Shown in pieces: positions 1-64,000 of a stretch of DNA of 64,000 nucleotides. The translations under genes were made by a program, and so were the position numbers. Source of the stretch: Rhodobacterales bacterium. Its GTDB lineage: Bacteria; Pseudomonadota; Alphaproteobacteria; Rhodobacterales; Rhodobacteraceae. Numbering within the stretch: the first letter of the stretch is position 1; every line of letters starts with the position of its first letter. Below the pieces are notes generated by a model, which saw nothing but the letters and a program-made list of their open reading frames with translations, ran no database searches and was not told where the DNA came from. The stretch spans positions 1-64,000 of the forward strand of contig JAACUH010000065.1 in the NCBI GenBank assembly GCA_009993005.1, in the 5' to 3' direction.

Positions 1-480
1 CAGCGTGGTGAGTTTCGCGGCATTGGCCACCGTGCCTTCGGTCGTGTCGGCCTCGATGGTGATGCGGCGGATGTCGAAAAGCTTATCCGCCGTCTCGACC
101 GAATAGACCGAGTTGACCAGTTCCCCCGCCACCGCATCGCGCGCGGTCAGCGCGAAAAGCTGCGGTTCGTTCTCGGTGATGAACTGCCGCAGGATCCCGC
201 GCGAGGTGGAAAACCTGGCATTGAGCAGCGGCGCGCGCTTCTGCTCGGTCGTCAGCAGGATGAACTGCCGGTTCACGCCCGCCTGGTTGAGGTAGAGATC
301 ATCGCCAAGCTCATCGCCAACCTCGGGCGAAAAGCCCGAAATGTCGATGTGGAAATCATCAAGCGTCGTGACCTTGCCGGTCAGCGCCTTCATCGCGCGA
401 CGGTAGCGGTCCACCAGAACCGGGCTGTCCACCGCGATCAGGTTGCCGAACATCAGCCCTTTTTCGATCAGCCGTTTCAC
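1..480 (-). CDS. Conserved hypothetical protein, N-terminal part (gene leaves window on the left)
   Basis: The first 160 codons of a minus-strand gene are visible; no stop occurs before the window edge. The start is a GTG (480-478) that overlaps the TGA of the upstream membrane-protein gene as GTGA, and the protein begins MKRLIEKGLMFGNLIAVDSP. There is no signal peptide, membrane segment or recognisable catalytic motif in the visible part, so it looks cytoplasmic. It is the fifth gene of a tightly packed operon with an AAA ATPase and a TelA-like coiled-coil protein, which suggests a shared role. From memory it resembles proteins filed as DUF6638 in Rhodobacteraceae; this name is a recollection, not a verified match. 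Confidence 0.75.
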   Translation of the reverse strand, partial: MKRLIEKGLMFGNLIAVDSPVLVDRYRRAMKALTGKVTTLDDFHIDISGFSPEVGDELGDDLYLNQAGVNRQFILLTTEQKRAPLLNARFSTSRGILRQFITENEPQLFALTARDAVAGELVNSVYSVETADKLFDIRRITIEADTTEGTVANAAKLTTL

Positions 481-821
481 CACGTCTCCTTGACCCATGT
501 CCGGGGCAGCCCCGCCACCGACAGGATCATGATCGGACCCCAGAGCAGCGCAGAGATAAGCCCCAGCCGCAGGAAATGCACCACCCCCGAGGCGATGCCC
601 GGCTCGAACAGCGCGGCGAGCGGCACGCCCTGCGCCACGTAGAGGATGACGAAAAACGCCATGCCCAGCATCAGCATGATGAGCGTGGCGACAAAGGCCA
701 GCACAAACAGCGGCCTGACCCCTTCGGGAAACACGAGGCTCAGGCCGCGCGGCACCAGCCAGCCGATCAGCGCCAGCGCCAGCGCCGGGATCACCAGACC
801 GTCGGTAAAAAGGCTGCTCAC
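477..821 (-). CDS. Small integral membrane protein of the AAA-ATPase operon
   Basis: This 114-residue protein has three hydrophobic stretches (about residues 5-25, 35-60 and 83-105) and short polar loops, so it is an inner-membrane protein. The start chosen is GTG at 821, which overlaps the TGA of the ATPase gene (GTGA). Its own stop overlaps the GTG of the next gene in the same way, so three consecutive genes are translationally coupled. Longer upstream starts would lie inside the ATPase gene. I do not recognise the family. Its position between an AAA ATPase and a soluble unknown suggests that it anchors the system to the membrane, which is inference. Confidence 0.75.
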   Translation of the reverse strand: MSSLFTDGLVIPALALALIGWLVPRGLSLVFPEGVRPLFVLAFVATLIMLMLGMAFFVILYVAQGVPLAALFEPGIASGVVHFLRLGLISALLWGPIMILSVAGLPRTWVKETW

Positions 822-2752
822 CCCTTGCGCTCCATATACCGCCGCCGCGCTTCCTCCATCCGCCCCATCTCGCGCACCGCAGTCTCGATGGCGACCTCGT
901 CCGACTTGTCGGCATAGCGGAACTCGCTGTCGGCGTAGCGGTTGATCTCCTGAATGACCATCTCGACCGTGATCGGCTGGCGCAGGCTTTCGATCATCGC
1001 CTTCTTGGTGTCGTAATCCTTGAACAGGAACAGGTCGGGGTTTTCCATCCATTCATCGGGCAGCTCGAAATCCATCGCGCGGACCTTGACCGCATCGGTG
1101 ATGTTCTTGATCGCGCGGCCGGTAAAGCGCGGGTCGGCCTGCTGAATGCCCTTGAGGTAGGTGCCCAGCTTGGCAATCGTGTCGAGCTTGCCGATATCCT
1201 TGCTCACCTGCTCATAGACGCGCACCAGCCCCTCCTCATGCGGGCGCGCATGGCTGTCGAAACTGGCGGCAACGGCCTTCTTGATCTCCTGATTGGCAAA
1301 GAGCGCGTGATCGCCCAGCGGGATCGCGTGGTTCTTGCCCAAAAGCAGGCTCAGGATGTCGATGTAATCCTCGCGCGTCTTGGGCCCGTCCACGAGAAAC
1401 CGCGCGCCCGCCCGCTGGCGCAGCGCGTCGTCCACATTCTCGGGGTAGTTCGAGAACATGCCGAAGGTGCAGTTGCCCCGCACCACCGTATTCGCCCCCG
1501 CAAAGGCATCCATCAGCACCGCCGTGATCTCGAGCTGCCCGGCGCTCGACTGCCGGTCGCCGCGCTTGCCGGCGAGCGTGTCGATATCGTCGATGGTGCC
1601 AAAGCCGATCACCTGCGGGTCGATGATGCTGTCGATAAAGGCGCGTGCGTTCTGCCCCGATTTGCCCTGATAGCTGTCGATATTGTCGGTCGAGAGGTTC
1701 TGGTAGCGGAACGGATAGCCCGCGACCTTGCAATACTCGTTGATCAGCCCGGCCATCATCTGGATGAGCGTCGTCTTGCCCGTCCCCGGCGCGCCGTCGC
1801 CCATGAAGGTAAAGATGAACCCGCCCAATTCGGCAAAGGGGTTGAGCCTGCGGTCAAAGTCATAGGCCATGATCATCTTGGCCAGCCGCAGCGACTGGTA
1901 TTTGGCGATATGGTTGCCCACGACCTCATGCGGCTGCTTGAAGGTCATCGACAGCGCCGTGCCCCGCGCCTTGCGCGCCGGGGTAAAGCCCTGCACGGCA
2001 AAGTCATCGGCCGCGACCCGCCAATGCGCGACGGCAAAGGGTTCGAGCCGCCCGGCGGTGCCCGCGCGCGCCGCCACCCTGGCCATCAGCGCCTCGGCAA
2101 AGGCCAGCACCGTCGCCACCAGACGCGGCTCTGACGTGGCATGGGCCGCGATGTCCTGATCGAGCTCCCACAGCGCGCCATGCAGGGCAAGCTGGCTGTT
2201 GTCGGTCAGCATCTCCTCGACCTCGCCGATCTCGACCGTTTCGGGCGTGGCATGGGCAGCGAGCAGAAAGGCCGTGGCGCTGGCAAAGACGTAAAGTGTG
2301 ACCAGCGCCTCGGCGGTCAGCAGCTCTGCGAACTCGCTGCGCTTGTCGGCCACGAGCCCGCCGGCGAGATTGGCGCGTTTGAGGTCACCCAGCCCGGTGC
2401 GCCCGGCATATTGGTCCGCCACGGCGAGCGCGATGGCCAGCGCCCGGCGCAATCCGCTTTGCACATTGGCCTGCAAGGGCGAGATCAGCCCGCCATCCGC
2501 GAGCATCGTCTCGATCCGCCCCAGCAGTTGCACGCCCTCAGACCGCACCACGCGCTGCGTCACGAGCCCCGGCGTGGTGGTGCGGAACGCGCGGCGCGTG
2601 CCGATCCCCGACGACCGCTCCTCGGTCGGCGCGACGGCCCCGGTCGCGATCCGCGGCGCATGGTCGAACCCTTCGAGCAGGGCAAGCGCGGCCGGGTAAT
2701 GCTTGCGGATATCCTCTTCGCGCAGGTCCATCTGGTCGGCGGTCTGGCTCAT
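818..2752 (-). CDS. AAA family ATPase
   Basis: This 644-residue cytoplasmic protein has a Walker A motif GAPGTGKTT at about residues 318-326. An acidic segment, FGTIDDIDTL, near residues 379-388 fits a Walker B position. The N-terminal 300 residues are largely helical and have no motif I recognise; they may be a substrate or partner domain. The sequence after the ATPase core fits a AAA+ lid region. It lies 28 bp downstream of an unknown 375-residue protein and overlaps the following membrane-protein gene by 4 bp. AAA ATPases paired with TelA-like proteins occur in stress-resistance clusters, but the substrate here is unknown. The ATPase assignment is firm; the specific role is not. Confidence 0.85.
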   Translation of the reverse strand: MSQTADQMDLREEDIRKHYPAALALLEGFDHAPRIATGAVAPTEERSSGIGTRRAFRTTTPGLVTQRVVRSEGVQLLGRIETMLADGGLISPLQANVQSGLRRALAIALAVADQYAGRTGLGDLKRANLAGGLVADKRSEFAELLTAEALVTLYVFASATAFLLAAHATPETVEIGEVEEMLTDNSQLALHGALWELDQDIAAHATSEPRLVATVLAFAEALMARVAARAGTAGRLEPFAVAHWRVAADDFAVQGFTPARKARGTALSMTFKQPHEVVGNHIAKYQSLRLAKMIMAYDFDRRLNPFAELGGFIFTFMGDGAPGTGKTTLIQMMAGLINEYCKVAGYPFRYQNLSTDNIDSYQGKSGQNARAFIDSIIDPQVIGFGTIDDIDTLAGKRGDRQSSAGQLEITAVLMDAFAGANTVVRGNCTFGMFSNYPENVDDALRQRAGARFLVDGPKTREDYIDILSLLLGKNHAIPLGDHALFANQEIKKAVAASFDSHARPHEEGLVRVYEQVSKDIGKLDTIAKLGTYLKGIQQADPRFTGRAIKNITDAVKVRAMDFELPDEWMENPDLFLFKDYDTKKAMIESLRQPITVEMVIQEINRYADSEFRYADKSDEVAIETAVREMGRMEEARRRYMERKG

Positions 2753-2780
2753 CGTTCCTGTTCCTTCTCACACGGCGCGG

Positions 2781-3908
2781 CTAGCGATAGCTCAGCACCT
2801 GCCCCTTGGGGTTGACCACGAACTTGCGCACATCGCGAAAGCCGGGCGGGTTGATCTCGGCCAGCGCCTGATAGGGCCGCTCGGGCAGGATCACCGCGCG
2901 CGACATCCGCGTCGCGCCATGATCGGCCACGCCCTGCCCCACCATCATCGGATCACGCGCATAGATCTGCCGCTCGACCGTGCCGAACCAGCCCGCTTTC
3001 TCCGCCTGCACCCGCTCGGCCACCAGTTCCTCCTCGGTCCAGACCAGCGCCCAGTCATCTCCCTCGGCCGCGCGCGCCTGCGCCAGCACCTCGCGGATCG
3101 GTCCGGTCTGGTGGGTAAAGGCGTGGCTATACATCGGCCCGATGTGGAACCGCCGCAGCCGCGTCGGATGCAGGTCGTCGAAATCCTTGTCGAACCCGGT
3201 GGCGATGGTCATCAGCTTGAGCGCATCGACCGACTGCGCCATCAGATGCGCCTGCACCGCCGGCCAGCGCCGCTGATCCTTGGGCAGGCCCACCTTGCCG
3301 CTGTCGCCGACCTCCATCAGATAGACGGTCGGCAGGTTCACCTGGCTGTCATAGACCGCCCAGCGCAAGAGATAGCGGCGCCGGTCGCCCACATTGCCCT
3401 CCCACACCGCCTCGGGGTCGTTGCGCGCCCAGAACAGACCGCCGCGCGCCAGTTCCTGATAATACAGCCGCTGGCTCAGCGCATATTGCAGCTTGGTCGG
3501 CACGCTCTGCTCGGACAGGATCATGCGCACCATCTCGTCCTTGAGCGCCGCCTCCGTCGGCATCCCCTCGAGGTGCCGCTTGGCCTGCGCCGCGTCATTG
3601 GCCATCTCGAGCAGTTCGGCATAGACCGGAAAGCCGCTTTCCTCGCGGTCAAAGGTCAGCTTTCCGGCATGCGCCCAGCGTCCGGAGAAATGGTATTTGT
3701 GCGCCAGCGCCCGAAAGGTCAGCGACAGCGCGATGAGGTAGCGCGCCAGCGCATCCACCTCGTTGTGGTCGAGCCGCTGTTCCGCCTCCATCTGCGCCGC
3801 GACCGTGGCAAGATAGCCGGTGATCCGGTCGAACTTGCCAAAGTAGCGCCGCGTGACGCGGGTATCCTCAAGCTGGAAGTGATCGCGCGAAAGCTCTGAT
3901 GCGGCCAT
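2781..3908 (-). CDS. Conserved hypothetical protein of the AAA-ATPase operon
   Basis: This 375-residue soluble protein begins MAASELSRDHFQLEDTRVTR and has no signal peptide or membrane segment. Several charged and aromatic blocks, for example YFGKFDRITGYLATVAAQME near the start, look conserved, but I recognise no enzymatic motif. It is the second gene of the operon, between the coiled-coil TelA-like protein (66 bp upstream) and the AAA ATPase (28 bp downstream). Constant co-location would make it a dedicated partner of the ATPase; that is inference. Confidence 0.75.
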   Translation of the reverse strand: MAASELSRDHFQLEDTRVTRRYFGKFDRITGYLATVAAQMEAEQRLDHNEVDALARYLIALSLTFRALAHKYHFSGRWAHAGKLTFDREESGFPVYAELLEMANDAAQAKRHLEGMPTEAALKDEMVRMILSEQSVPTKLQYALSQRLYYQELARGGLFWARNDPEAVWEGNVGDRRRYLLRWAVYDSQVNLPTVYLMEVGDSGKVGLPKDQRRWPAVQAHLMAQSVDALKLMTIATGFDKDFDDLHPTRLRRFHIGPMYSHAFTHQTGPIREVLAQARAAEGDDWALVWTEEELVAERVQAEKAGWFGTVERQIYARDPMMVGQGVADHGATRMSRAVILPERPYQALAEINPPGFRDVRKFVVNPKGQVLSYR

Positions 3909-3974
3909 GGTGCCCCGGCAGGTTGGCGCCGCACCCGGTCGGGCGACCGGGCGCAGGGCATGGGAAAGCCCGGA

Positions 3975-5063
3975 TCAGTTCGCGCCGGGCGCGCCGTAGA
4001 GGTTCTTGTCGTGCTTTTCCACGATCTTGGCAAAGCGCCGCATGAACCGCTCGTCCGCCTTGGCCTTCTGTTCCAGCACCTCGCGGGCAAAGACCATATG
4101 GTCCTCATGCGCCTCGAGCATTTCGGCCATCCGGTTGTTGGTGGCCGCACCGATCGCCGCCATCGCCGTCTGCGCCTCCTGGTCGGTCTTGACCCCGATC
4201 TCGTTGATCCGGTGCGCCACATCCTGCTGCTGCGCGGTCTTGAGCGACTTGGACAGCGCATCATAGAGCACCACGCGCTGCTTGGTGTCGGTCTGCAGCT
4301 TGTTGATCAGCACCATCTGCGTCGCCGCCTGGTTCTGCAGGCTGTCGATCCAGGTCTTGCCCTTCTCGATATAGCGCTCGAGCGTCTGGCTCTTGGCGAG
4401 CATCACCTGCTCCTGCTGCACCAGTTCGTTGTAGCGGGTGTTGAGCTGCGACAGCTCGGTCTCGAGCTTGGTGCGCGCGGCGGCGTCCTGCTCGACCGCG
4501 ATCTTGTTCTCGATCTCGATGATCTTCGGATCCATCCCCAACACCTCGGCGCGCACCGCCTCGAGCTGGCCCACCGTCGTCTCGCGGTCGATGAGCGTGT
4601 TCGACAGGTTCTTCTCGACCGACACCTTCTGCTCGTCCAGCATCCTGAGCTGCCCGTCGAGCAGCCGCACGATGATGTCCGACTTGCTGATCAGGTCCTG
4701 CAGCTTGTCGTCGATCGACGCCATCCGCATCCGCTCCTGGCGCATCGCATCGGCCTTGGCACCCGAAAACAGACCGACAAAGCTCTCCCACCCGGTCTTG
4801 GACCGCATCTCCTCGAAATCCTTCGAGAAGCCCGAGGTCACATCGTCGAGCCCCATGATGAGCTCCGCGATATTCGCGTTCATCAGGTCGGTATGCGCAT
4901 GCACCTCGCTCAGCGTGGCATTCTCGATATCGACCGCGATATCGGTGCCCTGCTCCATCCTCTGACGGGCGACCTCGATCTTGCTGGTCAGTTCGGAAAT
5001 CTTGCTCTGCGCGGCGGCCACCTGCTCCTGGCTTTCACGGATCTGCGCGTCGAAATCGGCCAT
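3975..5063 (-). CDS. Coiled-coil protein, TelA/KlaA (toxic anion resistance)-like
   Basis: This 362-residue protein is almost wholly alpha-helical with heptad-rich segments (about residues 5-45, 100-190 and 205-330) and no membrane span. Architecture and composition resemble TelA/KlaA-type toxic-anion-resistance proteins, but I see no diagnostic residue and the resemblance is moderate. The start is the ATG at 5063: it has AGGAG five bases upstream, whereas the GTG two codons earlier overlaps that ribosome-binding site. It is the first gene of a five-gene minus-strand operon with an AAA ATPase and a membrane protein. The family is often associated with tellurite, envelope-stress or phage-related phenotypes; the actual role here is open. 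Confidence 0.65.
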   Translation of the reverse strand: MADFDAQIRESQEQVAAAQSKISELTSKIEVARQRMEQGTDIAVDIENATLSEVHAHTDLMNANIAELIMGLDDVTSGFSKDFEEMRSKTGWESFVGLFSGAKADAMRQERMRMASIDDKLQDLISKSDIIVRLLDGQLRMLDEQKVSVEKNLSNTLIDRETTVGQLEAVRAEVLGMDPKIIEIENKIAVEQDAAARTKLETELSQLNTRYNELVQQEQVMLAKSQTLERYIEKGKTWIDSLQNQAATQMVLINKLQTDTKQRVVLYDALSKSLKTAQQQDVAHRINEIGVKTDQEAQTAMAAIGAATNNRMAEMLEAHEDHMVFAREVLEQKAKADERFMRRFAKIVEKHDKNLYGAPGAN

Positions 5064-5406
5064 GGTCACTCCTCAAGGTGCAATCAACTGGGTGTTATCT
5101 GGGGAATGTTACAGCAGGTTGCAAAGGCCCGTCATGCGCTTTCCTGCACCGCGGCGCCGTTTTTTTGCCCGGCCGCCGGAAACGGCCCGCGCCCCGCCCG
5201 CCCGCATGGCCCCGGATGATCCACGCCCCGGCTTCACCGGCACATGGGCGCGGCGCGCGACCACCCGCAAACATTGGCTCATCCCCCTCCGCCCCCGCAG
5301 AGAGCCTCCACATCCCCATCTTTTGGCCGGAAATATCCCGGGGGGGCGCCGCAGGCGCGGGGGCAGAGCCCCCTCCCGCGACGCGCGCAGCGCGGCGCAA
5401 CACCTC
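5064..5406. other. Intergenic region, 343 bp: operon leader plus dispersed repeat
   Basis: The gap separates the TelA-like operon (reading left) from the L,D-transpeptidase gene, whose 3' end faces it. The right part (about 5317-5385) is a copy of the intergenic repeat family annotated below. Next to the operon start, the minus strand has TTGCAA followed after 17 bp by CAGATA, a weak promoter-like arrangement. A run of seven T on the plus strand (about 5161-5167) follows GC-rich sequence but does not form a clear terminator for either neighbour. No gene with convincing coding character was seen. Confidence 0.5.
5317..5385 (-). repeat. Dispersed intergenic repeat, copy 1
   Basis: Read on the minus strand the element ends GGGATATTTCCGGCCAAAAG, the same core as copies near 18750, 26640, 38195 and 51455. 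It is flanked by GC-rich inverted repeats (GGGGGCGCC...; GGGGGCAGAGCCCCC, which can form a hairpin). It lies at the 3' side of the L,D-transpeptidase gene, where the hairpins could act as a transcription terminator; that role is inference. Confidence 0.6.
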
Positions 5407-6222
5407 TCAGCCCTGCACCAGATCCTCGGTCACGACCGGCCCGCTGCGCAGCGGCCCCAGCAACTCCTCGGGCGGGATATAGACCGGCGGCAATTCCACG
5501 CCCCGGTTCGCCATTTCCTCGCCCTCCAGCCGCACCGATTCCTCATAGGTCCGGATGCGCACCCGCGTGCCCATCGGCACCCGGTCAAAAAGGTCGATCA
5601 CATCATGGTTGAACAGCCGGATGCAGCCCGCCGACCCCGAATTGCCGATCGAACCCAGATCATTGGTGCCATGGATGCGAAAGAACGAATCGACATTGCC
5701 GCGGTAGAGGTAAAGCGCCCTTGCGCCCAGTGGGCTGGCGAGCCCGCCGGGAACCCCGCCGCGATAGGGCTCGTAAAGCTCCGGCTCGCGGCGCAGCATG
5801 TTGGGCGTGGGGGTCCAGCCCGGCCATTCCACCTTGCGCCGGATCACCGTCTCCCCGCGCAGCCCGCGCCCTTCGCGCCCCACCGCGATGGGATAACGGA
5901 TCGCCATCCCGTCCTCCTCGATCCAGAAGAGGAACTTCGCATGCGGGTCCACCACGATGGTCCCGGGCGCATCATCGCCGTTATAAACAACGCGCATGCG
6001 CCGGTTGACGCCTTGCAGATATTCGGGCGGGATCGGCGGCAGGTGGTATTGCGCATCCTCGATCGGGCCATAGCCCTCGACGATATCCGACAGGAGCACG
6101 CCGCCGATCATCTGCACCGGCTCCTCCACCGGCGCGCGCGCGCAGGCGGCGACACCCAGCAAGGTGACAAGAACGGCAAAACGCAAAAAGACACGCAGGA
6201 TGGCGCGGGACAGCGGGAACAT
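5407..6222 (-). CDS. L,D-transpeptidase lipoprotein (YkuD domain)
   Basis: This 271-residue enzyme forms or edits 3-3 peptidoglycan cross-links, or anchors proteins to peptidoglycan, in the periplasm. Residues 1-26 are a lipoprotein signal with lipobox VAAC (Cys27). The YkuD catalytic signature is complete: HGTN (His184) and SGSAGCIRL with nucleophile Cys200. The start at 6222 (MFPLSRAIL) was chosen because it places the signal sequence at the N-terminus; a longer frame adds 36 arginine-rich residues before it. It appears monocistronic. Which acceptor it uses cannot be told from sequence. Confidence 0.92.
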
Positions 6223-6363
6223 GAGACAGCCTTGGTCAATCAAAAGTTGCCGCGACCTTAACACTTTGCCGGGCAGGCGCAAATCCGTCCCCTTGCCGCC
6301 GCGCGCGGCCCCCGCCCCGCGCCGCCGCATGGCCTCAGCGCGCCGCAGATACGCAGGCCACCC

Positions 6364-7155
6364 TCACGACCCGCACAGCAGATCGCACAGCCCGCTCTGC
6401 GGCACGGCCAAGGCGTCGATCACGTCGAAATGGTGCCGCCCCGGCACGACGTCACAGCCCACACCCCAGCCCCGCGCGAGCCAGTCCGCCTGCTGCAGGA
6501 ACGCCGGCCGCTCATCCGCGCCGACCCGCACAGTCACCGGCACGCGCGGGGCGGGGCGCAGCAGCGGGCTCTGCGCCGCCGCCTCCGCCGGGTCAAGCCG
6601 CAGCACGGCGTTCATCCCGGTGCACAGCAGCGGCGCGAGGTTGGCAATCGGCGAGATCGGCACGATCCGCGCCACCCGCTCGCGCAGACCCAGCGCCACG
6701 TCATCACAGCCCAACCGTGCCACAAGATGCCCGCCCGCCGAATGCCCCGTCAGCACCAGCGGCCCCGCAACCCGCGCCCCCACGGCCTCGACCGCACGCG
6801 CCACCTGCGCCACGATCTGCGTGATCCGCACCTCGGGGCACAGCGCATAGCCCGGCAGCGCCACCGCCCAGCCCCGCGCCAGCGGCCCGGCGGCCAGATG
6901 CGTCCACAGGTCCGGGGACCCCTCCATCCAGTAGCCGCCATGCACAAAGACCACCGTGCCGCGCGGCGCGCCCCCGGGCAACACCAGATCAAAGGTCTCG
7001 CGCGGGCCCGGCCCATAGGCGAGGCCGGTCTGCACCGCCACATGGTCGCGGAATGCCGCCGCATCGCGCGCCCAGCGCGCGGGGTAGTCCGCCCCGCCCG
7101 GAATATGGGCGCCATTGGCATAGTCGTCGCTCAGATCGCGGGTCTGGTCTGTCAT
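6364..7155 (-). CDS. Alpha/beta hydrolase, arylformamidase-like
   Basis: This 263-residue cytoplasmic hydrolase has the oxyanion motif HGGYW (residues 72-76) and the nucleophile elbow GHSAGG (Ser139), with a C-terminal histidine in RHHFDVID. HGGYW is typical of N-formylkynurenine formamidases and related carboxylesterases, so tryptophan catabolism is possible, but no other kynurenine gene is nearby. The ATG at 7155 has AGGAGAG upstream. It is divergent from the succinate-semialdehyde dehydrogenase gene across 84 bp, which may hold a shared promoter. A frame continuing beyond this start is antisense to the dehydrogenase and is not a real extension. Confidence 0.88.
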   Translation of the reverse strand: MTDQTRDLSDDYANGAHIPGGADYPARWARDAAAFRDHVAVQTGLAYGPGPRETFDLVLPGGAPRGTVVFVHGGYWMEGSPDLWTHLAAGPLARGWAVALPGYALCPEVRITQIVAQVARAVEAVGARVAGPLVLTGHSAGGHLVARLGCDDVALGLRERVARIVPISPIANLAPLLCTGMNAVLRLDPAEAAAQSPLLRPAPRVPVTVRVGADERPAFLQQADWLARGWGVGCDVVPGRHHFDVIDALAVPQSGLCDLLCGS

Positions 7156-7239
7156 GGCGGGCTCTCCTTGCATGGGTTTGCTCTGGACGCGCCTGCGCGC
7201 GCATGGTTTCTCTCGATGCGACGCAAGCGGAGGCGACCC

Positions 7240-8718
7240 ATGCTCGATACCATCACAAATCTCAGATCGCTCCTGAAAAACCCCGATCTGGTGCGCGAAC
7301 AGGCTTTGCTCGGCGGCCAATGGGTCGATGCCGACACCGGCGCGACCTTTGACGTGACCAACCCCGCGCGCGGCGATGTGATCGCCCGCGTCCCCGACCT
7401 CAGCCGGGCCGAGGTCGCCCGCGCCATTGACGCGGCGCATGTGGCGCAAAAGCCCTGGGCCGCCCGCACCGCCAAGGACCGCGCCCGCGTCCTGCGCCGC
7501 TGGTTCGACCTGATGATGGAAAACCAGGACGACCTCGCCACCATCATGACCGCGGAACAGGGCAAGCCGCTGGCCGAGGCGAAGGGCGAGATCGCCTATG
7601 GCGCCTCCTATGTCGAATGGTTCGCCGAAGAGGCCAAGCGCGTCTATGGCGAAACCATCCCCGGCCATATGCCCGACAAGCGCGTGACGGTGATCAAGCA
7701 ACCCATCGGCGTCGCCGCCGGCATCACGCCGTGGAACTTTCCCAATGCGATGATCGCCCGCAAGGTGGCCCCCGCGCTCGCCGCCGGCTGTTCCTTTGTC
7801 GCGCGCCCGGCCTCGCTCACGCCGCTCTCGGCGCTGGCACTGGGCTGGCTGGCCGAACAGGCGGGCGTGCCGGCGGGCGTGTTCTCGGTCGTCACCTCGA
7901 CCTCTTCCTCGGCCGTGGGCAAGGAGTTCTGCGAGAACCCCAAGGTGCGCAAGCTCACCTTTACCGGCTCGACCGAGGTCGGGCGGATCCTGCTGCGCCA
8001 GGCCGCCGATCAGGTGATGAAATGCTCGATGGAGCTGGGCGGCAACGCGCCCTTCATCGTGTTCGACGATGCCGACCTCGACGAGGCGGTGATCGGCGCC
8101 ATCGCCTGCAAGTTCCGCAACAATGGCCAGACCTGCGTCTGCGCCAACCGGATCTATGTGCAAAAGGGTGTCTATGAGGCGTTTTCGGCCAAGCTCAAGA
8201 CCGCGGTCGAGGCGCTGCGCGTGGGCGACGGTCTGAGCGCCGGCACCGACCTTGGCCCGCTGATCGAACAGGCGGCGGTGGACAAGGTGCGCGAACATCT
8301 GGCCGATGCGCTGGCCAAGGGCGCGCAGCTTCTCACCGGGGGTGACGGCCATGCGCTGGGCGGGCAGTTCTTTCAGCCCACCATCGTCACCCATGCCACC
8401 CCCGACATGCTGGTGGCCAAGGACGAAACCTTTGGCCCCTTCGCCCCGCTCTTCATGTTCGAGGACGAGGATGACGTGATCGCGCAGGCCAATGACACGA
8501 TCTTTGGCCTCGCCTCGTATTTCTATGCCCGCGACATCCGCCGCGTGACCAAGGTGGCCGAGGCGCTGGAATACGGCATGGTCGGCGTCAACACCGGCGT
8601 GATCTCCTACGAGGCGGCGCCCTTTGGCGGGGTCAAGCAGTCGGGCCTCGGCCGCGAGGGGTCGCGGCACGGGATGGATGACTACATGGAGATGAAATAC
8701 ATCTGCACCTCGGTCTGA
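7240..8718 (+). CDS. gabD: NAD(P)-dependent succinate-semialdehyde dehydrogenase
   Basis: This 492-residue aldehyde dehydrogenase oxidises succinate semialdehyde to succinate, linking GABA-type catabolism to the TCA cycle. It has the cofactor-fold motif GITPWNFPNAMIARK, the general base in MELGGNAPF (Glu265) and the catalytic cysteine in NNGQTCVC (Cys299). Length fits the GabD group. The start at 7240 has GCGGAGG seven bases upstream. In-frame sequence before it is antisense to the divergent hydrolase. Closely related glutarate-semialdehyde dehydrogenases share all these motifs, so the exact aldehyde is inferred. Confidence 0.93.
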   Translation: MLDTITNLRSLLKNPDLVREQALLGGQWVDADTGATFDVTNPARGDVIARVPDLSRAEVARAIDAAHVAQKPWAARTAKDRARVLRRWFDLMMENQDDLATIMTAEQGKPLAEAKGEIAYGASYVEWFAEEAKRVYGETIPGHMPDKRVTVIKQPIGVAAGITPWNFPNAMIARKVAPALAAGCSFVARPASLTPLSALALGWLAEQAGVPAGVFSVVTSTSSSAVGKEFCENPKVRKLTFTGSTEVGRILLRQAADQVMKCSMELGGNAPFIVFDDADLDEAVIGAIACKFRNNGQTCVCANRIYVQKGVYEAFSAKLKTAVEALRVGDGLSAGTDLGPLIEQAAVDKVREHLADALAKGAQLLTGGDGHALGGQFFQPTIVTHATPDMLVAKDETFGPFAPLFMFEDEDDVIAQANDTIFGLASYFYARDIRRVTKVAEALEYGMVGVNTGVISYEAAPFGGVKQSGLGREGSRHGMDDYMEMKYICTSV

Positions 8719-8741
8719 GCGCACCACCCGATTTCATGGAA

Positions 8742-8770
8742 CCGTAATATGGCTGTAACGCAAACGTCAT
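8742..8770 (+). promoter_or_regulatory. Candidate PhoB binding site (three-unit Pho box)
   Basis: Three 7-mers lie exactly 11 bp apart: CCGTAAT (8742-8748), CTGTAAC (8753-8759) and ACGTCAT (8764-8770). Each matches the PhoB half-site CTGTCAT at five of seven positions, and the 11-bp spacing is that of a Pho box. The site is 51 bp upstream of the phytase-like gene, so phosphate-starvation control is likely. Confidence 0.6.
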
Positions 8771-8820
8771 GCTGCGGCGCGAAGGCGGGTGGACAGAAAA
8801 CCAACCTCCGGGAAACCAGC

Positions 8821-10992
8821 ATGACCAGCAGAGCGCTCTGCCTCACCTCCGTCCTTGCCCTGATCGCCGGCACCGCCAGCGCGCAGGAGATGTCCTTCAA
8901 CCGCGTTGCGAGCTTTCCGACCCTGGCCAATGCCGGCGCCGATCAGGACCGCGCCGCCGTCACCTCGGCCGAGATCATCGCCGCCTCGGGCGACGGCATG
9001 ACGCTGGTCTATACCGACAGCCCGCTCAAGGTCGTGGGCCTGATCGATATCACCGACCCGGCCAATCCGCAGCCGCTGGGCAATATCGCCATGGGCGGTG
9101 AGCCGACCGCGGTGTCGATCCTGGGCCAGACCGCCTTTGTCGCGGTCAACACCTCGGAAAACTACGTCAACACCTCCGGCGTCCTGCGCTCCATCGACAT
9201 CGCGACCCGCAGCGAGGTCGCCGCCTGCGACCTCGGCGGGCAGCCCGACAGCACCGCCATGGCACCCGATGGCAGCTTTATCGCCGTGGCAATCGAGAAC
9301 GAGCGTGACGAGGATCTGGGCGACGGCCGCGTGCCGCAGATGCCCGCCGGCTGGGTCGCGCTGATCGGGCTCGACAACGGCGTGCTCGATTGCGACAGCA
9401 TGATCCGCGCCGATGTGACCGGCCTGGCCGACATCGGGTCCGAAGACCCCGAGCCCGAATTCGTGGACATCAATGCCGCGGGCGAAACCATCGTCACGCT
9501 GCAGGAAAACAACCATATCGTGATCCTCGCCCGCGACGGGTCGGTGACGGCGCATTTCTCGGCCGGGTCGGTTGACCTCGAGGGGATCGACGCGACGGAT
9601 GAGCAGGCCGCGCTGGTATTCACCGAAAGCCAGCCGGGCCGCCTGCGCGAACCCGATGGCATCCAGTGGATCGACACCACCCATTTCGCCATGGCCAACG
9701 AGGGTGACATGGACGGCGGCAGCCGCAGCTGGACGATCATGTCGCGCGACGGCGCCGTGGTCTATGAAAGCGGCACCGCTTTTGAACATGCGCTGGTGCA
9801 GGTCGGCCACTACCCCGACCGCCGTTCCGACGCCAAAGGGGTCGAGCCAGAGGGGATGGAATTCGCCACCTTCAACGGCACACCTTACGTCTTTGTGCTC
9901 TCCGAGCGCGGCTCTGCCGTGGGGGTCTTTGACGTGACCGACGTGACCACCCCGGTGCTGGCGCAGATCCTGCCCTCGGGCGTCTCGCCCGAAGGCGTGA
10001 TGGCGATCCCGTCGCGCAACCTGATCGTGACCGCCAACGAGGCGGACCTGGTCGAGGATGACGCCGCGCGCGCGCATGTCATGATCTATGAGATGACCGC
10101 CTCTGCCCCGGTCTATCCCTACCTGACCTCGGCCGGTGCCGACAGCCTCATCGGCTGGTCCGCGCTGTCGGGCCTGGCCGCCGATCCGGCGATGCCGGGG
10201 CGGCTTTATGCCGTCAATGACAGCTTCTTCAGCTATCAGCCGACGATCTTTACCATCGACATCACCCAGCAGCCCGCCCGCATCACCGATGCCGTGGTAA
10301 TCAACCGCGCCGGGCGGCCTGCGCAAAAGATCGACATCGAAGGCATCACCGCGGATGGCGAGGGCGGCTTCTGGCTCGCGTCCGAAGGGCGCAGCGACCG
10401 GATGATCCCGCATGCGATCCTGCGCGTGAACGCATCGGGCCGCATCACACAAGAGATCCCCTTCCCCGCCGAACTGCTCGCCCACGAGACCCGCTTCGCC
10501 TCGGAAGGCATCACCATGATCGGCCGCACGCTCTGGATCGCGATCCAGCGGTCCTGGGGTGATGATGCCGCCAATACGGTGAAACTGGTGGCCTATGACC
10601 TCGACACCAAGACCTGGGGTGCGGTCAGCTACGAGACGGCCGCCCCGACCGAGGGCGCCTGGGTCGGCCTGTCCGAGATCACGGTGCAGGGCGACTGGGC
10701 CTATCTGATCGAGCGCGACAACCGGATCGGCAGCGATGCCGTGACCAAGCTCATCACCCGCGTGCCGCTGGCAGACCTCGTGCCCGCGCCGCTGGGCGGC
10801 CCGCTGCCGGTCGTCACCCGCGAGGTCGTGCGCGACCTGCTGCCCGATCTGCGCAGCGGCGGCGGCTATGTCGTGGACAAGGTCGAAGGCCTCGCCTTTG
10901 ACGCGCAGGGCAATGCCTGGGTCATGACCGACAATGACGGTGTCGATGACAGCTCTGGCGAGACGATGCTGCTCAACCTCGGCCAACTCTGA
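8821..10992 (+). CDS. Secreted esterase-like phytase family protein
   Basis: This 723-residue protein has a cleavable signal peptide (about residues 1-20, ending AGTASA). The first half (about 30-430) has the repetitive hydrophobic/aspartate-rich strands of a beta-propeller like those of choice-of-anchor proteins. The second half (about 450-720) resembles the esterase-like phytase domain, with blocks such as [20 protein letters not shown] and [21 protein letters not shown] periplasmic or secreted role in organic-phosphate use is likely. The ATG at 8821 is chosen because it starts the signal peptide. A Pho-box-like site lies just upstream and a strong terminator follows, so it is a single-gene unit. 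Enzymatic activity is predicted only. Confidence 0.82.
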
Positions 10993-11015
10993 CCACAGGC
11001 CGGATGGCGAGACCG

Positions 11016-11048
11016 GGCGCGGGGGGAAACCCCCGCGCCTTATTTTTT
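11016..11048 (+). terminator. Rho-independent terminator of the phytase-like gene
   Basis: A perfect 10-bp stem (GGCGCGGGGG / CCCCCGCGCC) with loop GAAA is followed by TTATTTTTT. It starts 23 bp after the stop of the phytase-like gene. Confidence 0.92.
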
Positions 11049-11108
11049 GCGCACTGGCCAAGGCGCACTGGCCAAGGATTGACCTGCCGCGCGCGTCATA
11101 CCACCACT

Positions 11109-11651
11109 ATGCGCATGTCCGTGAGCGACGAAGATCTGGCCATCGCGGCCGCAGGTGGGGACGGGCAGGCCTTTGGCCTTTTGCTCGACCGTCACTATGA
11201 TCGCCTTTTCGCGCTCTGTTTCCGGCTCACCGGGCAGCGGGCCGAGGCCGAGGATCTGACCCAGGACATCTGCCTCGCGCTGCCGGCCAAGCTTGCGAGT
11301 TACCGCCGGCAGGCAAGGGTGAGCACATGGCTCTACCGTGTCGCGGTCAATGCCGCGCATGACAGGCGCCGTCGGCGCGCGAGCCATATGAAGGCCGCCG
11401 AGGGCTGGGGCGACTGGGAAATCGCCCGACAGGACGCCATCGCGCAGGACCGCGCGCAGCAGGACTGGCTGATGGCGGCCATGGCGCAACTGTCGGATGA
11501 CCTGCGCGACACGCTCGCACTGGTGCTCGACGACCTCAGCCATGCCGAGGCCGGCGAGATCCTGGGCGTGTCGGAAGGCACGATCAGCTGGCGCGTCTCG
11601 GAAGCGCGAAAACGCCTGCGGGCGATCAGGACACAGGAGGAGGCGACATGA
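11109..11651 (+). CDS. RNA polymerase sigma-70 family (ECF-type) sigma factor
   Basis: This 180-residue protein has sigma region 2 (about residues 20-80, including [13 protein letters not shown] and [15 protein letters not shown]) and region 4 (about 120-172, including [20 protein letters not shown]), with no region 3, as in ECF sigma factors. The start at 11109 is tentative: no clear Shine-Dalgarno is present, and ATG at 11115 is an alternative. The stop overlaps the start of the next gene (ATGA), which encodes a membrane von Willebrand protein whose N-terminal cytoplasmic part could act as an anti-sigma factor. No classical zinc anti-sigma gene is adjacent. Confidence 0.88.
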
Positions 11652-13702
11652 CCTCCCACAAGGACGATTTCGACGATCTGGCCGCGCTCAAGGCCGCGCT
11701 CGACGGCGCCACGCCGCGCCCCGACCCGGCCGCGCGGGCCGCGCATCTGCGCACGGCGGCAGAGCAGTTCGAAAAAATGCAGACCGCCCGCCAAGGAACG
11801 GCGCAGGCGCCGCGTCTCATGTCAGAGCGCCCCGGAGGGGGCGTCTGGCAAGGAGTGAAAGAGATGCTGCAAACCCTGACCACCCGTGGCGGCCTGACCG
11901 TCACCACCGCGCTTGTCGCCTGCGGGTTCCTGTTCCTGACCCCGCAAGGCCAGCAGGTCTGGCGCGGCGGCGCGCCGGTGCTGGGCGAGGCCGAGGTGAC
12001 GCCACCCGCAGAGGCCCCCGCCGACGTGACCCCCGCCGAGATGGGCTCGGTCTCCGTCCAGGCCGCCGAGGCGGCAGAGACCGAAGTGGCTGCGGCCGAA
12101 GTAGCTGCGGCCGATGACGCCGCGCGCATGGAAATCGCCGAACCCGCACCGATGCTGATGGAGGCGCCCATGGAGGCCCCCGTGGCGCCCCCCATGGCGG
12201 CAGCCCCGCTCGCCCCCGCGATGACGCGGCAGGCGATCCCCGGCGGCGTCGCGGGCATGCTGGCCCCGTCTGCGGACGCCATGCCCCTGGCCCTGCCCGA
12301 CACCGAAGCCTTTGCCAATGCAGAGGACAACCCGCTGAAGATCGTGGCCGAGGCGCCGGTCTCCACCTTTTCCATCGACGTGGATACTGCCTCTTATGCC
12401 GTTGTGCGCCGGTCGCTGATGGCGGGCGCCCTGCCCCCGGCCGAGGCCGTGCGGGTCGAGGAGATGATCAACTATTTCCCCTATGACCTGCCCGCGCCCG
12501 AGACCGGCGGCGCGCCCTTCCAGCCCACGGTGAGCGTTTTCCAGACGCCCTGGAACGCTGACACGCAGCTCATCCACATCGCCCTGCAAGGCGCGATGCC
12601 GGCCATCGCCGACCGCCCGCCGCTCAACCTCGTGTTCCTGATCGACACCTCGGGGTCGATGGCGGACGCCGACAAGCTGCCGCTGCTCAAGGCATCCTTC
12701 CGCCTGATGCTCGACCAGTTGCGCCCCGAGGATCAGGTGGCGATCGTCGAATATGCGGGCTCGGCCGGGCTCGTGCTCGCCGCGACGCCGGCGGGCGAGC
12801 GCAGCACGATCCTGCGCGCCATCGACGGGCTGGGGGCCGGGGGCTCGACCAATGGGCAGGGCGGGCTCGAACAGGCCTATGCCACCGCCGCCGCCATGGC
12901 GGACGAGGGCGAGGTGACGCGGGTCATCCTCGCCACCGATGGTGACTTCAACGTCGGGCTGTCGGGCACGCAGGACCTCACCGATTACATCGCCAAAAAG
13001 CGCGACAGCGGCGTTTACCTCTCGGTGCTGGGCTTTGGCCGGGGCAACCTCGACGATGCCACGATGCAGGCGCTGGCGCAGAACGGCAATGGCACCGCCG
13101 CCTATATCGACACGCTGAACGAGGCGCAAAAGGTGCTGGTCGATCAACTCACCGGCGCGCTCTTTCCCATCGCGGGCGATGTGAAGGTGCAGGTGGAGTT
13201 CAACCCCGCCACCATCGCCGAATACCGGCTGATCGGCTACGAGACCCGCGCGCTCAATCGCGAGGATTTCAACAATGACCGCGTCGATGCGGGCGATCTG
13301 GGGGCCGGGCATTCCGTCACCGCGATCTACGAGGTCACACCCGTGGGCAGCCCCGCGCAACTCTCTGATCCGCTGCGCTATGGTGAGGCGGTGGCGGCCT
13401 CTGGCGCGACGGACGAACTGGCCTTTCTCAAGCTGCGCTGGAAGGCGCCGGGCGAAAGCGAGAGCCAGCTCTTGACGACGCCGATCACCGTCACCGGCCA
13501 TGTGGCCGGGACCGAGGCGCAATTCGCCGCCGCCATCGCGGGCTTTGGCCAGCTTTTGCGCGGGCAGGACAGCCATCTGGGCGGCTGGGGCTATGGCGAG
13601 GCCATCGCGCTGGCCGACGCCAACCGGGGCGCCGATGCCTTTGGCTATCGCCGCGAGGCGGTGCAACTGATGCGGCTGGCGCAGAGCCTTTCGGCCAACT
13701 GA
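11648..13702 (+). CDS. Membrane-anchored von Willebrand factor type A protein (YfbK-like)
   Basis: This 684-residue protein has a short cytoplasmic N-terminus (1-78), one membrane span (about 81-97), an Ala/Pro/Glu-rich linker (about 105-200), a VWA N-terminal region beginning [19 protein letters not shown], a VWA domain with the metal-binding DTSGSM motif near residues 332-337, and a C-terminal YfbK-type domain. It probably binds ligands in the periplasm. It starts inside the sigma-factor stop codon (ATGA), so the two are co-translated, and a terminator follows. The N-terminal segment is where other sigma-linked membrane proteins carry an anti-sigma module; that function here is inference. 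Confidence 0.88.
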
Positions 13703-13792
13703 CCCGCCACGCAAGCCGGCAGGGCGTCCCCCCACCTGCCCGACCGGATCAGGCCCGCGCAACTGTCCCTCGCGCGGCCTGCCCCGGCACCT

Positions 13793-13826
13793 GACGGAGG
13801 TCGCGCCTGCGATCTCCGTCCTTTTG
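13793..13826 (+). terminator. Rho-independent terminator of the sigma/VWA operon
   Basis: A 12-bp stem (GACGGAGGTCGC / GCGATCTCCGTC, one G-U pair) with loop GCCT is followed by CTTTTG. It begins 91 bp after the VWA gene stop and four bases before the stop of the convergent WYL regulator gene. Confidence 0.8.
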
Positions 13827-13829
13827 CGT

Positions 13830-14519
13830 TCAGGCGTCAGGGTGGCACGCCTCGCGCGCCAGAAAATCGCGCAGGGTGCGGCCCGGCTCTGGACGAAACC
13901 GCCCCGCAGGCGTGGCGTCTGCGATGCGATCGACGCGGAACATGCGGAAATCCCCGCGCAGTTCGCACCACCCGATGCAGGTCCAGACCTGCCCCCAGAA
14001 CCAGACGCCAAAGGGGCGGATCGTGCGCTGCGTCGCACGCCCGGTCTCATCGCGATAGGCGATGGCCAGCCGTTCTGACGCATTGGCGGCCGCCTCGATC
14101 CGGTCGAGCAGGCCCCGCGTCTCTGCGTTGATCGCGCCGGGGGCGATGGCATGGACCTGGACCCGGTCAGCGCGGGCACGGGCGGCTTCGGGCAGCACGA
14201 CGGCGATCTTGGCCAGCGCCTCCTCTGCCGCCAGCGCCATCTGCGCCCCGCCCATGGCCCGGATCAGCCGCGCGCCGGCGACCAGTGCCACGATCTCGTC
14301 ATGGCTGAACATCAGCGGCGGCAGGTCGTAGCCGTCGCGCAGCAGATAGCCGACCCCGGCCGCGCCGTCGATCGGCACGCCCGAGGCCATCAGGTCGGCC
14401 ATGTCGCGGTAGATGGTGCGCCGGGTGACCTCGAGCCGCTCCGCCAGCCCGGCGGCGGTGCAGAGCCTGCCGCCGCGCAGATATTGCAGGATCTGGAACA
14501 GGCGGTCGGCCCGGCGCAT
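13830..14519 (-). CDS. YafY-type HTH/WYL transcriptional regulator
   Basis: This 229-residue regulator has an N-terminal DeoR/HTH_11-type winged helix (about residues 1-60, with LAERLEVTRRTIYRDMADL as recognition region) and a C-terminal WYL domain (about 135-205, with FGVWFWGQVWTCIGWCELRG). WYL domains bind small ligands or nucleic acid. The start at 14519 (MRRADRLF) lies four bases after the stop of the upstream VOC gene, so the two form an operon. The target is unknown, but the co-transcribed VOC protein is a likely partner or target. Confidence 0.9.
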   Translation of the reverse strand: MRRADRLFQILQYLRGGRLCTAAGLAERLEVTRRTIYRDMADLMASGVPIDGAAGVGYLLRDGYDLPPLMFSHDEIVALVAGARLIRAMGGAQMALAAEEALAKIAVVLPEAARARADRVQVHAIAPGAINAETRGLLDRIEAAANASERLAIAYRDETGRATQRTIRPFGVWFWGQVWTCIGWCELRGDFRMFRVDRIADATPAGRFRPEPGRTLRDFLAREACHPDA

Positions 14520-14523
14520 GGCC

Positions 14524-14886
14524 TCAACCCCGGCGCGGCTCGAACAGGCCGATGCTGTTGCCGTCGGGGTCGGTGGCATAGGCGAACCGCCCCGGCGGGA
14601 TCGCGATCACCTCGCTCACCAGCGCACCGCCCGCCGCGACACAGCGCGCCATCCCGGCCTCGACAGTGTCAGGAAGTGCCAGATGCACGGTCGGCCCGAC
14701 ACCCGCACCGGGCTTGCCCACATAGAGGTGCCCGCCAATCGCCCCGGTGTCTGCGGCAAAGTTCAGCATGGGTTCGGGGCCGGTGGTTTCGGCCTGCATT
14801 TTCCACCCGAAAACAGTGGTGTAGAAGGTTTCGGCCCGGGACAGGTCGGTCACGGGGACCTCGGTCCAGACGACGGTAGCGGTCAT
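14524..14886 (-). CDS. VOC (glyoxalase/bleomycin-resistance fold) family protein
   Basis: This 120-residue protein has two beta-alpha-beta-beta-beta modules typical of the vicinal oxygen chelate fold: VVWTEVPVTDLSRAETFYTT at the N-terminus and FAYATDPDGNSIGLFEP at the C-terminus. The final acidic/asparagine motif matches metal-site regions of the fold. It may bind a metal and a small substrate or antibiotic; the substrate cannot be predicted. It is the first gene of an operon with a WYL regulator. Confidence 0.87.
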   Translation of the reverse strand: MTATVVWTEVPVTDLSRAETFYTTVFGWKMQAETTGPEPMLNFAADTGAIGGHLYVGKPGAGVGPTVHLALPDTVEAGMARCVAAGGALVSEVIAIPPGRFAYATDPDGNSIGLFEPRRG

Positions 14887-14959
14887 GATGTTCTCCTATG
14901 CGACAAAAGCGTCACCATGGCCTCTTGCCATACCCCTGCTGACAGCGTTCTGTCAGCAG

Positions 14960-15709
14960 TCATCGCGCCCAGCCGAGCCCGTCCTCGGTCAGCCCGGCGG
15001 GGGTGTATTCACCACTGACCCAGCCGGAATAGCCCTCGGCGTCGAGCGCGGCAAAGAAGGCGGGATAGTCGATCTCGCCCCCCGCAGGCTCGTGCCGCCC
15101 CGGATAGCCGCCCACCTGCACATGCGCGACGCGCGACGCCACCCGCGCCCAGGTGCCCGGCACGTCGCCGGTGATGCGCTGCGCGTGATAGGCATCGAAT
15201 TGCAGGCGCAGGTTGGGCGCCGCGACCGCATCGAGCACCTCGAGCGCGAGGTCGTAGTCGGCGAGGAAATAGCCCGGCATGTCACCGCGGTTGATCGGCT
15301 CTATGGTCAGGCTCTGCCCCGGAGCCTCGGCCGCGGCCCAGCGCAGATTGTCGATATAGGTGGCGCGCGCGGCCTCCCCCTCGGCCACGCCGGCCATCAG
15401 GTGCAGATGCTGCGCGCCCAGCGCGCGGGCATAGCGCTGCGCCCGCTTGAAGTCATGGCGAAACCGCGCCTCGCCCTCCGGCACGGCGGCAAAGCCGCGC
15501 GGCCCGTCGGTATAGTTCGGCGGCGGGCAGTTGATGAGCACCAGCGACAGGTCGTTGATCGCGAGCCGGTCGAGCATGTCGCGCGCCGCGAGATCATAGG
15601 GAAACAGCACCTCGACCCCCGCGAACCCTGCCGCACGCGCCGCCCCGAACCGCTCCAGCAGGGGCAGTTCGGTAAAGAGCATCGTCAGGTTAGCGGCAAA
15701 GCGCGGCAT
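14960..15709 (-). CDS. hyi: Hydroxypyruvate isomerase family protein (TIM barrel)
   Basis: This 249-residue xylose-isomerase-like TIM barrel matches the hydroxypyruvate isomerase group, which interconverts hydroxypyruvate and tartronate semialdehyde in glyoxylate metabolism. Visible blocks include MPRFAANLTMLFTELPLLER at the N-terminus, a metal-ligand glutamate in LTIEPINRGDMPGY, and QFDAYHAQ and HVQVGGYPGRHEP. The start at 15709 is the ATG before MPRFAANL; a longer frame adds 30 unlikely residues. The related OtnI (2-oxo-tetronate isomerase) group cannot be excluded. It is notable that the same window encodes glycolate oxidase. Confidence 0.82.
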   Translation of the reverse strand: MPRFAANLTMLFTELPLLERFGAARAAGFAGVEVLFPYDLAARDMLDRLAINDLSLVLINCPPPNYTDGPRGFAAVPEGEARFRHDFKRAQRYARALGAQHLHLMAGVAEGEAARATYIDNLRWAAAEAPGQSLTIEPINRGDMPGYFLADYDLALEVLDAVAAPNLRLQFDAYHAQRITGDVPGTWARVASRVAHVQVGGYPGRHEPAGGEIDYPAFFAALDAEGYSGWVSGEYTPAGLTEDGLGWAR

Positions 15710-15768
15710 TGGCAGGCCTCGGCACGGGTCATGGTCTGACCGACCCCGCCCAACCTGCCTGCACGCCG

Positions 15769-16083
15769 TCAGTTCAGGTTGATCGTGCCCGTCTGGCATA
15801 CGTTGACCACGAACTGATCCTGCACGCCATTGGCATATTCCACAAGAAAATCCCAGTTGCAGTTGCGCCCGCCCGGGATGTCGATGGTTGCGGCGCCGCC
15901 CGACTGCACGACGTTCTGGCCCAATCGGTCAGGCCCCCAGTTGTTGTCGTTCACTTCCGAGAAATAGAGCCGATAGAGCGTCACGCCGGTGTTGTTGACC
16001 ACACGCATCCGTTCGGCCAGCGCCGCCCCGGTGCTGGCCACCATCATCAGACCCGCGACCGCCAGTTTTGCAGAAATATTCAT
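15769..16083 (-). CDS. Small secreted protein of unknown function
   Basis: This 104-residue precursor has a signal peptide (about residues 1-23, MNISAKLAVAGLMMVASTGA then AL-A) and a mature part of about 80 residues with two cysteines (in GGRNCNWDF and VNVCQTG) that could form a disulphide. The mature sequence (RMRVVNNTGVTLYRLYFSEV...) looks like a small beta-sandwich. The start at 16083 is the ATG that gives the signal peptide. It appears monocistronic. I recognise no function. Confidence 0.75.
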   Translation of the reverse strand: MNISAKLAVAGLMMVASTGAALAERMRVVNNTGVTLYRLYFSEVNDNNWGPDRLGQNVVQSGGAATIDIPGGRNCNWDFLVEYANGVQDQFVVNVCQTGTINLN

Positions 16084-16173
16084 GAAAAAAGCCTCTTTCC
16101 AGATTAGTGGGTTCCTAGCGCCCATGACGTTAGCATCGGTCCCACCACCTGAGAAGCCGGATTCGCAGGCCGC

Positions 16174-16761
16174 CTAACCAGGGCCCTGCTCCAGATCGCG
16201 CGCCCGGATCAGGGGAAAGAACGCGCCTTGCGAGCGCAGCCCGAACCAGTCGCCCTCGGTCTCGCCGATCTCGACCAGCCGGTAGAACGACTTGCGGTCG
16301 ATCAGCGCCTCGAGGTTGGCGCGCACCAGCACATAGGGCGCAGGCGCGCCGCTCGCGGCATCGATGGCGACCCGAATCGGGTGGTCCGGCCCGGCCACCA
16401 CGCTGTCGCCCACATTGGTCTCAAAGGTGATCGCGCCGGCCTGCACGGTAAAATCCACCGCGACAAAAGGCGCGTCATCGACCGTGATGCCGACCTTTTC
16501 CCCCGGCGTCACAAGGAAATAGGCGTCACCCTCGCGCTTGATGATTCCCGCAAACAGCCGCACCAGCGCCGGCCGGCCGATCGGCGTGCCGAGGTAGAAC
16601 CACGTCCCGTCGCGCGCGATGCGCATGTCGATGTCACCGCAAAACGGCGGGTTCCACAGATGCACCGGCGCCGGCCCCCGCCCCTTTGCCACGCGGGCGG
16701 CGGCGGCGAGGCTCTCGGCGGAAACGGGCCGTTTCGGATGATCACGGGTTGTTTTGGTCAT
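16174..16761 (-). CDS. DUF1285 domain-containing protein
   Basis: This 195-residue cytoplasmic protein has the DUF1285 features: PVHLWNPPFCGDIDMRIARD near residues 32-51, GTWFYLGTPIGRPALVRLFA, then VTPGEKVGITVDDAPFVAVD. The biochemical role of the family is not known to me. It is divergent from the MoxR operon across 72 bp, and this pairing may share regulation. The start at 16761 is the ATG after which the family-typical sequence begins; the frame upstream is antisense to moxR. Confidence 0.88.
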   Translation of the reverse strand: MTKTTRDHPKRPVSAESLAAAARVAKGRGPAPVHLWNPPFCGDIDMRIARDGTWFYLGTPIGRPALVRLFAGIIKREGDAYFLVTPGEKVGITVDDAPFVAVDFTVQAGAITFETNVGDSVVAGPDHPIRVAIDAASGAPAPYVLVRANLEALIDRKSFYRLVEIGETEGDWFGLRSQGAFFPLIRARDLEQGPG

Positions 16762-16833
16762 GGGCCTTTTGCCATGGAGCATCGGCGGTATATCTGTATC
16801 AGTGCGCAGTATAGCGGCGGCAAAGGTGAAGTC

Positions 16834-17841
16834 ATGACAACAAACGCGGATCTCGTGGCGCAGATCGAAACTCTGGCCTCCCGGCTGGGCGAGGCGCGCG
16901 CCAGCATCGCGCGCCGCTTCATCGGGCAGGACCGCGTGGTGGACCTCACGCTGACAGCCCTGGTCTGCGGCGGGCACGCGCTGCTCGTGGGCCTGCCGGG
17001 GCTGGGCAAGACGCGGCTGGTCGATACGCTCTCGACCGTGCTGGGGCTCAAGGGCAACCGCATCCAGTTCACCCCCGACCTGATGCCCGCCGATATCCTC
17101 GGCTCCGAAGTGCTCGAGACCGCCGCCGACGGCAGCCGGTCGTTCCGCTTCATCGAGGGGCCGGTGTTCTGCCAGCTCCTGATGGCCGACGAGATCAACC
17201 GCGCAAGCCCGCGCACGCAATCGGCACTCTTGCAGGCGATGCAGGAAAAGGAAGTCACCATCGCCGGCCAGCACCGCAAGCTGGGCCAGCCCTTCCACGT
17301 GCTCGCCACCCAGAACCCGATCGAGCAGGAGGGGACATATCCCCTGCCCGAGGCGCAGCTCGACCGCTTTCTGGTGCAGATCGACCTGCCCTACCCCGAC
17401 CGCGCGACCGAGCGTGACATCCTGATCGCCACCACCGGCGTCGAAGAGGCGCAGGCCACGCCCGTGTTCAGCGCGGGCGAACTGCGCGCCGCGCAGACGC
17501 TGTTGCGCCGGATGCCCGTGGGCGATGCCATCGTCGAGATGATCCTCGATCTGGTGCGCGCCTGCCGCCCCGACGACGCCACCGCGCCGCAATTCGTCCG
17601 CGACAGCGTCAGCTGGGGCCCCGGGCCGCGCGCCGCACAGGCACTGATGCTCGCCGTGCGCGCCGAAGCGCTGATCGACGGCCGCCTCGCCCCCTCGCCC
17701 GAGGATGTGCGCGCGCTGGCCGCCCCGGTGCTCACGCACCGCATGGCGCTCTCCTTTGCCGCACGTGCGCGGGGCGAGACGCTGGCGGCGATCATCGACC
17801 GCATCGCCACCCAGATCACCCGGGTCGAGGCAGCCGCGTGA
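16834..17841 (+). CDS. MoxR family AAA ATPase
   Basis: This 335-residue MoxR-type AAA ATPase has Walker A GLPGLGKT (residues 53-60), Walker B and following motif LLMADEINRASPRTQSALLQ (about 115-134) and sensor sequence LATQNPIEQEGTYPLPEAQL. MoxR proteins act as chaperones that assemble or activate complexes, often with VWA or DUF58 partners. It is the first gene of a four-gene operon, and its TGA overlaps the next GTG. The start at 16834 follows GGTGAAG; a frame to its left is antisense to DUF1285. Confidence 0.95.
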   Translation: MTTNADLVAQIETLASRLGEARASIARRFIGQDRVVDLTLTALVCGGHALLVGLPGLGKTRLVDTLSTVLGLKGNRIQFTPDLMPADILGSEVLETAADGSRSFRFIEGPVFCQLLMADEINRASPRTQSALLQAMQEKEVTIAGQHRKLGQPFHVLATQNPIEQEGTYPLPEAQLDRFLVQIDLPYPDRATERDILIATTGVEEAQATPVFSAGELRAAQTLLRRMPVGDAIVEMILDLVRACRPDDATAPQFVRDSVSWGPGPRAAQALMLAVRAEALIDGRLAPSPEDVRALAAPVLTHRMALSFAARARGETLAAIIDRIATQITRVEAAA

Positions 17842-18725
17842 GCGAGACCCGCACCATCGCGGCGCAAACGCTCAGAGCCGGGGCCGAGGCGCTGGCCGCC
17901 CCGCTGCCCGCGCTGCTGGCCGGGGCCGAGCATCTGGCCAATACCGTGATGTTCGGCGAACACGGGCGCCGCCGCGCCGGGCTGGGCGACACCTTCTGGC
18001 AATACCGCCCCGCGCTGCCCAGCGATGATGTGCGCAGCATCGACTGGCGCCGCTCGGGCCGCGCCGACAGCGCCTTTGTGCAGGACAAGGAATGGCAGAT
18101 CGCGCAGAGCGTGATCCTCTGGGTCGATCAATCCGCCGCGATGGGCTTTGCCTCTGCCCCCGCGCTGCCCAGCAAATCCGCCCGCGCGCGCACGCTTGGC
18201 CTCGCCACCGCGATCCTTCTTTTGCGCGGGGGCGAGCGTGTGGGCCTCACCGGCCTGCGCCTGCCGCCCCGGCGCGGCGCAGCACATCTGGAACATCTGG
18301 CCGAACTTCTGTCGCAGGACGAGGCGGCCGACTATGGCAGCCCCGAGGCGCAGGGGATGCTGCCGCATTCGCGCGCGCTGTTCATCTCGGATTATCTCGG
18401 CGACATCGCGCCCGTAGAGGCCGCGCTCACCCGCGCCGCCGACCGTGGCGTGCGCGGCGCGCTCCTCCAGATCCTCGACCCGCAGGAAGAGGCCTTTCCC
18501 TTTGACGGCCGCACGATCTTCGAGAGCATGGCGGGCAGCCTGCGCCACGAGACCCTCATGGCCCGCGACCTGCGCGACCGCTACCTCGACCGGCTGGCCG
18601 CCCGCAAGGATCACCTCGCCAGCCTCGCCCGCATGACCGGTTGGCAGTTCCACTGCCACCACACCGACGCGAGCCCCACCGCCGCCCTGCAATGGACCTT
18701 CCGCGCGCTGGAGCGGCATATCTGA
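17838..18725 (+). CDS. DUF58 domain-containing protein
   Basis: This 295-residue protein carries the DUF58 core: FWQYRPALPSDDVRSIDWRR near residues 53-72 and a VWA-like strand SVILWVDQSAAMGF. It starts with GTG inside the moxR stop codon. MoxR-DUF58 pairs are widespread and the DUF58 protein is thought to be the MoxR substrate or adaptor. It has no membrane segment. It is followed by an intergenic repeat and then by the large BatA/DUF4159 membrane protein. Confidence 0.92.
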   Translation: MSETRTIAAQTLRAGAEALAAPLPALLAGAEHLANTVMFGEHGRRRAGLGDTFWQYRPALPSDDVRSIDWRRSGRADSAFVQDKEWQIAQSVILWVDQSAAMGFASAPALPSKSARARTLGLATAILLLRGGERVGLTGLRLPPRRGAAHLEHLAELLSQDEAADYGSPEAQGMLPHSRALFISDYLGDIAPVEAALTRAADRGVRGALLQILDPQEEAFPFDGRTIFESMAGSLRHETLMARDLRDRYLDRLAARKDHLASLARMTGWQFHCHHTDASPTAALQWTFRALERHI

Positions 18726-18742
18726 TGGCGCGCGCGGCTCAT

Positions 18743-18818
18743 CATCTTTTGGCCCCAAATATCCCGGGGTCCGGGGCAGAGCCCCGGGTCCCAACGCATG
18801 GGGCAGAGCCCCGGGTCT
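18743..18818 (-). repeat. Dispersed intergenic repeat, copy 2
   Basis: The minus strand carries CCGGGATATTTGGGGCCAAA, the family core. On the plus strand it is followed by nested GC-rich inverted repeats (CCGGGGCAGAGCCCCGG, then a second GGGGCAGAGCCCCGGGT). It fills most of the 121-bp gap between the DUF58 and DUF4159 genes, inside what is otherwise a continuous operon, so it could attenuate or process the transcript. Confidence 0.65.
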
Positions 18819-18846
18819 TTCCGTCCCTGCGATCGGCACCCTTCTG

Positions 18847-21648
18847 ATGTGGACCCTCGGCCCCCTCGGCTTTGCCGCCCCCGCCTTGCTGCTCGCACTT
18901 GCCGCGCTGCCGCTCCTGTGGCTGATCCTGCGCGCGGTGCCGCCCGCACCGATCCGCCGCCGCTTTCCCGGCGTGGCATTGCTGCTGGGCCTGACCGACG
19001 ACAGCGTGCAATCCGACCGCACGCCCTGGTGGCTCCTGCTGCTGCGCATGCTGGCCGTTGCCGCCGTCATCATCGGCCTCGCCGGTCCCGTGCTCAACCC
19101 GCAGGCGGCGCGCGACGGCACCGGGCCGCTGCTGATCCTGCTCGACGGCACCTGGTCGGACGCGCGCGACTGGCCCGCCCGGCAGGACCGTGTCGCCTCG
19201 CTCCTGGCCGAGGCCGGACGCGCCGGGCGCAGCGCGGCGCTCGTCACCCTGACCGATCTGCCCCCGGACGGCCCGCAATTCGTCGCCGCCGATGCGCTGG
19301 CCACCCGTATCCCCGCCCTCGCCCCGCAAGCGTGGGAGCCTGATCCCGATGCGCTCACCACATGGGCCGCGGCGCTCGGCGGCGATTTCGACAGTTTCTG
19401 GCTCTCGGACGGGCTGGCCCGCGACAGCCGCGAGGCGCTGCTCGCCGCGCTCGAACGCCATGGCCGCGTGACCGTGTTCCAGACCCCCCGCCAGACCTAC
19501 GCCCTGCGCCCCGCGCGTTTCGACGGCGGCGAGGTGCGCGTCAGCGCCATGCGCACCCCCGCTGGTGCCCCGGCCGAGGTGCAGGTCGCCGCCATTGGCC
19601 CAGACCCGGCCGGTGTCGAACGCCAGCTTGCCACAGCCACCCTCACATTCGCGGCCGGCGCGGCCGAGGCCGAAGCCGCCTTTGACCTCCCCGCCGAATT
19701 GCGCAATCGCATCGCCCGGTTCGAGCTTCCGGGCCTGCGATCGGCCGCCGCCGTCACGCTGGCCGATGACGGGCTGCGCAGGCGGGAGGTCGCGCTGGTG
19801 ATGGGCGCGGGCACGCGCGAGGGGCTCGCGCTGCTCTCACCGCTGCATTACCTGCGCGAGGCCCTGGCGCCCACCGCCGACCTGATCGACGGCACGATCA
19901 GCGATATCGTGCTGGCCAACCCCGATGTCATCATCCTCGCCGATGTCGCCACGCTTGCGGCGGGCGAGGCCGAGGCGGTGGCGCAATGGGTGGAAAACGG
20001 CGGCCTCCTGCTGCGCTTTGCGGGCCCGCGCCTGGCCGCCAGCGACATCGGCCGCATGGCAGAGGACCCGCTCTTGCCCGTGCGCCTGCGCGCGGGTGGT
20101 CGCGACGTGGGCGGCGCGATGAGCTGGGGCGAGCCCAAGACGCTCGCCCCCTTCGCCGAGACCTCGCCTTTCTTCGGCCTGCCCGTCCCCGCCGATGTCA
20201 CCATCGCCGCGCAGGTGATGGCCCAGCCCGACCCGACGCTGGCCGCGCGCGTGATCGCCCAGCTGGACGACGGCACGCCGCTGGTGACGCGCAAGGCTCT
20301 GGGCGAAGGGCAAGTCGTGCTCTTTCACACCACAGCCAATGCCGAATGGACCACGCTGCCGCTCTCGGGACTGTTTGTCGCAATGCTCGAACGCCTCGCC
20401 GTCTCGACCCGCCCGGCCACCCCCACGGCTGACGACCTCTCCGGCACCATCTGGCTCGCCGAAGACCTGCTCGACGCCTATGGCACCCTGTCCGAGACCG
20501 ACACCATGGCGGGCGTCACCGGCGAGCGTCTGGGTGAGGTGCTGGCCGCTGGCCGCCCCGGCGCCGACCTGCCGCCGGGCCTCTATGCCGGGCCCGACAG
20601 CCGCATCGCGGTCAATGTGATCGGGGCCGAGACCGCGCTCGCCCCCGCCGCCTGGCCCGCGCGCATCGCGGTCGAGGGGCTGGCGGCGGCACGCGAGATG
20701 CGGCTCAAGGGCTGGCTGCTGGGTGCGGCACTGAGCCTCCTGCTGATCGACATCATTGCCTCGCTGGCACTCTCGGGCCGGCTGCGCGGGCCGCGCGCCG
20801 ATGTGGCGACGCTGGTGCTGCTGGGCCTTCTGGCGCTGCCGCAGGGCGTTCAGGCGCAAGAGGCGCAGGAGACACGGGACACGGCCGAGGCCGATGCGCT
20901 TGCCATTCAGGCGACATCGACGGTTGTGCTGGCCCATGTCCTGACCGGCAATGCGCAGGTGGACGAGGTCGCCCTGGCGGGGCTTTATGGCCTCTCGACC
21001 GTGCTCTACCAGCGCTCGTCGATCGAGCCGGGCAACCCGGTGGGCGTGGATCTGGAGCGCGACGACATCAGCCTCTTTCCCTTTCTCTACTGGCCCGTCA
21101 CCGCCGACCAGCCGATCCCCTCGCGCGCGGCCTATGCCAAGCTCAACCGCTTTCTGCGCGGCGGCGGGATGATCCTGTTCGACACCCGCGACGCCGATAC
21201 CGCAGGCTTTGGCGCGGCCACGCCCGAGGGGCGCAAGCTGCAGGCGCTGGCCCTGGGGCTCGACATTCCGCCGCTGGCGCCGATGCCGCCCGACCATATC
21301 CTCACCCGCGCCTTTTATCTGCTCCAGGACGTGCCCGGCCGCCATGCCGGACGCGAGATCTGGGTCGAGGCGAGCGCGCCTGACGCCGAACAGGCCGAGG
21401 GAATGCCCTTTCGCCAGCTCAACGACGGGGTCACGCCAGTGGTGATCGGCGGCAATGACTGGGCCGCCGCCTGGGCGATGGACGCACGCGGCGTCCGGCT
21501 GGTGCCGGTCGGGCGCGGCGCGGCGGGCGACCGCCAGCGCGAACTTGCCTTCCGCTTTGGCGTGAACCTCATCATGCATGTGCTCACCGGCAACTACAAA
21601 TCCGACCAGGTGCATGTGCCGGCACTTCTCGAAAGGCTGGGGCAATGA
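18847..21648 (+). CDS. BatA/DUF4159 domain membrane protein
   Basis: This 933-residue protein has an N-terminal BatA-type membrane region (spans at about 8-28 and 60-80), a long periplasmic VWA/glutamine-amidotransferase-like middle part, two further hydrophobic stretches (about 620-640 and 652-668) and a C-terminal DUF4159 domain (about 685-930, containing GGGMILFDTRDAD). It belongs to the MoxR-DUF58 operon, which in other bacteria is linked to aerotolerance or envelope stress. The downstream gene starts inside its stop (ATGA). Confidence 0.88.
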   Translation: MWTLGPLGFAAPALLLALAALPLLWLILRAVPPAPIRRRFPGVALLLGLTDDSVQSDRTPWWLLLLRMLAVAAVIIGLAGPVLNPQAARDGTGPLLILLDGTWSDARDWPARQDRVASLLAEAGRAGRSAALVTLTDLPPDGPQFVAADALATRIPALAPQAWEPDPDALTTWAAALGGDFDSFWLSDGLARDSREALLAALERHGRVTVFQTPRQTYALRPARFDGGEVRVSAMRTPAGAPAEVQVAAIGPDPAGVERQLATATLTFAAGAAEAEAAFDLPAELRNRIARFELPGLRSAAAVTLADDGLRRREVALVMGAGTREGLALLSPLHYLREALAPTADLIDGTISDIVLANPDVIILADVATLAAGEAEAVAQWVENGGLLLRFAGPRLAASDIGRMAEDPLLPVRLRAGGRDVGGAMSWGEPKTLAPFAETSPFFGLPVPADVTIAAQVMAQPDPTLAARVIAQLDDGTPLVTRKALGEGQVVLFHTTANAEWTTLPLSGLFVAMLERLAVSTRPATPTADDLSGTIWLAEDLLDAYGTLSETDTMAGVTGERLGEVLAAGRPGADLPPGLYAGPDSRIAVNVIGAETALAPAAWPARIAVEGLAAAREMRLKGWLLGAALSLLLIDIIASLALSGRLRGPRADVATLVLLGLLALPQGVQAQEAQETRDTAEADALAIQATSTVVLAHVLTGNAQVDEVALAGLYGLSTVLYQRSSIEPGNPVGVDLERDDISLFPFLYWPVTADQPIPSRAAYAKLNRFLRGGGMILFDTRDADTAGFGAATPEGRKLQALALGLDIPPLAPMPPDHILTRAFYLLQDVPGRHAGREIWVEASAPDAEQAEGMPFRQLNDGVTPVVIGGNDWAAAWAMDARGVRLVPVGRGAAGDRQRELAFRFGVNLIMHVLTGNYKSDQVHVPALLERLGQ

Positions 21649-23717
21649 CCGGCACGCTGCTGCTCGACCCGCTGCTGCCCTGGCCGCTCCTCATCGTCGT
21701 CGCGGCGCTGGCGGGCGCCGGCGTGGTGCTGGCGCTCTGGCGCAGGCTGGCGGGCTGGTGGCTGCGCGGGCTCGCCGCGCTGGCGCTCATCACCGCCATC
21801 GCCAACCCCTCGCTGCAACGCGAGGACCGCCAGCCACTCGCCGACATCATCATCGCCGTGATCGACGAAAGCGCCAGCCAGCGCATCGCCGACCGCCCCG
21901 CGCAGACCGCCGCCGCGCTGGACAAGCTGCGCGCCGATGTCGCGCGCAGGGCGAACACCGAATTGCGCGAGGTGCGCCTGGGCGACGGCAGCGGCGACGC
22001 CGGATCGCTCGTGATGACCGCCCTGTCCGAGGCGCTGGCGGAAGAACCGCAAGGCCGCATCGCCGGTATCGTGCTCATCACCGATGGCCGCCTGCATGAC
22101 ATCGACAGTGCCCCGCCCCTGCCTGCGCCGCTGCATGTGCTGCTCACCGGCCATCCGGGCGACTGGGACCGCAGGCTGGTGGTGCGCAATGCGCCCGCCT
22201 TTGCGATCATGGGTGAACAGGTCAACCTCACCGTGCGGATCGAGGATCAGGGCGCGGCACCTGCCGACGCTGGGCCGGTGGACCTCAGCATCGCCATCGA
22301 CGGCGGCGCGCCGATGCTGTTCCAGGTGCCGCTGGGCGTCGAGATCGACCTGCCGGTGGTATTGCCCCATGGCGGCATGAACGTGCTGCAATTCGCGACC
22401 CCGATGGGCGCGGGCGAACTGACCGACCGCAACAATGGCGCCGTGGTGCAGATCAACGGCGTGCGCGACCGGCTGCGCGTGCTTCTGGTCAGCGGCGAGC
22501 CGCACGCGGGCGAACGGACCTGGCGCAACCTGCTCAAGGCCGACAGCGCCGTCGATCTGGTGCATTTCACCATCCTGCGCCCCCCCGAAAAGCAGGACGG
22601 CGTCCCCGTCGAAGAGCTGTCGCTGATCGCCTTTCCGACCCGCGAGCTGTTCGTGGACAAGCTGTCGGAATTCGACCTCATCATCTTTGACCGCTACCGC
22701 CGCCGGGGCATCCTGCCGCCGGAATACTTTGACAACATCGCCCGATATGTCGAGGACGGTGGCGCGGTGCTGGTGTCATCGGGGCCGGAATATGCCAGCG
22801 CCGACAGCATCTACCGCTCGCCTCTGGGCCGGGTGCTGCCCGCCGCGCCGACCGCGCGGGTGATCGACCAGGCGTTCCGGCCGCTGCTGTCGGACCTCGG
22901 CCAGCGCCACCCCGTCACCGCAGGCCTGGCCGATCTCGCGCCGCCGGCCGAGACCGGCGATGGCCCCGGCTGGGGCCGCTGGCTGCGCCAGATCGACGTG
23001 CTGGCAGAGCCCGGCGCAGAGGTGGTGATGACCGGGATCGAGGACCGCCCGCTGCTGATTCTCAACCGCGTGGGCGAGGGCCGCGTGGCGCTGATCGCGT
23101 CCGATCAGACCTGGCTGTGGGATCGCGGCTATGACGGCGGCGGGCCGCAGCTCGAACTGCTGCGCCGGCTCGCGCATTGGATGATGAAGGAGCCCGAGCT
23201 CGAGGAGGAAACCCTCTGGGTCGAACCTGCCGGCCAGACCATGCGCATCATCCGCCGCACGCTGGCGGCGGCGGCAGACGACATCACCGTCACGCATCCC
23301 GATGGCACCCAGACCCTCGTGCCGCTGACCGAGACGACGCCGGGCCGCTTCGAAGCGCTGTGGGAGGCGCCCGAAATCGGCCTCTACCGCCTGAGTGACG
23401 GCGCGGTCGAGACGGTGATCGCGCTGGGCCCCGCCGCCCCGCGCGAGTTCGAGCAGACCATCGCCACGGGTGACCTGCTTGCGCCGCTGGTGGACGGCAC
23501 GCGCGGCGGGGTGCTCGGGATTGCCGACGGCCTGCCCGACCTGCGCGAGGTGCGCATAGGCCGCCCAGCCGCCGGGCGCGGCTGGATCGGCATGACCCCG
23601 CGCGACGCCTACCGCACCGCCGACATCACGCGCGATGCGCTGCTGCCGGCCTGGGCCTTTCTGCTGCTGGCCTCGCTGCTGATCCTCGGCGCCTGGCTGC
23701 GCGAAGGCCGCCGCTAG
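21645..23717 (+). CDS. Large membrane protein of the MoxR operon (glutamine-amidotransferase-like fold)
   Basis: This 690-residue protein has two N-terminal membrane spans (about 13-31 and 39-55), a VWA-like strand DIIIAVIDESASQ (67-79) in which the usual DxSxS appears as DESAS, a large extracytoplasmic region with a flavodoxin/amidotransferase-like segment (FDLIIFDRYRRRGILPPEYF), and a C-terminal span (about 666-684). It starts at ATGA within the DUF4159 stop. It is the last gene of the operon. It is probably a membrane component of the MoxR-dependent complex; no catalytic residue is evident. Confidence 0.82.
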   Translation: MTGTLLLDPLLPWPLLIVVAALAGAGVVLALWRRLAGWWLRGLAALALITAIANPSLQREDRQPLADIIIAVIDESASQRIADRPAQTAAALDKLRADVARRANTELREVRLGDGSGDAGSLVMTALSEALAEEPQGRIAGIVLITDGRLHDIDSAPPLPAPLHVLLTGHPGDWDRRLVVRNAPAFAIMGEQVNLTVRIEDQGAAPADAGPVDLSIAIDGGAPMLFQVPLGVEIDLPVVLPHGGMNVLQFATPMGAGELTDRNNGAVVQINGVRDRLRVLLVSGEPHAGERTWRNLLKADSAVDLVHFTILRPPEKQDGVPVEELSLIAFPTRELFVDKLSEFDLIIFDRYRRRGILPPEYFDNIARYVEDGGAVLVSSGPEYASADSIYRSPLGRVLPAAPTARVIDQAFRPLLSDLGQRHPVTAGLADLAPPAETGDGPGWGRWLRQIDVLAEPGAEVVMTGIEDRPLLILNRVGEGRVALIASDQTWLWDRGYDGGGPQLELLRRLAHWMMKEPELEEETLWVEPAGQTMRIIRRTLAAAADDITVTHPDGTQTLVPLTETTPGRFEALWEAPEIGLYRLSDGAVETVIALGPAAPREFEQTIATGDLLAPLVDGTRGGVLGIADGLPDLREVRIGRPAAGRGWIGMTPRDAYRTADITRDALLPAWAFLLLASLLILGAWLREGRR

Positions 23718-23758
23718 CCCAGCTTTTGCTGGACCTGTGTCCTGTTTTGGGCGAGCCT

Positions 23759-23788
23759 CGCCTGGCGCGACTATTTTCGCGCCAGGCG
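23759..23788. other. Perfect 12-bp inverted repeat between operons
   Basis: CGCCTGGCGCGA (23759-23770) and TCGCGCCAGGCG (23777-23788) form a perfect stem with a 6-base loop CTATTT. There is no T-tract after it in either direction. It lies 41 bp after the MoxR operon and 27 bp before the amine-oxidase start, so it could be a weak terminator, a processing site or an operator. Confidence 0.6.
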
Positions 23789-23814
23789 CGTATTGCAGAC
23801 AAAGGGGATAGCGG

Positions 23815-25047
23815 ATGGCGGATTTCGATGTGGTGATCGTAGGGGCGGGTTCGGCCGGGCTGGCTGCGGCCAAGGTGCTGATCGCACAAGGCAAATCGGT
23901 GCAGGTGATCGAGGCGATGGACCGCATCGGCGGGCGCGCCCATACCACCGACGACTGGTTCGGCATGCCCTTTGACATCGGTTGCGCCTGGCTGCACGCC
24001 GCCGATCGCAACCCCTATTTCCCCGAGGCGCAGGCGGCGGGCTGGACGCTCTATCACCACGACATGAGCCTCGATCACCTCTATTTCGGCGACCGCAAGG
24101 CCACCGAGGCCGAGATGGCCAAACTGGCCGAGGCCGAGGCGGCACTGGCCGCCTGCGTTGAAAACCACACCGGCCCGGATGACCGGCTGTCGTCGCTGCT
24201 GACCGAATGCCACGCGCTGCGGGCGGCCACGACCTTTAGCGGGCCGATGGATTTCGGCAAGGACGATGACGAGATTTCGGTCGCGGATTTCAAGGCCGCC
24301 GCCGACCTCGACCCCAATTATTTCACCCGCGAGGGGTTTGGCGCGCTGGTGGCGCGCTTTGGCGCGGATGTGCCGGTGCGCACCGGCTGCCCGGTGCGCC
24401 GCGTGGACTGGTCGGGCGCGGGCGTCACCGTGTCGGGCGACTGGGGCAGCATCCACGCGGATGCCGTGATCCTGACCGTGTCGCCCGCCGTGCTGGCCTT
24501 TGACGAGATCGCCTTTCATCCCGCCCTGCCCCCCGCGCATGTCGAGGCGGCGTTCGACCTGCCGATGGGCCTGCTCACCAAGATCCCGCTCGAGATCCGG
24601 GGCGCGCGGCTGGGGCTCGACGCCTTCGACGACCTGCTGATCGAACGTCACGCGCGCCACGACATCTTTTTCCTGTGTTTTCCGTTCGATACCGACCTCA
24701 TGGTCGGTTTTGTCGGTGGTGATTTCGCCTGGGAGATCGAGGCCGCCGGCGAAGAGGCCGCGGTGGATTTCGCCACCACCCGCCTTGCCGCGATCTTTGG
24801 CGCGGATATCAAGCGGCATGTCGGGCGCGGCCATATGACGAACTGGAGCGCGGACCGCTGGGTGCGCGGCGCCTATGCGGCGGCGCGGCCGGGCAAGGCG
24901 CAGGCCCGCGCGGTGCTCGCGCAGCCGGTGGGCGCGCGGGTCTTTTTCGCGGGCGAACATCTGGCCGGGTCGCTGATCCAGACCTGCGGCGGCGCGCGGT
25001 TGTCGGGCGAGGCGGCGGCGCGCGCGGTGCTGGCGCAGATCGGCTGA
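23815..25047 (+). CDS. FAD-dependent amine oxidase / flavin monoamine oxidase family protein
   Basis: This 410-residue flavoprotein has the N-terminal dinucleotide-binding motif VVIVGAGSAGLAAA (residues 6-19), the second FAD signature RIGGRAHTT (about 39-47) and the C-terminal FAD contact FFAGEHLAGSLIQTCGGA. It probably oxidises an amine to the aldehyde with H2O2 release; substrate unknown. AAAGGGG lies a few bases before the ATG. No signal peptide or Tat motif precedes the FAD fold, so it is cytoplasmic. It seems to be a single gene; the glycolate oxidase operon begins 99 bp downstream behind its own operator. Confidence 0.9.
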   Translation: MADFDVVIVGAGSAGLAAAKVLIAQGKSVQVIEAMDRIGGRAHTTDDWFGMPFDIGCAWLHAADRNPYFPEAQAAGWTLYHHDMSLDHLYFGDRKATEAEMAKLAEAEAALAACVENHTGPDDRLSSLLTECHALRAATTFSGPMDFGKDDDEISVADFKAAADLDPNYFTREGFGALVARFGADVPVRTGCPVRRVDWSGAGVTVSGDWGSIHADAVILTVSPAVLAFDEIAFHPALPPAHVEAAFDLPMGLLTKIPLEIRGARLGLDAFDDLLIERHARHDIFFLCFPFDTDLMVGFVGGDFAWEIEAAGEEAAVDFATTRLAAIFGADIKRHVGRGHMTNWSADRWVRGAYAAARPGKAQARAVLAQPVGARVFFAGEHLAGSLIQTCGGARLSGEAAARAVLAQIG

Positions 25048-25109
25048 CCGCCTGCGGCGACTTGGTGCCGGCTGCCTGCGGCGACTTGGCGCTTGCCGCG
25101 GGCGGGGTT

Positions 25110-25131
25110 TGGTTATATTTTCTTACCAATC
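25110..25131 (+). promoter_or_regulatory. Palindromic operator upstream of glcD (GntR/FadR-type site)
   Basis: The 22-bp sequence TGGTTATATTTTCTTACCAATC has inverted half-sites TTGGT (25109-25113) and ACCAA (25125-25129) separated by 11 bp. It is AT-rich in a GC-rich genome and ends 15 bp before the glcD ATG. It is identical at 18 of 22 positions to 43866-43887, in front of a FadR-type regulator gene, so it is probably that regulator's binding site. Confidence 0.65.
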
Positions 25132-25145
25132 AGGAGGAGAGACTG

Positions 25146-26579
25146 ATGGACATGCCCCGCCCCGACGCCGCGATCCTGTCGCGCAAGGCCGCCATCGTGG
25201 CGCGGTTGCAGGCCGCGCTGCCTGCCGGCGCAGTGATCCATGATGCCGCCGAAACCCGCGCCTATGAATGCGACGCGCTGACCGCCTACCGCTGCGCGCC
25301 GCTCTGTGTGGTGCTGCCCGGCTCGACCGAGGAGGTCGCGGCGGCGCTGCGCATCTGCCATGCCGAAGGCGTGCCGGTGGTGCCGCGCGGCGCGGGCACC
25401 TCGCTCGCCGGCGGCGCGCTGCCCACCGCCGATTGCGTGGTGCTGGGCATCGCGCGGATGAACGGCGTGATCGAGACCAACTATGCCGACCGCTATATCC
25501 GCGTGCAGGCCGGCCGCACGAACCTGAGCGTGACCGGTGCGGTCGAGGCGCAGGGATTTTTCTATGCGCCCGACCCGTCGAGCCAGCTTGCCTGCGCCAT
25601 CGCGGGCAATGTCGCGATGAACTCTGGCGGGGCGCATTGCCTGAAATACGGCGTGACGACGAACAACCTGCTGGGCGTGACCATGGTGCTGATGGATGGC
25701 ACGGTCGTCACGCTGGGGGGCGCGCATATGGATGCCGGCGGGCTCGATCTGCTGGGTGTGGTCTGCGGGTCGGAAGGGCAGCTTGGCGTCGTCACCGAGG
25801 CCACGCTGCGCATCCTGCCCAAGCCCGAGGGCGCGCGGCCGGTGCTGATCGGGTTCGACAGCAACGAGGTGGCGGGCGCCTGCGTGTCCGACATCATCAA
25901 GGCCGGCGTGCTGCCGGTTGCCATCGAATTCATGGACCGCCCCTGCATCCGCGCGACCGAGGCCTTTGCCCATGCGGGCTATCCCGATTGCGAGGCGCTG
26001 CTGATCGTGGAAGTCGAGGGCGCCCCGGCCGAGATCGACGACCAGCTTGCCCGGATTACCGCCATCGCGCGGCGCCACAACCCGGTGGAATTGCGCGAGG
26101 CGCGCGATGGGGACGAGGCGGCGCGGATCTGGCTGGGGCGCAAATCGGCCTTTGGCGCGATGGGGCAGATCAACGATTACGTCTGCCTCGACGGCACGAT
26201 CCCGGTGAGCCAGTTGCCCAATGTGCTGCGCCGGATCGGCGAGATCTCCCGGCAATACGGGCTCGACGTGGGCAATGTGTTCCATGCCGGGGACGGCAAC
26301 ATGCATCCGCTGATCCTTTACAACGCCAACACGCCCGGCGAGCTGGAGAAATGCGAGGCGATGGGGGCGGATATCCTGCGGCTTTGTGTCGAGGTGGGCG
26401 GTTGTCTGACCGGCGAGCATGGTGTGGGGATCGAGAAGCGCGACCTGATGGTGAGCCAGTTCGCGCCTGACGACCTCGAGATCCAGATGGCGGTGAAGGA
26501 TGTGTTCGACCCCGGCTGGCTGCTCAACCCCGCCAAGGTGTTTCCGCTGGCGGCCTCTGAGGCCCGGCGTGCCGCGTGA
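25146..26579 (+). CDS. glcD: Glycolate oxidase subunit GlcD (FAD-linked)
   Basis: This 477-residue FAD-binding PCMH-type oxidoreductase oxidises glycolate to glyoxylate with GlcE and GlcF. It has the FAD loop VPRGAGTSLAGGALPT (about residues 80-95), LACAIAGNVAMNSGGAHCLK and the C-terminal domain with GNVFHAGDGNMHPLI and the end block GEHGVGIEKRDL. The ATG at 25146 has AGGAGGAGAG upstream, and a palindromic operator lies between. It is the first gene of glcDEF. A dispersed repeat separates it from glcE. D-lactate dehydrogenases share the fold, but the E and F subunits support glycolate oxidase. Confidence 0.95.
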   Translation: MDMPRPDAAILSRKAAIVARLQAALPAGAVIHDAAETRAYECDALTAYRCAPLCVVLPGSTEEVAAALRICHAEGVPVVPRGAGTSLAGGALPTADCVVLGIARMNGVIETNYADRYIRVQAGRTNLSVTGAVEAQGFFYAPDPSSQLACAIAGNVAMNSGGAHCLKYGVTTNNLLGVTMVLMDGTVVTLGGAHMDAGGLDLLGVVCGSEGQLGVVTEATLRILPKPEGARPVLIGFDSNEVAGACVSDIIKAGVLPVAIEFMDRPCIRATEAFAHAGYPDCEALLIVEVEGAPAEIDDQLARITAIARRHNPVELREARDGDEAARIWLGRKSAFGAMGQINDYVCLDGTIPVSQLPNVLRRIGEISRQYGLDVGNVFHAGDGNMHPLILYNANTPGELEKCEAMGADILRLCVEVGGCLTGEHGVGIEKRDLMVSQFAPDDLEIQMAVKDVFDPGWLLNPAKVFPLAASEARRAA

Positions 26580-26590
26580 GGCAGGCGTAG

Positions 26591-26663
26591 CAGGGGGGCT
26601 GTCTGCCCCCCTCGGGGCCTTGCGGCCCCTTCACCCCCCGAGGATATTTCTGGCAAGATGAAG
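26591..26663 (+). repeat. Dispersed intergenic repeat, copy 3 (supplies the glcE start)
   Basis: The element has hairpin-forming blocks (GGGGGGCTGTCTGCCCCCC, then GGGGCCTTGCGGCCCC) and ends with the family core GAGGATATTTCTGGCAAGAT. The ATG within CAAGATGAAG is the apparent glcE start codon. It sits inside the glcDEF operon. Confidence 0.7.
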
Positions 26664-27758
26664 CTGATGGAACCTGAGACAGAAGCGCAGGTCGCGGATG
26701 CAATACGCGATGCGGCGGGGCCGCTGGTGCTGCGCGGCGGGGGCACGCGGGGGCTGGGGGCGGTCGCGGGCGATGTGCTGTCGCTGGCGGCCTTGCGCGG
26801 GGTGGAGCTTTATGAGCCCGGCGCGCTGACGCTGGTGGTGCGGGCGGGGACGCCGCTGGCGGAGGTGGGCGCGCTGCTGGCGGGCGAGGGGCAACGGCTT
26901 GCCTTTGAGCCGCCGGATTTGCGCGGGCTCCTGGGGCGTAGCGGCGACAGCACGATCGGCGGCGTGGTGGCCGCCAATGCCAGCGGGCCGCGCCGGGTGC
27001 AGGCGGGGGCGTGCCGGGACTTTGTGCTGGGCCTGCGCTTTGTCGATGGGCATGGCCGCGTGCTGCGCAATGGCGGGCGGGTGATGAAGAATGTCACCGG
27101 CTATGATCTGGGCAAGCTGATGGCGGGCAGCCAGGGCACGCTGGGGGTTCTGACCGAGGTCGCGCTCAAGGTCTTGCCGGTGCCGGAGACGGAGGCGACG
27201 CTGGTCTTGCCGGGGCGTACCCTGGCCGATGCGGTGGCGGCGATGGCGGCGGCGCTGGGCTCGCCCTTTGAGGTCTCGGGCGCGGCCTGGGAGGGTGGTG
27301 CGGCGCTCTTGCGGGTCGAGGGTTTTGCCGGGTCGGTCGGCTACCGCGCGGAGCAGTTGCAGGCGCTGCTGGCCGCGCATGGGGAGAGCGTTGTGCTGGA
27401 TCCGGAGGCCTCGGCCGCGCGCTGGGCGGGGTTGCGCGATGTTGCGGGCTTTGCCGGGCGGGCGGGCGATGTCTGGCGCATCGCCTGCCGGCCATCGGAT
27501 GCGCCGGCGCTGGTCGCGCGATCGGGGGACCGCGCCACGGTGCAGCTCGACTGGGGTGGCGGGCTGATCTGGGCGCTGGTGCCGGAGGGCACGGACCTGC
27601 GCGCGCGGCTCGGGGTCTATGACGGCCATGCCACGCTGTTGCGCGGCACAGGCGGGCCGGTGTTCCAGCCAGAGGCGGCGCCGGTGGCGGCGCTGGCGGC
27701 GGGATTGCGGGCGCGGTTCGACCCGCGCGGGATCTTCAACAGGGGCTTGATGGGCTGA
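26658..27758 (+). CDS. glcE: Glycolate oxidase subunit GlcE (FAD-binding)
   Basis: This 366-residue protein is the short FAD-binding subunit. It has VLRGGGTRGLG near residues 24-34 and the block STIGGVVAANASGPRRVQAG, but lacks the C-terminal oxidase domain of GlcD, as is normal for GlcE. The start at 26658 lies within the end of an intergenic repeat; an alternative ATG at 26667 (MEPETEAQ) cannot be excluded, and neither has a strong ribosome-binding site. The stop TGA and the glcF ATG share one base. Confidence 0.93.
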   Translation: MKLMEPETEAQVADAIRDAAGPLVLRGGGTRGLGAVAGDVLSLAALRGVELYEPGALTLVVRAGTPLAEVGALLAGEGQRLAFEPPDLRGLLGRSGDSTIGGVVAANASGPRRVQAGACRDFVLGLRFVDGHGRVLRNGGRVMKNVTGYDLGKLMAGSQGTLGVLTEVALKVLPVPETEATLVLPGRTLADAVAAMAAALGSPFEVSGAAWEGGAALLRVEGFAGSVGYRAEQLQALLAAHGESVVLDPEASAARWAGLRDVAGFAGRAGDVWRIACRPSDAPALVARSGDRATVQLDWGGGLIWALVPEGTDLRARLGVYDGHATLLRGTGGPVFQPEAAPVAALAAGLRARFDPRGIFNRGLMG

Positions 27759-29050
27759 TGCAGACGCATTTCACCGAAGCACAGCTTGCCGACCCGGCCA
27801 CGGCGCGGGCAAACGCGATCTTGCGGGCCTGCGTGCATTGCGGGTTCTGCACGGCGACCTGCCCCACCTATCAGGTGCTGGGCGATGAGCTCGACAGTCC
27901 GCGCGGGCGGATCTACCTCATCAAGGACATGCTCGAGAACGCGCGCGTCCCCGATGCGAGCACCGTGCAGCATATCGACCGCTGCCTGTCCTGCCTCGCC
28001 TGCATGACCACCTGCCCCTCGGGCGTGCATTACATGCATCTGGTGGACCATGCCCGCGCCTATATCGAAGAGCATTACGACCGCCCCTGGTCGGACCGCG
28101 CGCTGCGCTGGCTGCTGGCGCGGATCCTGCCCTATCCGGGGCGGTTCCGCCTTGCGCTGCTGGGGGCAAAGATCGGCCGGCCCTTTGCGCGGCTGATGCC
28201 CGACCCGCGCCTGCGCGCGATGCTGGAGATGGCGCCGCGGCAGATCCCGCCGGTCAGCCGCAATGACGACCCGCAGGTGTTTGCCGCGCAAGGGCCGCGG
28301 CGGATGCGGGTGGCGCTGATGACGGGCTGCGCGCAAAAGGCGCTCAACACCGATATCAACGATGCCACGATCCGCCTGCTCACCCGGCATGGCTGCGACG
28401 TGGTGGTGGCCGAGGGTGCAGGCTGCTGCGGGGCGCTGACGCATCACATGGGCAAGGCGGAGGAGAGCCACGCCACCGCGGCGCGCAACATCCGCGCCTG
28501 GACGCGCGAGATGGCGGCGGGGGGGCTGGATGCGATTGTCATCAACACCTCGGGCTGCGGCACCACGGTCAAGGATTACGGGCATATGTTCGCGGGGACC
28601 GGTCTGGCCGCTGAGGCGGCAGCGGTGGCGGCCATCGCGCGCGACGTGTCCGAGGTGCTGGGGCGGCTCGCGCTTCCCGCGGGTGCGCCAAAGGGGTTGC
28701 GCGTGGCCTATCACGCCGCCTGTTCGCTGCAGCACGGTCAAAAGATCAAATCCGCGCCCAAGGAGTTGCTCGCGCGCGCGGGCTTTACCGTGCTCGAGCC
28801 CGCCGACAGCCATCTGTGTTGCGGGTCGGCCGGAACCTACAACCTGATGCAGCCCGAAATCTCGGGCCAGCTCAAGGCGCGCAAGGTCGCGACGCTCGAG
28901 GCGACAGCGCCGCAGGTGATCGCTGCGGGCAATATCGGCTGCATGATGCAGATCGGCGGGGGCACGGCGGTGCCGGTGGTGCATACGGTCGAACTGCTCG
29001 ACTGGGCCACGGGCGGGCCAAAGCCGCCAGCGCTGGCCGAGCTGGCCTAG
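27758..29050 (+). CDS. glcF: Glycolate oxidase iron-sulfur subunit GlcF
   Basis: This 430-residue protein carries two [4Fe-4S] motifs, CVHCGFCTATCP (Cys25, 28, 31, 35) and CLSCLACMTTCP (Cys76, 79, 82, 86), followed by two CCG domains (GAGCCGAL and HLCCGSAGTY). It passes electrons from GlcD/GlcE towards the quinone pool at the inner membrane. It overlaps glcE by one base and is the last gene of the operon. Length and motif order match the GlcF family. Confidence 0.96.
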   Translation: MQTHFTEAQLADPATARANAILRACVHCGFCTATCPTYQVLGDELDSPRGRIYLIKDMLENARVPDASTVQHIDRCLSCLACMTTCPSGVHYMHLVDHARAYIEEHYDRPWSDRALRWLLARILPYPGRFRLALLGAKIGRPFARLMPDPRLRAMLEMAPRQIPPVSRNDDPQVFAAQGPRRMRVALMTGCAQKALNTDINDATIRLLTRHGCDVVVAEGAGCCGALTHHMGKAEESHATAARNIRAWTREMAAGGLDAIVINTSGCGTTVKDYGHMFAGTGLAAEAAAVAAIARDVSEVLGRLALPAGAPKGLRVAYHAACSLQHGQKIKSAPKELLARAGFTVLEPADSHLCCGSAGTYNLMQPEISGQLKARKVATLEATAPQVIAAGNIGCMMQIGGGTAVPVVHTVELLDWATGGPKPPALAELA

Positions 29051-29115
29051 CGCACTTGCCCTAATTGCGCCGCAAGCGGATGATAGACCAACGGCACCTT
29101 TTTGGCGGAGGCCCC

Positions 29116-29925
29116 ATGCGGCGCATCATACTGGCTCTGGGCCTGATCGGGCTGTGCACTGCCGCGCCGGCGCAGGATGCACGGCTGACGTCGCTCGACA
29201 CCGGTGACGACGCGCGGGGATGGGAGGCGGTAGGGCGGCTCGACATCGACGGCAAGGGGTTCTGCACCGGTGCGCTGATCGCGCCCGATCTGGTGCTGAC
29301 GGCCGCGCATTGTCTGTTTGACCGCGCGAGCGGCGCGGTGGTGGACCCCGCGCGCATCGTCTTTCAGGCCGGGCTGCGCAATGGCCGCGCGCTGGCCTAC
29401 CGCGATGTGCGCCGCGCGGTGGCGCATCCCGACTATGTCTATTCCGGCGCCGTGTCGGCGCAGGCCACGCAATATGACCTCGCGCTCTTGCAACTGGTCC
29501 AGCCGATCCGCTCGACCAGCATCATCCCCTTCGAGACCGCCAGCGAGATCGGCGAAGGCGCGCAGGTCGCCGTGGTCTCTTATGCCTTTGACCGGCCCGA
29601 TGCGCCCTCCCTGCAAGAGGTCTGCGACGTCGTGGGCGTGCAGAGCGGGGTGATCGTGTTCACGTGCAACGTCGATTTCGGCTCCTCCGGCGCGCCGATC
29701 TTTCAGGTCAGTGACGGGCGCGCGCGGATCGTGTCGGTGGTGTCGGCCAAGGCCGAGATGGATGGCAACCGGGTCGCGCTGGGGATTTCGCTGGCCGCAC
29801 CGCTCGCGCTTCTGCGCGACCTGATCGGCGGCGCGGGGCTTCTCGCCAGCCCGCCGGGCCAGGTGCGGGTGATCACGCCGGGCCAGCGGGTCGAAACCGG
29901 GGCAAAGTTCGTCAGTCGCCCCTGA
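29116..29925 (+). CDS. Secreted trypsin-like serine protease
   Basis: This 269-residue precursor has a signal peptide (about 1-20, ending APAQ) and an S1-type protease domain with His65 in LTAAHC, Asp121 in QYDLALLQL and Ser191 in FGSSGAPIF. The serine motif departs from the usual GDSGGP: the aspartate before the catalytic serine is replaced by serine, which is worth noting but does not remove the triad. GGCGGAG precedes the ATG at 29116. The enzyme is exported to the periplasm or outside. It is transcribed in the same direction as glcDEF but separated by 65 bp. Confidence 0.85.
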   Translation: MRRIILALGLIGLCTAAPAQDARLTSLDTGDDARGWEAVGRLDIDGKGFCTGALIAPDLVLTAAHCLFDRASGAVVDPARIVFQAGLRNGRALAYRDVRRAVAHPDYVYSGAVSAQATQYDLALLQLVQPIRSTSIIPFETASEIGEGAQVAVVSYAFDRPDAPSLQEVCDVVGVQSGVIVFTCNVDFGSSGAPIFQVSDGRARIVSVVSAKAEMDGNRVALGISLAAPLALLRDLIGGAGLLASPPGQVRVITPGQRVETGAKFVSRP

Positions 29926-29951
29926 CGCCACCTCTGAGCAAGGCCGCGCCT

Positions 29952-29980
29952 CTTGAAACCGCAAGGCGCTTTTCCCAGAT
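29952..29980 (+). promoter_or_regulatory. Heat-shock (RpoH-type) promoter of hsp20
   Basis: CTTGAAA (29952-29958) and CCCAGAT (29974-29980) are separated by 15 bp, a good match to sigma-32-type -35 (CTTGAAA) and -10 (CCCCAT-like) elements. A start near 29987 would give a leader of about 90 nt before the hsp20 ATG. Confidence 0.6.
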
Positions 29981-29987
29981 AAGTCGG

Positions 29988-30078
29988 GTCGCGGCGCCAC
30001 GGATGGGCCGCGACGCCCTGCGGCCTGTCCCGTGACGGGAAGGCCGGACAACCGGTATCGCTCAACGGAGGATTCCCG
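29988..30078 (+). promoter_or_regulatory. Structured hsp20 leader with ROSE-like RNA thermometer
   Basis: Three hairpins can be drawn: GTCGCGGC/GCCGCGAC (29988-30014); GGCC..TCCCG-TGA-CGGGA..GGCC (30022-30045); and GGTATCGCT/AGGATTCC (30054-30076). The last pairs the Shine-Dalgarno AGGA (30069-30072) with TCGCT (30058-30062), leaving one bulged G and a six-base loop. TCGCT matches the UYGCU box that defines ROSE elements, so translation would rise when the helix melts. Confidence 0.6.
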
Positions 30079-30549
30079 ATGCGACATTTCGATCTTGCCC
30101 CCCTTTACCGCGCCACGGTCGGCTTTGACCAGATCGCCGACCTGATGGACCGTGTGCTGGCCAATGACGTGGGCCAGACCAACTATCCGCCCTACAACAT
30201 CGAAAAGACAGCCGATGACGGCTGGCGGATCACGATCGCCGTGGCCGGCTTTTCCGATGCCGACCTGAATGTCGAGGTGCGCGAGAATGCGCTGATCGTC
30301 ACCGCCCGCAAGGCCGAGGACGAAGGCGAGGCGACCCGCCGTTTCCTGCATCGCGGCATCGCCACCCGCGCGTTCGAGCGGCGCTTTCACCTTGCCGACC
30401 ATGTGCGCGTCACGGGCGCGAGCCATACTGACGGGTTGCTGCACATCGACCTGCTGCGCGAAGTGCCCGAGGCACTGAAGCCGCGCCGCATCGCCATCGC
30501 CAAGGCCGCGCCGGCGGGCGCGCTTGTCGAAAGCACGGTCGTCGCCTGA
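30079..30549 (+). CDS. Small heat-shock protein, Hsp20 (IbpA-like)
   Basis: This 156-residue alpha-crystallin-domain chaperone begins MRHFDLAPLYRATVGFDQIA, has the class A N-terminal pattern NYPPYNIEKTADDGWRITIA, and the conserved RAFERRFHLADHVRV region with the C-terminal partner strand. It holds unfolding proteins in the cytoplasm. The ATG at 30079 follows GGAGGA, which is itself sequestered in a ROSE-like hairpin; an RpoH-type promoter lies further upstream. Both point to heat induction at transcription and translation. Confidence 0.95.
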   Translation: MRHFDLAPLYRATVGFDQIADLMDRVLANDVGQTNYPPYNIEKTADDGWRITIAVAGFSDADLNVEVRENALIVTARKAEDEGEATRRFLHRGIATRAFERRFHLADHVRVTGASHTDGLLHIDLLREVPEALKPRRIAIAKAAPAGALVESTVVA

Positions 30550-30599
30550 GGCGGGCGCGTCCCGGGCCCGATCAGGGCGCGACACCATGCCTGCCGATT

Positions 30600-30629
30600 G
30601 CCTGCCGATTGACCATTCCATCGGCAGGC
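30600..30629 (+). other. Inverted repeat after hsp20 with tandem 11-bp duplication
   Basis: GCCTGCCGAT (30600-30609) and ATCGGCAGGC (30620-30629) form a perfect 10-bp stem with a 10-base loop. The left arm is the second copy of a tandem 11-bp duplication (GCCTGCCGATT at 30589-30599 and 30600-30610). There is no T-tract, so a terminator role is uncertain; it lies between hsp20 and the acyltransferase gene. Confidence 0.55.
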
Positions 30630-30649
30630 GTTCCCCCGCATAAAGAGGG

Positions 30650-31525
30650 ATGATCCAATCTCCCTTTCACGCCACATGGCAACACCTGCGCTACCTGCCG
30701 CTCTGGTCGGCGCTGACCGTCAACCGCTTTCGCGCCTTTGACCGCCGGTCGCGGGCGCTGGGCACGGCGGTGGGACTGGTGCTGCGCTGGTTTCCGGTGG
30801 CGCGCCGTCGCTGCGACCGCGAGATCCTGCGCGTCTTTCCCGCGATGCCCCGGCCCGACAGGATGCGCCTGATCCGCGCGGTCGGACAGAACATGGGCCG
30901 CACCCTGTTCGAGATCTACCACGCCCCCGCCTTTCAGGCCCGGCCCGCACGCTTCAGCGTCGCGGGCCCGGGACTCGACGCGCTGACAGCCGCCCGTGCG
31001 GCGGGGCGGGGCGCGATCATCGTCTCGGGCCATTTCGGGCAATGGGACGCCGTGCGCGCCGTGCTCAAGGCGCGCGGGATGGAGACGGGCGCCGTCTATC
31101 GCCCGCAGACCAACCGCCACTATCAGCGCCGCCTGCTCGCCGGGATCAAGGCGGGCGGTCAGCCGATCCTGCCCACCGGCGCGCGCGGCACCGGGCAGAT
31201 GGTGCGCCACCTGAAACAGGGCGGGTTCGTCGCGATCCTGCTCGACGAGAAATACCCCGAGGGCGAACGGCTCGATTTTCTGGGCCTGCCTGCGCTCACC
31301 TCGCTGGCTGCCGCACGGATGGCGCTCAGATACGACGTGCCGCTGGTGCCCGCCTATGGCACCCGGACAGGCGACGGCAGCACCTTTGCCGTGGAGTTCG
31401 AGGCGCCGATCCCGCCCAGCGACCCGCGCACCATGACGCAGGCCGCCAATGACAGCCTCGCCGCGCGGGTGCGGGCGCGGCCGGAACAGTGGTACTGGCT
31501 CTTGCGCCGCTGGCAGGGGGCCTGA
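30650..31525 (+). CDS. Lysophospholipid / lauroyl acyltransferase family protein (LpxL/HtrB-like)
   Basis: This 291-residue protein has the acyltransferase catalytic motif HFGQWD (His128, Asp133) and the partner block ILLDEKYPEGERLDFLG (about residues 196-212), as in lauroyl/myristoyl acyltransferases that add secondary acyl chains to lipid A. It has no clear long membrane span but a hydrophobic segment near 38-50, which fits a membrane-associated enzyme. It ends 18 bp before the convergent polA stop. Ornithine-lipid or other glycerolipid acyltransferases are alternatives. Confidence 0.87.
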   Translation: MIQSPFHATWQHLRYLPLWSALTVNRFRAFDRRSRALGTAVGLVLRWFPVARRRCDREILRVFPAMPRPDRMRLIRAVGQNMGRTLFEIYHAPAFQARPARFSVAGPGLDALTAARAAGRGAIIVSGHFGQWDAVRAVLKARGMETGAVYRPQTNRHYQRRLLAGIKAGGQPILPTGARGTGQMVRHLKQGGFVAILLDEKYPEGERLDFLGLPALTSLAAARMALRYDVPLVPAYGTRTGDGSTFAVEFEAPIPPSDPRTMTQAANDSLAARVRARPEQWYWLLRRWQGA

Positions 31526-31543
31526 GAAAGGCCCGCGGCGGCG

Positions 31544-34345
31544 TCAATGCGCCTGCGCCCAGTTCGGCCCCTGCCCCGCCTCGACCGTCAGATGCACATC
31601 CAGCCGCACCGCCGGCATCGCCGCGTCCTGCATCACGTCGCGCGCCACGCCGATCAGCGCCTCGGCCGCGCCCTCATCGACCTCGAACAGCAGTTCGTCG
31701 TGAACCTGGAGCAGCATCTTCGCGGGCAGCCCGGCAATCGCCCGGTCCATGCGGATCATCGCGCGGCGGATCACATCCGCCGCCGTCCCCTGAATGGGCG
31801 CGTTGATCGCCGCGCGCTTGGCAAAGCCCGCCGTCGGCCCCTTGGCGTTGATCTCGGGCGTGTGGATCTTGCGGCCGAACAGCGTGACCACATGGCCATG
31901 CGCCTTGGCATAGGCGACCGTGTCGTCCATATAGGCGCGGATGCCGGGAAACCTCTCGAAATAGCGGTCGATGAACCCCTGCGCCTCGCCTCGCGGAATG
32001 CGCAGGTTGCGCGCGAGGCCAAAGCCCGAGATGCCATAGATCACGCCAAAGTTGATCGCCTTGGCCTGCCGCCGGATGTCGGGCGTCATCTGGTCGAGCG
32101 GCACGCCGAACATCTCGGACGCGGTCATCGCGTGGATGTCATGGCCTTCGCGGAACGCGGCCTTGAGCGTGTCGATCCCCGCCACATGCGCGAGGATGCG
32201 CAGCTCGATCTGGGAATAGTCGAGCGAGACCAGCACCTTGCCCGGCTCTGCGACAAATGCCTCGCGGATGCGGCGGCCCTCTTCGCTGCGCACGGGAATG
32301 TTTTGCAGGTTCGGGTCGGTCGAGGCGAGCCGCCCGGTATTGGCCCCCGCGATGGAATAAGAGGTATGCACGCGCCCGGTGTCGGGGTTGATATGATCCT
32401 GAAGCGCGTCGGTATAGGTCGATTTGAGCTTGCTCAACTGCCGCCAGTCCAGAACCAGCCCCGGCAGCGCATGTTCGGTCGCAAGGTCCTCGAGCACATC
32501 GGCGCCGGTCGCATAGGCGCCGGTCTTGCCCTTTGTGCCGCCGGGCAGGCCCATCTCGTCGAACAGGATCTCGCCCAGTTGCTTGGGGCTGCCCACGTTG
32601 AAGGCGCGGCCCGCGACCTGATGGATTTCCGCCTCGAGCCCCGCCATTTTCTGCGCGAATGCGTTGGACATCCGCGAGAGCGTGTCGCGGTCCACGCGGA
32701 TGCCCGCCATCTCCATCCGCGCCAGCACCGGCACCAGCGGCCGCTCGAGCGTCTCATAGACGGTCGTCACCCGGGCGCGGTGAAGCTGCGGGCGGAACGC
32801 CTCCCACAGGCGCAGGGTCACGTCGGCATCCTCGGCGGCATAGCGCACGGCATCGGCGACAGGCACGCGGTCAAAGGTGATCGCGCCTTTGCCGCCGCCC
32901 AGCAAGCTCTTGATCTCGATGGGGTTATGGCCAAGGTAGCGGTCCGACAGCGCATCCATGCCGTGATTGTGCAGGCCTGCGTGCATCGCGTAGGACATCA
33001 GCATCGTGTCGTCGATCGGCGCCACGTCGATGCCGAGCCGGGCAAAGATCTTGGCATCGTATTTCATGTTCTGCCCGATCTTGAGGATGCTCGCATCCTC
33101 GAGCAGGGGCTTGAGCAGCGCCAGCGCCTCGGCCATCTCCATCTGCCCCTCGGCCCGCGCGTCCGAGCCAAAGAGGTCGCCCGAGGCCGCCGCCTTGTGC
33201 CCCAGCGGAATGTAGCAGGCCTGCCCCGCCGTGACGCAGAGCGAGATGCCCACCAGCTCTGCCCGCATCTCGTCGAGCGATGTGGTTTCGGTATCCACCG
33301 CGACATGGCCGCGTTCATAGGCCCGGTCGAGCCAAACCTGCAACGCGGCCGCGTCCGTCACCGCCTCATAGGCGGCATGGTCAAAGGGGATCGCCGGCGC
33401 AGCCTCTGGCGTCACCGCCGGCATGGCAGGCTCGGCCACCACAGGCACAGCGACGCCAAGCCTGTCCGCGACGCGCCGGGTGATCGAGCGGAACTCCATC
33501 TCGTTCAGAAAGCCCAGGAGCGCCGCAGGGTCGGGCACCCGCACCTCGAGCGTGTCGAGACCAAAGTCGAGCGGCGTCTGCGCGTCGAGCTGCACGAGCT
33601 GTTTCGACAGGCGGATCTGGTCGGCGTTGTCGATCAGGGTCTGGCGGCGCTTGTCCTGCCTGATCTCGCCGGCGCGCGCGAGAAGGCTTTCAAGGTCGCC
33701 AAACTCGTTGATGAGCAGCGCCGCCGTCTTGATCCCGATGCCGGGCGCGCCGGGGACGTTGTCAACCGAATCGCCCGCCAGCGCCTGCACATCGACGACC
33801 CGCTCGGGGCCGACGCCGAATTTCTCGATCACGCCGTCGCGGTCGATCACCTTGTCCTTCATCGGGTCGCGCATCTGCACCGCGTCGCCCACCAGTTGCA
33901 TCAGGTCCTTGTCGGACGAAATGATCGTCACGCGACCGCCCGCTTCGACCGCCTGCCGGGCGAGGGTGGCAATGATGTCGTCGGCCTCGTAATTCTCGAT
34001 CTCGATGCAGGCGACGTTGAAGGCCCGCGTGGCCTGCCGCGTGAGCGGGAACTGCGGGCGCAGATCCTCGGGCAGTTCCGGGCGGTTCGCCTTGTAAAGC
34101 GGGTAGAGCGCGTTGCGGAAGGTCTTTGCCGAATGATCGAAGATCACGGCGATATGGGTCGGCGCGTCCTGTCCGCCGTCCCGGGTGATCTCGTTCCACA
34201 GAATGTTGCAAAATCCACTGACAGCCCCGACCGGAAGCCCATCGGATTTGCGCGTCAGCGGCGGCAATGCGTGATAGGCGCGAAAGATATAGGCCGACCC
34301 GTCGATCAGGTGCAGATGACAGCCCTTGCCGAATTGCGTCTGCAT
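31544..34345 (-). CDS. polA: DNA polymerase I
   Basis: This 933-residue protein has all three domains. The 5'-3' exonuclease (about 1-290) includes LIDGSAYIFRAYHALPPLT and ALAGDSVDNVPGAPGIGIKT. The 3'-5' exonuclease appears active, with VAVDTETTSLDEM. The polymerase domain has VSLDYSQIELRILAHVAGI, RQAKAINFGVIYGISGFG and QVHDELLFEV. The ATG at 34345 has GGAGGA upstream; longer frames run antisense through the divergent small gene. It fills Okazaki gaps and repairs DNA. A very long open frame on the opposite strand is an antisense artefact of GC-rich codon use. Confidence 0.97.
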   Translation of the reverse strand: MQTQFGKGCHLHLIDGSAYIFRAYHALPPLTRKSDGLPVGAVSGFCNILWNEITRDGGQDAPTHIAVIFDHSAKTFRNALYPLYKANRPELPEDLRPQFPLTRQATRAFNVACIEIENYEADDIIATLARQAVEAGGRVTIISSDKDLMQLVGDAVQMRDPMKDKVIDRDGVIEKFGVGPERVVDVQALAGDSVDNVPGAPGIGIKTAALLINEFGDLESLLARAGEIRQDKRRQTLIDNADQIRLSKQLVQLDAQTPLDFGLDTLEVRVPDPAALLGFLNEMEFRSITRRVADRLGVAVPVVAEPAMPAVTPEAAPAIPFDHAAYEAVTDAAALQVWLDRAYERGHVAVDTETTSLDEMRAELVGISLCVTAGQACYIPLGHKAAASGDLFGSDARAEGQMEMAEALALLKPLLEDASILKIGQNMKYDAKIFARLGIDVAPIDDTMLMSYAMHAGLHNHGMDALSDRYLGHNPIEIKSLLGGGKGAITFDRVPVADAVRYAAEDADVTLRLWEAFRPQLHRARVTTVYETLERPLVPVLARMEMAGIRVDRDTLSRMSNAFAQKMAGLEAEIHQVAGRAFNVGSPKQLGEILFDEMGLPGGTKGKTGAYATGADVLEDLATEHALPGLVLDWRQLSKLKSTYTDALQDHINPDTGRVHTSYSIAGANTGRLASTDPNLQNIPVRSEEGRRIREAFVAEPGKVLVSLDYSQIELRILAHVAGIDTLKAAFREGHDIHAMTASEMFGVPLDQMTPDIRRQAKAINFGVIYGISGFGLARNLRIPRGEAQGFIDRYFERFPGIRAYMDDTVAYAKAHGHVVTLFGRKIHTPEINAKGPTAGFAKRAAINAPIQGTAADVIRRAMIRMDRAIAGLPAKMLLQVHDELLFEVDEGAAEALIGVARDVMQDAAMPAVRLDVHLTVEAGQGPNWAQAH

Positions 34346-34382
34346 GATAGGTCCTCCGAAGTGGTTCAGGAAAGGTTGTGGC

Positions 34383-34856
34383 ATGATCTTGCGTGGTGTT
34401 CCAGTTGCGGTTCTGTGCTTGTTCGCGGCGGGAATGTCCGGTGCACAAGAGGCCAGCCCGGCCTGCGCGGCGATCCCCGGGAGCACCGAGTCCTGTGTCC
34501 GGGTGCTGGCCTGCATCGGGACAGCGGGGCTGTGGTTCGACGCACAGGCCATCGGCTGGGACACCGGCACGGTGCACGGGTCCACCAGCGATGGCAGCCC
34601 CTGCACCGGGACCTGGAATGCCGACGGCCCGCTGGGCATGGGTGTGGCCGCACTGCGCTGCGACAGCGGGCTCACGGCGGATGTGTTTTATTACAATCAG
34701 GACAATGCGACAGGCACAGTGATCGGCGCCGGGCAGGACAATCGCGGGCGGGGTATCTCGGTGTGGACCGGGACCAATGTGCTGGAGTTCCTGACGCCGG
34801 ATGGCCACCTGGCCGCCCGCCTGCCCTGTGGTGGCGGCGAGATCCCGATCAGCTAG
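34383..34856 (+). CDS. Small secreted cysteine-containing protein
   Basis: This 157-residue precursor has a signal peptide (about 1-20, MILRGVPVAVLCLFAAGMSG then AQ). The mature part has cysteines in ASPACAAI, ESCVRV, LACIGT, SPCTGTW, LRCDSG and LPCGGG, so three disulphides are possible. The mature part is rich in Gly, Thr and Asp. It is divergent from polA, with 37 bp between the start codons. I do not recognise the family; periplasmic or secreted location is the only safe inference. Confidence 0.75.
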   Translation: MILRGVPVAVLCLFAAGMSGAQEASPACAAIPGSTESCVRVLACIGTAGLWFDAQAIGWDTGTVHGSTSDGSPCTGTWNADGPLGMGVAALRCDSGLTADVFYYNQDNATGTVIGAGQDNRGRGISVWTGTNVLEFLTPDGHLAARLPCGGGEIPIS

Positions 34857-34862
34857 GCGGGC

Positions 34863-35045
34863 TCAGGCCGCCTTGTCGCGAAAGCTCTCGTGGATGTAGC
34901 GGCAATCGCAATAGGGGCACTCCACCGTGCCCGTCTCATGCGGCAGCGACAGCCAGACGCGCGGATGGCCCAGTGCGCCGACGCCGCCATCGCAGGAAAC
35001 GCGCCATTGGCTGACATATTTGGTCTCGGGTGCGGGAAGGGTCAT
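34863..35045 (-). CDS. CHCC zinc-finger protein (NDUFS6-like)
   Basis: This 60-residue protein has Cys18 and His27 (CDGGVGALGHPRVWL) and Cys43 and Cys46 (GTVECPYCDCRYI), the zinc ligands of the zf-CHCC domain of mitochondrial complex I subunit NDUFS6. Alphaproteobacteria keep a free-standing homologue, presumed to act in complex I assembly or stability. It is a very small gene but the motif is diagnostic. Its stop lies six bases after the convergent stop of the secreted-protein gene. Confidence 0.9.
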   Translation of the reverse strand: MTLPAPETKYVSQWRVSCDGGVGALGHPRVWLSLPHETGTVECPYCDCRYIHESFRDKAA

Positions 35046-35143
35046 GTCTGGCCTGTCTTGTGCGAACTGCCCCTTTCTAGCGCCCGGCAGCGGGGGCGGG
35101 CAAGGGCGGAAAGACCGGCGCGCAGCGCATCGGGCCGGGACGA

Positions 35144-35167
35144 AAGAATTTTCGTACGAAAATTCTT
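35144..35167. repeat. Perfect 24-bp palindrome, left copy
   Basis: Both arms match at every position (AAGAATTTTCGT / ACGAAAATTCTT), centred on CGTACG. It is strongly AT-rich in a GC-rich genome. It lies between the zinc-finger gene start and the HIT gene stop, two bases from a second palindrome with the same core. Confidence 0.9.
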
Positions 35168-35169
35168 GG

Positions 35170-35193
35170 AGGATTTTTCGTACGAAAAATCCT
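35170..35193. repeat. Perfect 24-bp palindrome, right copy
   Basis: The arms AGGATTTTTCGT / ACGAAAAATCCT match perfectly and share the core TTTTCGTACGAAAA with the left copy; the two centres are 26 bp apart. As RNA either copy forms a long hairpin, so they might terminate the HIT transcript (minus strand); as DNA they could bind a dimeric regulator of the zinc-finger gene. Confidence 0.9.
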
Positions 35194-35219
35194 GCCCCGC
35201 CGGGGACGCTGCGCCGCGC

Positions 35220-35579
35220 TCAGGGCAGCATGCGGCCCAGCGACCGGCCGCCGAGGATATGCAGGTGGAAATGCGGCACCTCCTGCAGCCCGTCCTCGCG
35301 GGTGTTGGCGATGGCGCGGAACCCGGGCGCGAGCCCGCTGATCCGGCAGACCTCGGCCACGGCCGCCATGAACCCCGCCTGTTCTTCGGCGCTGGCCTCG
35401 GCCGCGAAATGATCGAGGCTCATGTAGGCCCCCTTGGGGATCACCAGCACATGCACCGGCGCCTGCGGATTGATGTCGTGAAAGGCGAGCGCATGGGCGT
35501 TCTCGAATACGGTCCTGTTGGGGATCTCCCCGCGCAGAATGCGGGCAAAGATGTTTTGCGGATCATAGGCATAGGTCAT
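35220..35579 (-). CDS. HIT family nucleotide hydrolase (HINT-like)
   Basis: This 119-residue protein carries the histidine triad HFHLHIL (His103, 105, 107) and the N-terminal FARILRGEIPNRTVFENAHA pattern of the HINT branch, which hydrolyses nucleoside phosphoramidates. Length and motif spacing are normal. It is cytoplasmic. It lies 11 bp downstream of the glycosyltransferase gene on the same strand, so the two are probably co-transcribed. Confidence 0.95.
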   Translation of the reverse strand: MTYAYDPQNIFARILRGEIPNRTVFENAHALAFHDINPQAPVHVLVIPKGAYMSLDHFAAEASAEEQAGFMAAVAEVCRISGLAPGFRAIANTREDGLQEVPHFHLHILGGRSLGRMLP

Positions 35580-35590
35580 GGCTGGGCCTT

Positions 35591-37168
35591 TCAGTCATTG
35601 AACAGATAGGGGGTATCGGCCAGCGCGCGCGCCGGGCCGGGCGGCAGGCCGAGGAAAGCCGCGAGGGGCGCTGTGTTCTCGTCCACCGACGCGCCTTCGC
35701 GCAGGCGCAGGTGGCTGGCAAAGTTGGCGTCGCGGATGCGGTCGCTTTCGAACACCACGTCATAGCGGATTGTCGGCAGCAGTTGCGCCAGCGTCTCGGG
35801 CGAAGTCTGTTCCCCCGCGAGGCCCACGCGCATCGCGTGCCCGATCAGGTAGTCGTCGGTAAAGCGGCATTCGATCTCGAGCAGGCGGGTGGTCGAGCGG
35901 TCGGAAAAGAAATCCTGCATCAGGTCGAGGTTCGCCGTGTCGAGGCAGATCAGCAGCCGGTCGGTTTCGTAATAGTCGAACAGCATCCGCATCAGCGCCC
36001 GACGGTGGCGGGTGCGTTTGGCCAATGTGGACTGGATGCCGCCGAGATCGGGCAGCGGCGTGCTTTCCTCGTTGAACAGGTAGTCGATTGCGGGAATGTT
36101 CGTCTGCGTCCTGATCGCGCCGACCAGCCGCTTGGCCACATGCCATTTCTTGCAGGCGATGATCAGCAGTTCGCGCTCGCGCCCGAGCGAGGTTTCTGTC
36201 TCCCAGAACCGCGGGGCGAACCGCCGCCCGATCCGGCCGCGCCCGGTGAGAAAGGTGAACAGCCGCCGCCCCTCGTTCGAGATCTTGAAATCGTCGCGGT
36301 CGGAGGCATAGAGCAGCCCCAGCCGTTTCTTGAGCGTGATGGCCTCGGGGCTGATCTTGCGGGCAAAGAGGAAATCCTGCGCCAGCAGCAGGTCGTAGTG
36401 ATCGTTGTAAAACGTCACCGGCATCCCGTATTCGGTAAACATCAGGAATGTGAGCGTGCGCGAGCGGATCTCGCCCTCGGGCACAAGGTGGCGCACGAGG
36501 GTCTGGAAGAACGTCTCGTCCGGGATCCATGTGGTGCGGAAAAAGCGCATCACATCAGGGCGTTGGCGGGTGAAATCGAGGATCCATTCGATCGTGCGCC
36601 GCCGCAGGCACCACCACTGGCTGCCGATCATCACCTGGATATCCGCCGGCACCTCGCGCCTGAGGCCAAGCCGCCGCTGCATGTCGAGCGCCCAGTAGAA
36701 GGCCTTTTTCTGGGTCCGCTCATTGAAGAAATGCCGGTAATGGAGGCGGTCCTCCTTCATCCCGGTCTTGATCCAGTCGCTGTCGAAGAAATCGACGCTC
36801 TCGATATAATCGGCATCCTCGGCATCGAGGAACTTGTGCGCATAGACGGCCGATTTGATCGCCATGCAATCGCCCGACACCATGTAGAAATGCGTGGCGC
36901 GGGGAAAGGCATCGGCCGCCGCCTGCACCGCGTTCAGCGTGGCCTGCACCAGCGACCATTCCCCCCAGCCGCATTTGATCCGCCGTCTGGCAAAGGTGAC
37001 GTTGGGGTTGTCGGCCAGCGCGGCGCGAATCCTGTCATAGGCCGCGATCGGCGCGCGGGCGTCGAAATGGATCGCCATGCAGTCACCCGCAGCCGTGAGT
37101 TGCTGCGCCTGCTGGATGATCGCATCCGGATCCTTGTGACAGAGCAGGATAAAGGCGATTTTTGCCAT
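35591..37168 (-). CDS. Glycosyltransferase, beta-1,6-N-acetylglucosaminyltransferase-like (GT14-type)
   Basis: This 525-residue protein has an N-terminal core-2/I-branching glycosyltransferase region (about 1-260), with IAFILLCHKDPDAI at the start, the HFYMVSGDCMAIKS block and GSQWWCLRRRTIEWI. The C-terminal 250 residues form a second domain of a type I recall as DUF5928 in Rhodobacteraceae, not verified. There is no signal or membrane span. It probably adds a sugar to a surface glycan. It is divergent from a sulfotransferase gene, which suggests joint synthesis of a sulfated polysaccharide. Confidence 0.82.
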   Translation of the reverse strand: MAKIAFILLCHKDPDAIIQQAQQLTAAGDCMAIHFDARAPIAAYDRIRAALADNPNVTFARRRIKCGWGEWSLVQATLNAVQAAADAFPRATHFYMVSGDCMAIKSAVYAHKFLDAEDADYIESVDFFDSDWIKTGMKEDRLHYRHFFNERTQKKAFYWALDMQRRLGLRREVPADIQVMIGSQWWCLRRRTIEWILDFTRQRPDVMRFFRTTWIPDETFFQTLVRHLVPEGEIRSRTLTFLMFTEYGMPVTFYNDHYDLLLAQDFLFARKISPEAITLKKRLGLLYASDRDDFKISNEGRRLFTFLTGRGRIGRRFAPRFWETETSLGRERELLIIACKKWHVAKRLVGAIRTQTNIPAIDYLFNEESTPLPDLGGIQSTLAKRTRHRRALMRMLFDYYETDRLLICLDTANLDLMQDFFSDRSTTRLLEIECRFTDDYLIGHAMRVGLAGEQTSPETLAQLLPTIRYDVVFESDRIRDANFASHLRLREGASVDENTAPLAAFLGLPPGPARALADTPYLFND

Positions 37169-37336
37169 TCAGTAAACCATCACGCCCCAAGCCATCAGGT
37201 TGTTTACACCTCATAGCGTGAACAGACGTTGAATATACAGAGTTTGTTTGCTCTTTAGTGCGAGGTGATGTCCTGACGGGCAACCGGCGTGCCGCCGGTG
37301 CAGGATGATCGCGGGCATGGCATAGGGCGGGGCGAG
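37169..37336. promoter_or_regulatory. Divergent promoter region, glycosyltransferase / sulfotransferase
   Basis: The 168-bp region includes an AT-rich block (about 37197-37258, with TTGTTTACA and TTGAATATACAGAG) that contrasts with the surrounding GC-rich DNA and must hold one or both promoters. A hairpin ACCGGC-GTGCC-GCCGGT lies at about 37281-37297, in the likely leader of the sulfotransferase gene. No regulator site is recognised. Confidence 0.5.
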
Positions 37337-38155
37337 ATGGGTTTCCCAGGAACATGGATGACGGAAAGCGAAAGCATGGTCTATCGGGTCGTGCCGAAAT
37401 GCGCCTGCTCTTCGATCGGTCAGATCATGTATTATTCCGATCATGGCGCATTCTTTGACGGCGACATCCACGATGCCACCCGCGGCCTGCACAAATGGGC
37501 GCAGGAGGGCAGCCAGGCGGCGATCACCGCCAATGTGAAGGGCGGACAGACCTTTGCCTTTACCTGCGTGCGCAACCCCTACACGCGCATCCTGTCGTCG
37601 TTTTTCGACAAGATCTGCGGCATCCAGCGCAACGGCAGACGCTACCGCGGCAACCTCGTCCCGCTCTTGGTGCAGAAATACGGGATCGAGGTCGGCAGCC
37701 CCGAGGACAATTTCGACTTTGACCAGATCAAGAGTTTTCGCCGGTTCCTGCTGTTTGCACGCGACACCATCCGCTGGCGCAAGCCGATGGACCCCGACAT
37801 CCACTGGTCGGCGATGTCGGGTCATATTTCGACCTATGTCGTCAATGGCGGGCGCTATCACCACATTTTCTGGACGGAAAAGTTCGATGAGGGGATGCAG
37901 GTGGTCCTCGACCGGACGAAAACGCCGCACAAGGTGGACCTGAAGGCGATCCCGCGGTTCAACGAGAGCGAGGGGCATGGGCCCGCGCGCGCGCATCCGG
38001 TCGAGGCCTATTTCGACGACCTGTCGATGCATCTGATGTACGAGATCTACAAGAAGGACTTTACCGTCTTCAAATACGACTTTGACAATCCGGCCAACAA
38101 GATGCCCGTGGGCGAGATCGACCTGGCCGAGGTGCATGCGAAGCTGGGGGAATAG
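37337..38155 (+). CDS. Sulfotransferase family protein
   Basis: This 272-residue protein resembles the Sulfotransfer_2 family. The PAPS 5'-phosphosulfate loop is VPKCACSSIG (Lys21) and the 3'-phosphate-binding segment is CVRNPYTRILSSFF (about residues 77-90). It would transfer sulfate from PAPS to a carbohydrate. The start at 37337 (MGFPGTW) was chosen because it keeps the sequence before the PAPS loop; ATG at 37358 is an alternative. It is divergent from a glycosyltransferase, which supports a role in cell-surface glycan sulfation. Confidence 0.87.
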   Translation: MGFPGTWMTESESMVYRVVPKCACSSIGQIMYYSDHGAFFDGDIHDATRGLHKWAQEGSQAAITANVKGGQTFAFTCVRNPYTRILSSFFDKICGIQRNGRRYRGNLVPLLVQKYGIEVGSPEDNFDFDQIKSFRRFLLFARDTIRWRKPMDPDIHWSAMSGHISTYVVNGGRYHHIFWTEKFDEGMQVVLDRTKTPHKVDLKAIPRFNESEGHGPARAHPVEAYFDDLSMHLMYEIYKKDFTVFKYDFDNPANKMPVGEIDLAEVHAKLGE

Positions 38156-38214
38156 GGGGCGCTGCCCCCATCGCCTGCGGCGATTCCCCCGGGATATTTG
38201 GGGCAAGATGAAGC
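38154..38214 (+). repeat. Dispersed intergenic repeat, copy 4
   Basis: This is a complete copy with two hairpin blocks (GGGGGCGCTGCCCCC and ATCGCCTGCGGCGAT) followed by CCCCCGGGATATTTGGGGCA and AGATGAAG. It begins at the sulfotransferase stop codon and could terminate that transcript. Confidence 0.75.
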
Positions 38215-38291
38215 CGGGAGATTTTTCATGGTCGCAGGGCGCGGGCGCCCTATAACCTTGCGGACGGGTCAGTCAGTCGCGGGAAAATACC

Positions 38292-39032
38292 ATGTCCATC
38301 CTTCTCATGCTCGGCAGCGGGCCAAATGTGGTGGCGGCGCGGGCATTTCCTCGCGCGGCGTTTGACCGGATCGTCGCGATCAACAACGCGTGGCGGGTGC
38401 GGGCGGACTGGGACGATCTGGTGCATCCCGAGGATTTCCCGGTCGAACGGCGGCCTGCGGCGGTGGCGCCGGGGCAGCGCGTGGTGACGGCAGAGGATTA
38501 TGTGCCGGCGCAGAACGCGCTGGGCGGGTTCGTCTATGGCGGCGGCACCATGGCCTTCACCGCGTCCTACTGGGCGCTGCACGCGCTGCGGCCCCGCGTG
38601 ATCGCCTATCTGGGCTGCGACATGGTTTATCCGGGCGCGGGCAACACGCATTTCTACGGCACCGGTGCCGCCGACCCGCTGCGCCCCGACGTGACGCTGC
38701 GCTCGCTCGAGGCAAAGTCGGCGCGGCTGATGGCGCTGGCGGCGGCGCAGGGCTGCGCGCTGGTCAACCTGTCGCAGGATGACAGCCGGCTTGTGTTTCC
38801 GCGCGCGACCGTGGCGGGTCTGGGCACGGTGCACCCTGCACCGGTGTCCGGGCCGGCGCGGGCGCAGGCGCTCGCGGCAGAGGCGGCGCTGGGCTATATG
38901 GTGCCCTCGGGCCGCTACTGGCTGGAGGAGGCGCGGTTTGACCCGGCCGCCATCGACCGGATCGACGCGCTCTGGCTCGACTCGCTGCCGCAGGCGCTCA
39001 GATCAGCCCTTCCTTGCGGAAAAGCTGCTTGA
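38292..39032 (+). CDS. Conserved hypothetical protein
   Basis: This 246-residue soluble protein begins MSILLMLGSGPNVVAARAFP. The GSGPN loop followed by IVAINNAWRVRADWDDLVHP and VIAYLGCDMVYPG is reminiscent of the nucleotide-fold domain seen in DUF115-type and phage-associated proteins, but I cannot place it firmly. It follows the sulfotransferase gene by 136 bp containing a repeat. Its 3' end overlaps the convergent adenosine-kinase gene by 35 bp. Linkage to glycan genes suggests a role in carbohydrate metabolism; that is inference. Confidence 0.7.
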   Translation: MSILLMLGSGPNVVAARAFPRAAFDRIVAINNAWRVRADWDDLVHPEDFPVERRPAAVAPGQRVVTAEDYVPAQNALGGFVYGGGTMAFTASYWALHALRPRVIAYLGCDMVYPGAGNTHFYGTGAADPLRPDVTLRSLEAKSARLMALAAAQGCALVNLSQDDSRLVFPRATVAGLGTVHPAPVSGPARAQALAAEAALGYMVPSGRYWLEEARFDPAAIDRIDALWLDSLPQALRSALPCGKAA

Positions 39033-39981
39033 GGTCGGCCTCGGGCCGGGCGCCGAAATGGCTGATGACCTCGGCGGCGGCGAGGCAGCCCATGCGGCCC
39101 GCGACGGCAAGCGACTGGCCCGTGGCGAGGCCGTAGAGGAAGCCCGCGGCGAACTGGTCGCCCGCGCCGGTCGCATCGACCGGCACCACCCGGCGCACCG
39201 GCACGACGGCCTCTTCTGCGCCGCGCACCAGCACCACGTCATGGCCTGAGCGGGTGCAGACCACCAGCCCGCTGTCGGCGGCGGCCTGTTCCAGCGCGGC
39301 ACTCAGGTCGGTCTGGTAGAGCGATTCCCATTCGTGTTCGTTGCCGATCACATAATCGAGCTCGCGCACCAGCTTGCGAAAGCTGTCGCGGTGGCGGTCC
39401 ACGCAGAACGGGTCTGACAGCGCGATGCCGGCCTTGCCGCCCTTGTCGCGGCAGAGCCGCGCGGCGCGTTCAAACGCCTGCTTTCCCTTGGGTTTGTCAT
39501 AAAGATAACCTTCGAGGAACAGGATCTCGGCCCGGCCTGCCACATCGTCGGACACATCGTCGGGGCCCAGTTCGGACGAGATGCCGAGATAGGTGTTCAT
39601 CGAGCGTTCGCCATCAGGCGACACGAAGATCATCGAGCGCGAGGTCGGCAGTTCGCCCCCGGCCACCGGTGGATTGACAAAATCGGTGCCGTTCGAGGCC
39701 ATGGCCTGCGCGTAGAACCGCCCCAGCACGTCGTCATGCACGCGCCCGATGAAGGCGGTCGTGAGGCCGAGGTTGCCCAGCCCCGCCAGCGTATTGGCCA
39801 CCGACCCGCCGGGCGCCTGCACGCGGTCTGCCATCGCGGCATAAAGCATCTCGCCCCGGTCCCGTTCGACCAGTTGCATGATCCCCTTCTCGATCCCCAA
39901 AAGCTCGATCGCGCTGTCGTCGGCCTGGGTGAACACATCGACGATGGCGTTGCCGATACCGACAACCTGATATGATTTCAT
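38998..39981 (-). CDS. Adenosine kinase / PfkB family carbohydrate kinase
   Basis: This 327-residue ribokinase-fold enzyme begins MKSYQVVGIGNAIVDVFTQA, has the substrate-binding GGSVANTLAGLGNLG block and the PfkB signature DATGAGDQFAAGFLYG with the catalytic Asp. The pattern fits bacterial adenosine kinases, which salvage adenosine to AMP; other nucleoside or sugar kinases remain possible. Its ATG overlaps the nth stop (ATGA), so it is co-translated with endonuclease III. Its 3' end overlaps a convergent gene by 35 bp. Confidence 0.9.
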   Translation of the reverse strand: MKSYQVVGIGNAIVDVFTQADDSAIELLGIEKGIMQLVERDRGEMLYAAMADRVQAPGGSVANTLAGLGNLGLTTAFIGRVHDDVLGRFYAQAMASNGTDFVNPPVAGGELPTSRSMIFVSPDGERSMNTYLGISSELGPDDVSDDVAGRAEILFLEGYLYDKPKGKQAFERAARLCRDKGGKAGIALSDPFCVDRHRDSFRKLVRELDYVIGNEHEWESLYQTDLSAALEQAAADSGLVVCTRSGHDVVLVRGAEEAVVPVRRVVPVDATGAGDQFAAGFLYGLATGQSLAVAGRMGCLAAAEVISHFGARPEADLKQLFRKEGLI

Positions 39982-40622
39982 TGGGTTTTTTCCTCGAACA
40001 GGCAAAGGTCACGGATCAGGCAATCGGCGCAGCGCGGCTTGCGCGCGACGCAGACATAGCGGCCATGCAGGATCAGCCAGTGATGCGCATGGTGCTGGAA
40101 ATCGGCGGGAACATGGTCCTCGATCGCGCGTTCGACGGCCTCTACATCGCGGCCGGGGCAGATGCCGCTGCGGTTGCCGACGCGGAAGATATGGGTATCT
40201 ACCGCCTGCGCGGGCATATGCCACCACATGTTGAGCACGACATTGGCCGTCTTGCGCCCGACGCCGGGCAGCGACTGGAGGGCGGCACGCGAATTGGGCA
40301 CCTCGCCGGCGTAATCATCGACGAGGATCTGCGCCATGCGCATGACATTCTTTGCCTTGTTGCGGTAGAGGCCGATGGTCCTGATATGGGCGACGAGCGA
40401 CTCTTCGCCCAGCGCCAGCATCTTTTGCGGGGTGTCGGCCAGGGCGAAGAGGCCCCGCGTGGCGCGGTTCACCCCCATATCTGTCGCCTGGGCAGACAGC
40501 GCGACCGCGACCAGCAGCGTATAGGCATTGACATGCTCAAGCTCACCCTTGGGTTCAGGCGCGGCGGCCTGGAACCGGGTAAAGATCGCGCGCAGGGCGT
40601 GGTAGTCGAGCTGGCGGGTCAT
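39978..40622 (-). CDS. nth: Endonuclease III (DNA glycosylase/AP lyase)
   Basis: This 214-residue base-excision repair enzyme removes oxidised pyrimidines and nicks AP sites. It has the helix-hairpin-helix LPGVGRKTANVVL with catalytic Lys124, catalytic Asp142 in VDTHIFRV, and the [4Fe-4S] ligands Cys191, 198, 201 and 207 (C-X6-C-X2-C-X5-C). The start at 40622 was chosen because the 40 residues before it are not conserved in character. It is the first gene of a two-gene operon with the adenosine kinase, divergent from an alkylation-repair gene. Confidence 0.97.
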   Translation of the reverse strand: MTRQLDYHALRAIFTRFQAAAPEPKGELEHVNAYTLLVAVALSAQATDMGVNRATRGLFALADTPQKMLALGEESLVAHIRTIGLYRNKAKNVMRMAQILVDDYAGEVPNSRAALQSLPGVGRKTANVVLNMWWHMPAQAVDTHIFRVGNRSGICPGRDVEAVERAIEDHVPADFQHHAHHWLILHGRYVCVARKPRCADCLIRDLCLFEEKTQ

Positions 40623-40718
40623 CGCATCACCTATGCCCGCGCGGGGCGGGCTGGGCAAGCGGCGAGATGCGCAAAATCCGGGTCGCCATGCCGCTGGGGC
40701 GAGGCTAGCTTGGCCGGC

Positions 40719-41561
40719 ATGGAACAGGATCACAGCTATCATTACGCCGTCATGGCCCGTGCCATCGCCCTCATCGACGCGGCCGAGGCGCCGCTGAGCC
40801 TCGATGTGCTGGCCGCCGCGATGGACATGTCACCCGCGCATTTCCAGCGGATATTTACCCGCTGGGTCGGCGTGTCGCCCAAGCGCTATCAGCAATACCT
40901 CACGCTCGACCATGCGCGCGGCCTGTTGCGCGACCGGCACAGCATGCTCGATGCGGCCGAGGCGGCGGGGCTGTCGGGGGGCGGGCGGCTGCATGACCTT
41001 TTCCTGCGGTGGGAGGCGATGACGCCCGGCACATTCGCCCGCGCGGGCGAGGGGGTGGTGATCCGGCATGGCACCTGCGAGACGCCCTTTGGCCCGGCGG
41101 TGGCGATGGCGACCGACCGGGGGCTCTGCGGGCTGGGATTTGCCGCCGAGACGGGCGAGGCCGCGACGCACGCCGATCTCGCCGCGCGCTGGCCGGCGGC
41201 GACCTATGTCGCTGACGCGGCCGCCGTGGCGCCGCTGGTCGCTGCGGCCTTTGGCGGGGGGGGCGAGACGCGGCTCCACCTGATCGGCGCGCCGTTCCAG
41301 ATCAAGGTGTGGGAGGCGCTGCTGGCCATCCCCTCGGGCCATGTGACCACCTATTCCGACATCGCGGGCGCCATCGGCCATCCGCGTGCGGTGCGCGCCG
41401 TGGGCACGGCGGTGGGGCGCAACCCGATAAGCTGGCTCATCCCCTGCCACCGTGCGCTGCGCAAATCGGGGGGTCTGGGCGGCTATCACTGGGGTCTGCC
41501 GGTCAAGCGCGCGATGCTGGCCTGGGAGGGCGCGCGGGCCGACGCGGTGGCCGCGCCATGA
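40719..41561 (+). CDS. AraC-type HTH / methylated-DNA-protein-cysteine methyltransferase fusion
   Basis: This 280-residue protein joins an AraC-type DNA-binding domain (about residues 10-108, with DMSPAHFQRIFTRWVGVSPK) to an O6-alkylguanine-DNA methyltransferase (about 110-275) whose acceptor is Cys243 in IPCHRAL. It repairs O6-methylguanine by transferring the alkyl group to itself. Compared with E. coli Ada it lacks the N-terminal zinc domain that senses methylphosphotriesters, so how or whether it activates transcription is unclear. It is divergent from nth across 96 bp. Confidence 0.93.
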   Translation: MEQDHSYHYAVMARAIALIDAAEAPLSLDVLAAAMDMSPAHFQRIFTRWVGVSPKRYQQYLTLDHARGLLRDRHSMLDAAEAAGLSGGGRLHDLFLRWEAMTPGTFARAGEGVVIRHGTCETPFGPAVAMATDRGLCGLGFAAETGEAATHADLAARWPAATYVADAAAVAPLVAAAFGGGGETRLHLIGAPFQIKVWEALLAIPSGHVTTYSDIAGAIGHPRAVRAVGTAVGRNPISWLIPCHRALRKSGGLGGYHWGLPVKRAMLAWEGARADAVAAP

Positions 41562-41597
41562 ACTTTCGGCGAAAACCTGCGCAAGGCGAAGCTGATA

Positions 41598-41628
41598 TTG
41601 GATAGCACCGGCAGGGATGCGATATGAT
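41598..41628 (+). promoter_or_regulatory. Possible promoter of the OmpA-like gene
   Basis: TATGAT (41623-41628) is a five-of-six match to a -10 box, with TTGGAT (41598-41603) 19 bp upstream. The spacing is longer than optimal. It lies 49 bp before the ATG. Confidence 0.35.
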
Positions 41629-41677
41629 AGCGATCAAGCGCGTGAGCCATGCGCAATCACAGAATGGAAGTTGACCG

Positions 41678-42331
41678 ATGACATTTGCAAAATTCCCCCT
41701 GGCGCTTGCCGCCATCTCTGCCCTTGCGCTGACCGCCTGCGAGGCGCCGCTGCCGGGCCAGACCAATGACAACGCCCGTCAGGGGGCGCTGGTGGGTGCG
41801 GGTCTGGGTGCCGTGCTCGGGGCCGTGACCGGCAACAACAGCGATGAGCGTCTGCGCAACGCGGCGATCGGCGGCGCGCTGGGGGCCGGTCTGGGCGCCA
41901 TCGGCGGGTCGAACCTCGACCGGCAGGAGGCCGAACTGCGCCAGCAGCTCGGCGCCAATGTGGGCATCGTGAACAACGGGCAGAACCTGACCGTGACGCT
42001 GCCGCAGGACATCCTCTTTGCGGTGGACAGCGCCTCGCTCACCTCGGCGCTGCAAGGCGACCTGCGGTCGGTGGCCGCCTCGCTCAACCGTTACCCCGAG
42101 ACGACCGTCAACGTGATCGGCCATACCGACAACACCGGTGCCGCCGCCTATAACCAGGACCTCAGCCAGCGCCGCGCGCAGGCGGTGTCGTCGGTTCTGG
42201 TCAACGCAGGCGTGGCGCCGGTGCGGGTGCGCGCCATCGGCCGGGGCGAGGATCAGCCGATCGCGTCAAACCTGACGCCCGAAGGCCGCCAGCAGAACCG
42301 CCGGGTCGAGATCATCATCACCCCCAACTGA
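41678..42331 (+). CDS. OmpA family lipoprotein with glycine zipper
   Basis: This 217-residue protein has a lipoprotein signal with lipobox LTAC (Cys21), two glycine-rich zipper segments (about residues 36-52 and 63-80, GALVGAGLGAVLGAVTG and IGGALGAGLGAIGGS) and a C-terminal OmpA domain (about 100-217) with the peptidoglycan-binding block NVIGHTDNTG and the ending NRRVEIIITPN. It anchors the outer membrane to peptidoglycan. It appears monocistronic, with a hairpin terminator after it. Confidence 0.93.
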   Translation: MTFAKFPLALAAISALALTACEAPLPGQTNDNARQGALVGAGLGAVLGAVTGNNSDERLRNAAIGGALGAGLGAIGGSNLDRQEAELRQQLGANVGIVNNGQNLTVTLPQDILFAVDSASLTSALQGDLRSVAASLNRYPETTVNVIGHTDNTGAAAYNQDLSQRRAQAVSSVLVNAGVAPVRVRAIGRGEDQPIASNLTPEGRQQNRRVEIIITPN

Positions 42332-42338
42332 GACCACA

Positions 42339-42364
42339 AGGGGCCGCCCATGGTGGCGGCCCCT
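42339..42364. terminator. Hairpin between convergent genes
   Basis: AGGGGCCGCC and GGCGGCCCCT form a perfect 10-bp stem with loop CATGGT, eight bases after the OmpA stop and just before the stop of the convergent gene. There is no T-run, so it may be a bidirectional barrier rather than a classical terminator. Confidence 0.6.
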
Positions 42365-42367
42365 GCC

Positions 42368-43786
42368 CTAGCGGCGCACCATCGGTGGCATGTCGAACAG
42401 GATCGCGCCACCTAGCATCAGCGCCTGCCCCGGAAAGCTCGTCACCGCGTCGCACTGCCGGTCCATCCGCTGGATGAGGTCGGTCAGCACCGCTTCGCGC
42501 GCCCGCGGCTCCGTCCGCGCCCGCGCCCAATCGGCAGCGGCGGCATAGTCGCCGGCCAGCACCAGCAATTCGACGCCGATCCCCGGCGCCTCTTCGCCGC
42601 CTGTCGCCATGTCCCCCGCCCGCAGCGCCGGGGCGAGCGTGACCCAGGCCGCCCAGTCGAAACCGGTGCCGAGCAGCGCCGGTCGCACCGGCAGATCGTC
42701 GGTTTCGCCAGACATGAAGGGGCGCCACGCCTCGACCGCGACCACCCAGTCGAGCGTGTCGGCCGCCCGCCCCGCATAGTGGCGCACCTTGGGCGTGGGC
42801 CAGTCGAAGCCCCCGAGCGCGTTGCGCATCTCCGGCCCTGCGGCCTGCAGAACAGCCGCATATTGCATGGCCCAGGCGGCCTCCTGCGCGCGGATGGGGT
42901 CAATGGTGCCCCCGGTCAGCGCCGCCAGATAATCTGCGGCCGCCAGCCCCACGGCATCATCGCCAGTCATATTGTAAAGCGTCGCCATGAAGCCCGACTG
43001 CCCACTGTGGAACTGCGCCGCGACCGCATCGCGGATCATTTGCCGCTCTGCACCGCCGTCCTGCAGATAGACCAGCCCCGGCCCGAAGGTCGCGATCATC
43101 GCCGGACCGGCGAGGTCTTGCAGCAGCGTATCGTCGGGATGACGCGCGAGGATCGCGCGGTACTCGGTCAGATCTCTCATCGACCCCGCAACCTGCGCGG
43201 CGGTGATGACCTCGCCGGCGGCCTCCGCATTGGCGGCAAAGGCGCGCTTGAAGGCGTCATCCTGATCCGCGACCAGTGGCCAGACCCCCTGCGACAGCGT
43301 GACATTCGACAGCGGCTCGGCAAAGCGCGGGTCGGCCCGGCCAGCGGCGAGCAGGCGGAAATAGGTCGCGCCCTCGCGCTCGAGCAGGACCGCGCGATGG
43401 GTGTGGCGCATCCCGACGGCCCCCATGAAACCGGCAGGCACATCGCCCCCGGCCGCCAGAGTGGCCTCGACCCCACCGGTTGCCAGACCGAGCGCCAGCG
43501 CCATGTCGGCGGCAGCGGCGACGCCCCCCGCGTCCGCCTGCGCCCGAAGATGCGCCTGCATCTCACCAGGGGTCATGCCGGCGTAGTGCATTTGCAGATA
43601 GAGCGCCTCTTCTCCCGTGCGCCGCTGCGCGAGGCGCGGCATCTCGGGGCGCAACGCCATGATCTCATCGGCCAGCGCGAGGATGGTGGTGGTATGCGGA
43701 CAAACCCCCACTGGCGCATTGTCCGCCAGAACCGCCTGACCGGAGATCCCAAGGGTCAGCAGAACCCGCCCCAAAAGTCGCCGCAT
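42368..43786 (-). CDS. Secreted protein of unknown function
   Basis: This 472-residue precursor has a signal peptide (about residues 1-21, MRRLLGRVLLTLGISGQAVL then A). The mature part is helical and alanine-rich with repeated short helices, for example GGVAAAADMALALGLATGG and AGDYAAAADWARARTEPRAR, giving a TPR/alpha-solenoid impression. The ATG at 43786 is preferred over a TTG two codons upstream. It is divergent from the FadR-type regulator gene, so the palindrome between them might control it too. No enzyme motif is visible. Confidence 0.75.
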   Translation of the reverse strand: MRRLLGRVLLTLGISGQAVLADNAPVGVCPHTTTILALADEIMALRPEMPRLAQRRTGEEALYLQMHYAGMTPGEMQAHLRAQADAGGVAAAADMALALGLATGGVEATLAAGGDVPAGFMGAVGMRHTHRAVLLEREGATYFRLLAAGRADPRFAEPLSNVTLSQGVWPLVADQDDAFKRAFAANAEAAGEVITAAQVAGSMRDLTEYRAILARHPDDTLLQDLAGPAMIATFGPGLVYLQDGGAERQMIRDAVAAQFHSGQSGFMATLYNMTGDDAVGLAAADYLAALTGGTIDPIRAQEAAWAMQYAAVLQAAGPEMRNALGGFDWPTPKVRHYAGRAADTLDWVVAVEAWRPFMSGETDDLPVRPALLGTGFDWAAWVTLAPALRAGDMATGGEEAPGIGVELLVLAGDYAAAADWARARTEPRAREAVLTDLIQRMDRQCDAVTSFPGQALMLGGAILFDMPPMVRR

Positions 43787-43865
43787 CCGCAAACCCTTTG
43801 TCTGTTTGCCCGATCACAGCCGGCTTTGCGGCATCGGTCAAGCCACGGTTGAGCTCTGCCGGCCG

Positions 43866-43887
43866 TGGTCATATGATCTGACCAATC
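43866..43887 (+). promoter_or_regulatory. Palindromic operator upstream of the FadR-type regulator
   Basis: TGGTCATATGATCTGACCAATC contains the inverted repeat TGGTCA-N7-TGACCA. It lies 15 bp before the regulator ATG and matches 18 of 22 positions of the site before glcD. Its position suggests autoregulation, and it may also affect the divergent secreted-protein gene. Confidence 0.65.
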
Positions 43888-43902
43888 GCCGCAGGAGCCA
43901 TC

Positions 43903-44673
43903 ATGCCCTTTGAAAAGGTCCAGCCGGAAAAGCTGTCGCTCGGCGTCGTGCGCCAGATCGAGCTCTTGATCCTGCGCGGCATCCTGCGCCCCGGCGAACG
44001 CCTGCCGGCCGAGCGTGAACTGGCCGACCGGCTCGGCGTCTCGCGCCCTTCGCTGCGCGAGGCGCTGGCCGAACTGCAGGCGCGCGGGCTGCTCGCGAGC
44101 CGGGCGCAGGCGGGCGTCTATGTGGCCGATGTGCTGGGGTCCGCCTTTTCGCCGGCGCTGGTGCGCCTTTTCGCCAGCCACGACGAGGCGGTGTTCGACT
44201 ACATCGCCTTTCGCCGCGACATGGAGGGGCTCGCGGCCGAACGCGCGGCGCGGCTGGGGTCGGATACCGACCTTGCCGTGATCGCGACGATCCTGACCCG
44301 GATGGAGGCCGCGCATCTCAAGCGCAACCCCGAGGAAGAGGCGCATCTGGACGCCGATTTTCACCTCGCGATCATCGAGGCGAGCCATAACGTCGTGATG
44401 CTGCACATGATGCGCTCGATGTATCAGCTCTTGCGCGAGGGGGTGTTCTACAACCGCCAGATCATGTTCCGCCAGCGCAGCACGCGCGAGATGCTGCTCG
44501 ACCAGCACCGCGCCATAAGTGCCGCGCTGCAGGCCCGCGACGCAGAGGCCGCGCGCGCGGCGGTGGCGGCGCATCTGGGTTATGTCGAGACCGCCCTGAC
44601 CGACCAGCAGAAATCCGACCGCAACGAGGCCATTGCCCGCCAGCGCCTCGCCCATGAACAGGAGCGGGACTGA
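43903..44673 (+). CDS. FadR-subfamily GntR transcriptional regulator (probable glycolate regulator, GlcC-like)
   Basis: This 256-residue protein has a GntR winged helix (about residues 10-75, with RLPAERELADRLGVSRPSLR) and a helical FCD effector domain (about 90-240) with candidate metal ligands in LDADFHLAIIEASHN (Asp, His) and a later LDQHRAI His. FadR-subfamily members such as GlcC, LldR and PdhR sense small organic acids. A palindrome before its ATG is nearly identical to one before glcD, so I infer control of glcDEF and itself. GCAGGAG precedes the start. Confidence 0.88.
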   Translation: MPFEKVQPEKLSLGVVRQIELLILRGILRPGERLPAERELADRLGVSRPSLREALAELQARGLLASRAQAGVYVADVLGSAFSPALVRLFASHDEAVFDYIAFRRDMEGLAAERAARLGSDTDLAVIATILTRMEAAHLKRNPEEEAHLDADFHLAIIEASHNVVMLHMMRSMYQLLREGVFYNRQIMFRQRSTREMLLDQHRAISAALQARDAEAARAAVAAHLGYVETALTDQQKSDRNEAIARQRLAHEQERD

Positions 44674-44680
44674 AACGCAA

Positions 44681-44708
44681 ATGCCCGGCCACCTGCGGGG
44701 CCGGGCAT
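44681..44708. terminator. Hairpin between regulator gene and atpF
   Basis: ATGCCCGGCC (44681-44690) and GGCCGGGCAT (44699-44708) form a perfect 10-bp stem with an 8-base loop. It lies between the convergent ends of the GntR gene and the atp operon and may serve both; no T-run is present. Confidence 0.65.
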
Positions 44709-44730
44709 GCGATGGGTCAGCGTCGGGCGG

Positions 44731-45288
44731 TCAGTGCAGCTTTGCCTCGACCTCGGAGATGGCGTCGTCGATGAGCTTGTTGCCCTGCGCGGCGGTCATC
44801 TGTGCAGCGATGACATCCTGGGCGGCCCTGACGGCGACGGTGATCGCCCGGTCGCGCACATCGCGGATTGCGGCGGCCTGGGCGCTCGCGATCTGATCCT
44901 CGGCCGAGGCGAGGCGACGCGCGACAGAGGCGCGGATCTCGTCCTTGGCCAGCACCGCGGCCTTGGCGGCCTCGTCGCGCGCCGTGGCCACGATCCGGTC
45001 AGCCTGCGCCTGCACGTCCTTCTGCTTGCGCTCATAGGAGGCGAGCAGCGCCTGCGCTTCTTCGCGCAGCGCCCGGGCTTCGTCCAGTTCGCCGCGGATC
45101 GCTGCCGCACGCTTGTCGAGCAGCCCGCCGACCATGCCGGGCACCTTGAAGTAGATCAGGACGCCGACAAAGACGAGAAAGGCCAGCAGAACCACGAAGT
45201 TGGTGTTCTGGAGCGAGACGAACGGTCCGCTGGCGGCAAAGGCCGGTGCGGCGGCGAGGCCGAACACTACAGAGAGAAGGTATCGCAT
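44731..45288 (-). CDS. atpF: ATP synthase Fo subunit b
   Basis: This 185-residue subunit has an N-terminal signal-like hydrophobic stretch (1-18), a membrane span (about 30-47, VVLLAFLVFVGVLIYF) and a long amphipathic helix that forms the peripheral stalk. It is the last gene of atpI-B-E-X-F and shares a base with the b' stop (TGATG-type junction). The F1 genes are not in this window, as is usual in Rhodobacterales. Confidence 0.95.
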   Translation of the reverse strand: MRYLLSVVFGLAAAPAFAASGPFVSLQNTNFVVLLAFLVFVGVLIYFKVPGMVGGLLDKRAAAIRGELDEARALREEAQALLASYERKQKDVQAQADRIVATARDEAAKAAVLAKDEIRASVARRLASAEDQIASAQAAAIRDVRDRAITVAVRAAQDVIAAQMTAAQGNKLIDDAISEVEAKLH

Positions 45289-45827
45289 CAGGCGTCTCCC
45301 TTCATGCGGGCGCTCACGGCGGTGGCGACAGCAGCGGCGTCCACATTGGCGCCCAGCGCTGTGACCAGCGCCTCGGCGGTGTCGCGGGCCACGGACAGCA
45401 CGTTTTCCACGGCGCTGTCGCGGATTGCGGCAATCGCCTTTTCGCTCTCGGCGGTGCGCGCGGCGATTTCGGCATCGGCCTTCTTGAGCTCGATGTCCAG
45501 TTCACCCTGGATCCCCGCCTTGGTCTCGGCGATGATCCGGTTCGCCTCGGCGCGGGCATCGGCCAGCGCCTTTTCATAGGCGGCTTCGGCCGCCACGGCA
45601 CGCGCCTTCATCTCTTCGGCGGCGGCCACGTCATTGGTGATCGTCCCCGCCCGTTCGGCCAGAACCGCCCCGATCCGGGGCAGCGCGATGCGCGACAGGA
45701 TGAAATAGATCACGACGAGCGTGACCAGAAGCCAGAAGATCTGGTTCGGGAAGGTCGAAAAGTCGAGCTGCGGCATGCCCGCGCCCGTTTCGGCCCCGTG
45801 TTCGGCTAGTGTCGCTTCGTCAGCCAT
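45288..45827 (-). CDS. atpX: ATP synthase Fo subunit b'
   Basis: This 179-residue second b-type subunit has a membrane span near residues 29-48 ([20 protein letters not shown]) preceded by [10 protein letters not shown], then a long alanine/glutamate-rich stalk helix. A separate b' is characteristic of photosynthetic bacteria and many alphaproteobacteria. It is co-transcribed with atpE upstream and atpF downstream. Confidence 0.95.
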
Positions 45828-45914
45828 GATCGTCCCTCCGTCGGACCCTTTGGATGCAACGGGGGCGCGGACGTTGCCGCCTGCGCGCCCCGTCGGTCAA
45901 GGAGAACCGGACGC

Positions 45915-46151
45915 TTAGACTGCGAACATCAGCAGCAGGGCGACGAGGAACGAGAAGATCCCCAGCGCTTCGGCAAAGGCCAGGCCGATGAACAGCGTGG
46001 CGGTCTGCGACGCGGCGGCCGAGGGGTTGCGCAGGGCACCGGCGAGGTAGTTCCCGGCGACGTGCCCGACACCGATCGCGGCAGCGCCGGAACCGATGGC
46101 GGCCAGACCGGCGCCGATGAATTGACCCATTTGTGCGATATCGCCTTCCAT
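45915..46151 (-). CDS. atpE: ATP synthase Fo subunit c
   Basis: This 78-residue proteolipid has two membrane helices and the ion-carrying Glu61 in FAEALGIF. The polar loop ALRNPSA is typical. There is no sodium-type ligand set, so proton coupling is likely. The separate 87-bp gap to atpX and 48-bp gap to atpB are normal for the higher expression of c. Confidence 0.97.
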
Positions 46152-46199
46152 GACTTTTCTCCTTGAGGATGGAATTGGAATGAGGGGGTTGGCCTGACC

Positions 46200-46958
46200 T
46201 TAGTGATGCGGATGCAGCGCGTCCTTGAGATAGACGCAGGTCAGGATGGTGAACACATAGGCCTGGATGCCGGCGACCAGCACCTCGAGACCATAGATGG
46301 CGGTGATGGCCAGGATCGACACCGGCGAGATCAGCGTGATCGCGGCAAAGCCCGCGAACACCTTGATCACCGCGTGACCGGCCATGATGTTGCCGGCAAG
46401 ACGGATCGAATGGCTGACCGGGCGCACGAAGTACGAGATCACCTCGATGATCGCGATGACCGGGCGCAGCACCAGCGGCGCTTCTTTCATCCAGAACATG
46501 GCAAGGAAGGCCGGGCCGTTGAGCACGAAGCCCAGGATCGTCACCGCAAAGAAGACGCCAAAGCCCAGCACCGCCGTCACCGCGATATGCGACGTGGTGG
46601 TAAAGGACATCGGCAAGAGGCCGAGGAAATTGGCGAAGAGGATGAACAGGAACAGCGTCATGATGTAGGGGAAATACTTGACCCCCTCATGGCCGGTCAC
46701 GTCCTCGACCATCTTGTAGACAAATCCGTAGATCAGTTCGCCCACCGACTGCACGCGGGTCGGCACGATGGCGCGGCCGCGCGACCCGACGACCAGCAGC
46801 AGAAAGATGCACAGCACGGCAATCGACATCCACAGCGTGACATTGGTCGGCGTGTACCAGGCAATCGGACCCTCGCCGAACAGCGGTTTCACGATGAACT
46901 GGTCGAGCGGGTGGAACACCAGCCCGCCTGCGTCTGCGCTATGTGCCTCGTCAGCCAC
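46200..46958 (-). CDS. atpB: ATP synthase Fo subunit a
   Basis: This 252-residue membrane subunit forms the proton half-channels. The essential arginine is in [16 protein letters not shown], and the C-terminal helices include [21 protein letters not shown] chose the GTG at 46958 ([12 protein letters not shown]) because it matches the usual Rhodobacterales start and has GAGGGCGAG upstream; an ATG at 46973 would add five residues. Both starts lie within the 3' end of atpI. Confidence 0.93.
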
Positions 46959-47328
46959 GTGTCTCGCCCTCATCCCTGCCGGCCTGCGCGGCCAGCTGCT
47001 TTTTCTGCACCTCCTGCGCCGATCGCATCATGGTTTTGACACCCGCCGCGAGGCCCAGGAATATGAACAGCACCAGAAAGATGGGCAGGGTGCCGAAAAG
47101 GCGGTCCAGCCCGTATCCGATGCCGAAACCGATCGAAAGACCGGCCACAAGCTCGATCACCATCCGCCAGGCAAGCTGCGCCTGGGAATAATGTTCCTCG
47201 GAATGGGATTTCACCTCTGGCGTGCCCCTGGCCGCTGCGATCCGCTGTTCCAGGGCCCGCAATCGGGCGGCGTGGTCAAGCGTCTCGTCGGGGTCGGGCA
47301 CGCGGTTTGTCCCTTCGTCGGATGACAT
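46951..47328 (-). CDS. atpI: ATP synthase assembly protein AtpI
   Basis: This 125-residue protein has a polar N-terminus and two membrane spans (about 58-76 and 80-98), with [20 protein letters not shown] between, typical of AtpI/AtpQ, which aid c-ring assembly. The start at 47328 is the ATG before [10 protein letters not shown]. It is the first gene of the atp operon and overlaps atpB. Confidence 0.93.
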
Positions 47329-47394
47329 GGGACTATGCGGCGCAGCCCCATGAGTCAAGCGCCCGCGATGACCCGGCGGGCACCCTTCATTTGT

Positions 47395-47425
47395 CTGTTT
47401 TTATTGAGTATTTATTGCACAGAGA
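47395..47425 (-). promoter_or_regulatory. AT-rich promoter region of the atp operon
   Basis: A strikingly AT-rich tract (about 47395-47425; minus-strand AATAAATACTCAATAAAAAC) lies 67-97 bp upstream of the atpI ATG in otherwise GC-rich DNA. It is the only plausible promoter zone for the operon; exact -35 and -10 boxes cannot be fixed by eye. Confidence 0.45.
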
Positions 47426-47482
47426 AGCCGGCTGCGCGGCGCGGGGGGCCGTCGTCGCGCCCCGACGGACGGGTCGGCATAT

Positions 47483-47498
47483 TCAACCATCCGGTTGA
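47483..47498 (+). promoter_or_regulatory. Inverted repeat operator of the ArsR-type regulator
   Basis: TCAACC-ATCC-GGTTGA is a perfect 6-bp inverted repeat overlapping a TTGACG -35-like box (47495-47500), 32 bp before the ArsR ATG. The position and symmetry fit autorepression by an ArsR-family dimer. Confidence 0.5.
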
Positions 47499-47529
47499 CG
47501 TTTGCCGCGCGGCGGACTTCTATTGTGGC

Positions 47530-47859
47530 ATGACACGTGCTCTCGACAGCGTCTTTGCGGCCCTGGCCGACCCCACGCGGCGCGCGATCCTCGCGATGCT
47601 GCTCGAGGATGACATGGCGGTGACGGATGTGGCGGAGCCTTTTGCGATCTCGCTCGCGGCGATCTCGAAGCACCTGCAGGTGCTGGCCGAGGCCGGGCTG
47701 ATCAGCCAGGAAAAGCGCGGCCGGGTCAAATGGTGCAAGCTCGAGCCGTACGCGCTGCGCGAGGCCAGTGTCTGGATGCAGGGCTTTGGCCTGATGGAGG
47801 GGCTCGACCTCGACGCGTTCGAGCGGTTTCTGGATCAGGAACTGGCGGCGCCGGTCTGA
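47530..47859 (+). CDS. ArsR family transcriptional regulator
   Basis: This 109-residue winged-helix protein begins MTRALDSVFAALADPTRRAI and has the recognition helix in EPFAISLAAISKHLQVLAEAG, as in the SdpR/ArsR subgroup that often accompanies SRPBCC-type proteins. The metal-binding CxC of arsenite sensors is absent; the only cysteine is in VKWCKL. No SRPBCC gene follows here. It is divergent from atpI. The start at 47530 gives the family-typical N-terminus. Confidence 0.88.
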   Translation: MTRALDSVFAALADPTRRAILAMLLEDDMAVTDVAEPFAISLAAISKHLQVLAEAGLISQEKRGRVKWCKLEPYALREASVWMQGFGLMEGLDLDAFERFLDQELAAPV

Positions 47860-47870
47860 CCGGCGCGCGG

Positions 47871-47945
47871 TCAGACGATGCCGGCGAAGCGCAGGACGGC
47901 GAGGACGATCACGACAAGGCCGACGAGATAGATGATGTTGCGCAT
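47871..47945 (-). CDS. Very small membrane protein (24 residues)
   Basis: The minus-strand frame reads MRNIIYLVGLVVIVLAVLRF then AGIV and stop, a single hydrophobic helix. AAGGACAG precedes the ATG. Similar short one-helix peptides beginning NIIYLVGLVVIV are, from memory, present in related Rhodobacteraceae. Function is unknown. It lies at the 3' side of the ArsR gene on the opposite strand. Confidence 0.6.
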   Translation of the reverse strand: MRNIIYLVGLVVIVLAVLRFAGIV

Positions 47946-48166
47946 GGCTGAGCTGTCCTTGTGCGAATGTCGGGGGGTCTCACGTCCGGTCCCGGTTTCG
48001 GGGCCCCGGCCACATTGTTACGCAACAGCAACATTCAGATCACGGTCAGGCGGGCCGGGCGAACAAACGGGGCTGCCCGTGGCCTGTCGTGCGGCATCGA
48101 TAGACCGTCATCGCCACCGGCCGCAACCGTGCCGTTGCGGACAGCATCGCCGCAGGCGGGGCCTGC

Positions 48167-49048
48167 TCAGCAATGCCAGCCCTTGGCGGCGTCCTTGAGA
48201 AAGGTCAGGAAGGCCTGCACCTTGGCCGTGCGGTGCAGATCGACATGGGTCACCAGCCAGAGCGGCGCGGCCCATTCTTCCTGCACGGGGATCACCTCGA
48301 CCAGGTCCGGGTGCGCCTTGACCTCATGGGCCGGGACAAAGCCGATGCCGGCGCCCGCCAGCACCGCGTCGAGTGCTGCGCGGTTCTCGTCGGTGCGGAA
48401 CACGATCCGTTCGGCGGGCACATGGCGCTGCATCCAGCGGTGGAACGGGGCGCGGCTGTCGTCGCGGTCGAGCCCCACGAACCAGTGCTGCGCCAGCGCC
48501 TCGACCCCCTCGGGCAGGCCGAACCGGTCGATATAGGCGCGCGAGGCGACGAGCCGGGTCTGCATCTGCATCAAGGGTTGCACGACATTGTCGGGCTGTT
48601 CTGGCGCGGCCCCGGCACGGATCGCCACATGCGCCTCGCCATATTCCAGCCGGAACAGCCGCTCCCCGGTCAGAAAGCGCACCACCAGCCCCGGATTGGC
48701 CCGCTGAAAGGCGGAGAGCACCGGCGTCAGCAGCGGCGAAACCACCGCGAGCGATGTCACGACCAGCTCGCCCGAGACGCCCTCGCCGCGCCCCTTGATC
48801 CGCCCGACCAACTGGCTGAACTGATCCTCGGTCGCCTGCGCGACCAGGAGCAGGTCGGCCCCCGCCTCGGTCGCGGTATAGCCGCGGGCATGGCGCTGGA
48901 ACAGCTTGACGCCCAGCCGCCCCTCGAGCGCGTCGATATGGCGGATGACGGTGGCATGGTGGACGCCCAGCACCTCGGCGGCGCCGCTGACCGTGCCAAG
49001 CCGCGCCACCTGATAGGCGGTGCGCACCTCGTCCCAGTTCTCCATCAT
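48167..49048 (-). CDS. LysR family transcriptional regulator
   Basis: This 293-residue protein has the LysR N-terminal winged helix (about residues 3-62, with YQVARLGTVSGAAEVLGVHH) and a C-terminal periplasmic-binding-like effector domain (about 90-290). The effector and targets are unknown. The start is the first of two adjacent ATG codons (49048 and 49045). It is divergent from a small membrane-protein gene, the most likely target, with repeated TTGCGCAA/GCAATTGC-like motifs in the gap. Confidence 0.9.
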   Translation of the reverse strand: MMENWDEVRTAYQVARLGTVSGAAEVLGVHHATVIRHIDALEGRLGVKLFQRHARGYTATEAGADLLLVAQATEDQFSQLVGRIKGRGEGVSGELVVTSLAVVSPLLTPVLSAFQRANPGLVVRFLTGERLFRLEYGEAHVAIRAGAAPEQPDNVVQPLMQMQTRLVASRAYIDRFGLPEGVEALAQHWFVGLDRDDSRAPFHRWMQRHVPAERIVFRTDENRAALDAVLAGAGIGFVPAHEVKAHPDLVEVIPVQEEWAAPLWLVTHVDLHRTAKVQAFLTFLKDAAKGWHC

Positions 49049-49190
49049 GGCGGGGCCTTTTCTGTGCATCAGCGAACGGTCGCAAGAGAATCCATAGCGA
49101 TTGCGCAAATTGCCGCAAGAGGGCAGTTGCCGTCCGCGCGAGGGCGCAATTGCGCTTGGCCGATGCGTGCCGGTCAGGCAGGATGGCCAC

Positions 49191-49670
49191 ATGAAGATCG
49201 TGACCGACACCCCCGGCGAACTTGTTCTCGAAAGCCGCCCCTGGCGCTTCGGGCTCGGGATGGTCGCGGTCTATCTCGTCATCGTCTGGAACGCGCTCAA
49301 GCTGATCGGAAACGGCGGCATCATCGGGGGCGTCGCGATGATCGTGTTCGGCGCGGGGTTTGTCTGGCTGATGTTCCACGGCTTCATCCGGCTCGAGATC
49401 GTGCGTTTCTCGCGCGACGCGGGCAGCGTGTCGATCTTGCGGCAGGGCATGAGCGGGCGCATGAGCGAGACGATCGCGCTGCGGGATGTCGAGCGGGCCA
49501 TGGTGCAGACCTATGACCATGGCGACAGCGGCCCGACCCACCGCGTGGCCCTCGTGCTGCGCAGGGGCAAGGCGCCGACGGTGCCGCTGATGCTCGCCTA
49601 TACCGGCGGCGGCGGCGCGACACGCACGACGGCGCGGATCAATGACTGGCTGGCGGGCCGGCACGCTTGA
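49191..49670 (+). CDS. Two-span membrane protein of unknown function
   Basis: This 159-residue protein has two adjacent membrane helices (about residues 20-40 and 45-65, from FGLGMVAVYLVIVWNALKLI to MIVFGAGFVWLMF) and a basic cytoplasmic tail. The arrangement recalls PH-like or DUF-type inner-membrane proteins. It is divergent from a LysR regulator across 142 bp. The ATG at 49191 begins MKIVTDTPGELVLESRPW. No function is assigned. Confidence 0.78.
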   Translation: MKIVTDTPGELVLESRPWRFGLGMVAVYLVIVWNALKLIGNGGIIGGVAMIVFGAGFVWLMFHGFIRLEIVRFSRDAGSVSILRQGMSGRMSETIALRDVERAMVQTYDHGDSGPTHRVALVLRRGKAPTVPLMLAYTGGGGATRTTARINDWLAGRHA

Positions 49671-49680
49671 CTCTGCGGGC

Positions 49681-49763
49681 CTGACGGACGTAGAGGACGA
49701 GGATCACCGGAATGCATTGCGCTTTCCGGTCCCGGCCCCGTGGCAGGGATCGCCGTCCGTCAG
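49681..49763 (+). other. Long inverted-repeat structure upstream of ffh
   Basis: CTGACGGACG (49681-49690) and CGTCCGTCAG (49754-49763) form a perfect 10-bp outer stem. Inside, ACCGGAA (49706-49712) pairs with TTCCGGT (49724-49730). A small hairpin CGCCC-N6-GGGCG follows at about 49801-49817. This could be a structured leader or small RNA in the 181-bp gap before ffh; no known RNA family is recognised. Confidence 0.45.
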
Positions 49764-49851
49764 CGCGTCGCGCCCACGGGCGCGATTGTGTTTGAGCGGT
49801 CGCCCCCCATATGGGCGGCAGGGTGTGGCAGGTCGAAAGGAGACCGAAGGC

Positions 49852-51384
49852 ATGTTTGAAAATCTCTCCGAACGCCTTTCCGGCGTCTTTGACCGGCTCA
49901 CCAAACAGGGCGCGCTGTCGGATGCCGATGTCGCCACCGCCCTGCGCGAGGTCCGCGTGGCGCTGCTCGAGGCCGACGTGTCGCTGCCGGTCGCGCGCGA
50001 CTTTGTGGCCGCGGTGCAGGCCAAGGCTGCCGGCCAGGCGGTGACGAAATCGGTCACGCCCGGACAGCAGGTCATCAAGATCGTGCATGATGAGCTGGTG
50101 CATGTGCTCACCGGCGAGGGTGAGCCCGGCGCGCTCAAGATCGACAACCCGCCCGCGCCGATCCTGATGGTGGGCCTGCAGGGCTCGGGCAAGACGACGA
50201 CGACCGCGAAACTCGCCAAGCGGCTGAAGGAGCGCGAGGGCAAGCGGGTGCTGATGGCCTCGCTCGACACCAACCGCCCGGCCGCCATGGAACAGCTCGC
50301 CATCCTCGGCGCGCAGATCGGCGTCGATACGCTGCCGATCGTCAAGGGCGAGGACCCGGTCGCCATCGCAAGGCGGGCCAGGACGCAGGCGAGCCTCGGC
50401 GGCTATGACGTCTATCTGCTCGACACCGCAGGGCGGCTCCACATCGACGCTGACCTGATCGCCCAGGCCGCCGCCGTGCGCGACGTGGCGCAGCCGCGCG
50501 AGACACTCCTGGTCGTCGATGGCCTCACCGGGCAGGACGCGGTGAATGTCGCGACAGAGTTCGACGCCAAGATCGGCGTGACCGGCGTCGTGCTCACCCG
50601 GATGGACGGCGACGGGCGCGGTGGTGCGGCGCTGTCGATGCGGGCGGTGACGGGCAAGCCGATCCGCTTTGTGGGTCTGGGCGAAAAGATGGACGCGCTC
50701 GAAACCTTCGAGCCGGGGCGCATCGCAGGCCGGATCCTCGGCATGGGCGACATCGTGGCGCTGGTGGAAAAGGCGCAGGAGACCTTTGAGGCCGAACAGG
50801 CCGAGCGCATGATGAAGCGGTTCCAGAAGGGTCTGTTCAACATGAACGACCTGCGCGCGCAGCTTGAGCAGATGCTCAAGATGGGCGGCATGGAAGGGCT
50901 GATGGGGATGATGCCCGGCATGGGCAAGATGAGCAAGCAGATGGCCGATGCGGGCATGGACGACCGCGTATTGCGTCGCCAGATCGCGCTCATCAACTCG
51001 ATGACGAAAAAGGAACGCGCCAACCCCGATCTGCTGCAGGCCTCGCGCAAGCGGCGGATCGCGGCGGGGGCGGGACTCGAGGTGTCGGAGCTCAACAAGC
51101 TGCTCAAGCAGCACCGCCAGATGGCCGACATGATGAAGAAGATGGGCAAGATGGGCAAAGGCGGGATGCTCAAGCAGGCGATGCGGCAGATGATGGGCAA
51201 GGGCGGCCCCACGCCAGAGGAAATGGCGGCGGCACAGGCGCAGATGGCGCAGGGCGGCATCGCAGGCGGCATGGCGGGCGGCCTGCCCGGCGGGATGAGC
51301 CTGCCCAAGGGCTTTGGCGGACAGAACCCGTTTGGCAACATGGGCTTGCCGGGCGGGCTTTCGGGACTGGGCAAGAAGAAATGA
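49852..51384 (+). CDS. ffh: Signal recognition particle protein
   Basis: This 510-residue GTPase targets inner-membrane proteins with 4.5S RNA and FtsY. It has the N domain (1-90), the G domain with GLQGSGKTTTTAKLAKRL (about 107-124), LLDTAGRLHID and TRMDGDGRGGAAL, and a methionine-rich M domain (about 300-470) with the RNA-binding helix region MTKKERANPDLLQASRKRRI. A Gly/Met-rich tail follows. AAAGGAG precedes the ATG at 49852. It is followed by a pair of dispersed repeats. Confidence 0.97.
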   Translation: MFENLSERLSGVFDRLTKQGALSDADVATALREVRVALLEADVSLPVARDFVAAVQAKAAGQAVTKSVTPGQQVIKIVHDELVHVLTGEGEPGALKIDNPPAPILMVGLQGSGKTTTTAKLAKRLKEREGKRVLMASLDTNRPAAMEQLAILGAQIGVDTLPIVKGEDPVAIARRARTQASLGGYDVYLLDTAGRLHIDADLIAQAAAVRDVAQPRETLLVVDGLTGQDAVNVATEFDAKIGVTGVVLTRMDGDGRGGAALSMRAVTGKPIRFVGLGEKMDALETFEPGRIAGRILGMGDIVALVEKAQETFEAEQAERMMKRFQKGLFNMNDLRAQLEQMLKMGGMEGLMGMMPGMGKMSKQMADAGMDDRVLRRQIALINSMTKKERANPDLLQASRKRRIAAGAGLEVSELNKLLKQHRQMADMMKKMGKMGKGGMLKQAMRQMMGKGGPTPEEMAAAQAQMAQGGIAGGMAGGLPGGMSLPKGFGGQNPFGNMGLPGGLSGLGKKK

Positions 51385-51414
51385 CCTCGAGCCGGCACAG
51401 GAACGGTGAGCGCG

Positions 51415-51473
51415 AGGGGGGCTTTGCCCCCCGCCTGCGGCTCCCCCCAGGATATTTGGGGCAAGATGAAGCG
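51415..51473 (+). repeat. Dispersed intergenic repeat, copy 5a
   Basis: It contains GGGGGGCTTTGCCCCCC, CGCCTGCGGC and the core GGATATTTGGGGCAAGATGA followed by AGCG. It is arranged head to head with copy 5b, forming a large inverted repeat after ffh. Confidence 0.75.
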
Positions 51474-51484
51474 GGAGGGGCTTT

Positions 51485-51525
51485 CGCTTCATCTTGCCAT
51501 AAATATCCCCGCCGGAGGCACCTGC
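51485..51525 (-). repeat. Dispersed intergenic repeat, copy 5b (inverted)
   Basis: CGCTTCATCTTGCCATAAAT then ATCC is the reverse complement of the copy 5a core with two mismatches over 24 bp; the arms are 11 bp apart (51450-51473 and 51485-51508). The pair can form a long hairpin that may terminate ffh transcription. Confidence 0.75.
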
Positions 51526-51562
51526 GGCCTGTCACGGGCGCCGTGCGCGGAGGGGCGCGCGG

Positions 51563-52081
51563 ATGAACCCGATGCTGCAGACCGAACGGCTGGTGCTGCG
51601 CCGGCCGCTGCCGGGGGACTGGCCAGCGTTTCATGACTTCATGATGTCCGACCGTTCGACCGCCTTTGGCAGCCACGGCAATCTCGGTCGGGCGTTCAGG
51701 GCCTTTGCCGCGGAACTGGGGCATTGGGAGATCTTTGGCTACGGCATGTGGGCGGTCACCCGGCGCGGCGAGGAGACCTGCATCGGGCTGGTCGGCCCCT
51801 GGACCCCGCCGGACTGGCCCGAGCGCGAGGTGGGCTGGATGATCCTGTCCGCTGCCGCCGAGGGCACCGGCATCGCCACCGAGGCCGCGCGGGCGGCCAT
51901 CGCCCATGCCTATGGCACATTGGGCTGGGACACGGTGGTGAGCTACATCGGGCCGGAAAACGTCCGCTCGGCCCGGCTCGCGGAAAAGCTGGGCGCGCGG
52001 CGCGACGCGGAGGCGCCGCAGCCCTATCCCGACGCACCGGTGCTGGTCTATCGCCATCCCCGGCCGGAGGCGCGCGCATGA
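51563..52081 (+). CDS. GNAT family N-acetyltransferase (RimJ/RimL-like), first copy
   Basis: This 172-residue GNAT protein begins with the typical LQTERLVLRRPLPGDWPAFH strand and has acetyl-CoA contacts in the GTGIATEAARAAIAHAYGTL segment. The C-terminal part is SYIGPENVRSARLAEKLGAR. The acceptor is unknown. It is the first of three genes with ATGA junctions; the next gene is a paralogue, which suggests a local duplication. Confidence 0.9.
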   Translation: MNPMLQTERLVLRRPLPGDWPAFHDFMMSDRSTAFGSHGNLGRAFRAFAAELGHWEIFGYGMWAVTRRGEETCIGLVGPWTPPDWPEREVGWMILSAAAEGTGIATEAARAAIAHAYGTLGWDTVVSYIGPENVRSARLAEKLGARRDAEAPQPYPDAPVLVYRHPRPEARA

Positions 52082-52599
52082 CCCTGACGCTCGACACCGC
52101 GCGCCTGATCCTGCGTCGGCCAGAGCCGGCGGATGCCGCGGCCTTTCTCGCCTATACCGGGTCGGAGCGGTATCGCCGCGAAAGGGGCGACCGCCCGCTG
52201 CCCGAGCAATGGAACTATTTCGCGGCACTGATGGGGCATTGGGAGATCCGCGGCTATGGGCGCTTTCTCGTCTGTCTGCGCGACGGTGGCACGATCATCG
52301 GACATGTCGGCCCGCTTTATCCCGAAGGCTGGCCCGAGCGCGAGATCGCCTGGCATCTGTGGTCGGACGCGGCCGAGGGCAAGGGCTATGCCCATGAGGC
52401 GGCGCGCGCGGCGCGCGACCATGCGTTCCAGACCCTGGGCTGGGACACGGCGGTGAGCTATATCGCGCCCGACAACGCCCGGTCGCGCGCGCTGGCCGCG
52501 CGGTTAGGCGCGCGCATCGACACCGATGCCGCGCAATTGCCCTATCCCGACAAGCCCTCTGTCGTCTATCGCCACCCGCGCCCCGAGGCCCGCCCATGA
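52078..52599 (+). CDS. GNAT family N-acetyltransferase, second copy
   Basis: This 173-residue paralogue of the preceding gene shares LDTARLILRRPEP, GHWEIRGYGRF, GWPEREIAWHLWSDAAEGKG and the ending YRHPRPEAR. It starts at ATGA inside the stop of copy one, and its own stop overlaps the chorismate mutase ATG. Divergence between the copies suggests different acceptors. Targets are unknown. Confidence 0.9.
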   Translation: MTLTLDTARLILRRPEPADAAAFLAYTGSERYRRERGDRPLPEQWNYFAALMGHWEIRGYGRFLVCLRDGGTIIGHVGPLYPEGWPEREIAWHLWSDAAEGKGYAHEAARAARDHAFQTLGWDTAVSYIAPDNARSRALAARLGARIDTDAAQLPYPDKPSVVYRHPRPEARP

Positions 52600-52895
52600 C
52601 AGACACCACCGCCACCGCTGCCGCCGCCCTGCTGCGCGAGCACCGCGAGAGCATCGACCGGCTCGACGCGATCCTCGTCTATACGCTGGGCGAGCGGTTC
52701 AAGCACACGCAGGCCGTCGGCCGCCTCAAGGCGCTGCACAACCTGCCGCCCTCCGATCCGGTCCGCGAAGAGGCCCAGATCGCCCGGCTCACCGATCTTG
52801 CGAAGGAGGCCGATCTCGACCCCGAATTCGCCAAGAAATTCCTGGCCTTCATCATCCGGGAAGTCATCAAGCACCACGAGAAACACCTCTCTTAA
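52596..52895 (+). CDS. Chorismate mutase (AroQ type)
   Basis: This 99-residue all-helical protein matches the AroQ fold: REHRESIDRLDAILVYTLGE with the conserved Arg and the pattern VGRLKALHNLPPSDPVREEA, then IREVIKHHEKH at the end. It converts chorismate to prephenate for Phe/Tyr synthesis. It overlaps the acetyltransferase stop (ATGA) and is followed after 30 bp by rpsP, so it may be co-transcribed with the ribosomal genes. Confidence 0.93.
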   Translation: MTDTTATAAAALLREHRESIDRLDAILVYTLGERFKHTQAVGRLKALHNLPPSDPVREEAQIARLTDLAKEADLDPEFAKKFLAFIIREVIKHHEKHLS

Positions 52896-52925
52896 CACCC
52901 CATTGCCAGAACAGGAGATACCATC

Positions 52926-53291
52926 ATGGCCATGAAAATCCGGCTCGCCCGCGGCGGTTCGAAAAAGCGTCCCCACTATGCCATCGTTGCGGCCGACAGC
53001 CGTATGCCGCGCGACGGGCGCTTTGTCGAAAAGCTGGGCACCTATGCCCCGATGCTGCCCAAGGACAGCGAGGACCGCATCCGCATGGACCTCGACCGGG
53101 TCAAGCACTGGCTGGGCCAGGGCGCGCAGCCGACCGACCGCGTCGCGCGGATGCTCGAAAACGCCGGCCTGATCGAGAAGAAGGTCCGCGCCAACCCGAC
53201 CAAGGGCGAGCCCGGCAAGGCCGCCAAGGACCGCGCCGCCAAGAAGGCCGCGCGTGACGCCGCCCCGGCCGAAGAGGCCGCCGCGGAATAA
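52926..53291 (+). CDS. rpsP: 30S ribosomal protein S16
   Basis: This 121-residue S16 begins [20 protein letters not shown] and has [13 protein letters not shown]. The last 40 residues form a Lys/Ala-rich tail (EEAAAE end) that is longer than in E. coli but common in alphaproteobacteria. AGGAG precedes the ATG. It is the first gene of rpsP-rimM-trmD-rplS-rpmE. Confidence 0.97.
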
Positions 53292-53347
53292 GCACTACCC
53301 GGGAGGGCGCCGTCACGCGCCCTCCCGATACCTCCGGGACCATCGCC

Positions 53348-53854
53348 ATGGCGTCAGAACGTGTCATCGTCGGCAGCCTTGCCGGGGCCTTTGGGGTCAA
53401 GGGAGAGGTGCGGCTGAAATCCTACTGCGCCGACCCCGCGGCGATCGCGACCTATACGCCGCTCTCGACCGAGGACGGGCGGCTGTTTCGCGTCGTCGTG
53501 CTCACCGGGCAGATCCCCAACGGCTTTGCCGCGCGGATCGAGGGGATCGACAGCAAGGAAGAGGCCGATGCGCTCAGGGGTGCCGCGCTTTATGCGCTGC
53601 GCGCGCGGCTGCCGCATCTGGCGGATGACGAATATTACCACGCCGACCTGATCGGTCTCGCGGTCAGCGACACCGGCGGCACGCCGCTTGGCAGGGTCAA
53701 GGCCGTGCTCAACCACGGCGCTACCGACCTCCTGGAAATCGCGCGGCCCGAAGGCGGCGAGACGGTGCTCTTGCCCTTTACGTTGGCCGCCGTGCCGACC
53801 GTGGACATCGCCAGCGGGCGCATCGTGGCCGACCCGCCTGACGGGCTGTTCTAG
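53348..53854 (+). CDS. rimM: 16S rRNA processing protein RimM
   Basis: This 168-residue 30S assembly factor has the N-terminal [20 protein letters not shown] block and the PRC-barrel with [16 protein letters not shown] and [20 protein letters not shown]. It helps maturation of the 30S head near S19. Length and order in the operon are standard. It ends three bases before the trmD start. Confidence 0.96.
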
Positions 53855-53857
53855 GCG

Positions 53858-54682
53858 ATGGCGGACGAGAAACCGCTGCGCGCCGCCGGGCGCAAGTCGA
53901 TCCGGCCCACGGCGCAACCGCGCGACCTGATGGCCGAGGAGGACCTAGCGGGCGTCTGGACTGCGCAGGTCATCACCCTGTTTCCGCAGGCCTTTCCCGG
54001 TGTTCTGGGCGAAAGCCTGACCGGCCGCGCCTTGCAGGAGGGACTGTGGCAGTTGCGCACGCTCGACCTGCGCAGCTTTGGCGAGGGGCGGCACCGCAAT
54101 GTCGATGACACGCCCGCGGGCGGCGGCGCGGGCATGGTGCTGCGCGCCGACATCCTCGCCGCCGCGGTCAGTCAGGCGCTGGCGCAGGCGCGCGGCCAGG
54201 TGCCGGTGATCTACCTCTCCCCGCGCGGCCAAAGGCTCGATCAGGCGATGGCGCAGCGGCTGGCGCAGGGCGACGGCGTCATCCTGCTCTGTGGCCGGTT
54301 CGAGGGCGTGGACGAGCGCGTGATCGAGCATTTCGGCATCCAGGAGGTGAGCCTGGGCGACTTTGTCCTGACCGGCGGCGAGATCGCGGCGCAGGCCTTG
54401 ATTGATGCCACGGTCCGGCTTATACCCCGCGTGCTCGGGAATCATGCATCCACCGAGGAAGAAAGCTTTTCCTCCGGCCTGCTCGAACATCCGCAGTATA
54501 CGAAACCTGCCGTCTGGGACGGGCGCGCGATACCCGAGGTTCTTCTCTCGGGCAATCACGCCAAGATTGCCGCCTGGCGCAGGGATATGGCCGAAAGGCT
54601 GACCAAGGAACGACGACCTGACCTCTGGCGGGCATACCGTGCGGCGCACGGCCTGGACCCGGATGAAGACCAAGAGCTCTAG
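53858..54682 (+). CDS. trmD: tRNA (guanine-N1)-methyltransferase
   Basis: This 274-residue SPOUT methyltransferase forms m1G37 in tRNAs. It has the deep-knot motifs YLSPRGQRLDQAMAQRLAQG, LLCGRFEGVDERVIEH and EVSLGDFVLTGGEIAAQALI. The core starts at about residue 36 (TAQVITLFPQAFPGVL); the preceding basic extension containing GRKSIRPTAQPRDLMAE is of a type seen in Rhodobacterales TrmD. The ATG at 53858 keeps the extension and lies three bases after rimM. Confidence 0.96.
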   Translation: MADEKPLRAAGRKSIRPTAQPRDLMAEEDLAGVWTAQVITLFPQAFPGVLGESLTGRALQEGLWQLRTLDLRSFGEGRHRNVDDTPAGGGAGMVLRADILAAAVSQALAQARGQVPVIYLSPRGQRLDQAMAQRLAQGDGVILLCGRFEGVDERVIEHFGIQEVSLGDFVLTGGEIAAQALIDATVRLIPRVLGNHASTEEESFSSGLLEHPQYTKPAVWDGRAIPEVLLSGNHAKIAAWRRDMAERLTKERRPDLWRAYRAAHGLDPDEDQEL

Positions 54683-54687
54683 GGTTG

Positions 54688-54696
54688 TGATATAAC
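54688..54696 (+). promoter_or_regulatory. Possible extended -10 promoter for rplS-rpmE
   Basis: TG-A-TATAAC is an extended -10 element (five of six to TATAAT) in the 58-bp trmD-rplS gap; there is no good -35 box, as is usual for extended -10 promoters. It would give rplS-rpmE an extra start besides operon read-through. Confidence 0.4.
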
Positions 54697-54740
54697 CTCT
54701 GCGGGACAAACCCGTGGGCAGATGAAAAGGAGCGGATCAG

Positions 54741-55124
54741 ATGGACCTGATCGCACAACTCGAGGCGGAACAGATCGCCGCGCTGGGAAAGACCATTCCC
54801 GATTTCAAGGCCGGCGACACCGTGCGCGTCGGCTTCAAGGTCACCGAAGGCACCCGCAGCCGCGTGCAGAACTATGAGGGCGTCTGCATCAGCCGCAAGC
54901 ATGGCGCGGGCATCGCGGCCTCCTTTACCGTGCGCAAGATTTCCTTTGGCGAAGGCGTGGAACGTGTGTTCCCGCTCTATTCGACCAACATCGACAGCAT
55001 CACCGTGGTCCGCCGCGGCAAGGTGCGTCGGGCCAAGCTCTACTACCTGCGCGACCGTCGCGGTAAATCCGCCCGCATCGCGGAAGTGGCCAATTACAAA
55101 CCCAAAGACGGCGCCAGCGCCTAA
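54741..55124 (+). CDS. rplS: 50S ribosomal protein L19
   Basis: This 127-residue L19 has the family pattern [40 protein letters not shown] and [13 protein letters not shown]. It lies at the 30S-50S interface. AAAAGGAG precedes the ATG. It is followed by rpmE. Confidence 0.97.
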
Positions 55125-55136
55125 GGAGACGGACAG

Positions 55137-55358
55137 ATGAAAGCGGATATTCACCCCGACTACCACCTCATCGACGTCAAGATGACCGATGGCACCGTGG
55201 TTCAGATGAAATCGACCTGGGGCAAGGCGGGCGACCAGATGGCGCTCGAGATCGACCCCTCGGTGCACCCGGCCTGGACCGGCGGCGGCACGCGCCTGAT
55301 GGACACCGGCGGCCGCGTGTCCAAGTTCAAGAACAAATACGCGGGCCTGGGTTTCTGA
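55137..55358 (+). CDS. rpmE: 50S ribosomal protein L31
   Basis: This 73-residue L31 begins [20 protein letters not shown]. The CxxC zinc motifs of the C+ type are absent, so this is a zinc-independent (C-) or alphaproteobacterial form. It ends the operon and is followed by a strong terminator. Presence next to rplS is usual in this group. Confidence 0.95.
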
Positions 55359-55381
55359 ACCCCGACCGTCGCGACAAATGG

Positions 55382-55408
55382 AAACGCCGCCCCGAGGGGC
55401 GGCGTTTT
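55382..55408 (+). terminator. Rho-independent terminator of the rplS-rpmE operon
   Basis: AACGCCGCCCC and GGGGCGGCGTT form an 11-bp stem with a minimal loop, followed by TTTTGCGTTTT. It begins 24 bp after the rpmE stop. Confidence 0.92.
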
Positions 55409-55415
55409 GCGTTTT

Positions 55416-55493
55416 GGCCCGGTTTTCAGGCCCTGTGTTCGGGCCCTGTGTTCGGGCCCTGTGTTCGGGCCCGGTATTCAGGCCCGGTATTCA
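55416..55493. repeat. 13-bp tandem repeat (six units)
   Basis: Six consecutive 13-bp units: one GGCCCGGTTTTCA, three GGCCCTGTGTTCG and two GGCCCGGTATTCA. The last unit contains the TCA that is the stop codon of the minus-strand membrane-protein gene. It is a minisatellite that may vary in copy number between strains. Confidence 0.92.
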
Positions 55494-56042
55494 GGCCCGC
55501 GCGCGGCGGCCGAGAAAGCCCAGCGCGACCAGCACCACCGACACGGCGGCGATGATGTAGAGCGTCATGTCGGGGACGTAGAAGGTCGTGTAGATCTCCC
55601 AGCCGAGCAAGCGCAGGATTTCGCCCACTTCGGTATAGTTGCCCACGAGGTGCCCACCGAGCGTCCCGGTGATCCCCACCAGCACCACACCGATGCCAGA
55701 GAGCAACACCATCACCCAGCGCGCCATTCCGTTCCACATGTCAGCGCCATGCAGAACGCGGATCACCGCGAGCAGGGCGAAATAGGCCAGCGACCAGCTT
55801 GCCACCAGCATGTGGTTGCGGCCCATCGGGGTGGAGGACAGCGTCTGCCACGGCCAGACCTGGGTGCCGAGCAGATAGGCCAGCGCGCCGGCCAGCACGC
55901 CCAGCACCAGAAAGACCGGAAGCGCGCGGTCCATCGCCTGCCCCAGCGGCCCGCTGTCAAGCGCGCGGATGAAGATGCACAAGGACGCAATCATCCACAG
56001 GGCGATGGGAAAGTGGACCATGACAACGTGATAGGCGGCCAT
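55491..56042 (-). CDS. Membrane protein, DUF2231-like
   Basis: This 183-residue protein has four or five membrane spans and begins MAAYHVVMVHFPIALWMIAS. The N-terminal HFPIALW motif with its histidine is typical of the DUF2231-type membrane domain, possibly haem-binding. Its stop lies in the last unit of a 13-bp tandem repeat. It is two bases downstream of the ethylbenzene-dehydrogenase-like gene, so the pair is co-transcribed and may form a membrane haem complex; that is inference. Confidence 0.8.
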   Translation of the reverse strand: MAAYHVVMVHFPIALWMIASLCIFIRALDSGPLGQAMDRALPVFLVLGVLAGALAYLLGTQVWPWQTLSSTPMGRNHMLVASWSLAYFALLAVIRVLHGADMWNGMARWVMVLLSGIGVVLVGITGTLGGHLVGNYTEVGEILRLLGWEIYTTFYVPDMTLYIIAAVSVVLVALGFLGRRARA

Positions 56043-56044
56043 GT

Positions 56045-57421
56045 TCAGGCTCCTTTCTGATTGGAAATGGTGGCGTTCAGCGCCACGCCAAAGGCCGCGA
56101 TCAGCACCACGCCGGCCAGCAGCGTGAGCATCCATTGCCGCCGGATCTGCTGGCGGAACTCGACCTCGATGCCATAGTTGGCCAGTTGTTCGGGGCTGTG
56201 GCGCGCGGCGACGGGGATGCCCTGCGCAATGCTGCCGGCCCCGGCATGCATGTCGCTGTTGAGCATCGGCCAGGTCACCTGACCGGGGTAGAACAGCGTC
56301 ACGTCGGTCCAGGTGTCACCCCAGGTGGGCGTGCGGCCCACAAAGGGCGTGGCCACGATGTCGGCCTCATGCCCAAGGCCAAGGCTGAACGGCAGCGAGA
56401 CATAATGCCAGCGCGCGCCGGTCGCGTTGCGGTGGATGGCAAAGGCCACGTCATAGCTGCCATGATCGCGCAGGATCTTGTCGTCCTCCGGGTGTCCGGT
56501 ATCGAGCGCGCGGCTCAGGGTCACGTCCCAAAAGCCGTCGGCCCAGCGTCCCTGCCCGCCCACAACCGCGATGTCGGCGCGCGACTCCGTCGGCGTCCGC
56601 ACAAAGCGGCGCGGCAGCACGTCGCCCTCTTGCCAGACATGGGCGGGGTCGTAGGCCACCGCCTGCCCGGAGATCAGCGCATAGGTTTGATCCTGGGTGA
56701 TGGTGCCGGCCATCACGTCGTCCCACTTCAGCGCGGCATAGCCCGCCGTCGCCTCGTCGAACATGAACTTGGGCTGGTTCAGGTCACTGTCCCAGTTGGT
56801 GCCGTAGCTCGACCCGCCGGCGTCACCGTCACGCCCGGTGGCGATGTTCTGGTCGTCGGCCGCGCCCACCGGGTTCGACCGCCCGCCGCGCCAATGCCAC
56901 AGGTCCAGGAAATACCCCGCCGACCGCAGGTTGGCCTGCACGGAATCGGGCGCCATGTCGTCCCATTGACCCAGGGTGTTGCGCGTCATGGGAAGGTATT
57001 TCGTGACCTCCTCGGGCGCCTCATCCGTCAAGGTCGCGAGCCCCTGGCCGATGGTGATATAGCCGCCATAGCGTGAAAACTCGGGCACGCTGCCATCGTC
57101 GAGCATCATCGCCACGCGGTCTTCGTGCAGGCCGTCAGGCTGCGACCCCGGCACCGCGCCGCCCTTGTTGACCCAGGCGCCGTCGGTAAAGAGCATCATG
57201 TCGTGAAAGATGCCCGGCCGTTCCGCAGGCCAGCGGTAGCGAAAGAACATCGTGTCGGCGTTATAGGCGGCCTGCACCTGCAACGGGACGGTCAGCGTCT
57301 CGGGAATTGCGATATTGCGGGCGGGGTCATCGCTGACCACGCCACCTCCGTGGGTAATCCAGGACACGACGAGTGTCCCGGCAAACAGCGCGGTTGCGCC
57401 CAGCAGCTTGATGGTATTCAT
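56045..57421 (-). CDS. Ethylbenzene-dehydrogenase-related haem-binding protein
   Basis: This 458-residue protein has an N-terminal signal/anchor (about 1-24, MNTIKLLGATALFAGTLVVS), a large periplasmic domain resembling the haem-b-binding gamma subunit of ethylbenzene dehydrogenase (including YNADTMFFRYRWPAERPGIF, HEDRVAMMLDDG and FFYPG-like end block with PMLNSDMHAG), and a C-terminal membrane span (about 432-452). It probably carries electrons in a periplasmic respiratory chain. An FNR-like box lies 115 bp upstream, and a membrane protein follows two bases downstream. Confidence 0.82.
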   Translation of the reverse strand: MNTIKLLGATALFAGTLVVSWITHGGGVVSDDPARNIAIPETLTVPLQVQAAYNADTMFFRYRWPAERPGIFHDMMLFTDGAWVNKGGAVPGSQPDGLHEDRVAMMLDDGSVPEFSRYGGYITIGQGLATLTDEAPEEVTKYLPMTRNTLGQWDDMAPDSVQANLRSAGYFLDLWHWRGGRSNPVGAADDQNIATGRDGDAGGSSYGTNWDSDLNQPKFMFDEATAGYAALKWDDVMAGTITQDQTYALISGQAVAYDPAHVWQEGDVLPRRFVRTPTESRADIAVVGGQGRWADGFWDVTLSRALDTGHPEDDKILRDHGSYDVAFAIHRNATGARWHYVSLPFSLGLGHEADIVATPFVGRTPTWGDTWTDVTLFYPGQVTWPMLNSDMHAGAGSIAQGIPVAARHSPEQLANYGIEVEFRQQIRRQWMLTLLAGVVLIAAFGVALNATISNQKGA

Positions 57422-57535
57422 GGTTTCGCCTTTGTGTTGCATCGCAACGACCCCGTGCGCGAGACTGCGTATGTCTGGCGCACAAAGCGTTTGCCGACCA
57501 ATGCTGCATCCTACCGCAGCCGCAGCCGCAGCGGG

Positions 57536-57549
57536 CTGACATGGATCAA
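57536..57549 (-). promoter_or_regulatory. FNR/FnrL-like binding site
   Basis: CTGAC-ATGG-ATCAA on the plus strand differs at one position from the FnrL consensus TTGAC-N4-ATCAA. It lies 115 bp upstream of the haem-protein ATG, which would place a class II start near 57501. Low-oxygen control of the haem protein and its membrane partner is likely. Confidence 0.55.
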
Positions 57550-57606
57550 AGACGCAAAGACCGCAGCACCTGTGGCATTCCTGCGCGCGGCCACGCAGAC
57601 ATGCGA

Positions 57607-57632
57607 ACGCCGGCCCCTTGCGGGACCGGCGT
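57607..57632 (-). terminator. Hairpin terminator of the DEAD-box helicase gene
   Basis: On the minus strand an 11-bp stem with one G-U pair (ACGCCGGTCCC / GGGGCCGGCGT) and a GCAA loop is followed by a short TCG tail. It lies 25 bp after the helicase stop. Confidence 0.6.
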
Positions 57633-57656
57633 GAAACCTGCGCGCTGTGTCAGATG

Positions 57657-58979
57657 TCAGGCCGCGCTGCGCGACCGGGGCCGGCCGCCGCCCGCACCGC
57701 CGGTGCCGCCGCCCGCGCCGCCCTGCCGGCGCCGCTGGCCCTGCGGCTTGGCTGTCGCATTGGCGGGCGCACCGCCGCCCCCAAAGCGCCGGCGTTGGCC
57801 GCCCGCAGGGGCCCCCCCGCCACCGCCACGCTTGCGCGGGGCCTCTTCGCCTTCCCAGGGCGTGCCGCTCGCGACCGGGATCGTGGCCTTCATCGCCTTC
57901 TGGATGTCGCGCAGTTCGCCCATCTCGTCGGGCGCACAGAAGGCGATCGCGGCCCCCTCGGCCCCGGCGCGCGCGGTGCGGCCGATCCGGTGGACGTAGT
58001 TTTCGGGCACATTCGGCAGGTCGTAGTTATAGACATGGCGCACGCCGGGAATGTCGATGCCACGCGCGGCCACATCGGTCGCGACCAGCACGCGGGTGCG
58101 CCCTTCGCGGAAATCGCGGATCGCGCGCTCACGTTGGCCCTGGCTCTTGTTGCCATGGATCGAGGCGGCGGCAAAGCCTGCCTTTTCAAGCTGGGTGAAC
58201 AGCTTTTCGCAGCCATGCTTGGTCCGGCCAAAGACCAGCGCAAGCTCGTTGCGGTGCTTGTCGAGCAGCTCGATCAGCAGGTCTGTCTTGGCCTTCTGTG
58301 CCACGAAATGCACCGACTGCTCGATCTTGTCCACCGGCTTGCCCGGTGTATTGACCTCGACGCGCACCGGATCGGTGAGAAAGGCCTGCGCCAGTTCGGC
58401 CATCTGTTTGGGCATGGTGGCCGAAAACAGCATCGTCTGGCGGCTGGCGGGCAGCAGCGGCGCGATGCGGCGCAGAGCGTGGATAAAGCCCAGGTCGAGC
58501 ATCTGGTCCGCCTCGTCGAGCACGAGGAACTCGGTCTCGCCCAGCGTCACGGCGCGCCGGTCCAACAGGTCGATCAACCGGCCGGGGGTGGCGACGAGCA
58601 GGCTCACGCCGCGCTCCATCTTCTTGATCTGGCCGGTGATGCCGGCGCCGCCGACCACCAGCGCGACCTTGAGGTGCGAGCCCTTGGTGAACAGCTCGAG
58701 CTGATCGGCGATCTGCTTGGCCAGCTCGCGCGTCGGCGCGAGCACCAGCGCACGCGCCGAGCGCGGCGCCGGGCGTTCGCCGTTCTTGAGCAGCCGGTCC
58801 ACCATCGGCAGGCCAAAGGCCGCCGTCTTGCCGCTGCCGGTCTGCGCAAGACCCATCACGTCGCGCCCGTTCATGGCGTGCGGGATGGCCTGCGTCTGGA
58901 TCGGCGTCGGGTCGGTGATGCCTTGTTCGGCCAGCGCCGCAACGAGGCGGGGCGCAAGGCCCAGCATGTCGAAATCCAT
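57657..58979 (-). CDS. DEAD/DEAH-box RNA helicase (RhlE-like)
   Basis: This 440-residue helicase has the Q motif region (GITDPTPIQTQAIPHAMNG), Walker A AQTGSGKTAAF, motif Ia PTRELAKQIADQL, the DEAD motif VLDEADQMLDLGF, SAT, and motif VI YVHRIGRTARAG. The last 80 residues are Arg/Gly-rich (RGG-type) and probably bind RNA, as in RhlE. It remodels RNA, for example in ribosome assembly or mRNA decay. The start at 58979 (MDFDMLGLAP) was chosen because the 65 residues before it are not helicase-like. Confidence 0.95.
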   Translation of the reverse strand: MDFDMLGLAPRLVAALAEQGITDPTPIQTQAIPHAMNGRDVMGLAQTGSGKTAAFGLPMVDRLLKNGERPAPRSARALVLAPTRELAKQIADQLELFTKGSHLKVALVVGGAGITGQIKKMERGVSLLVATPGRLIDLLDRRAVTLGETEFLVLDEADQMLDLGFIHALRRIAPLLPASRQTMLFSATMPKQMAELAQAFLTDPVRVEVNTPGKPVDKIEQSVHFVAQKAKTDLLIELLDKHRNELALVFGRTKHGCEKLFTQLEKAGFAAASIHGNKSQGQRERAIRDFREGRTRVLVATDVAARGIDIPGVRHVYNYDLPNVPENYVHRIGRTARAGAEGAAIAFCAPDEMGELRDIQKAMKATIPVASGTPWEGEEAPRKRGGGGGAPAGGQRRRFGGGGAPANATAKPQGQRRRQGGAGGGTGGAGGGRPRSRSAA

Positions 58980-59354
58980 CCTGGATTGTCCTATCGGGTT
59001 CGGGGCCAGCCTGGCTGACCCACGGGAATGACACATGTCCCGGCCCGGAACGGACCGCGACGGCAAAAGGGTTGCGCCCTGTGCTCTGACCAGCGGACCG
59101 GATGTCCCATGGCCGTCACGGCGCGGCCCCTTGCGTGAAAGTGGGAACCAGTCTGATCCGCGGCCTTGCGCCATGATCCGCCACGCGGATCTGCGCCCTG
59201 CTCACGCGGCAGCGGCTGTCGGTCGAATGTCAGATGGCCTGCGCGTGATGCAAAGTCAATGCCCTTGACGCAATTGCGCCCCTTGCGGCGCGCGGCTGCT
59301 TCCCCTAGGCCCCGGCGTTACACTAGGATGCGGCGGAATATCGGGGGCGGGACT
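58980..59354. other. Divergent intergenic region, helicase / mipZ, 375 bp
   Basis: The region separates two divergent genes. TTGACG (59265-59270) and a TACACT -10-like box (about 59319-59324) face mipZ but are not correctly spaced to each other, so no promoter is firm. Short palindromes occur (GCAATTGC, GCGGATC...GATCCGC). I see no coding potential that resembles a protein and no recognisable RNA. A transcript leader for either gene is possible. Confidence 0.4.
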
Positions 59355-60164
59355 GTGGCGCATATCATCGTTGTCGGAAACGAAAAGGGCGGCGCGGGCA
59401 AATCGACCGTGGCGATGCATCTGGCCACCGCGCTGGCGCGCATGGGGCACAAGATCGGCACGCTCGACCTTGACCTGCGGCAGAAATCGCTGGGTCGCTA
59501 CCTCGAGAACCGGCACAAATACATGGCGCAAGCGGGGCTTGGCCTCCCGACCCCCGCCTATGCGGACCTGCCAGAGATCGACCAGGCGGCGCTGCAACCC
59601 GGTGAGAACATCCTCGACCACCGCCTGTCGGCCGCCGTGGCCGGGCTCGAGCCCGCCTGTGATTTCATCCTGATCGACTGCCCCGGTTCGCATACCCGCC
59701 TGTCCCAGGTCGCGCATTCGCTGGCCGACACGCTGGTGACGCCGCTCAACGACAGCTTTATCGACTTTGACCTGCTGGCGCATGTCGATACCGATGGCGA
59801 GACGATCCTCGGCCCCTCGGTCTATTCCGAAATGGTGTGGAATGCGCGGCAGTTGCGCGCGCAGGCGGGGCTCGAGCCGATCGACTGGGTTGTGGTGCGC
59901 AACCGGATGGGCGCGCAGAACATGGTCAACAAGCAGAAGATGGAAGCGGCGGTGGGCAAGCTCGCGCGCCGCATCGGGTTCCGCGTGGCGGCGGGGTTCA
60001 ACGAACGGGTGATCTTTCGCGAATTGTTCCCGCGCGGGCTGACCCTGCTCGACCTGCGCGACATCGGGGTGAGCAACCTCAACATCTCGAACGTGGCGGC
60101 CCGGCAGGAGCTGCGCGATCTGGTGCGCGCGCTGAACCTGCCGGGGGTGAGCGTGGAGTTCTGA
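59355..60164 (+). CDS. mipZ: Division plane positioning ATPase MipZ
   Basis: This 269-residue ParA/MinD-type ATPase sets the FtsZ ring position by a gradient from the ParB-bound pole. It has the deviant Walker motif KGGAGKST (residues 11-18) and LDLDLRQKSLGRYLENR, then FILIDCPGSHTRLSQ and DTLVTPLNDSFIDFDLL. I use the GTG at 59355, which gives the family start MAHIIVVGNEKGG; an ATG at 59328 would add nine residues. It is monocistronic here, unlinked to parAB. Confidence 0.94.
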   Translation: MAHIIVVGNEKGGAGKSTVAMHLATALARMGHKIGTLDLDLRQKSLGRYLENRHKYMAQAGLGLPTPAYADLPEIDQAALQPGENILDHRLSAAVAGLEPACDFILIDCPGSHTRLSQVAHSLADTLVTPLNDSFIDFDLLAHVDTDGETILGPSVYSEMVWNARQLRAQAGLEPIDWVVVRNRMGAQNMVNKQKMEAAVGKLARRIGFRVAAGFNERVIFRELFPRGLTLLDLRDIGVSNLNISNVAARQELRDLVRALNLPGVSVEF

Positions 60165-60231
60165 GCAAGGCCAACCCTGACCGCCCGCGGGGGCAGGCCG
60201 AGACGGGCCGAGACGGGCCGCCGCAGCGCGC

Positions 60232-61170
60232 TCAGCTATACCCCATCTGGCGCACCGATTGCCGCCGCGCGCCGCGCCGGAGGCCCGACAGCGCGCGCAG
60301 CAGCACAAAGGCGGCCACGATGGCGCCAAAGATCCCGCCCAGCAGCATTATCGCCGCCCGATCGCCCAGCAGCGCGCGTTGCAGCGTGGCCTTCAGCCAG
60401 AGGGCCTTTTCCTGCGCCATGGCTTGCAGGCCGGCCAGATCGACCTTGTCAAAGGCGGCGCCGACAGCCTCGGGCATGGCAAAGGACGGAGCAGTGGCGA
60501 CCGGCGGGGGCGCCACGGCCTCGGGCAGCGCCGCAACGCCGAGCGCGGCGCGGACGCGGGCATGGTGTTGCGCGATCAGGCTGGCGGCAGAGCCATCGGC
60601 AGGCGCGGCCTGCGCCACGATACCGCGCCGCCCGGCGGCAGCTTCATCGCCGGTCCTGTCCAGCAGCACCGCGCCCAGCAGAACCGCAAAGGCCACGGCC
60701 ACCACGCCAAAGACCGCGCGGCGCAGCACGACCGCAAGGCCCAGCGGCGCGCGGGGGGCCGTGGCCTTGCCTTGCGGTGCAGGGGCCCTGCCTTGCCGTG
60801 CAGGGGCCTTGCCTTGCGGTGCAGGGGCCTGCCCCGTGCGGCGGGCATGGGCGGCGTTCTTGGCGGCGAGGCGTTCCTGCCAGGTGCTCTGCCCGTCGCG
60901 CCGCTGCGGCGCCATCTCGGGGGTGGCGGCGATATAGGACGGAACCGGCGCCGACGCAGGCGCGGCCCGCCCGGCCTCGCGCGGCCGGATCGCCAGGGTC
61001 AGCAGGCTCACAAGGGCGAGCCCACCGGCCACCTTGCACCAGAAGCCAAAGACGGTCGCCTGCGCAAAGGGCGCGGGCGCACCCTGCATCTGCTGCCAGA
61101 TGCCAAAGGCCATGGCCCCGGTCGCCCCCAGAAACAGGACAATCCGCAGCGCGGTGAGAGCACGGGACAT
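60232..61170 (-). CDS. Membrane protein of unknown function with Pro/Gln/Lys repeats
   Basis: This 312-residue protein has about four membrane spans (near 8-24, 42-60, 150-170 and 275-295). A low-complexity cytoplasmic linker holds tandem heptads (PAPQGKA, PARQGRA, PAPQGKA) encoded by three 21-bp DNA repeats. The N-terminus MSRALTALRIVLFLGATGAM is the first span. No family is recognised. It lies between the convergent mipZ gene and the AGE-family gene. Confidence 0.7.
   Translation of the reverse strand: MSRALTALRIVLFLGATGAMAFGIWQQMQGAPAPFAQATVFGFWCKVAGGLALVSLLTLAIRPREAGRAAPASAPVPSYIAATPEMAPQRRDGQSTWQERLAAKNAAHARRTGQAPAPQGKAPARQGRAPAPQGKATAPRAPLGLAVVLRRAVFGVVAVAFAVLLGAVLLDRTGDEAAAGRRGIVAQAAPADGSAASLIAQHHARVRAALGVAALPEAVAPPPVATAPSFAMPEAVGAAFDKVDLAGLQAMAQEKALWLKATLQRALLGDRAAIMLLGGIFGAIVAAFVLLRALSGLRRGARRQSVRQMGYS
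60764..60826 (-). repeat. 21-bp tandem repeat within the membrane-protein gene
   Basis: Three consecutive 21-bp units (GCCTTGCCTTGCGGTGCAGG then G, with two differences in the middle unit) encode seven-residue repeats of the protein linker. Because 21 is a multiple of three, copy-number change would keep the reading frame. Confidence 0.9.
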
Positions 61171-61269
61171 GATGACACTCCTCGGTCAGATGCGAGGCAT
61201 ATCATCAGCGCGCATTGCGGCGCGAGTTTGGCGACAATCGTGCAGGACCGGGCGCAAAGTTGACAGCCC

Positions 61270-62556
61270 TCACCCCAGCCGCACGCCTCCATCGCGCAGC
61301 CCGCGCGTCACGCTGCCGGTGGCCGGCACCAGCGGGATCAGGCAGGCCTGCACCGCGTGATAAAGGTCGGGCTTGCCGGCAAAGACGCGGTTGACCGGGC
61401 GCAGGTCATCGTCGATCTCGGGGTGCCAGGCGCCGCCCTGCCGGTCGATCAGATGCGCGTCGGCAAAGCTCCAGATCCGGCGATACCATCCCTCGAACGC
61501 CTGCCCGCCCCCTGTCGCGCGCAGCACCGCCGCCGCCGCGATCCCTTCGCAGCAGGGCCACCAGTAGCGGTCGGCGCGGTCGGGCGCATCGTCCCAGGTG
61601 AGGGTGTAGTAGAACCCGCCGCGCGCCCTGTCCCAGCCGATGGCGCAGGTGTGCAGGAACAGCGCGCGCGCCGCCTCGATCATCCAGCCGTGCCGTTTGC
61701 CGCCCAGCGCATGAAGCTGGTTCAAAAGCCGCGCCCATTCGAGCGCATGGCCTGGCGTCGTGCCAGCCGGGCGGAACATCGGGTCGCCCGCATAGGCGCG
61801 GTCCACGTTCCAGGCGGCATCGAAATGCTCGGCCACGCGCCAGCCCTCGGCGCGGGCGTGGCGGTTGATGATCAGATCCGCGATGCGCTCTGCCATCGCC
61901 AGATACTGCCCGTCGCCCGTGGCCTCATAGGCCGCCATCAGCGCCTCGGTCAGGTGCATGTTGGAGTTCTGGCCGCGATAGTCGCCAAGGCTCTGCCAGT
62001 CGGCGGCATATTCCTCGGTCGTGGCGCCGGCGGCCGCGTCCCAGAACCGCGCCAGCAGCACCTCGGTCACATCGGCGAGCAGGCGGTCGGCATCGGGGTG
62101 GCCCGCGACCTTGGCGGATGCGGCCGCGAGCAGCACAAAGGCATGGCCATAGGCCTGTTTCGTCGGGTTCACGAGGCCCGCATCATCGACGCCCCAGTGA
62201 TAGCCGCCATGGGTGGCGTCGCGGTGGCGCGTCCAGATGAACGCCATCCCGTGGTCGATGATCCGGTCGGCGCCGGGCAGGCCAAGCTGATGCGCCATCA
62301 CATAGCAATGCACCATCCGCGTGCTGTCATGGATCTGCCGCACCGCGCCACCCGGCCCCACCGGCAGCGGCAGGCCATGATCGCCCAGCGGAAAGAACCC
62401 ACCGCGCGGATTGATGAGTTGCGGCTGGAAGAACCCGAACAGCGCGCGCGCCTGGTCCAGCAGCCAGAGCCGGTGCGCCGGGCGCGTGGTGAAATCGTCA
62501 CCGGTGGTGCCGGACCAATGCGGGGCGGTGTCAGAAGCGGTGTCGGTGGGGGTCAT
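61270..62556 (-). CDS. AGE family isomerase/epimerase (mannose/sulfoquinovose isomerase-like)
   Basis: This 428-residue alpha6/alpha6-barrel protein has the AGE features RQIHDSTRMVHCYVMAHQLG, GGYHWGVDDAG, KQAYGHAFVLLAAASA, QNSNMHLTEALMAAYEATGD and RGGFYYTLTWDD. It probably interconverts aldose and ketose sugars such as mannose/fructose or sulfoquinovose. The start at 62556 (MTPTDTASD) has AGGAG nine bases upstream; earlier ATGs lack one. It lies 103 bp after katG on the same strand, with a hairpin between. Confidence 0.87.
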   Translation of the reverse strand: MTPTDTASDTAPHWSGTTGDDFTTRPAHRLWLLDQARALFGFFQPQLINPRGGFFPLGDHGLPLPVGPGGAVRQIHDSTRMVHCYVMAHQLGLPGADRIIDHGMAFIWTRHRDATHGGYHWGVDDAGLVNPTKQAYGHAFVLLAAASAKVAGHPDADRLLADVTEVLLARFWDAAAGATTEEYAADWQSLGDYRGQNSNMHLTEALMAAYEATGDGQYLAMAERIADLIINRHARAEGWRVAEHFDAAWNVDRAYAGDPMFRPAGTTPGHALEWARLLNQLHALGGKRHGWMIEAARALFLHTCAIGWDRARGGFYYTLTWDDAPDRADRYWWPCCEGIAAAAVLRATGGGQAFEGWYRRIWSFADAHLIDRQGGAWHPEIDDDLRPVNRVFAGKPDLYHAVQACLIPLVPATGSVTRGLRDGGVRLG

Positions 62557-62625
62557 CGCGGGCAACTCCTGCGCAGGAAACTGTCCCTGCGTCATATGCA
62601 AATCGCGCGCGGCTTAGAAGGGCGA

Positions 62626-62649
62626 AGTGCCCCGCCTGGGCGGGGCACT
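62626..62649 (-). terminator. Hairpin terminator after katG
   Basis: AGTGCCCCGCC and GGCGGGGCACT form an 11-bp perfect stem with a two-base gap. On the katG strand it is followed by TTCGCCCTTCT. It begins ten bases after the katG stop and probably ends that transcript. Confidence 0.75.
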
Positions 62650-62658
62650 CCGGTCACG

Positions 62659-64000
<1,342 letters not shown>

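Follow-up and report, generated by a model that had tools for sequence, protein, structure and literature searches.

Tandem palindromes behind a HIT-domain gene belong to a dispersed REP-like element that may act on RNA at cistron ends in Rhodobacteraceae

What are two adjacent palindromes doing behind the gene for a HIT-domain protein in a member of the Rhodobacterales? They lie in the window, the 64,000-nucleotide stretch of contig JAACUH010000065.1 that we analysed. The initial annotation described them as perfect 24-bp palindromes with a shared CGTACG core, and the letters of the window confirm this. The left one reads AAGAATTTTCGTACGAAAATTCTT and the right one AGGATTTTTCGTACGAAAAATCCT, both are perfect, and the spacer between them is GG (Table 1). 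The core TTTTCGTACGAAAA begins at 35149 and at 35175, and the palindrome centres are 26 bp apart. Searching the window with up to two mismatches returned the core at those two positions only (0.01 expected by chance; two occurrences in 0 of 100 shuffles). Being palindromic, each unit reads alike on either strand.

Table 1. The tandem palindromes and neighbouring features, in window coordinates.
Feature	Positions	Strand	Details
zf-CHCC zinc-finger protein gene, the next one downstream of the HIT gene and on its strand	34863..35045	-	PF10276, 3.1e-17; start 98 bp past the pair
Distal hairpin unit (farther from the HIT stop codon)	35144..35167	-	AAGAATTTTC-GTAC-GAAAATTCTT; stem 10, loop 4; -7.9 kcal/mol alone
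Spacer between units, 2 nt	35168..35169	.	26 bp centre to centre
Proximal hairpin unit (nearer the HIT stop codon)	35170..35193	-	AGGATTTTTC-GTAC-GAAAAATCCT; stem 10, loop 4; -10.3 kcal/mol alone
Short GC-rich stem directly ahead of the pair on the HIT strand	35194..35207	-	GTCCCCGGCGGGGC; terminator-like consensus match
HIT-domain protein gene	35220..35579	-	PF01230, 7.2e-20; 26 bp between its stop codon and the pair

The pair has many counterparts elsewhere in the genome, a draft of 3.40 Mb in 196 contigs that is 99.6% complete. The initial annotation had left room for the core being absent elsewhere; it occurs 54 times, mostly in tandem pairs, against 0 for the same pattern read backwards. 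The motif TTCGTACGAA gives 72 units (control, 0), and CGTACG-N16-24-CGTACG matches 32 places (control, 2), with a centre spacing of 26 bp in 31 of them and 27 bp in one. The 35 clusters that we examined cover 69 of the 72 units. Eighteen contigs (1,132,962 bp, or 1.13 Mb; 67.4% GC) were studied in detail and hold 55 perfect palindromes of at least 24 bp, 54 of them with a CGTACG centre; scaling from a chance rate of 0.80 per 3.4 Mb predicts about 0.27. These contigs also contain 29 tandem pairs whose perfect hairpins have stems of at least 8; 28 belong to the CGTACG family, 25 with CGTACG in both units. On its sequence, the window pair is no lone curiosity but a member of a dispersed family of REP-like tandem hairpins.

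How the arms vary bears on what the units are. Despite 12 different arm sequences, 71 of the 72 unit instances (three being second readings of the same places, in L020 and L061) are perfect palindromes. We aligned 31 pairs from this genome, which make 19 distinct rows. In the two-hairpin structure 100% of the 380 cells are paired, and 11 of the 20 base pairs are changed on both sides. No shuffle among 500 did as well in pairing, in double-sided changes or in covariation score, the shuffles ignoring relatedness, and sliding the partners by 1–3 columns lowers pairing to 40–68%. The number of further pair types, one of five covariation measures, does not rise above the shuffles (14, against a shuffle mean of 16.9). 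Template-switch repair is a mechanism able to keep palindrome arms symmetric, and it could explain the symmetry of the arms as well as function does.

The loops vary as well. Hairpins of the same stem type in this genome also carry the loops GTC, GAC, GCA, TCC and GGA, and in relatives the stem is kept around GTCC, GGC, ATGC, ATTC, GCTC and ATAC. Among the places listed for Roseicyclus sp. Amp-Y-6 (G438) are GTAC, ATGC, GTCC, ATTC, GCTC and ATAC; in the closest relative by HIT identity (G006), GTC and GGC loops occur together in a pair upstream of cimA. Odd-length and non-palindromic loops break the dyad of the double strand and keep the stem, which is our main reason for preferring a single-stranded hairpin to a dimer site. 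The unit is thus best read as a hairpin. In G438, the genome of locus L237, contigs C4, C5 and C69 contain triple arrays of the same stems, about 31–33 bp apart and with differing loops.

Tandem dimer sites had been the first suggestion of the initial annotation, and we do not favour them. Operators for a dimeric DNA-binding protein, either a regulator or a nucleoid protein, with two dimers per site, would suit the perfect dyad, the TTCGTACGAA centre (invariant in copies found by that motif), the near-constant 26-bp spacing in this genome and the four copies in divergent gaps. In place of conserved half-sites about a fixed dyad centre, however, we find arms that change on both sides together into many sequences and stay complementary, and centres that vary in length and letters around a kept stem. 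The spacing is 27–38 bp in genomes other than this one, and 13 of the 31 placed copies lie between convergent genes. We regard operators as highly improbable.

Two further sources of pairing were considered and rejected. The outer flanks of 25 pairs are rich in G and C, with GGG upstream in 20 and CC downstream in 24, and they show no site-by-site covariation (mean complementary run 3.72, against 3.99 with partners shuffled). Complementary loops do not form a rule: GTC/GAC occurs twice and GAGC/GCTC once, with GCA/GTAC, GTAC/GTCC, GTC/GGC, GCGG/GCTT and others as exceptions.

With its flanks included, the window copy is predicted to fold at minimum energy into one long hairpin (-37.8 kcal/mol, z -3.85), and the same holds for many isolated pairs. 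Across the alignment, this long-hairpin reading pairs 88.3% of cells with covariation no better than shuffles, and we rejected it despite that energy prediction. For that copy itself, folding models make both the two-hairpin and the long-hairpin shapes possible.

If the units are hairpins, where do they sit relative to genes? We called genes with a simple custom codon-usage caller, not a standard annotator, and placed 32 clusters from the 18 contigs, odd-loop variants included. None of the 32 lies inside a called gene. Thirteen occupy convergent gaps, 16 co-directional and 2 divergent ones, and 1 is at a contig end; the 533 background gaps of at least 60 bp comprise 68 convergent, 328 co-directional and 137 divergent. 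The convergent excess (P = 2.5e-5) and the divergent deficit (P = 0.01) are both by Fisher test. Among the co-directional copies, 14 of 16 are closer to the 3' end of the upstream gene, and for 17 of the 30 copies with an adjoining 3' end the distance to the stop codon is at most 15 bp. Among called genes, the 3'-end bias is strong, not absolute. Four of the 35 CGTACG places in this genome fall in divergent gaps (by Pfam neighbours DUF2852/glnE, leuA-like/SDR, MTTB/guaA and slyX/hisS), and there a 3'-end role does not apply.

The 35 clusters include 17 co-directional places. We searched both neighbours of 15 in NCBIfam and treated the window's own place by Pfam, leaving out L036. Likely operon partners flank 7 of the 15. 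One pair begins 3 nt after the rpoB stop codon and ends 37 nt before the rpoC start; others separate ilvB from ilvN, trpF from trpB, gcvH from gcvP, and def from fmt (the deformylase being slightly below NCBIfam cut-offs and above Pfam's). The remaining two stand between two branched-chain- or urea-type ABC ATPases and between a molybdopterin oxidoreductase and an iron-sulfur subunit, both below NCBIfam cut-offs. The other eight places are flanked by a luxR/luxI-type pair (below cut-offs), cobT and a peptidase-like gene, ftsK-like and lolA-like genes, rpiA and glutathione reductase, and SDR and surE; at three, one neighbour is unnamed and the other is rlmN, a thiolase or xylose isomerase. Upstream of the gcv genes, at 929–1337 of L041, we also noted two tRNA genes and a glycine riboswitch (51.5 bits).

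The initial annotation had alternatively taken the palindromes for a double hairpin terminator of the HIT transcript. Two hairpins do lie downstream of the HIT gene; a strong terminator is another matter. A terminator or attenuator, possibly bidirectional, would stop transcription beyond the upstream gene, partly or completely, and the position after stop codons and the excess between convergent genes are what it would call for. At the window copy, the GC-rich stem in Table 1 is followed by TTTTT of the proximal unit, which supplies the T-run of the terminator-like match, and by visual reading several family members have a GC-rich hairpin and a short T-run at the same spot upstream of cimA. 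Terminator-like matches in the region are, however, about as frequent as chance predicts (8 found, 5.9 expected, s.d. 2.2), and the stems of the element are AT-rich. None of 25 pairs in this genome has 5 or more T among the 8 bases that follow it, whichever strand is read; the maximum is 3. With no U-tract after these 25 pairs and with copies splitting rpoB/rpoC, ilvB/ilvN, trpF/trpB and gcvH/gcvP, a strong terminator is implausible, and we find one between rpoB and rpoC difficult to credit. Termination or attenuation in general, partial termination included, seems to us unlikely.

We looked for the element in other genomes. The exact arrangement, two cores 26 bp apart, occurs in no other genome of the contig collection searched, and a search of PLSDB plasmids gave no match. 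With variable spacing, the core pair was found at 37 loci in a one-genome-per-species collection. Titles assign 35 to Rhodobacterales of several genera; the other 2 are unrelated Bacillota or Clostridiales MAGs. The Rhodobacterales comprise Roseicyclus MAGs and an isolate, Roseibacterium persicicum, LSUCC0031, HKCCE4037, Salipiger marinus, Salipiger aestuarii, a Pseudorhodobacter and a Rhodobacteraceae MAG. Placement was determined for 52 places in other genomes: the neighbouring genes are oriented -- at 21, +- at 17 and ++ at 10, none is divergent, 1 place lies within a called gene and 3 are at record ends. Salipiger marinus has just 4 TTCGTACGAA units, and one of its pairs, with different arms and a 29-bp spacing, lies between rpoB and rpoC.

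Among 24 loci upstream of cimA, 6 have a CGTACG pair, G434 has one unit, G006 has its GTC/GGC-loop pair, 14 have other sequence and 2 are uninformative. In further stretches that we read, G035 has 5 tandem hairpin pairs of other sequence in 400 kb, including one directly behind its HIT gene; G018 has 1 in 100 kb, and G049, G006 and G003 have none, again in 100 kb each. Hairpins of the form TTTTCNNNGAAAA exceed a read-backwards control in G020 (41 against 0), G006 (40 against 7), G031 (20 against 2), G019 (17 against 1) and the genome of the window (13 against 0), with 61 relatives scanned; the excess is absent in G018 (0 against 0) and G033 (18 against 22). Its presence in many family genomes is a hint of a wider class of such hairpins.

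Three intercistronic sites are orthologous among Roseicyclus and its neighbours: between crotonase and BKACE, between cysS and citramalate synthase, and between a dipeptide-type permease and an ABC ATPase. These genes were named by family search at one locus each and otherwise by likeness of their first residues. In all species pairs without L271 and L261, the palindromes differ at 0 of 44 letters, in a comparison biased by the fact that the species were found via patterns fixing 24–28 of the 44. L261 differs at 2 palindrome letters and L271 at 5; in L271, each unit has one base pair with both letters replaced, and an end pair of the first unit no longer matches. At shared amino acids, the following gene differs at third codon positions by 0.09–0.49, and spacers differ by 0–6 letters. 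An unaligned indel lowers some of the amino-acid identities in this comparison.

A selfish or passively copied repeat, of REP or MITE type, could also give rise to such a family; it would survive where it does least harm, at gene ends, and owe its symmetry to template-switch repair. The commonest pair (AAGAA... GC AAGAG...) looks like a product of copying, as the same 50 bp are letter-identical in 10 of the 31 aligned rows (L016, L019, L022, L023, L025, L028, L034, L037, L040 and L058). Counts of TTCGTACGAA range from 2 to 72 among 19 genomes. The one imperfect unit, AAGAA...CTCTT, combines left and right halves that come from two different common units and looks like the product of a deletion within a pair. 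Set against these points, the near-complete genome has no match to the Y1 (RAYT-type) transposase (PF01797 at E 0.001), for which 5 of 14 control genomes are positive. Site-specific arms are kept across diverged species at the three orthologous sites, as far as a motif-biased search can tell, and the same gene junctions in G006 and G035 are taken by hairpins of other loops or sequences. A purely passive origin is, in our judgement, doubtful.

Some further repeats were noted along the way. In 7 of the 10 rows with the commonest pair, an exact CCTCCGGCGGG box follows directly, as if the composite had been copied. At 2992–3133 of L060, a local duplication has left two identical hairpin pairs in a single convergent gap, 92 bp apart. 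The sequence CCTCCGGCGGGRNTATTT, found at 51501–51518 (-) of the window, has 115 copies in the genome (60 forward, 55 reverse; control, 0) and what comes after it usually resembles GGCAAGATGAAG, GGCCAAAAGATG or GGCACAAAGAAG. Fifty of its copies are in the 18 contigs, none of them inside a called gene.

Given these results, we favour, with a probability of roughly 0.55, a REP-like tandem stem-loop that acts on RNA at cistron ends as a barrier to decay, a brake on translation, or both. The pair would be transcribed behind the HIT gene and, after the last ribosome departs, the RNA would form either a pair of 10-bp stem-loops or a single long one. The folded pair may then set a boundary at which 3'-to-5' exonucleases, ribosomes reaching the upstream stop codon, or both are slowed, and neighbouring cistrons would be able to differ in mRNA lifetime or output. 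Built symmetrically, a single copy could serve both of two convergent transcripts.

Several observations weigh against this reading. Sixty family genomes have a HIT match, and of 30 HIT loci compared, the window's own included, the CGTACG pair is present at that one only; the 29 loci of relatives lack it, and G035 has unrelated tandem hairpins instead. The initial annotation had named lack of conservation at this locus as a reason for doubt, and the result does speak against the importance of this copy. In a sample of the family, pairs with CGTACG cores occur in only 7 of 394 genomes, this one among them. The four divergent sites, the duplicated commonest pair, the one covariation measure that fails and the long hairpin as minimum-energy fold count on the same side.

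Should this reading be confirmed, Rhodobacteraceae would have a REP-like element that punctuates RNA, placed even between core subunits such as rpoB and rpoC. Unequal amounts of product from one operon would become directly testable in this family, and many unannotated palindromes in these genomes would be accounted for. A bolder proposal, which we put forward as a long shot, is that tandem hairpins close to stop codons form a widespread layer in the Rhodobacteraceae, differ in sequence from lineage to lineage and determine how much neighbouring cistrons yield relative to one another, rpoB and rpoC included. This layer would be read by a dedicated RNA-binding or processing factor recognising the closed C-loop-G, and in some copies complementary loops (GTAC/GTAC, GTC/GAC, GAGC/GCTC) could kiss.

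Does the element correspond to anything described? Over the element itself, in 10 loci, Rfam 15 returned nothing above the gathering score; the matches there are to microRNAs only, at 24–30 bits against gathering scores of 83–92. In the open-licence PMC literature we recognised no description of the element, its core, CGTACGAAAA or the CCTCCGGCGGG box. RNase E and PNPase work has been published for this family (PMC7866481), and the accessible portions of that and another paper on Rhodobacter sphaeroides (PMC5089854) make no mention of such a repeat. Like intrinsic (Rho-independent, including bidirectional) terminators, the element is a hairpin at gene ends that convergent genes can share; unlike them, it has an AT-rich stem, no U-tract after the pair and sites between likely operon partners.

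The element resembles the REPs and BIMEs of gammaproteobacteria, described in the available text as dispersed extragenic hairpins, often doublets, in which complementary changes preserve the palindrome (PMC2817692). REPs at most 15 nt from a stop codon are reported, in the part of the source at hand, to down-regulate translation (PMC12306157). The present element likewise consists of dispersed extragenic hairpins in doublets, some close to stop codons, with many palindrome copies in this genome and, in the 31 aligned pairs, complementary mutations that preserve the stem. It differs in having fewer copies and head-to-tail palindromes mostly 26 bp apart in its own genome. By the definition in the accessible portion of PMC2817692, a REP has a GT(A/G)G head by a GC-rich imperfect palindrome; the aligned units are AT-rich, perfect and headless. 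Membership in the REP/RAYT system we rejected on the missing Y1 transposase. The element is therefore without two defining features of REPs, the head and the RAYT, and one of intrinsic terminators, the U-tract. A further parallel, by description and not by sequence, is the puf operon (pufBALMX) of Rhodobacter capsulatus, where an intercistronic hairpin is associated, in the text available, with differing lifetimes of neighbouring cistrons (PMC5927463, PMC3997798). That stem-loop, an mRNA decay terminator, belongs to a single operon and is not dispersed; the element shares with it a place between cistrons, at 7 of the 15 named co-directional places, the operons being predicted. Going by sequence and position, we class the element as a kind of intercistronic repeat stem-loop.
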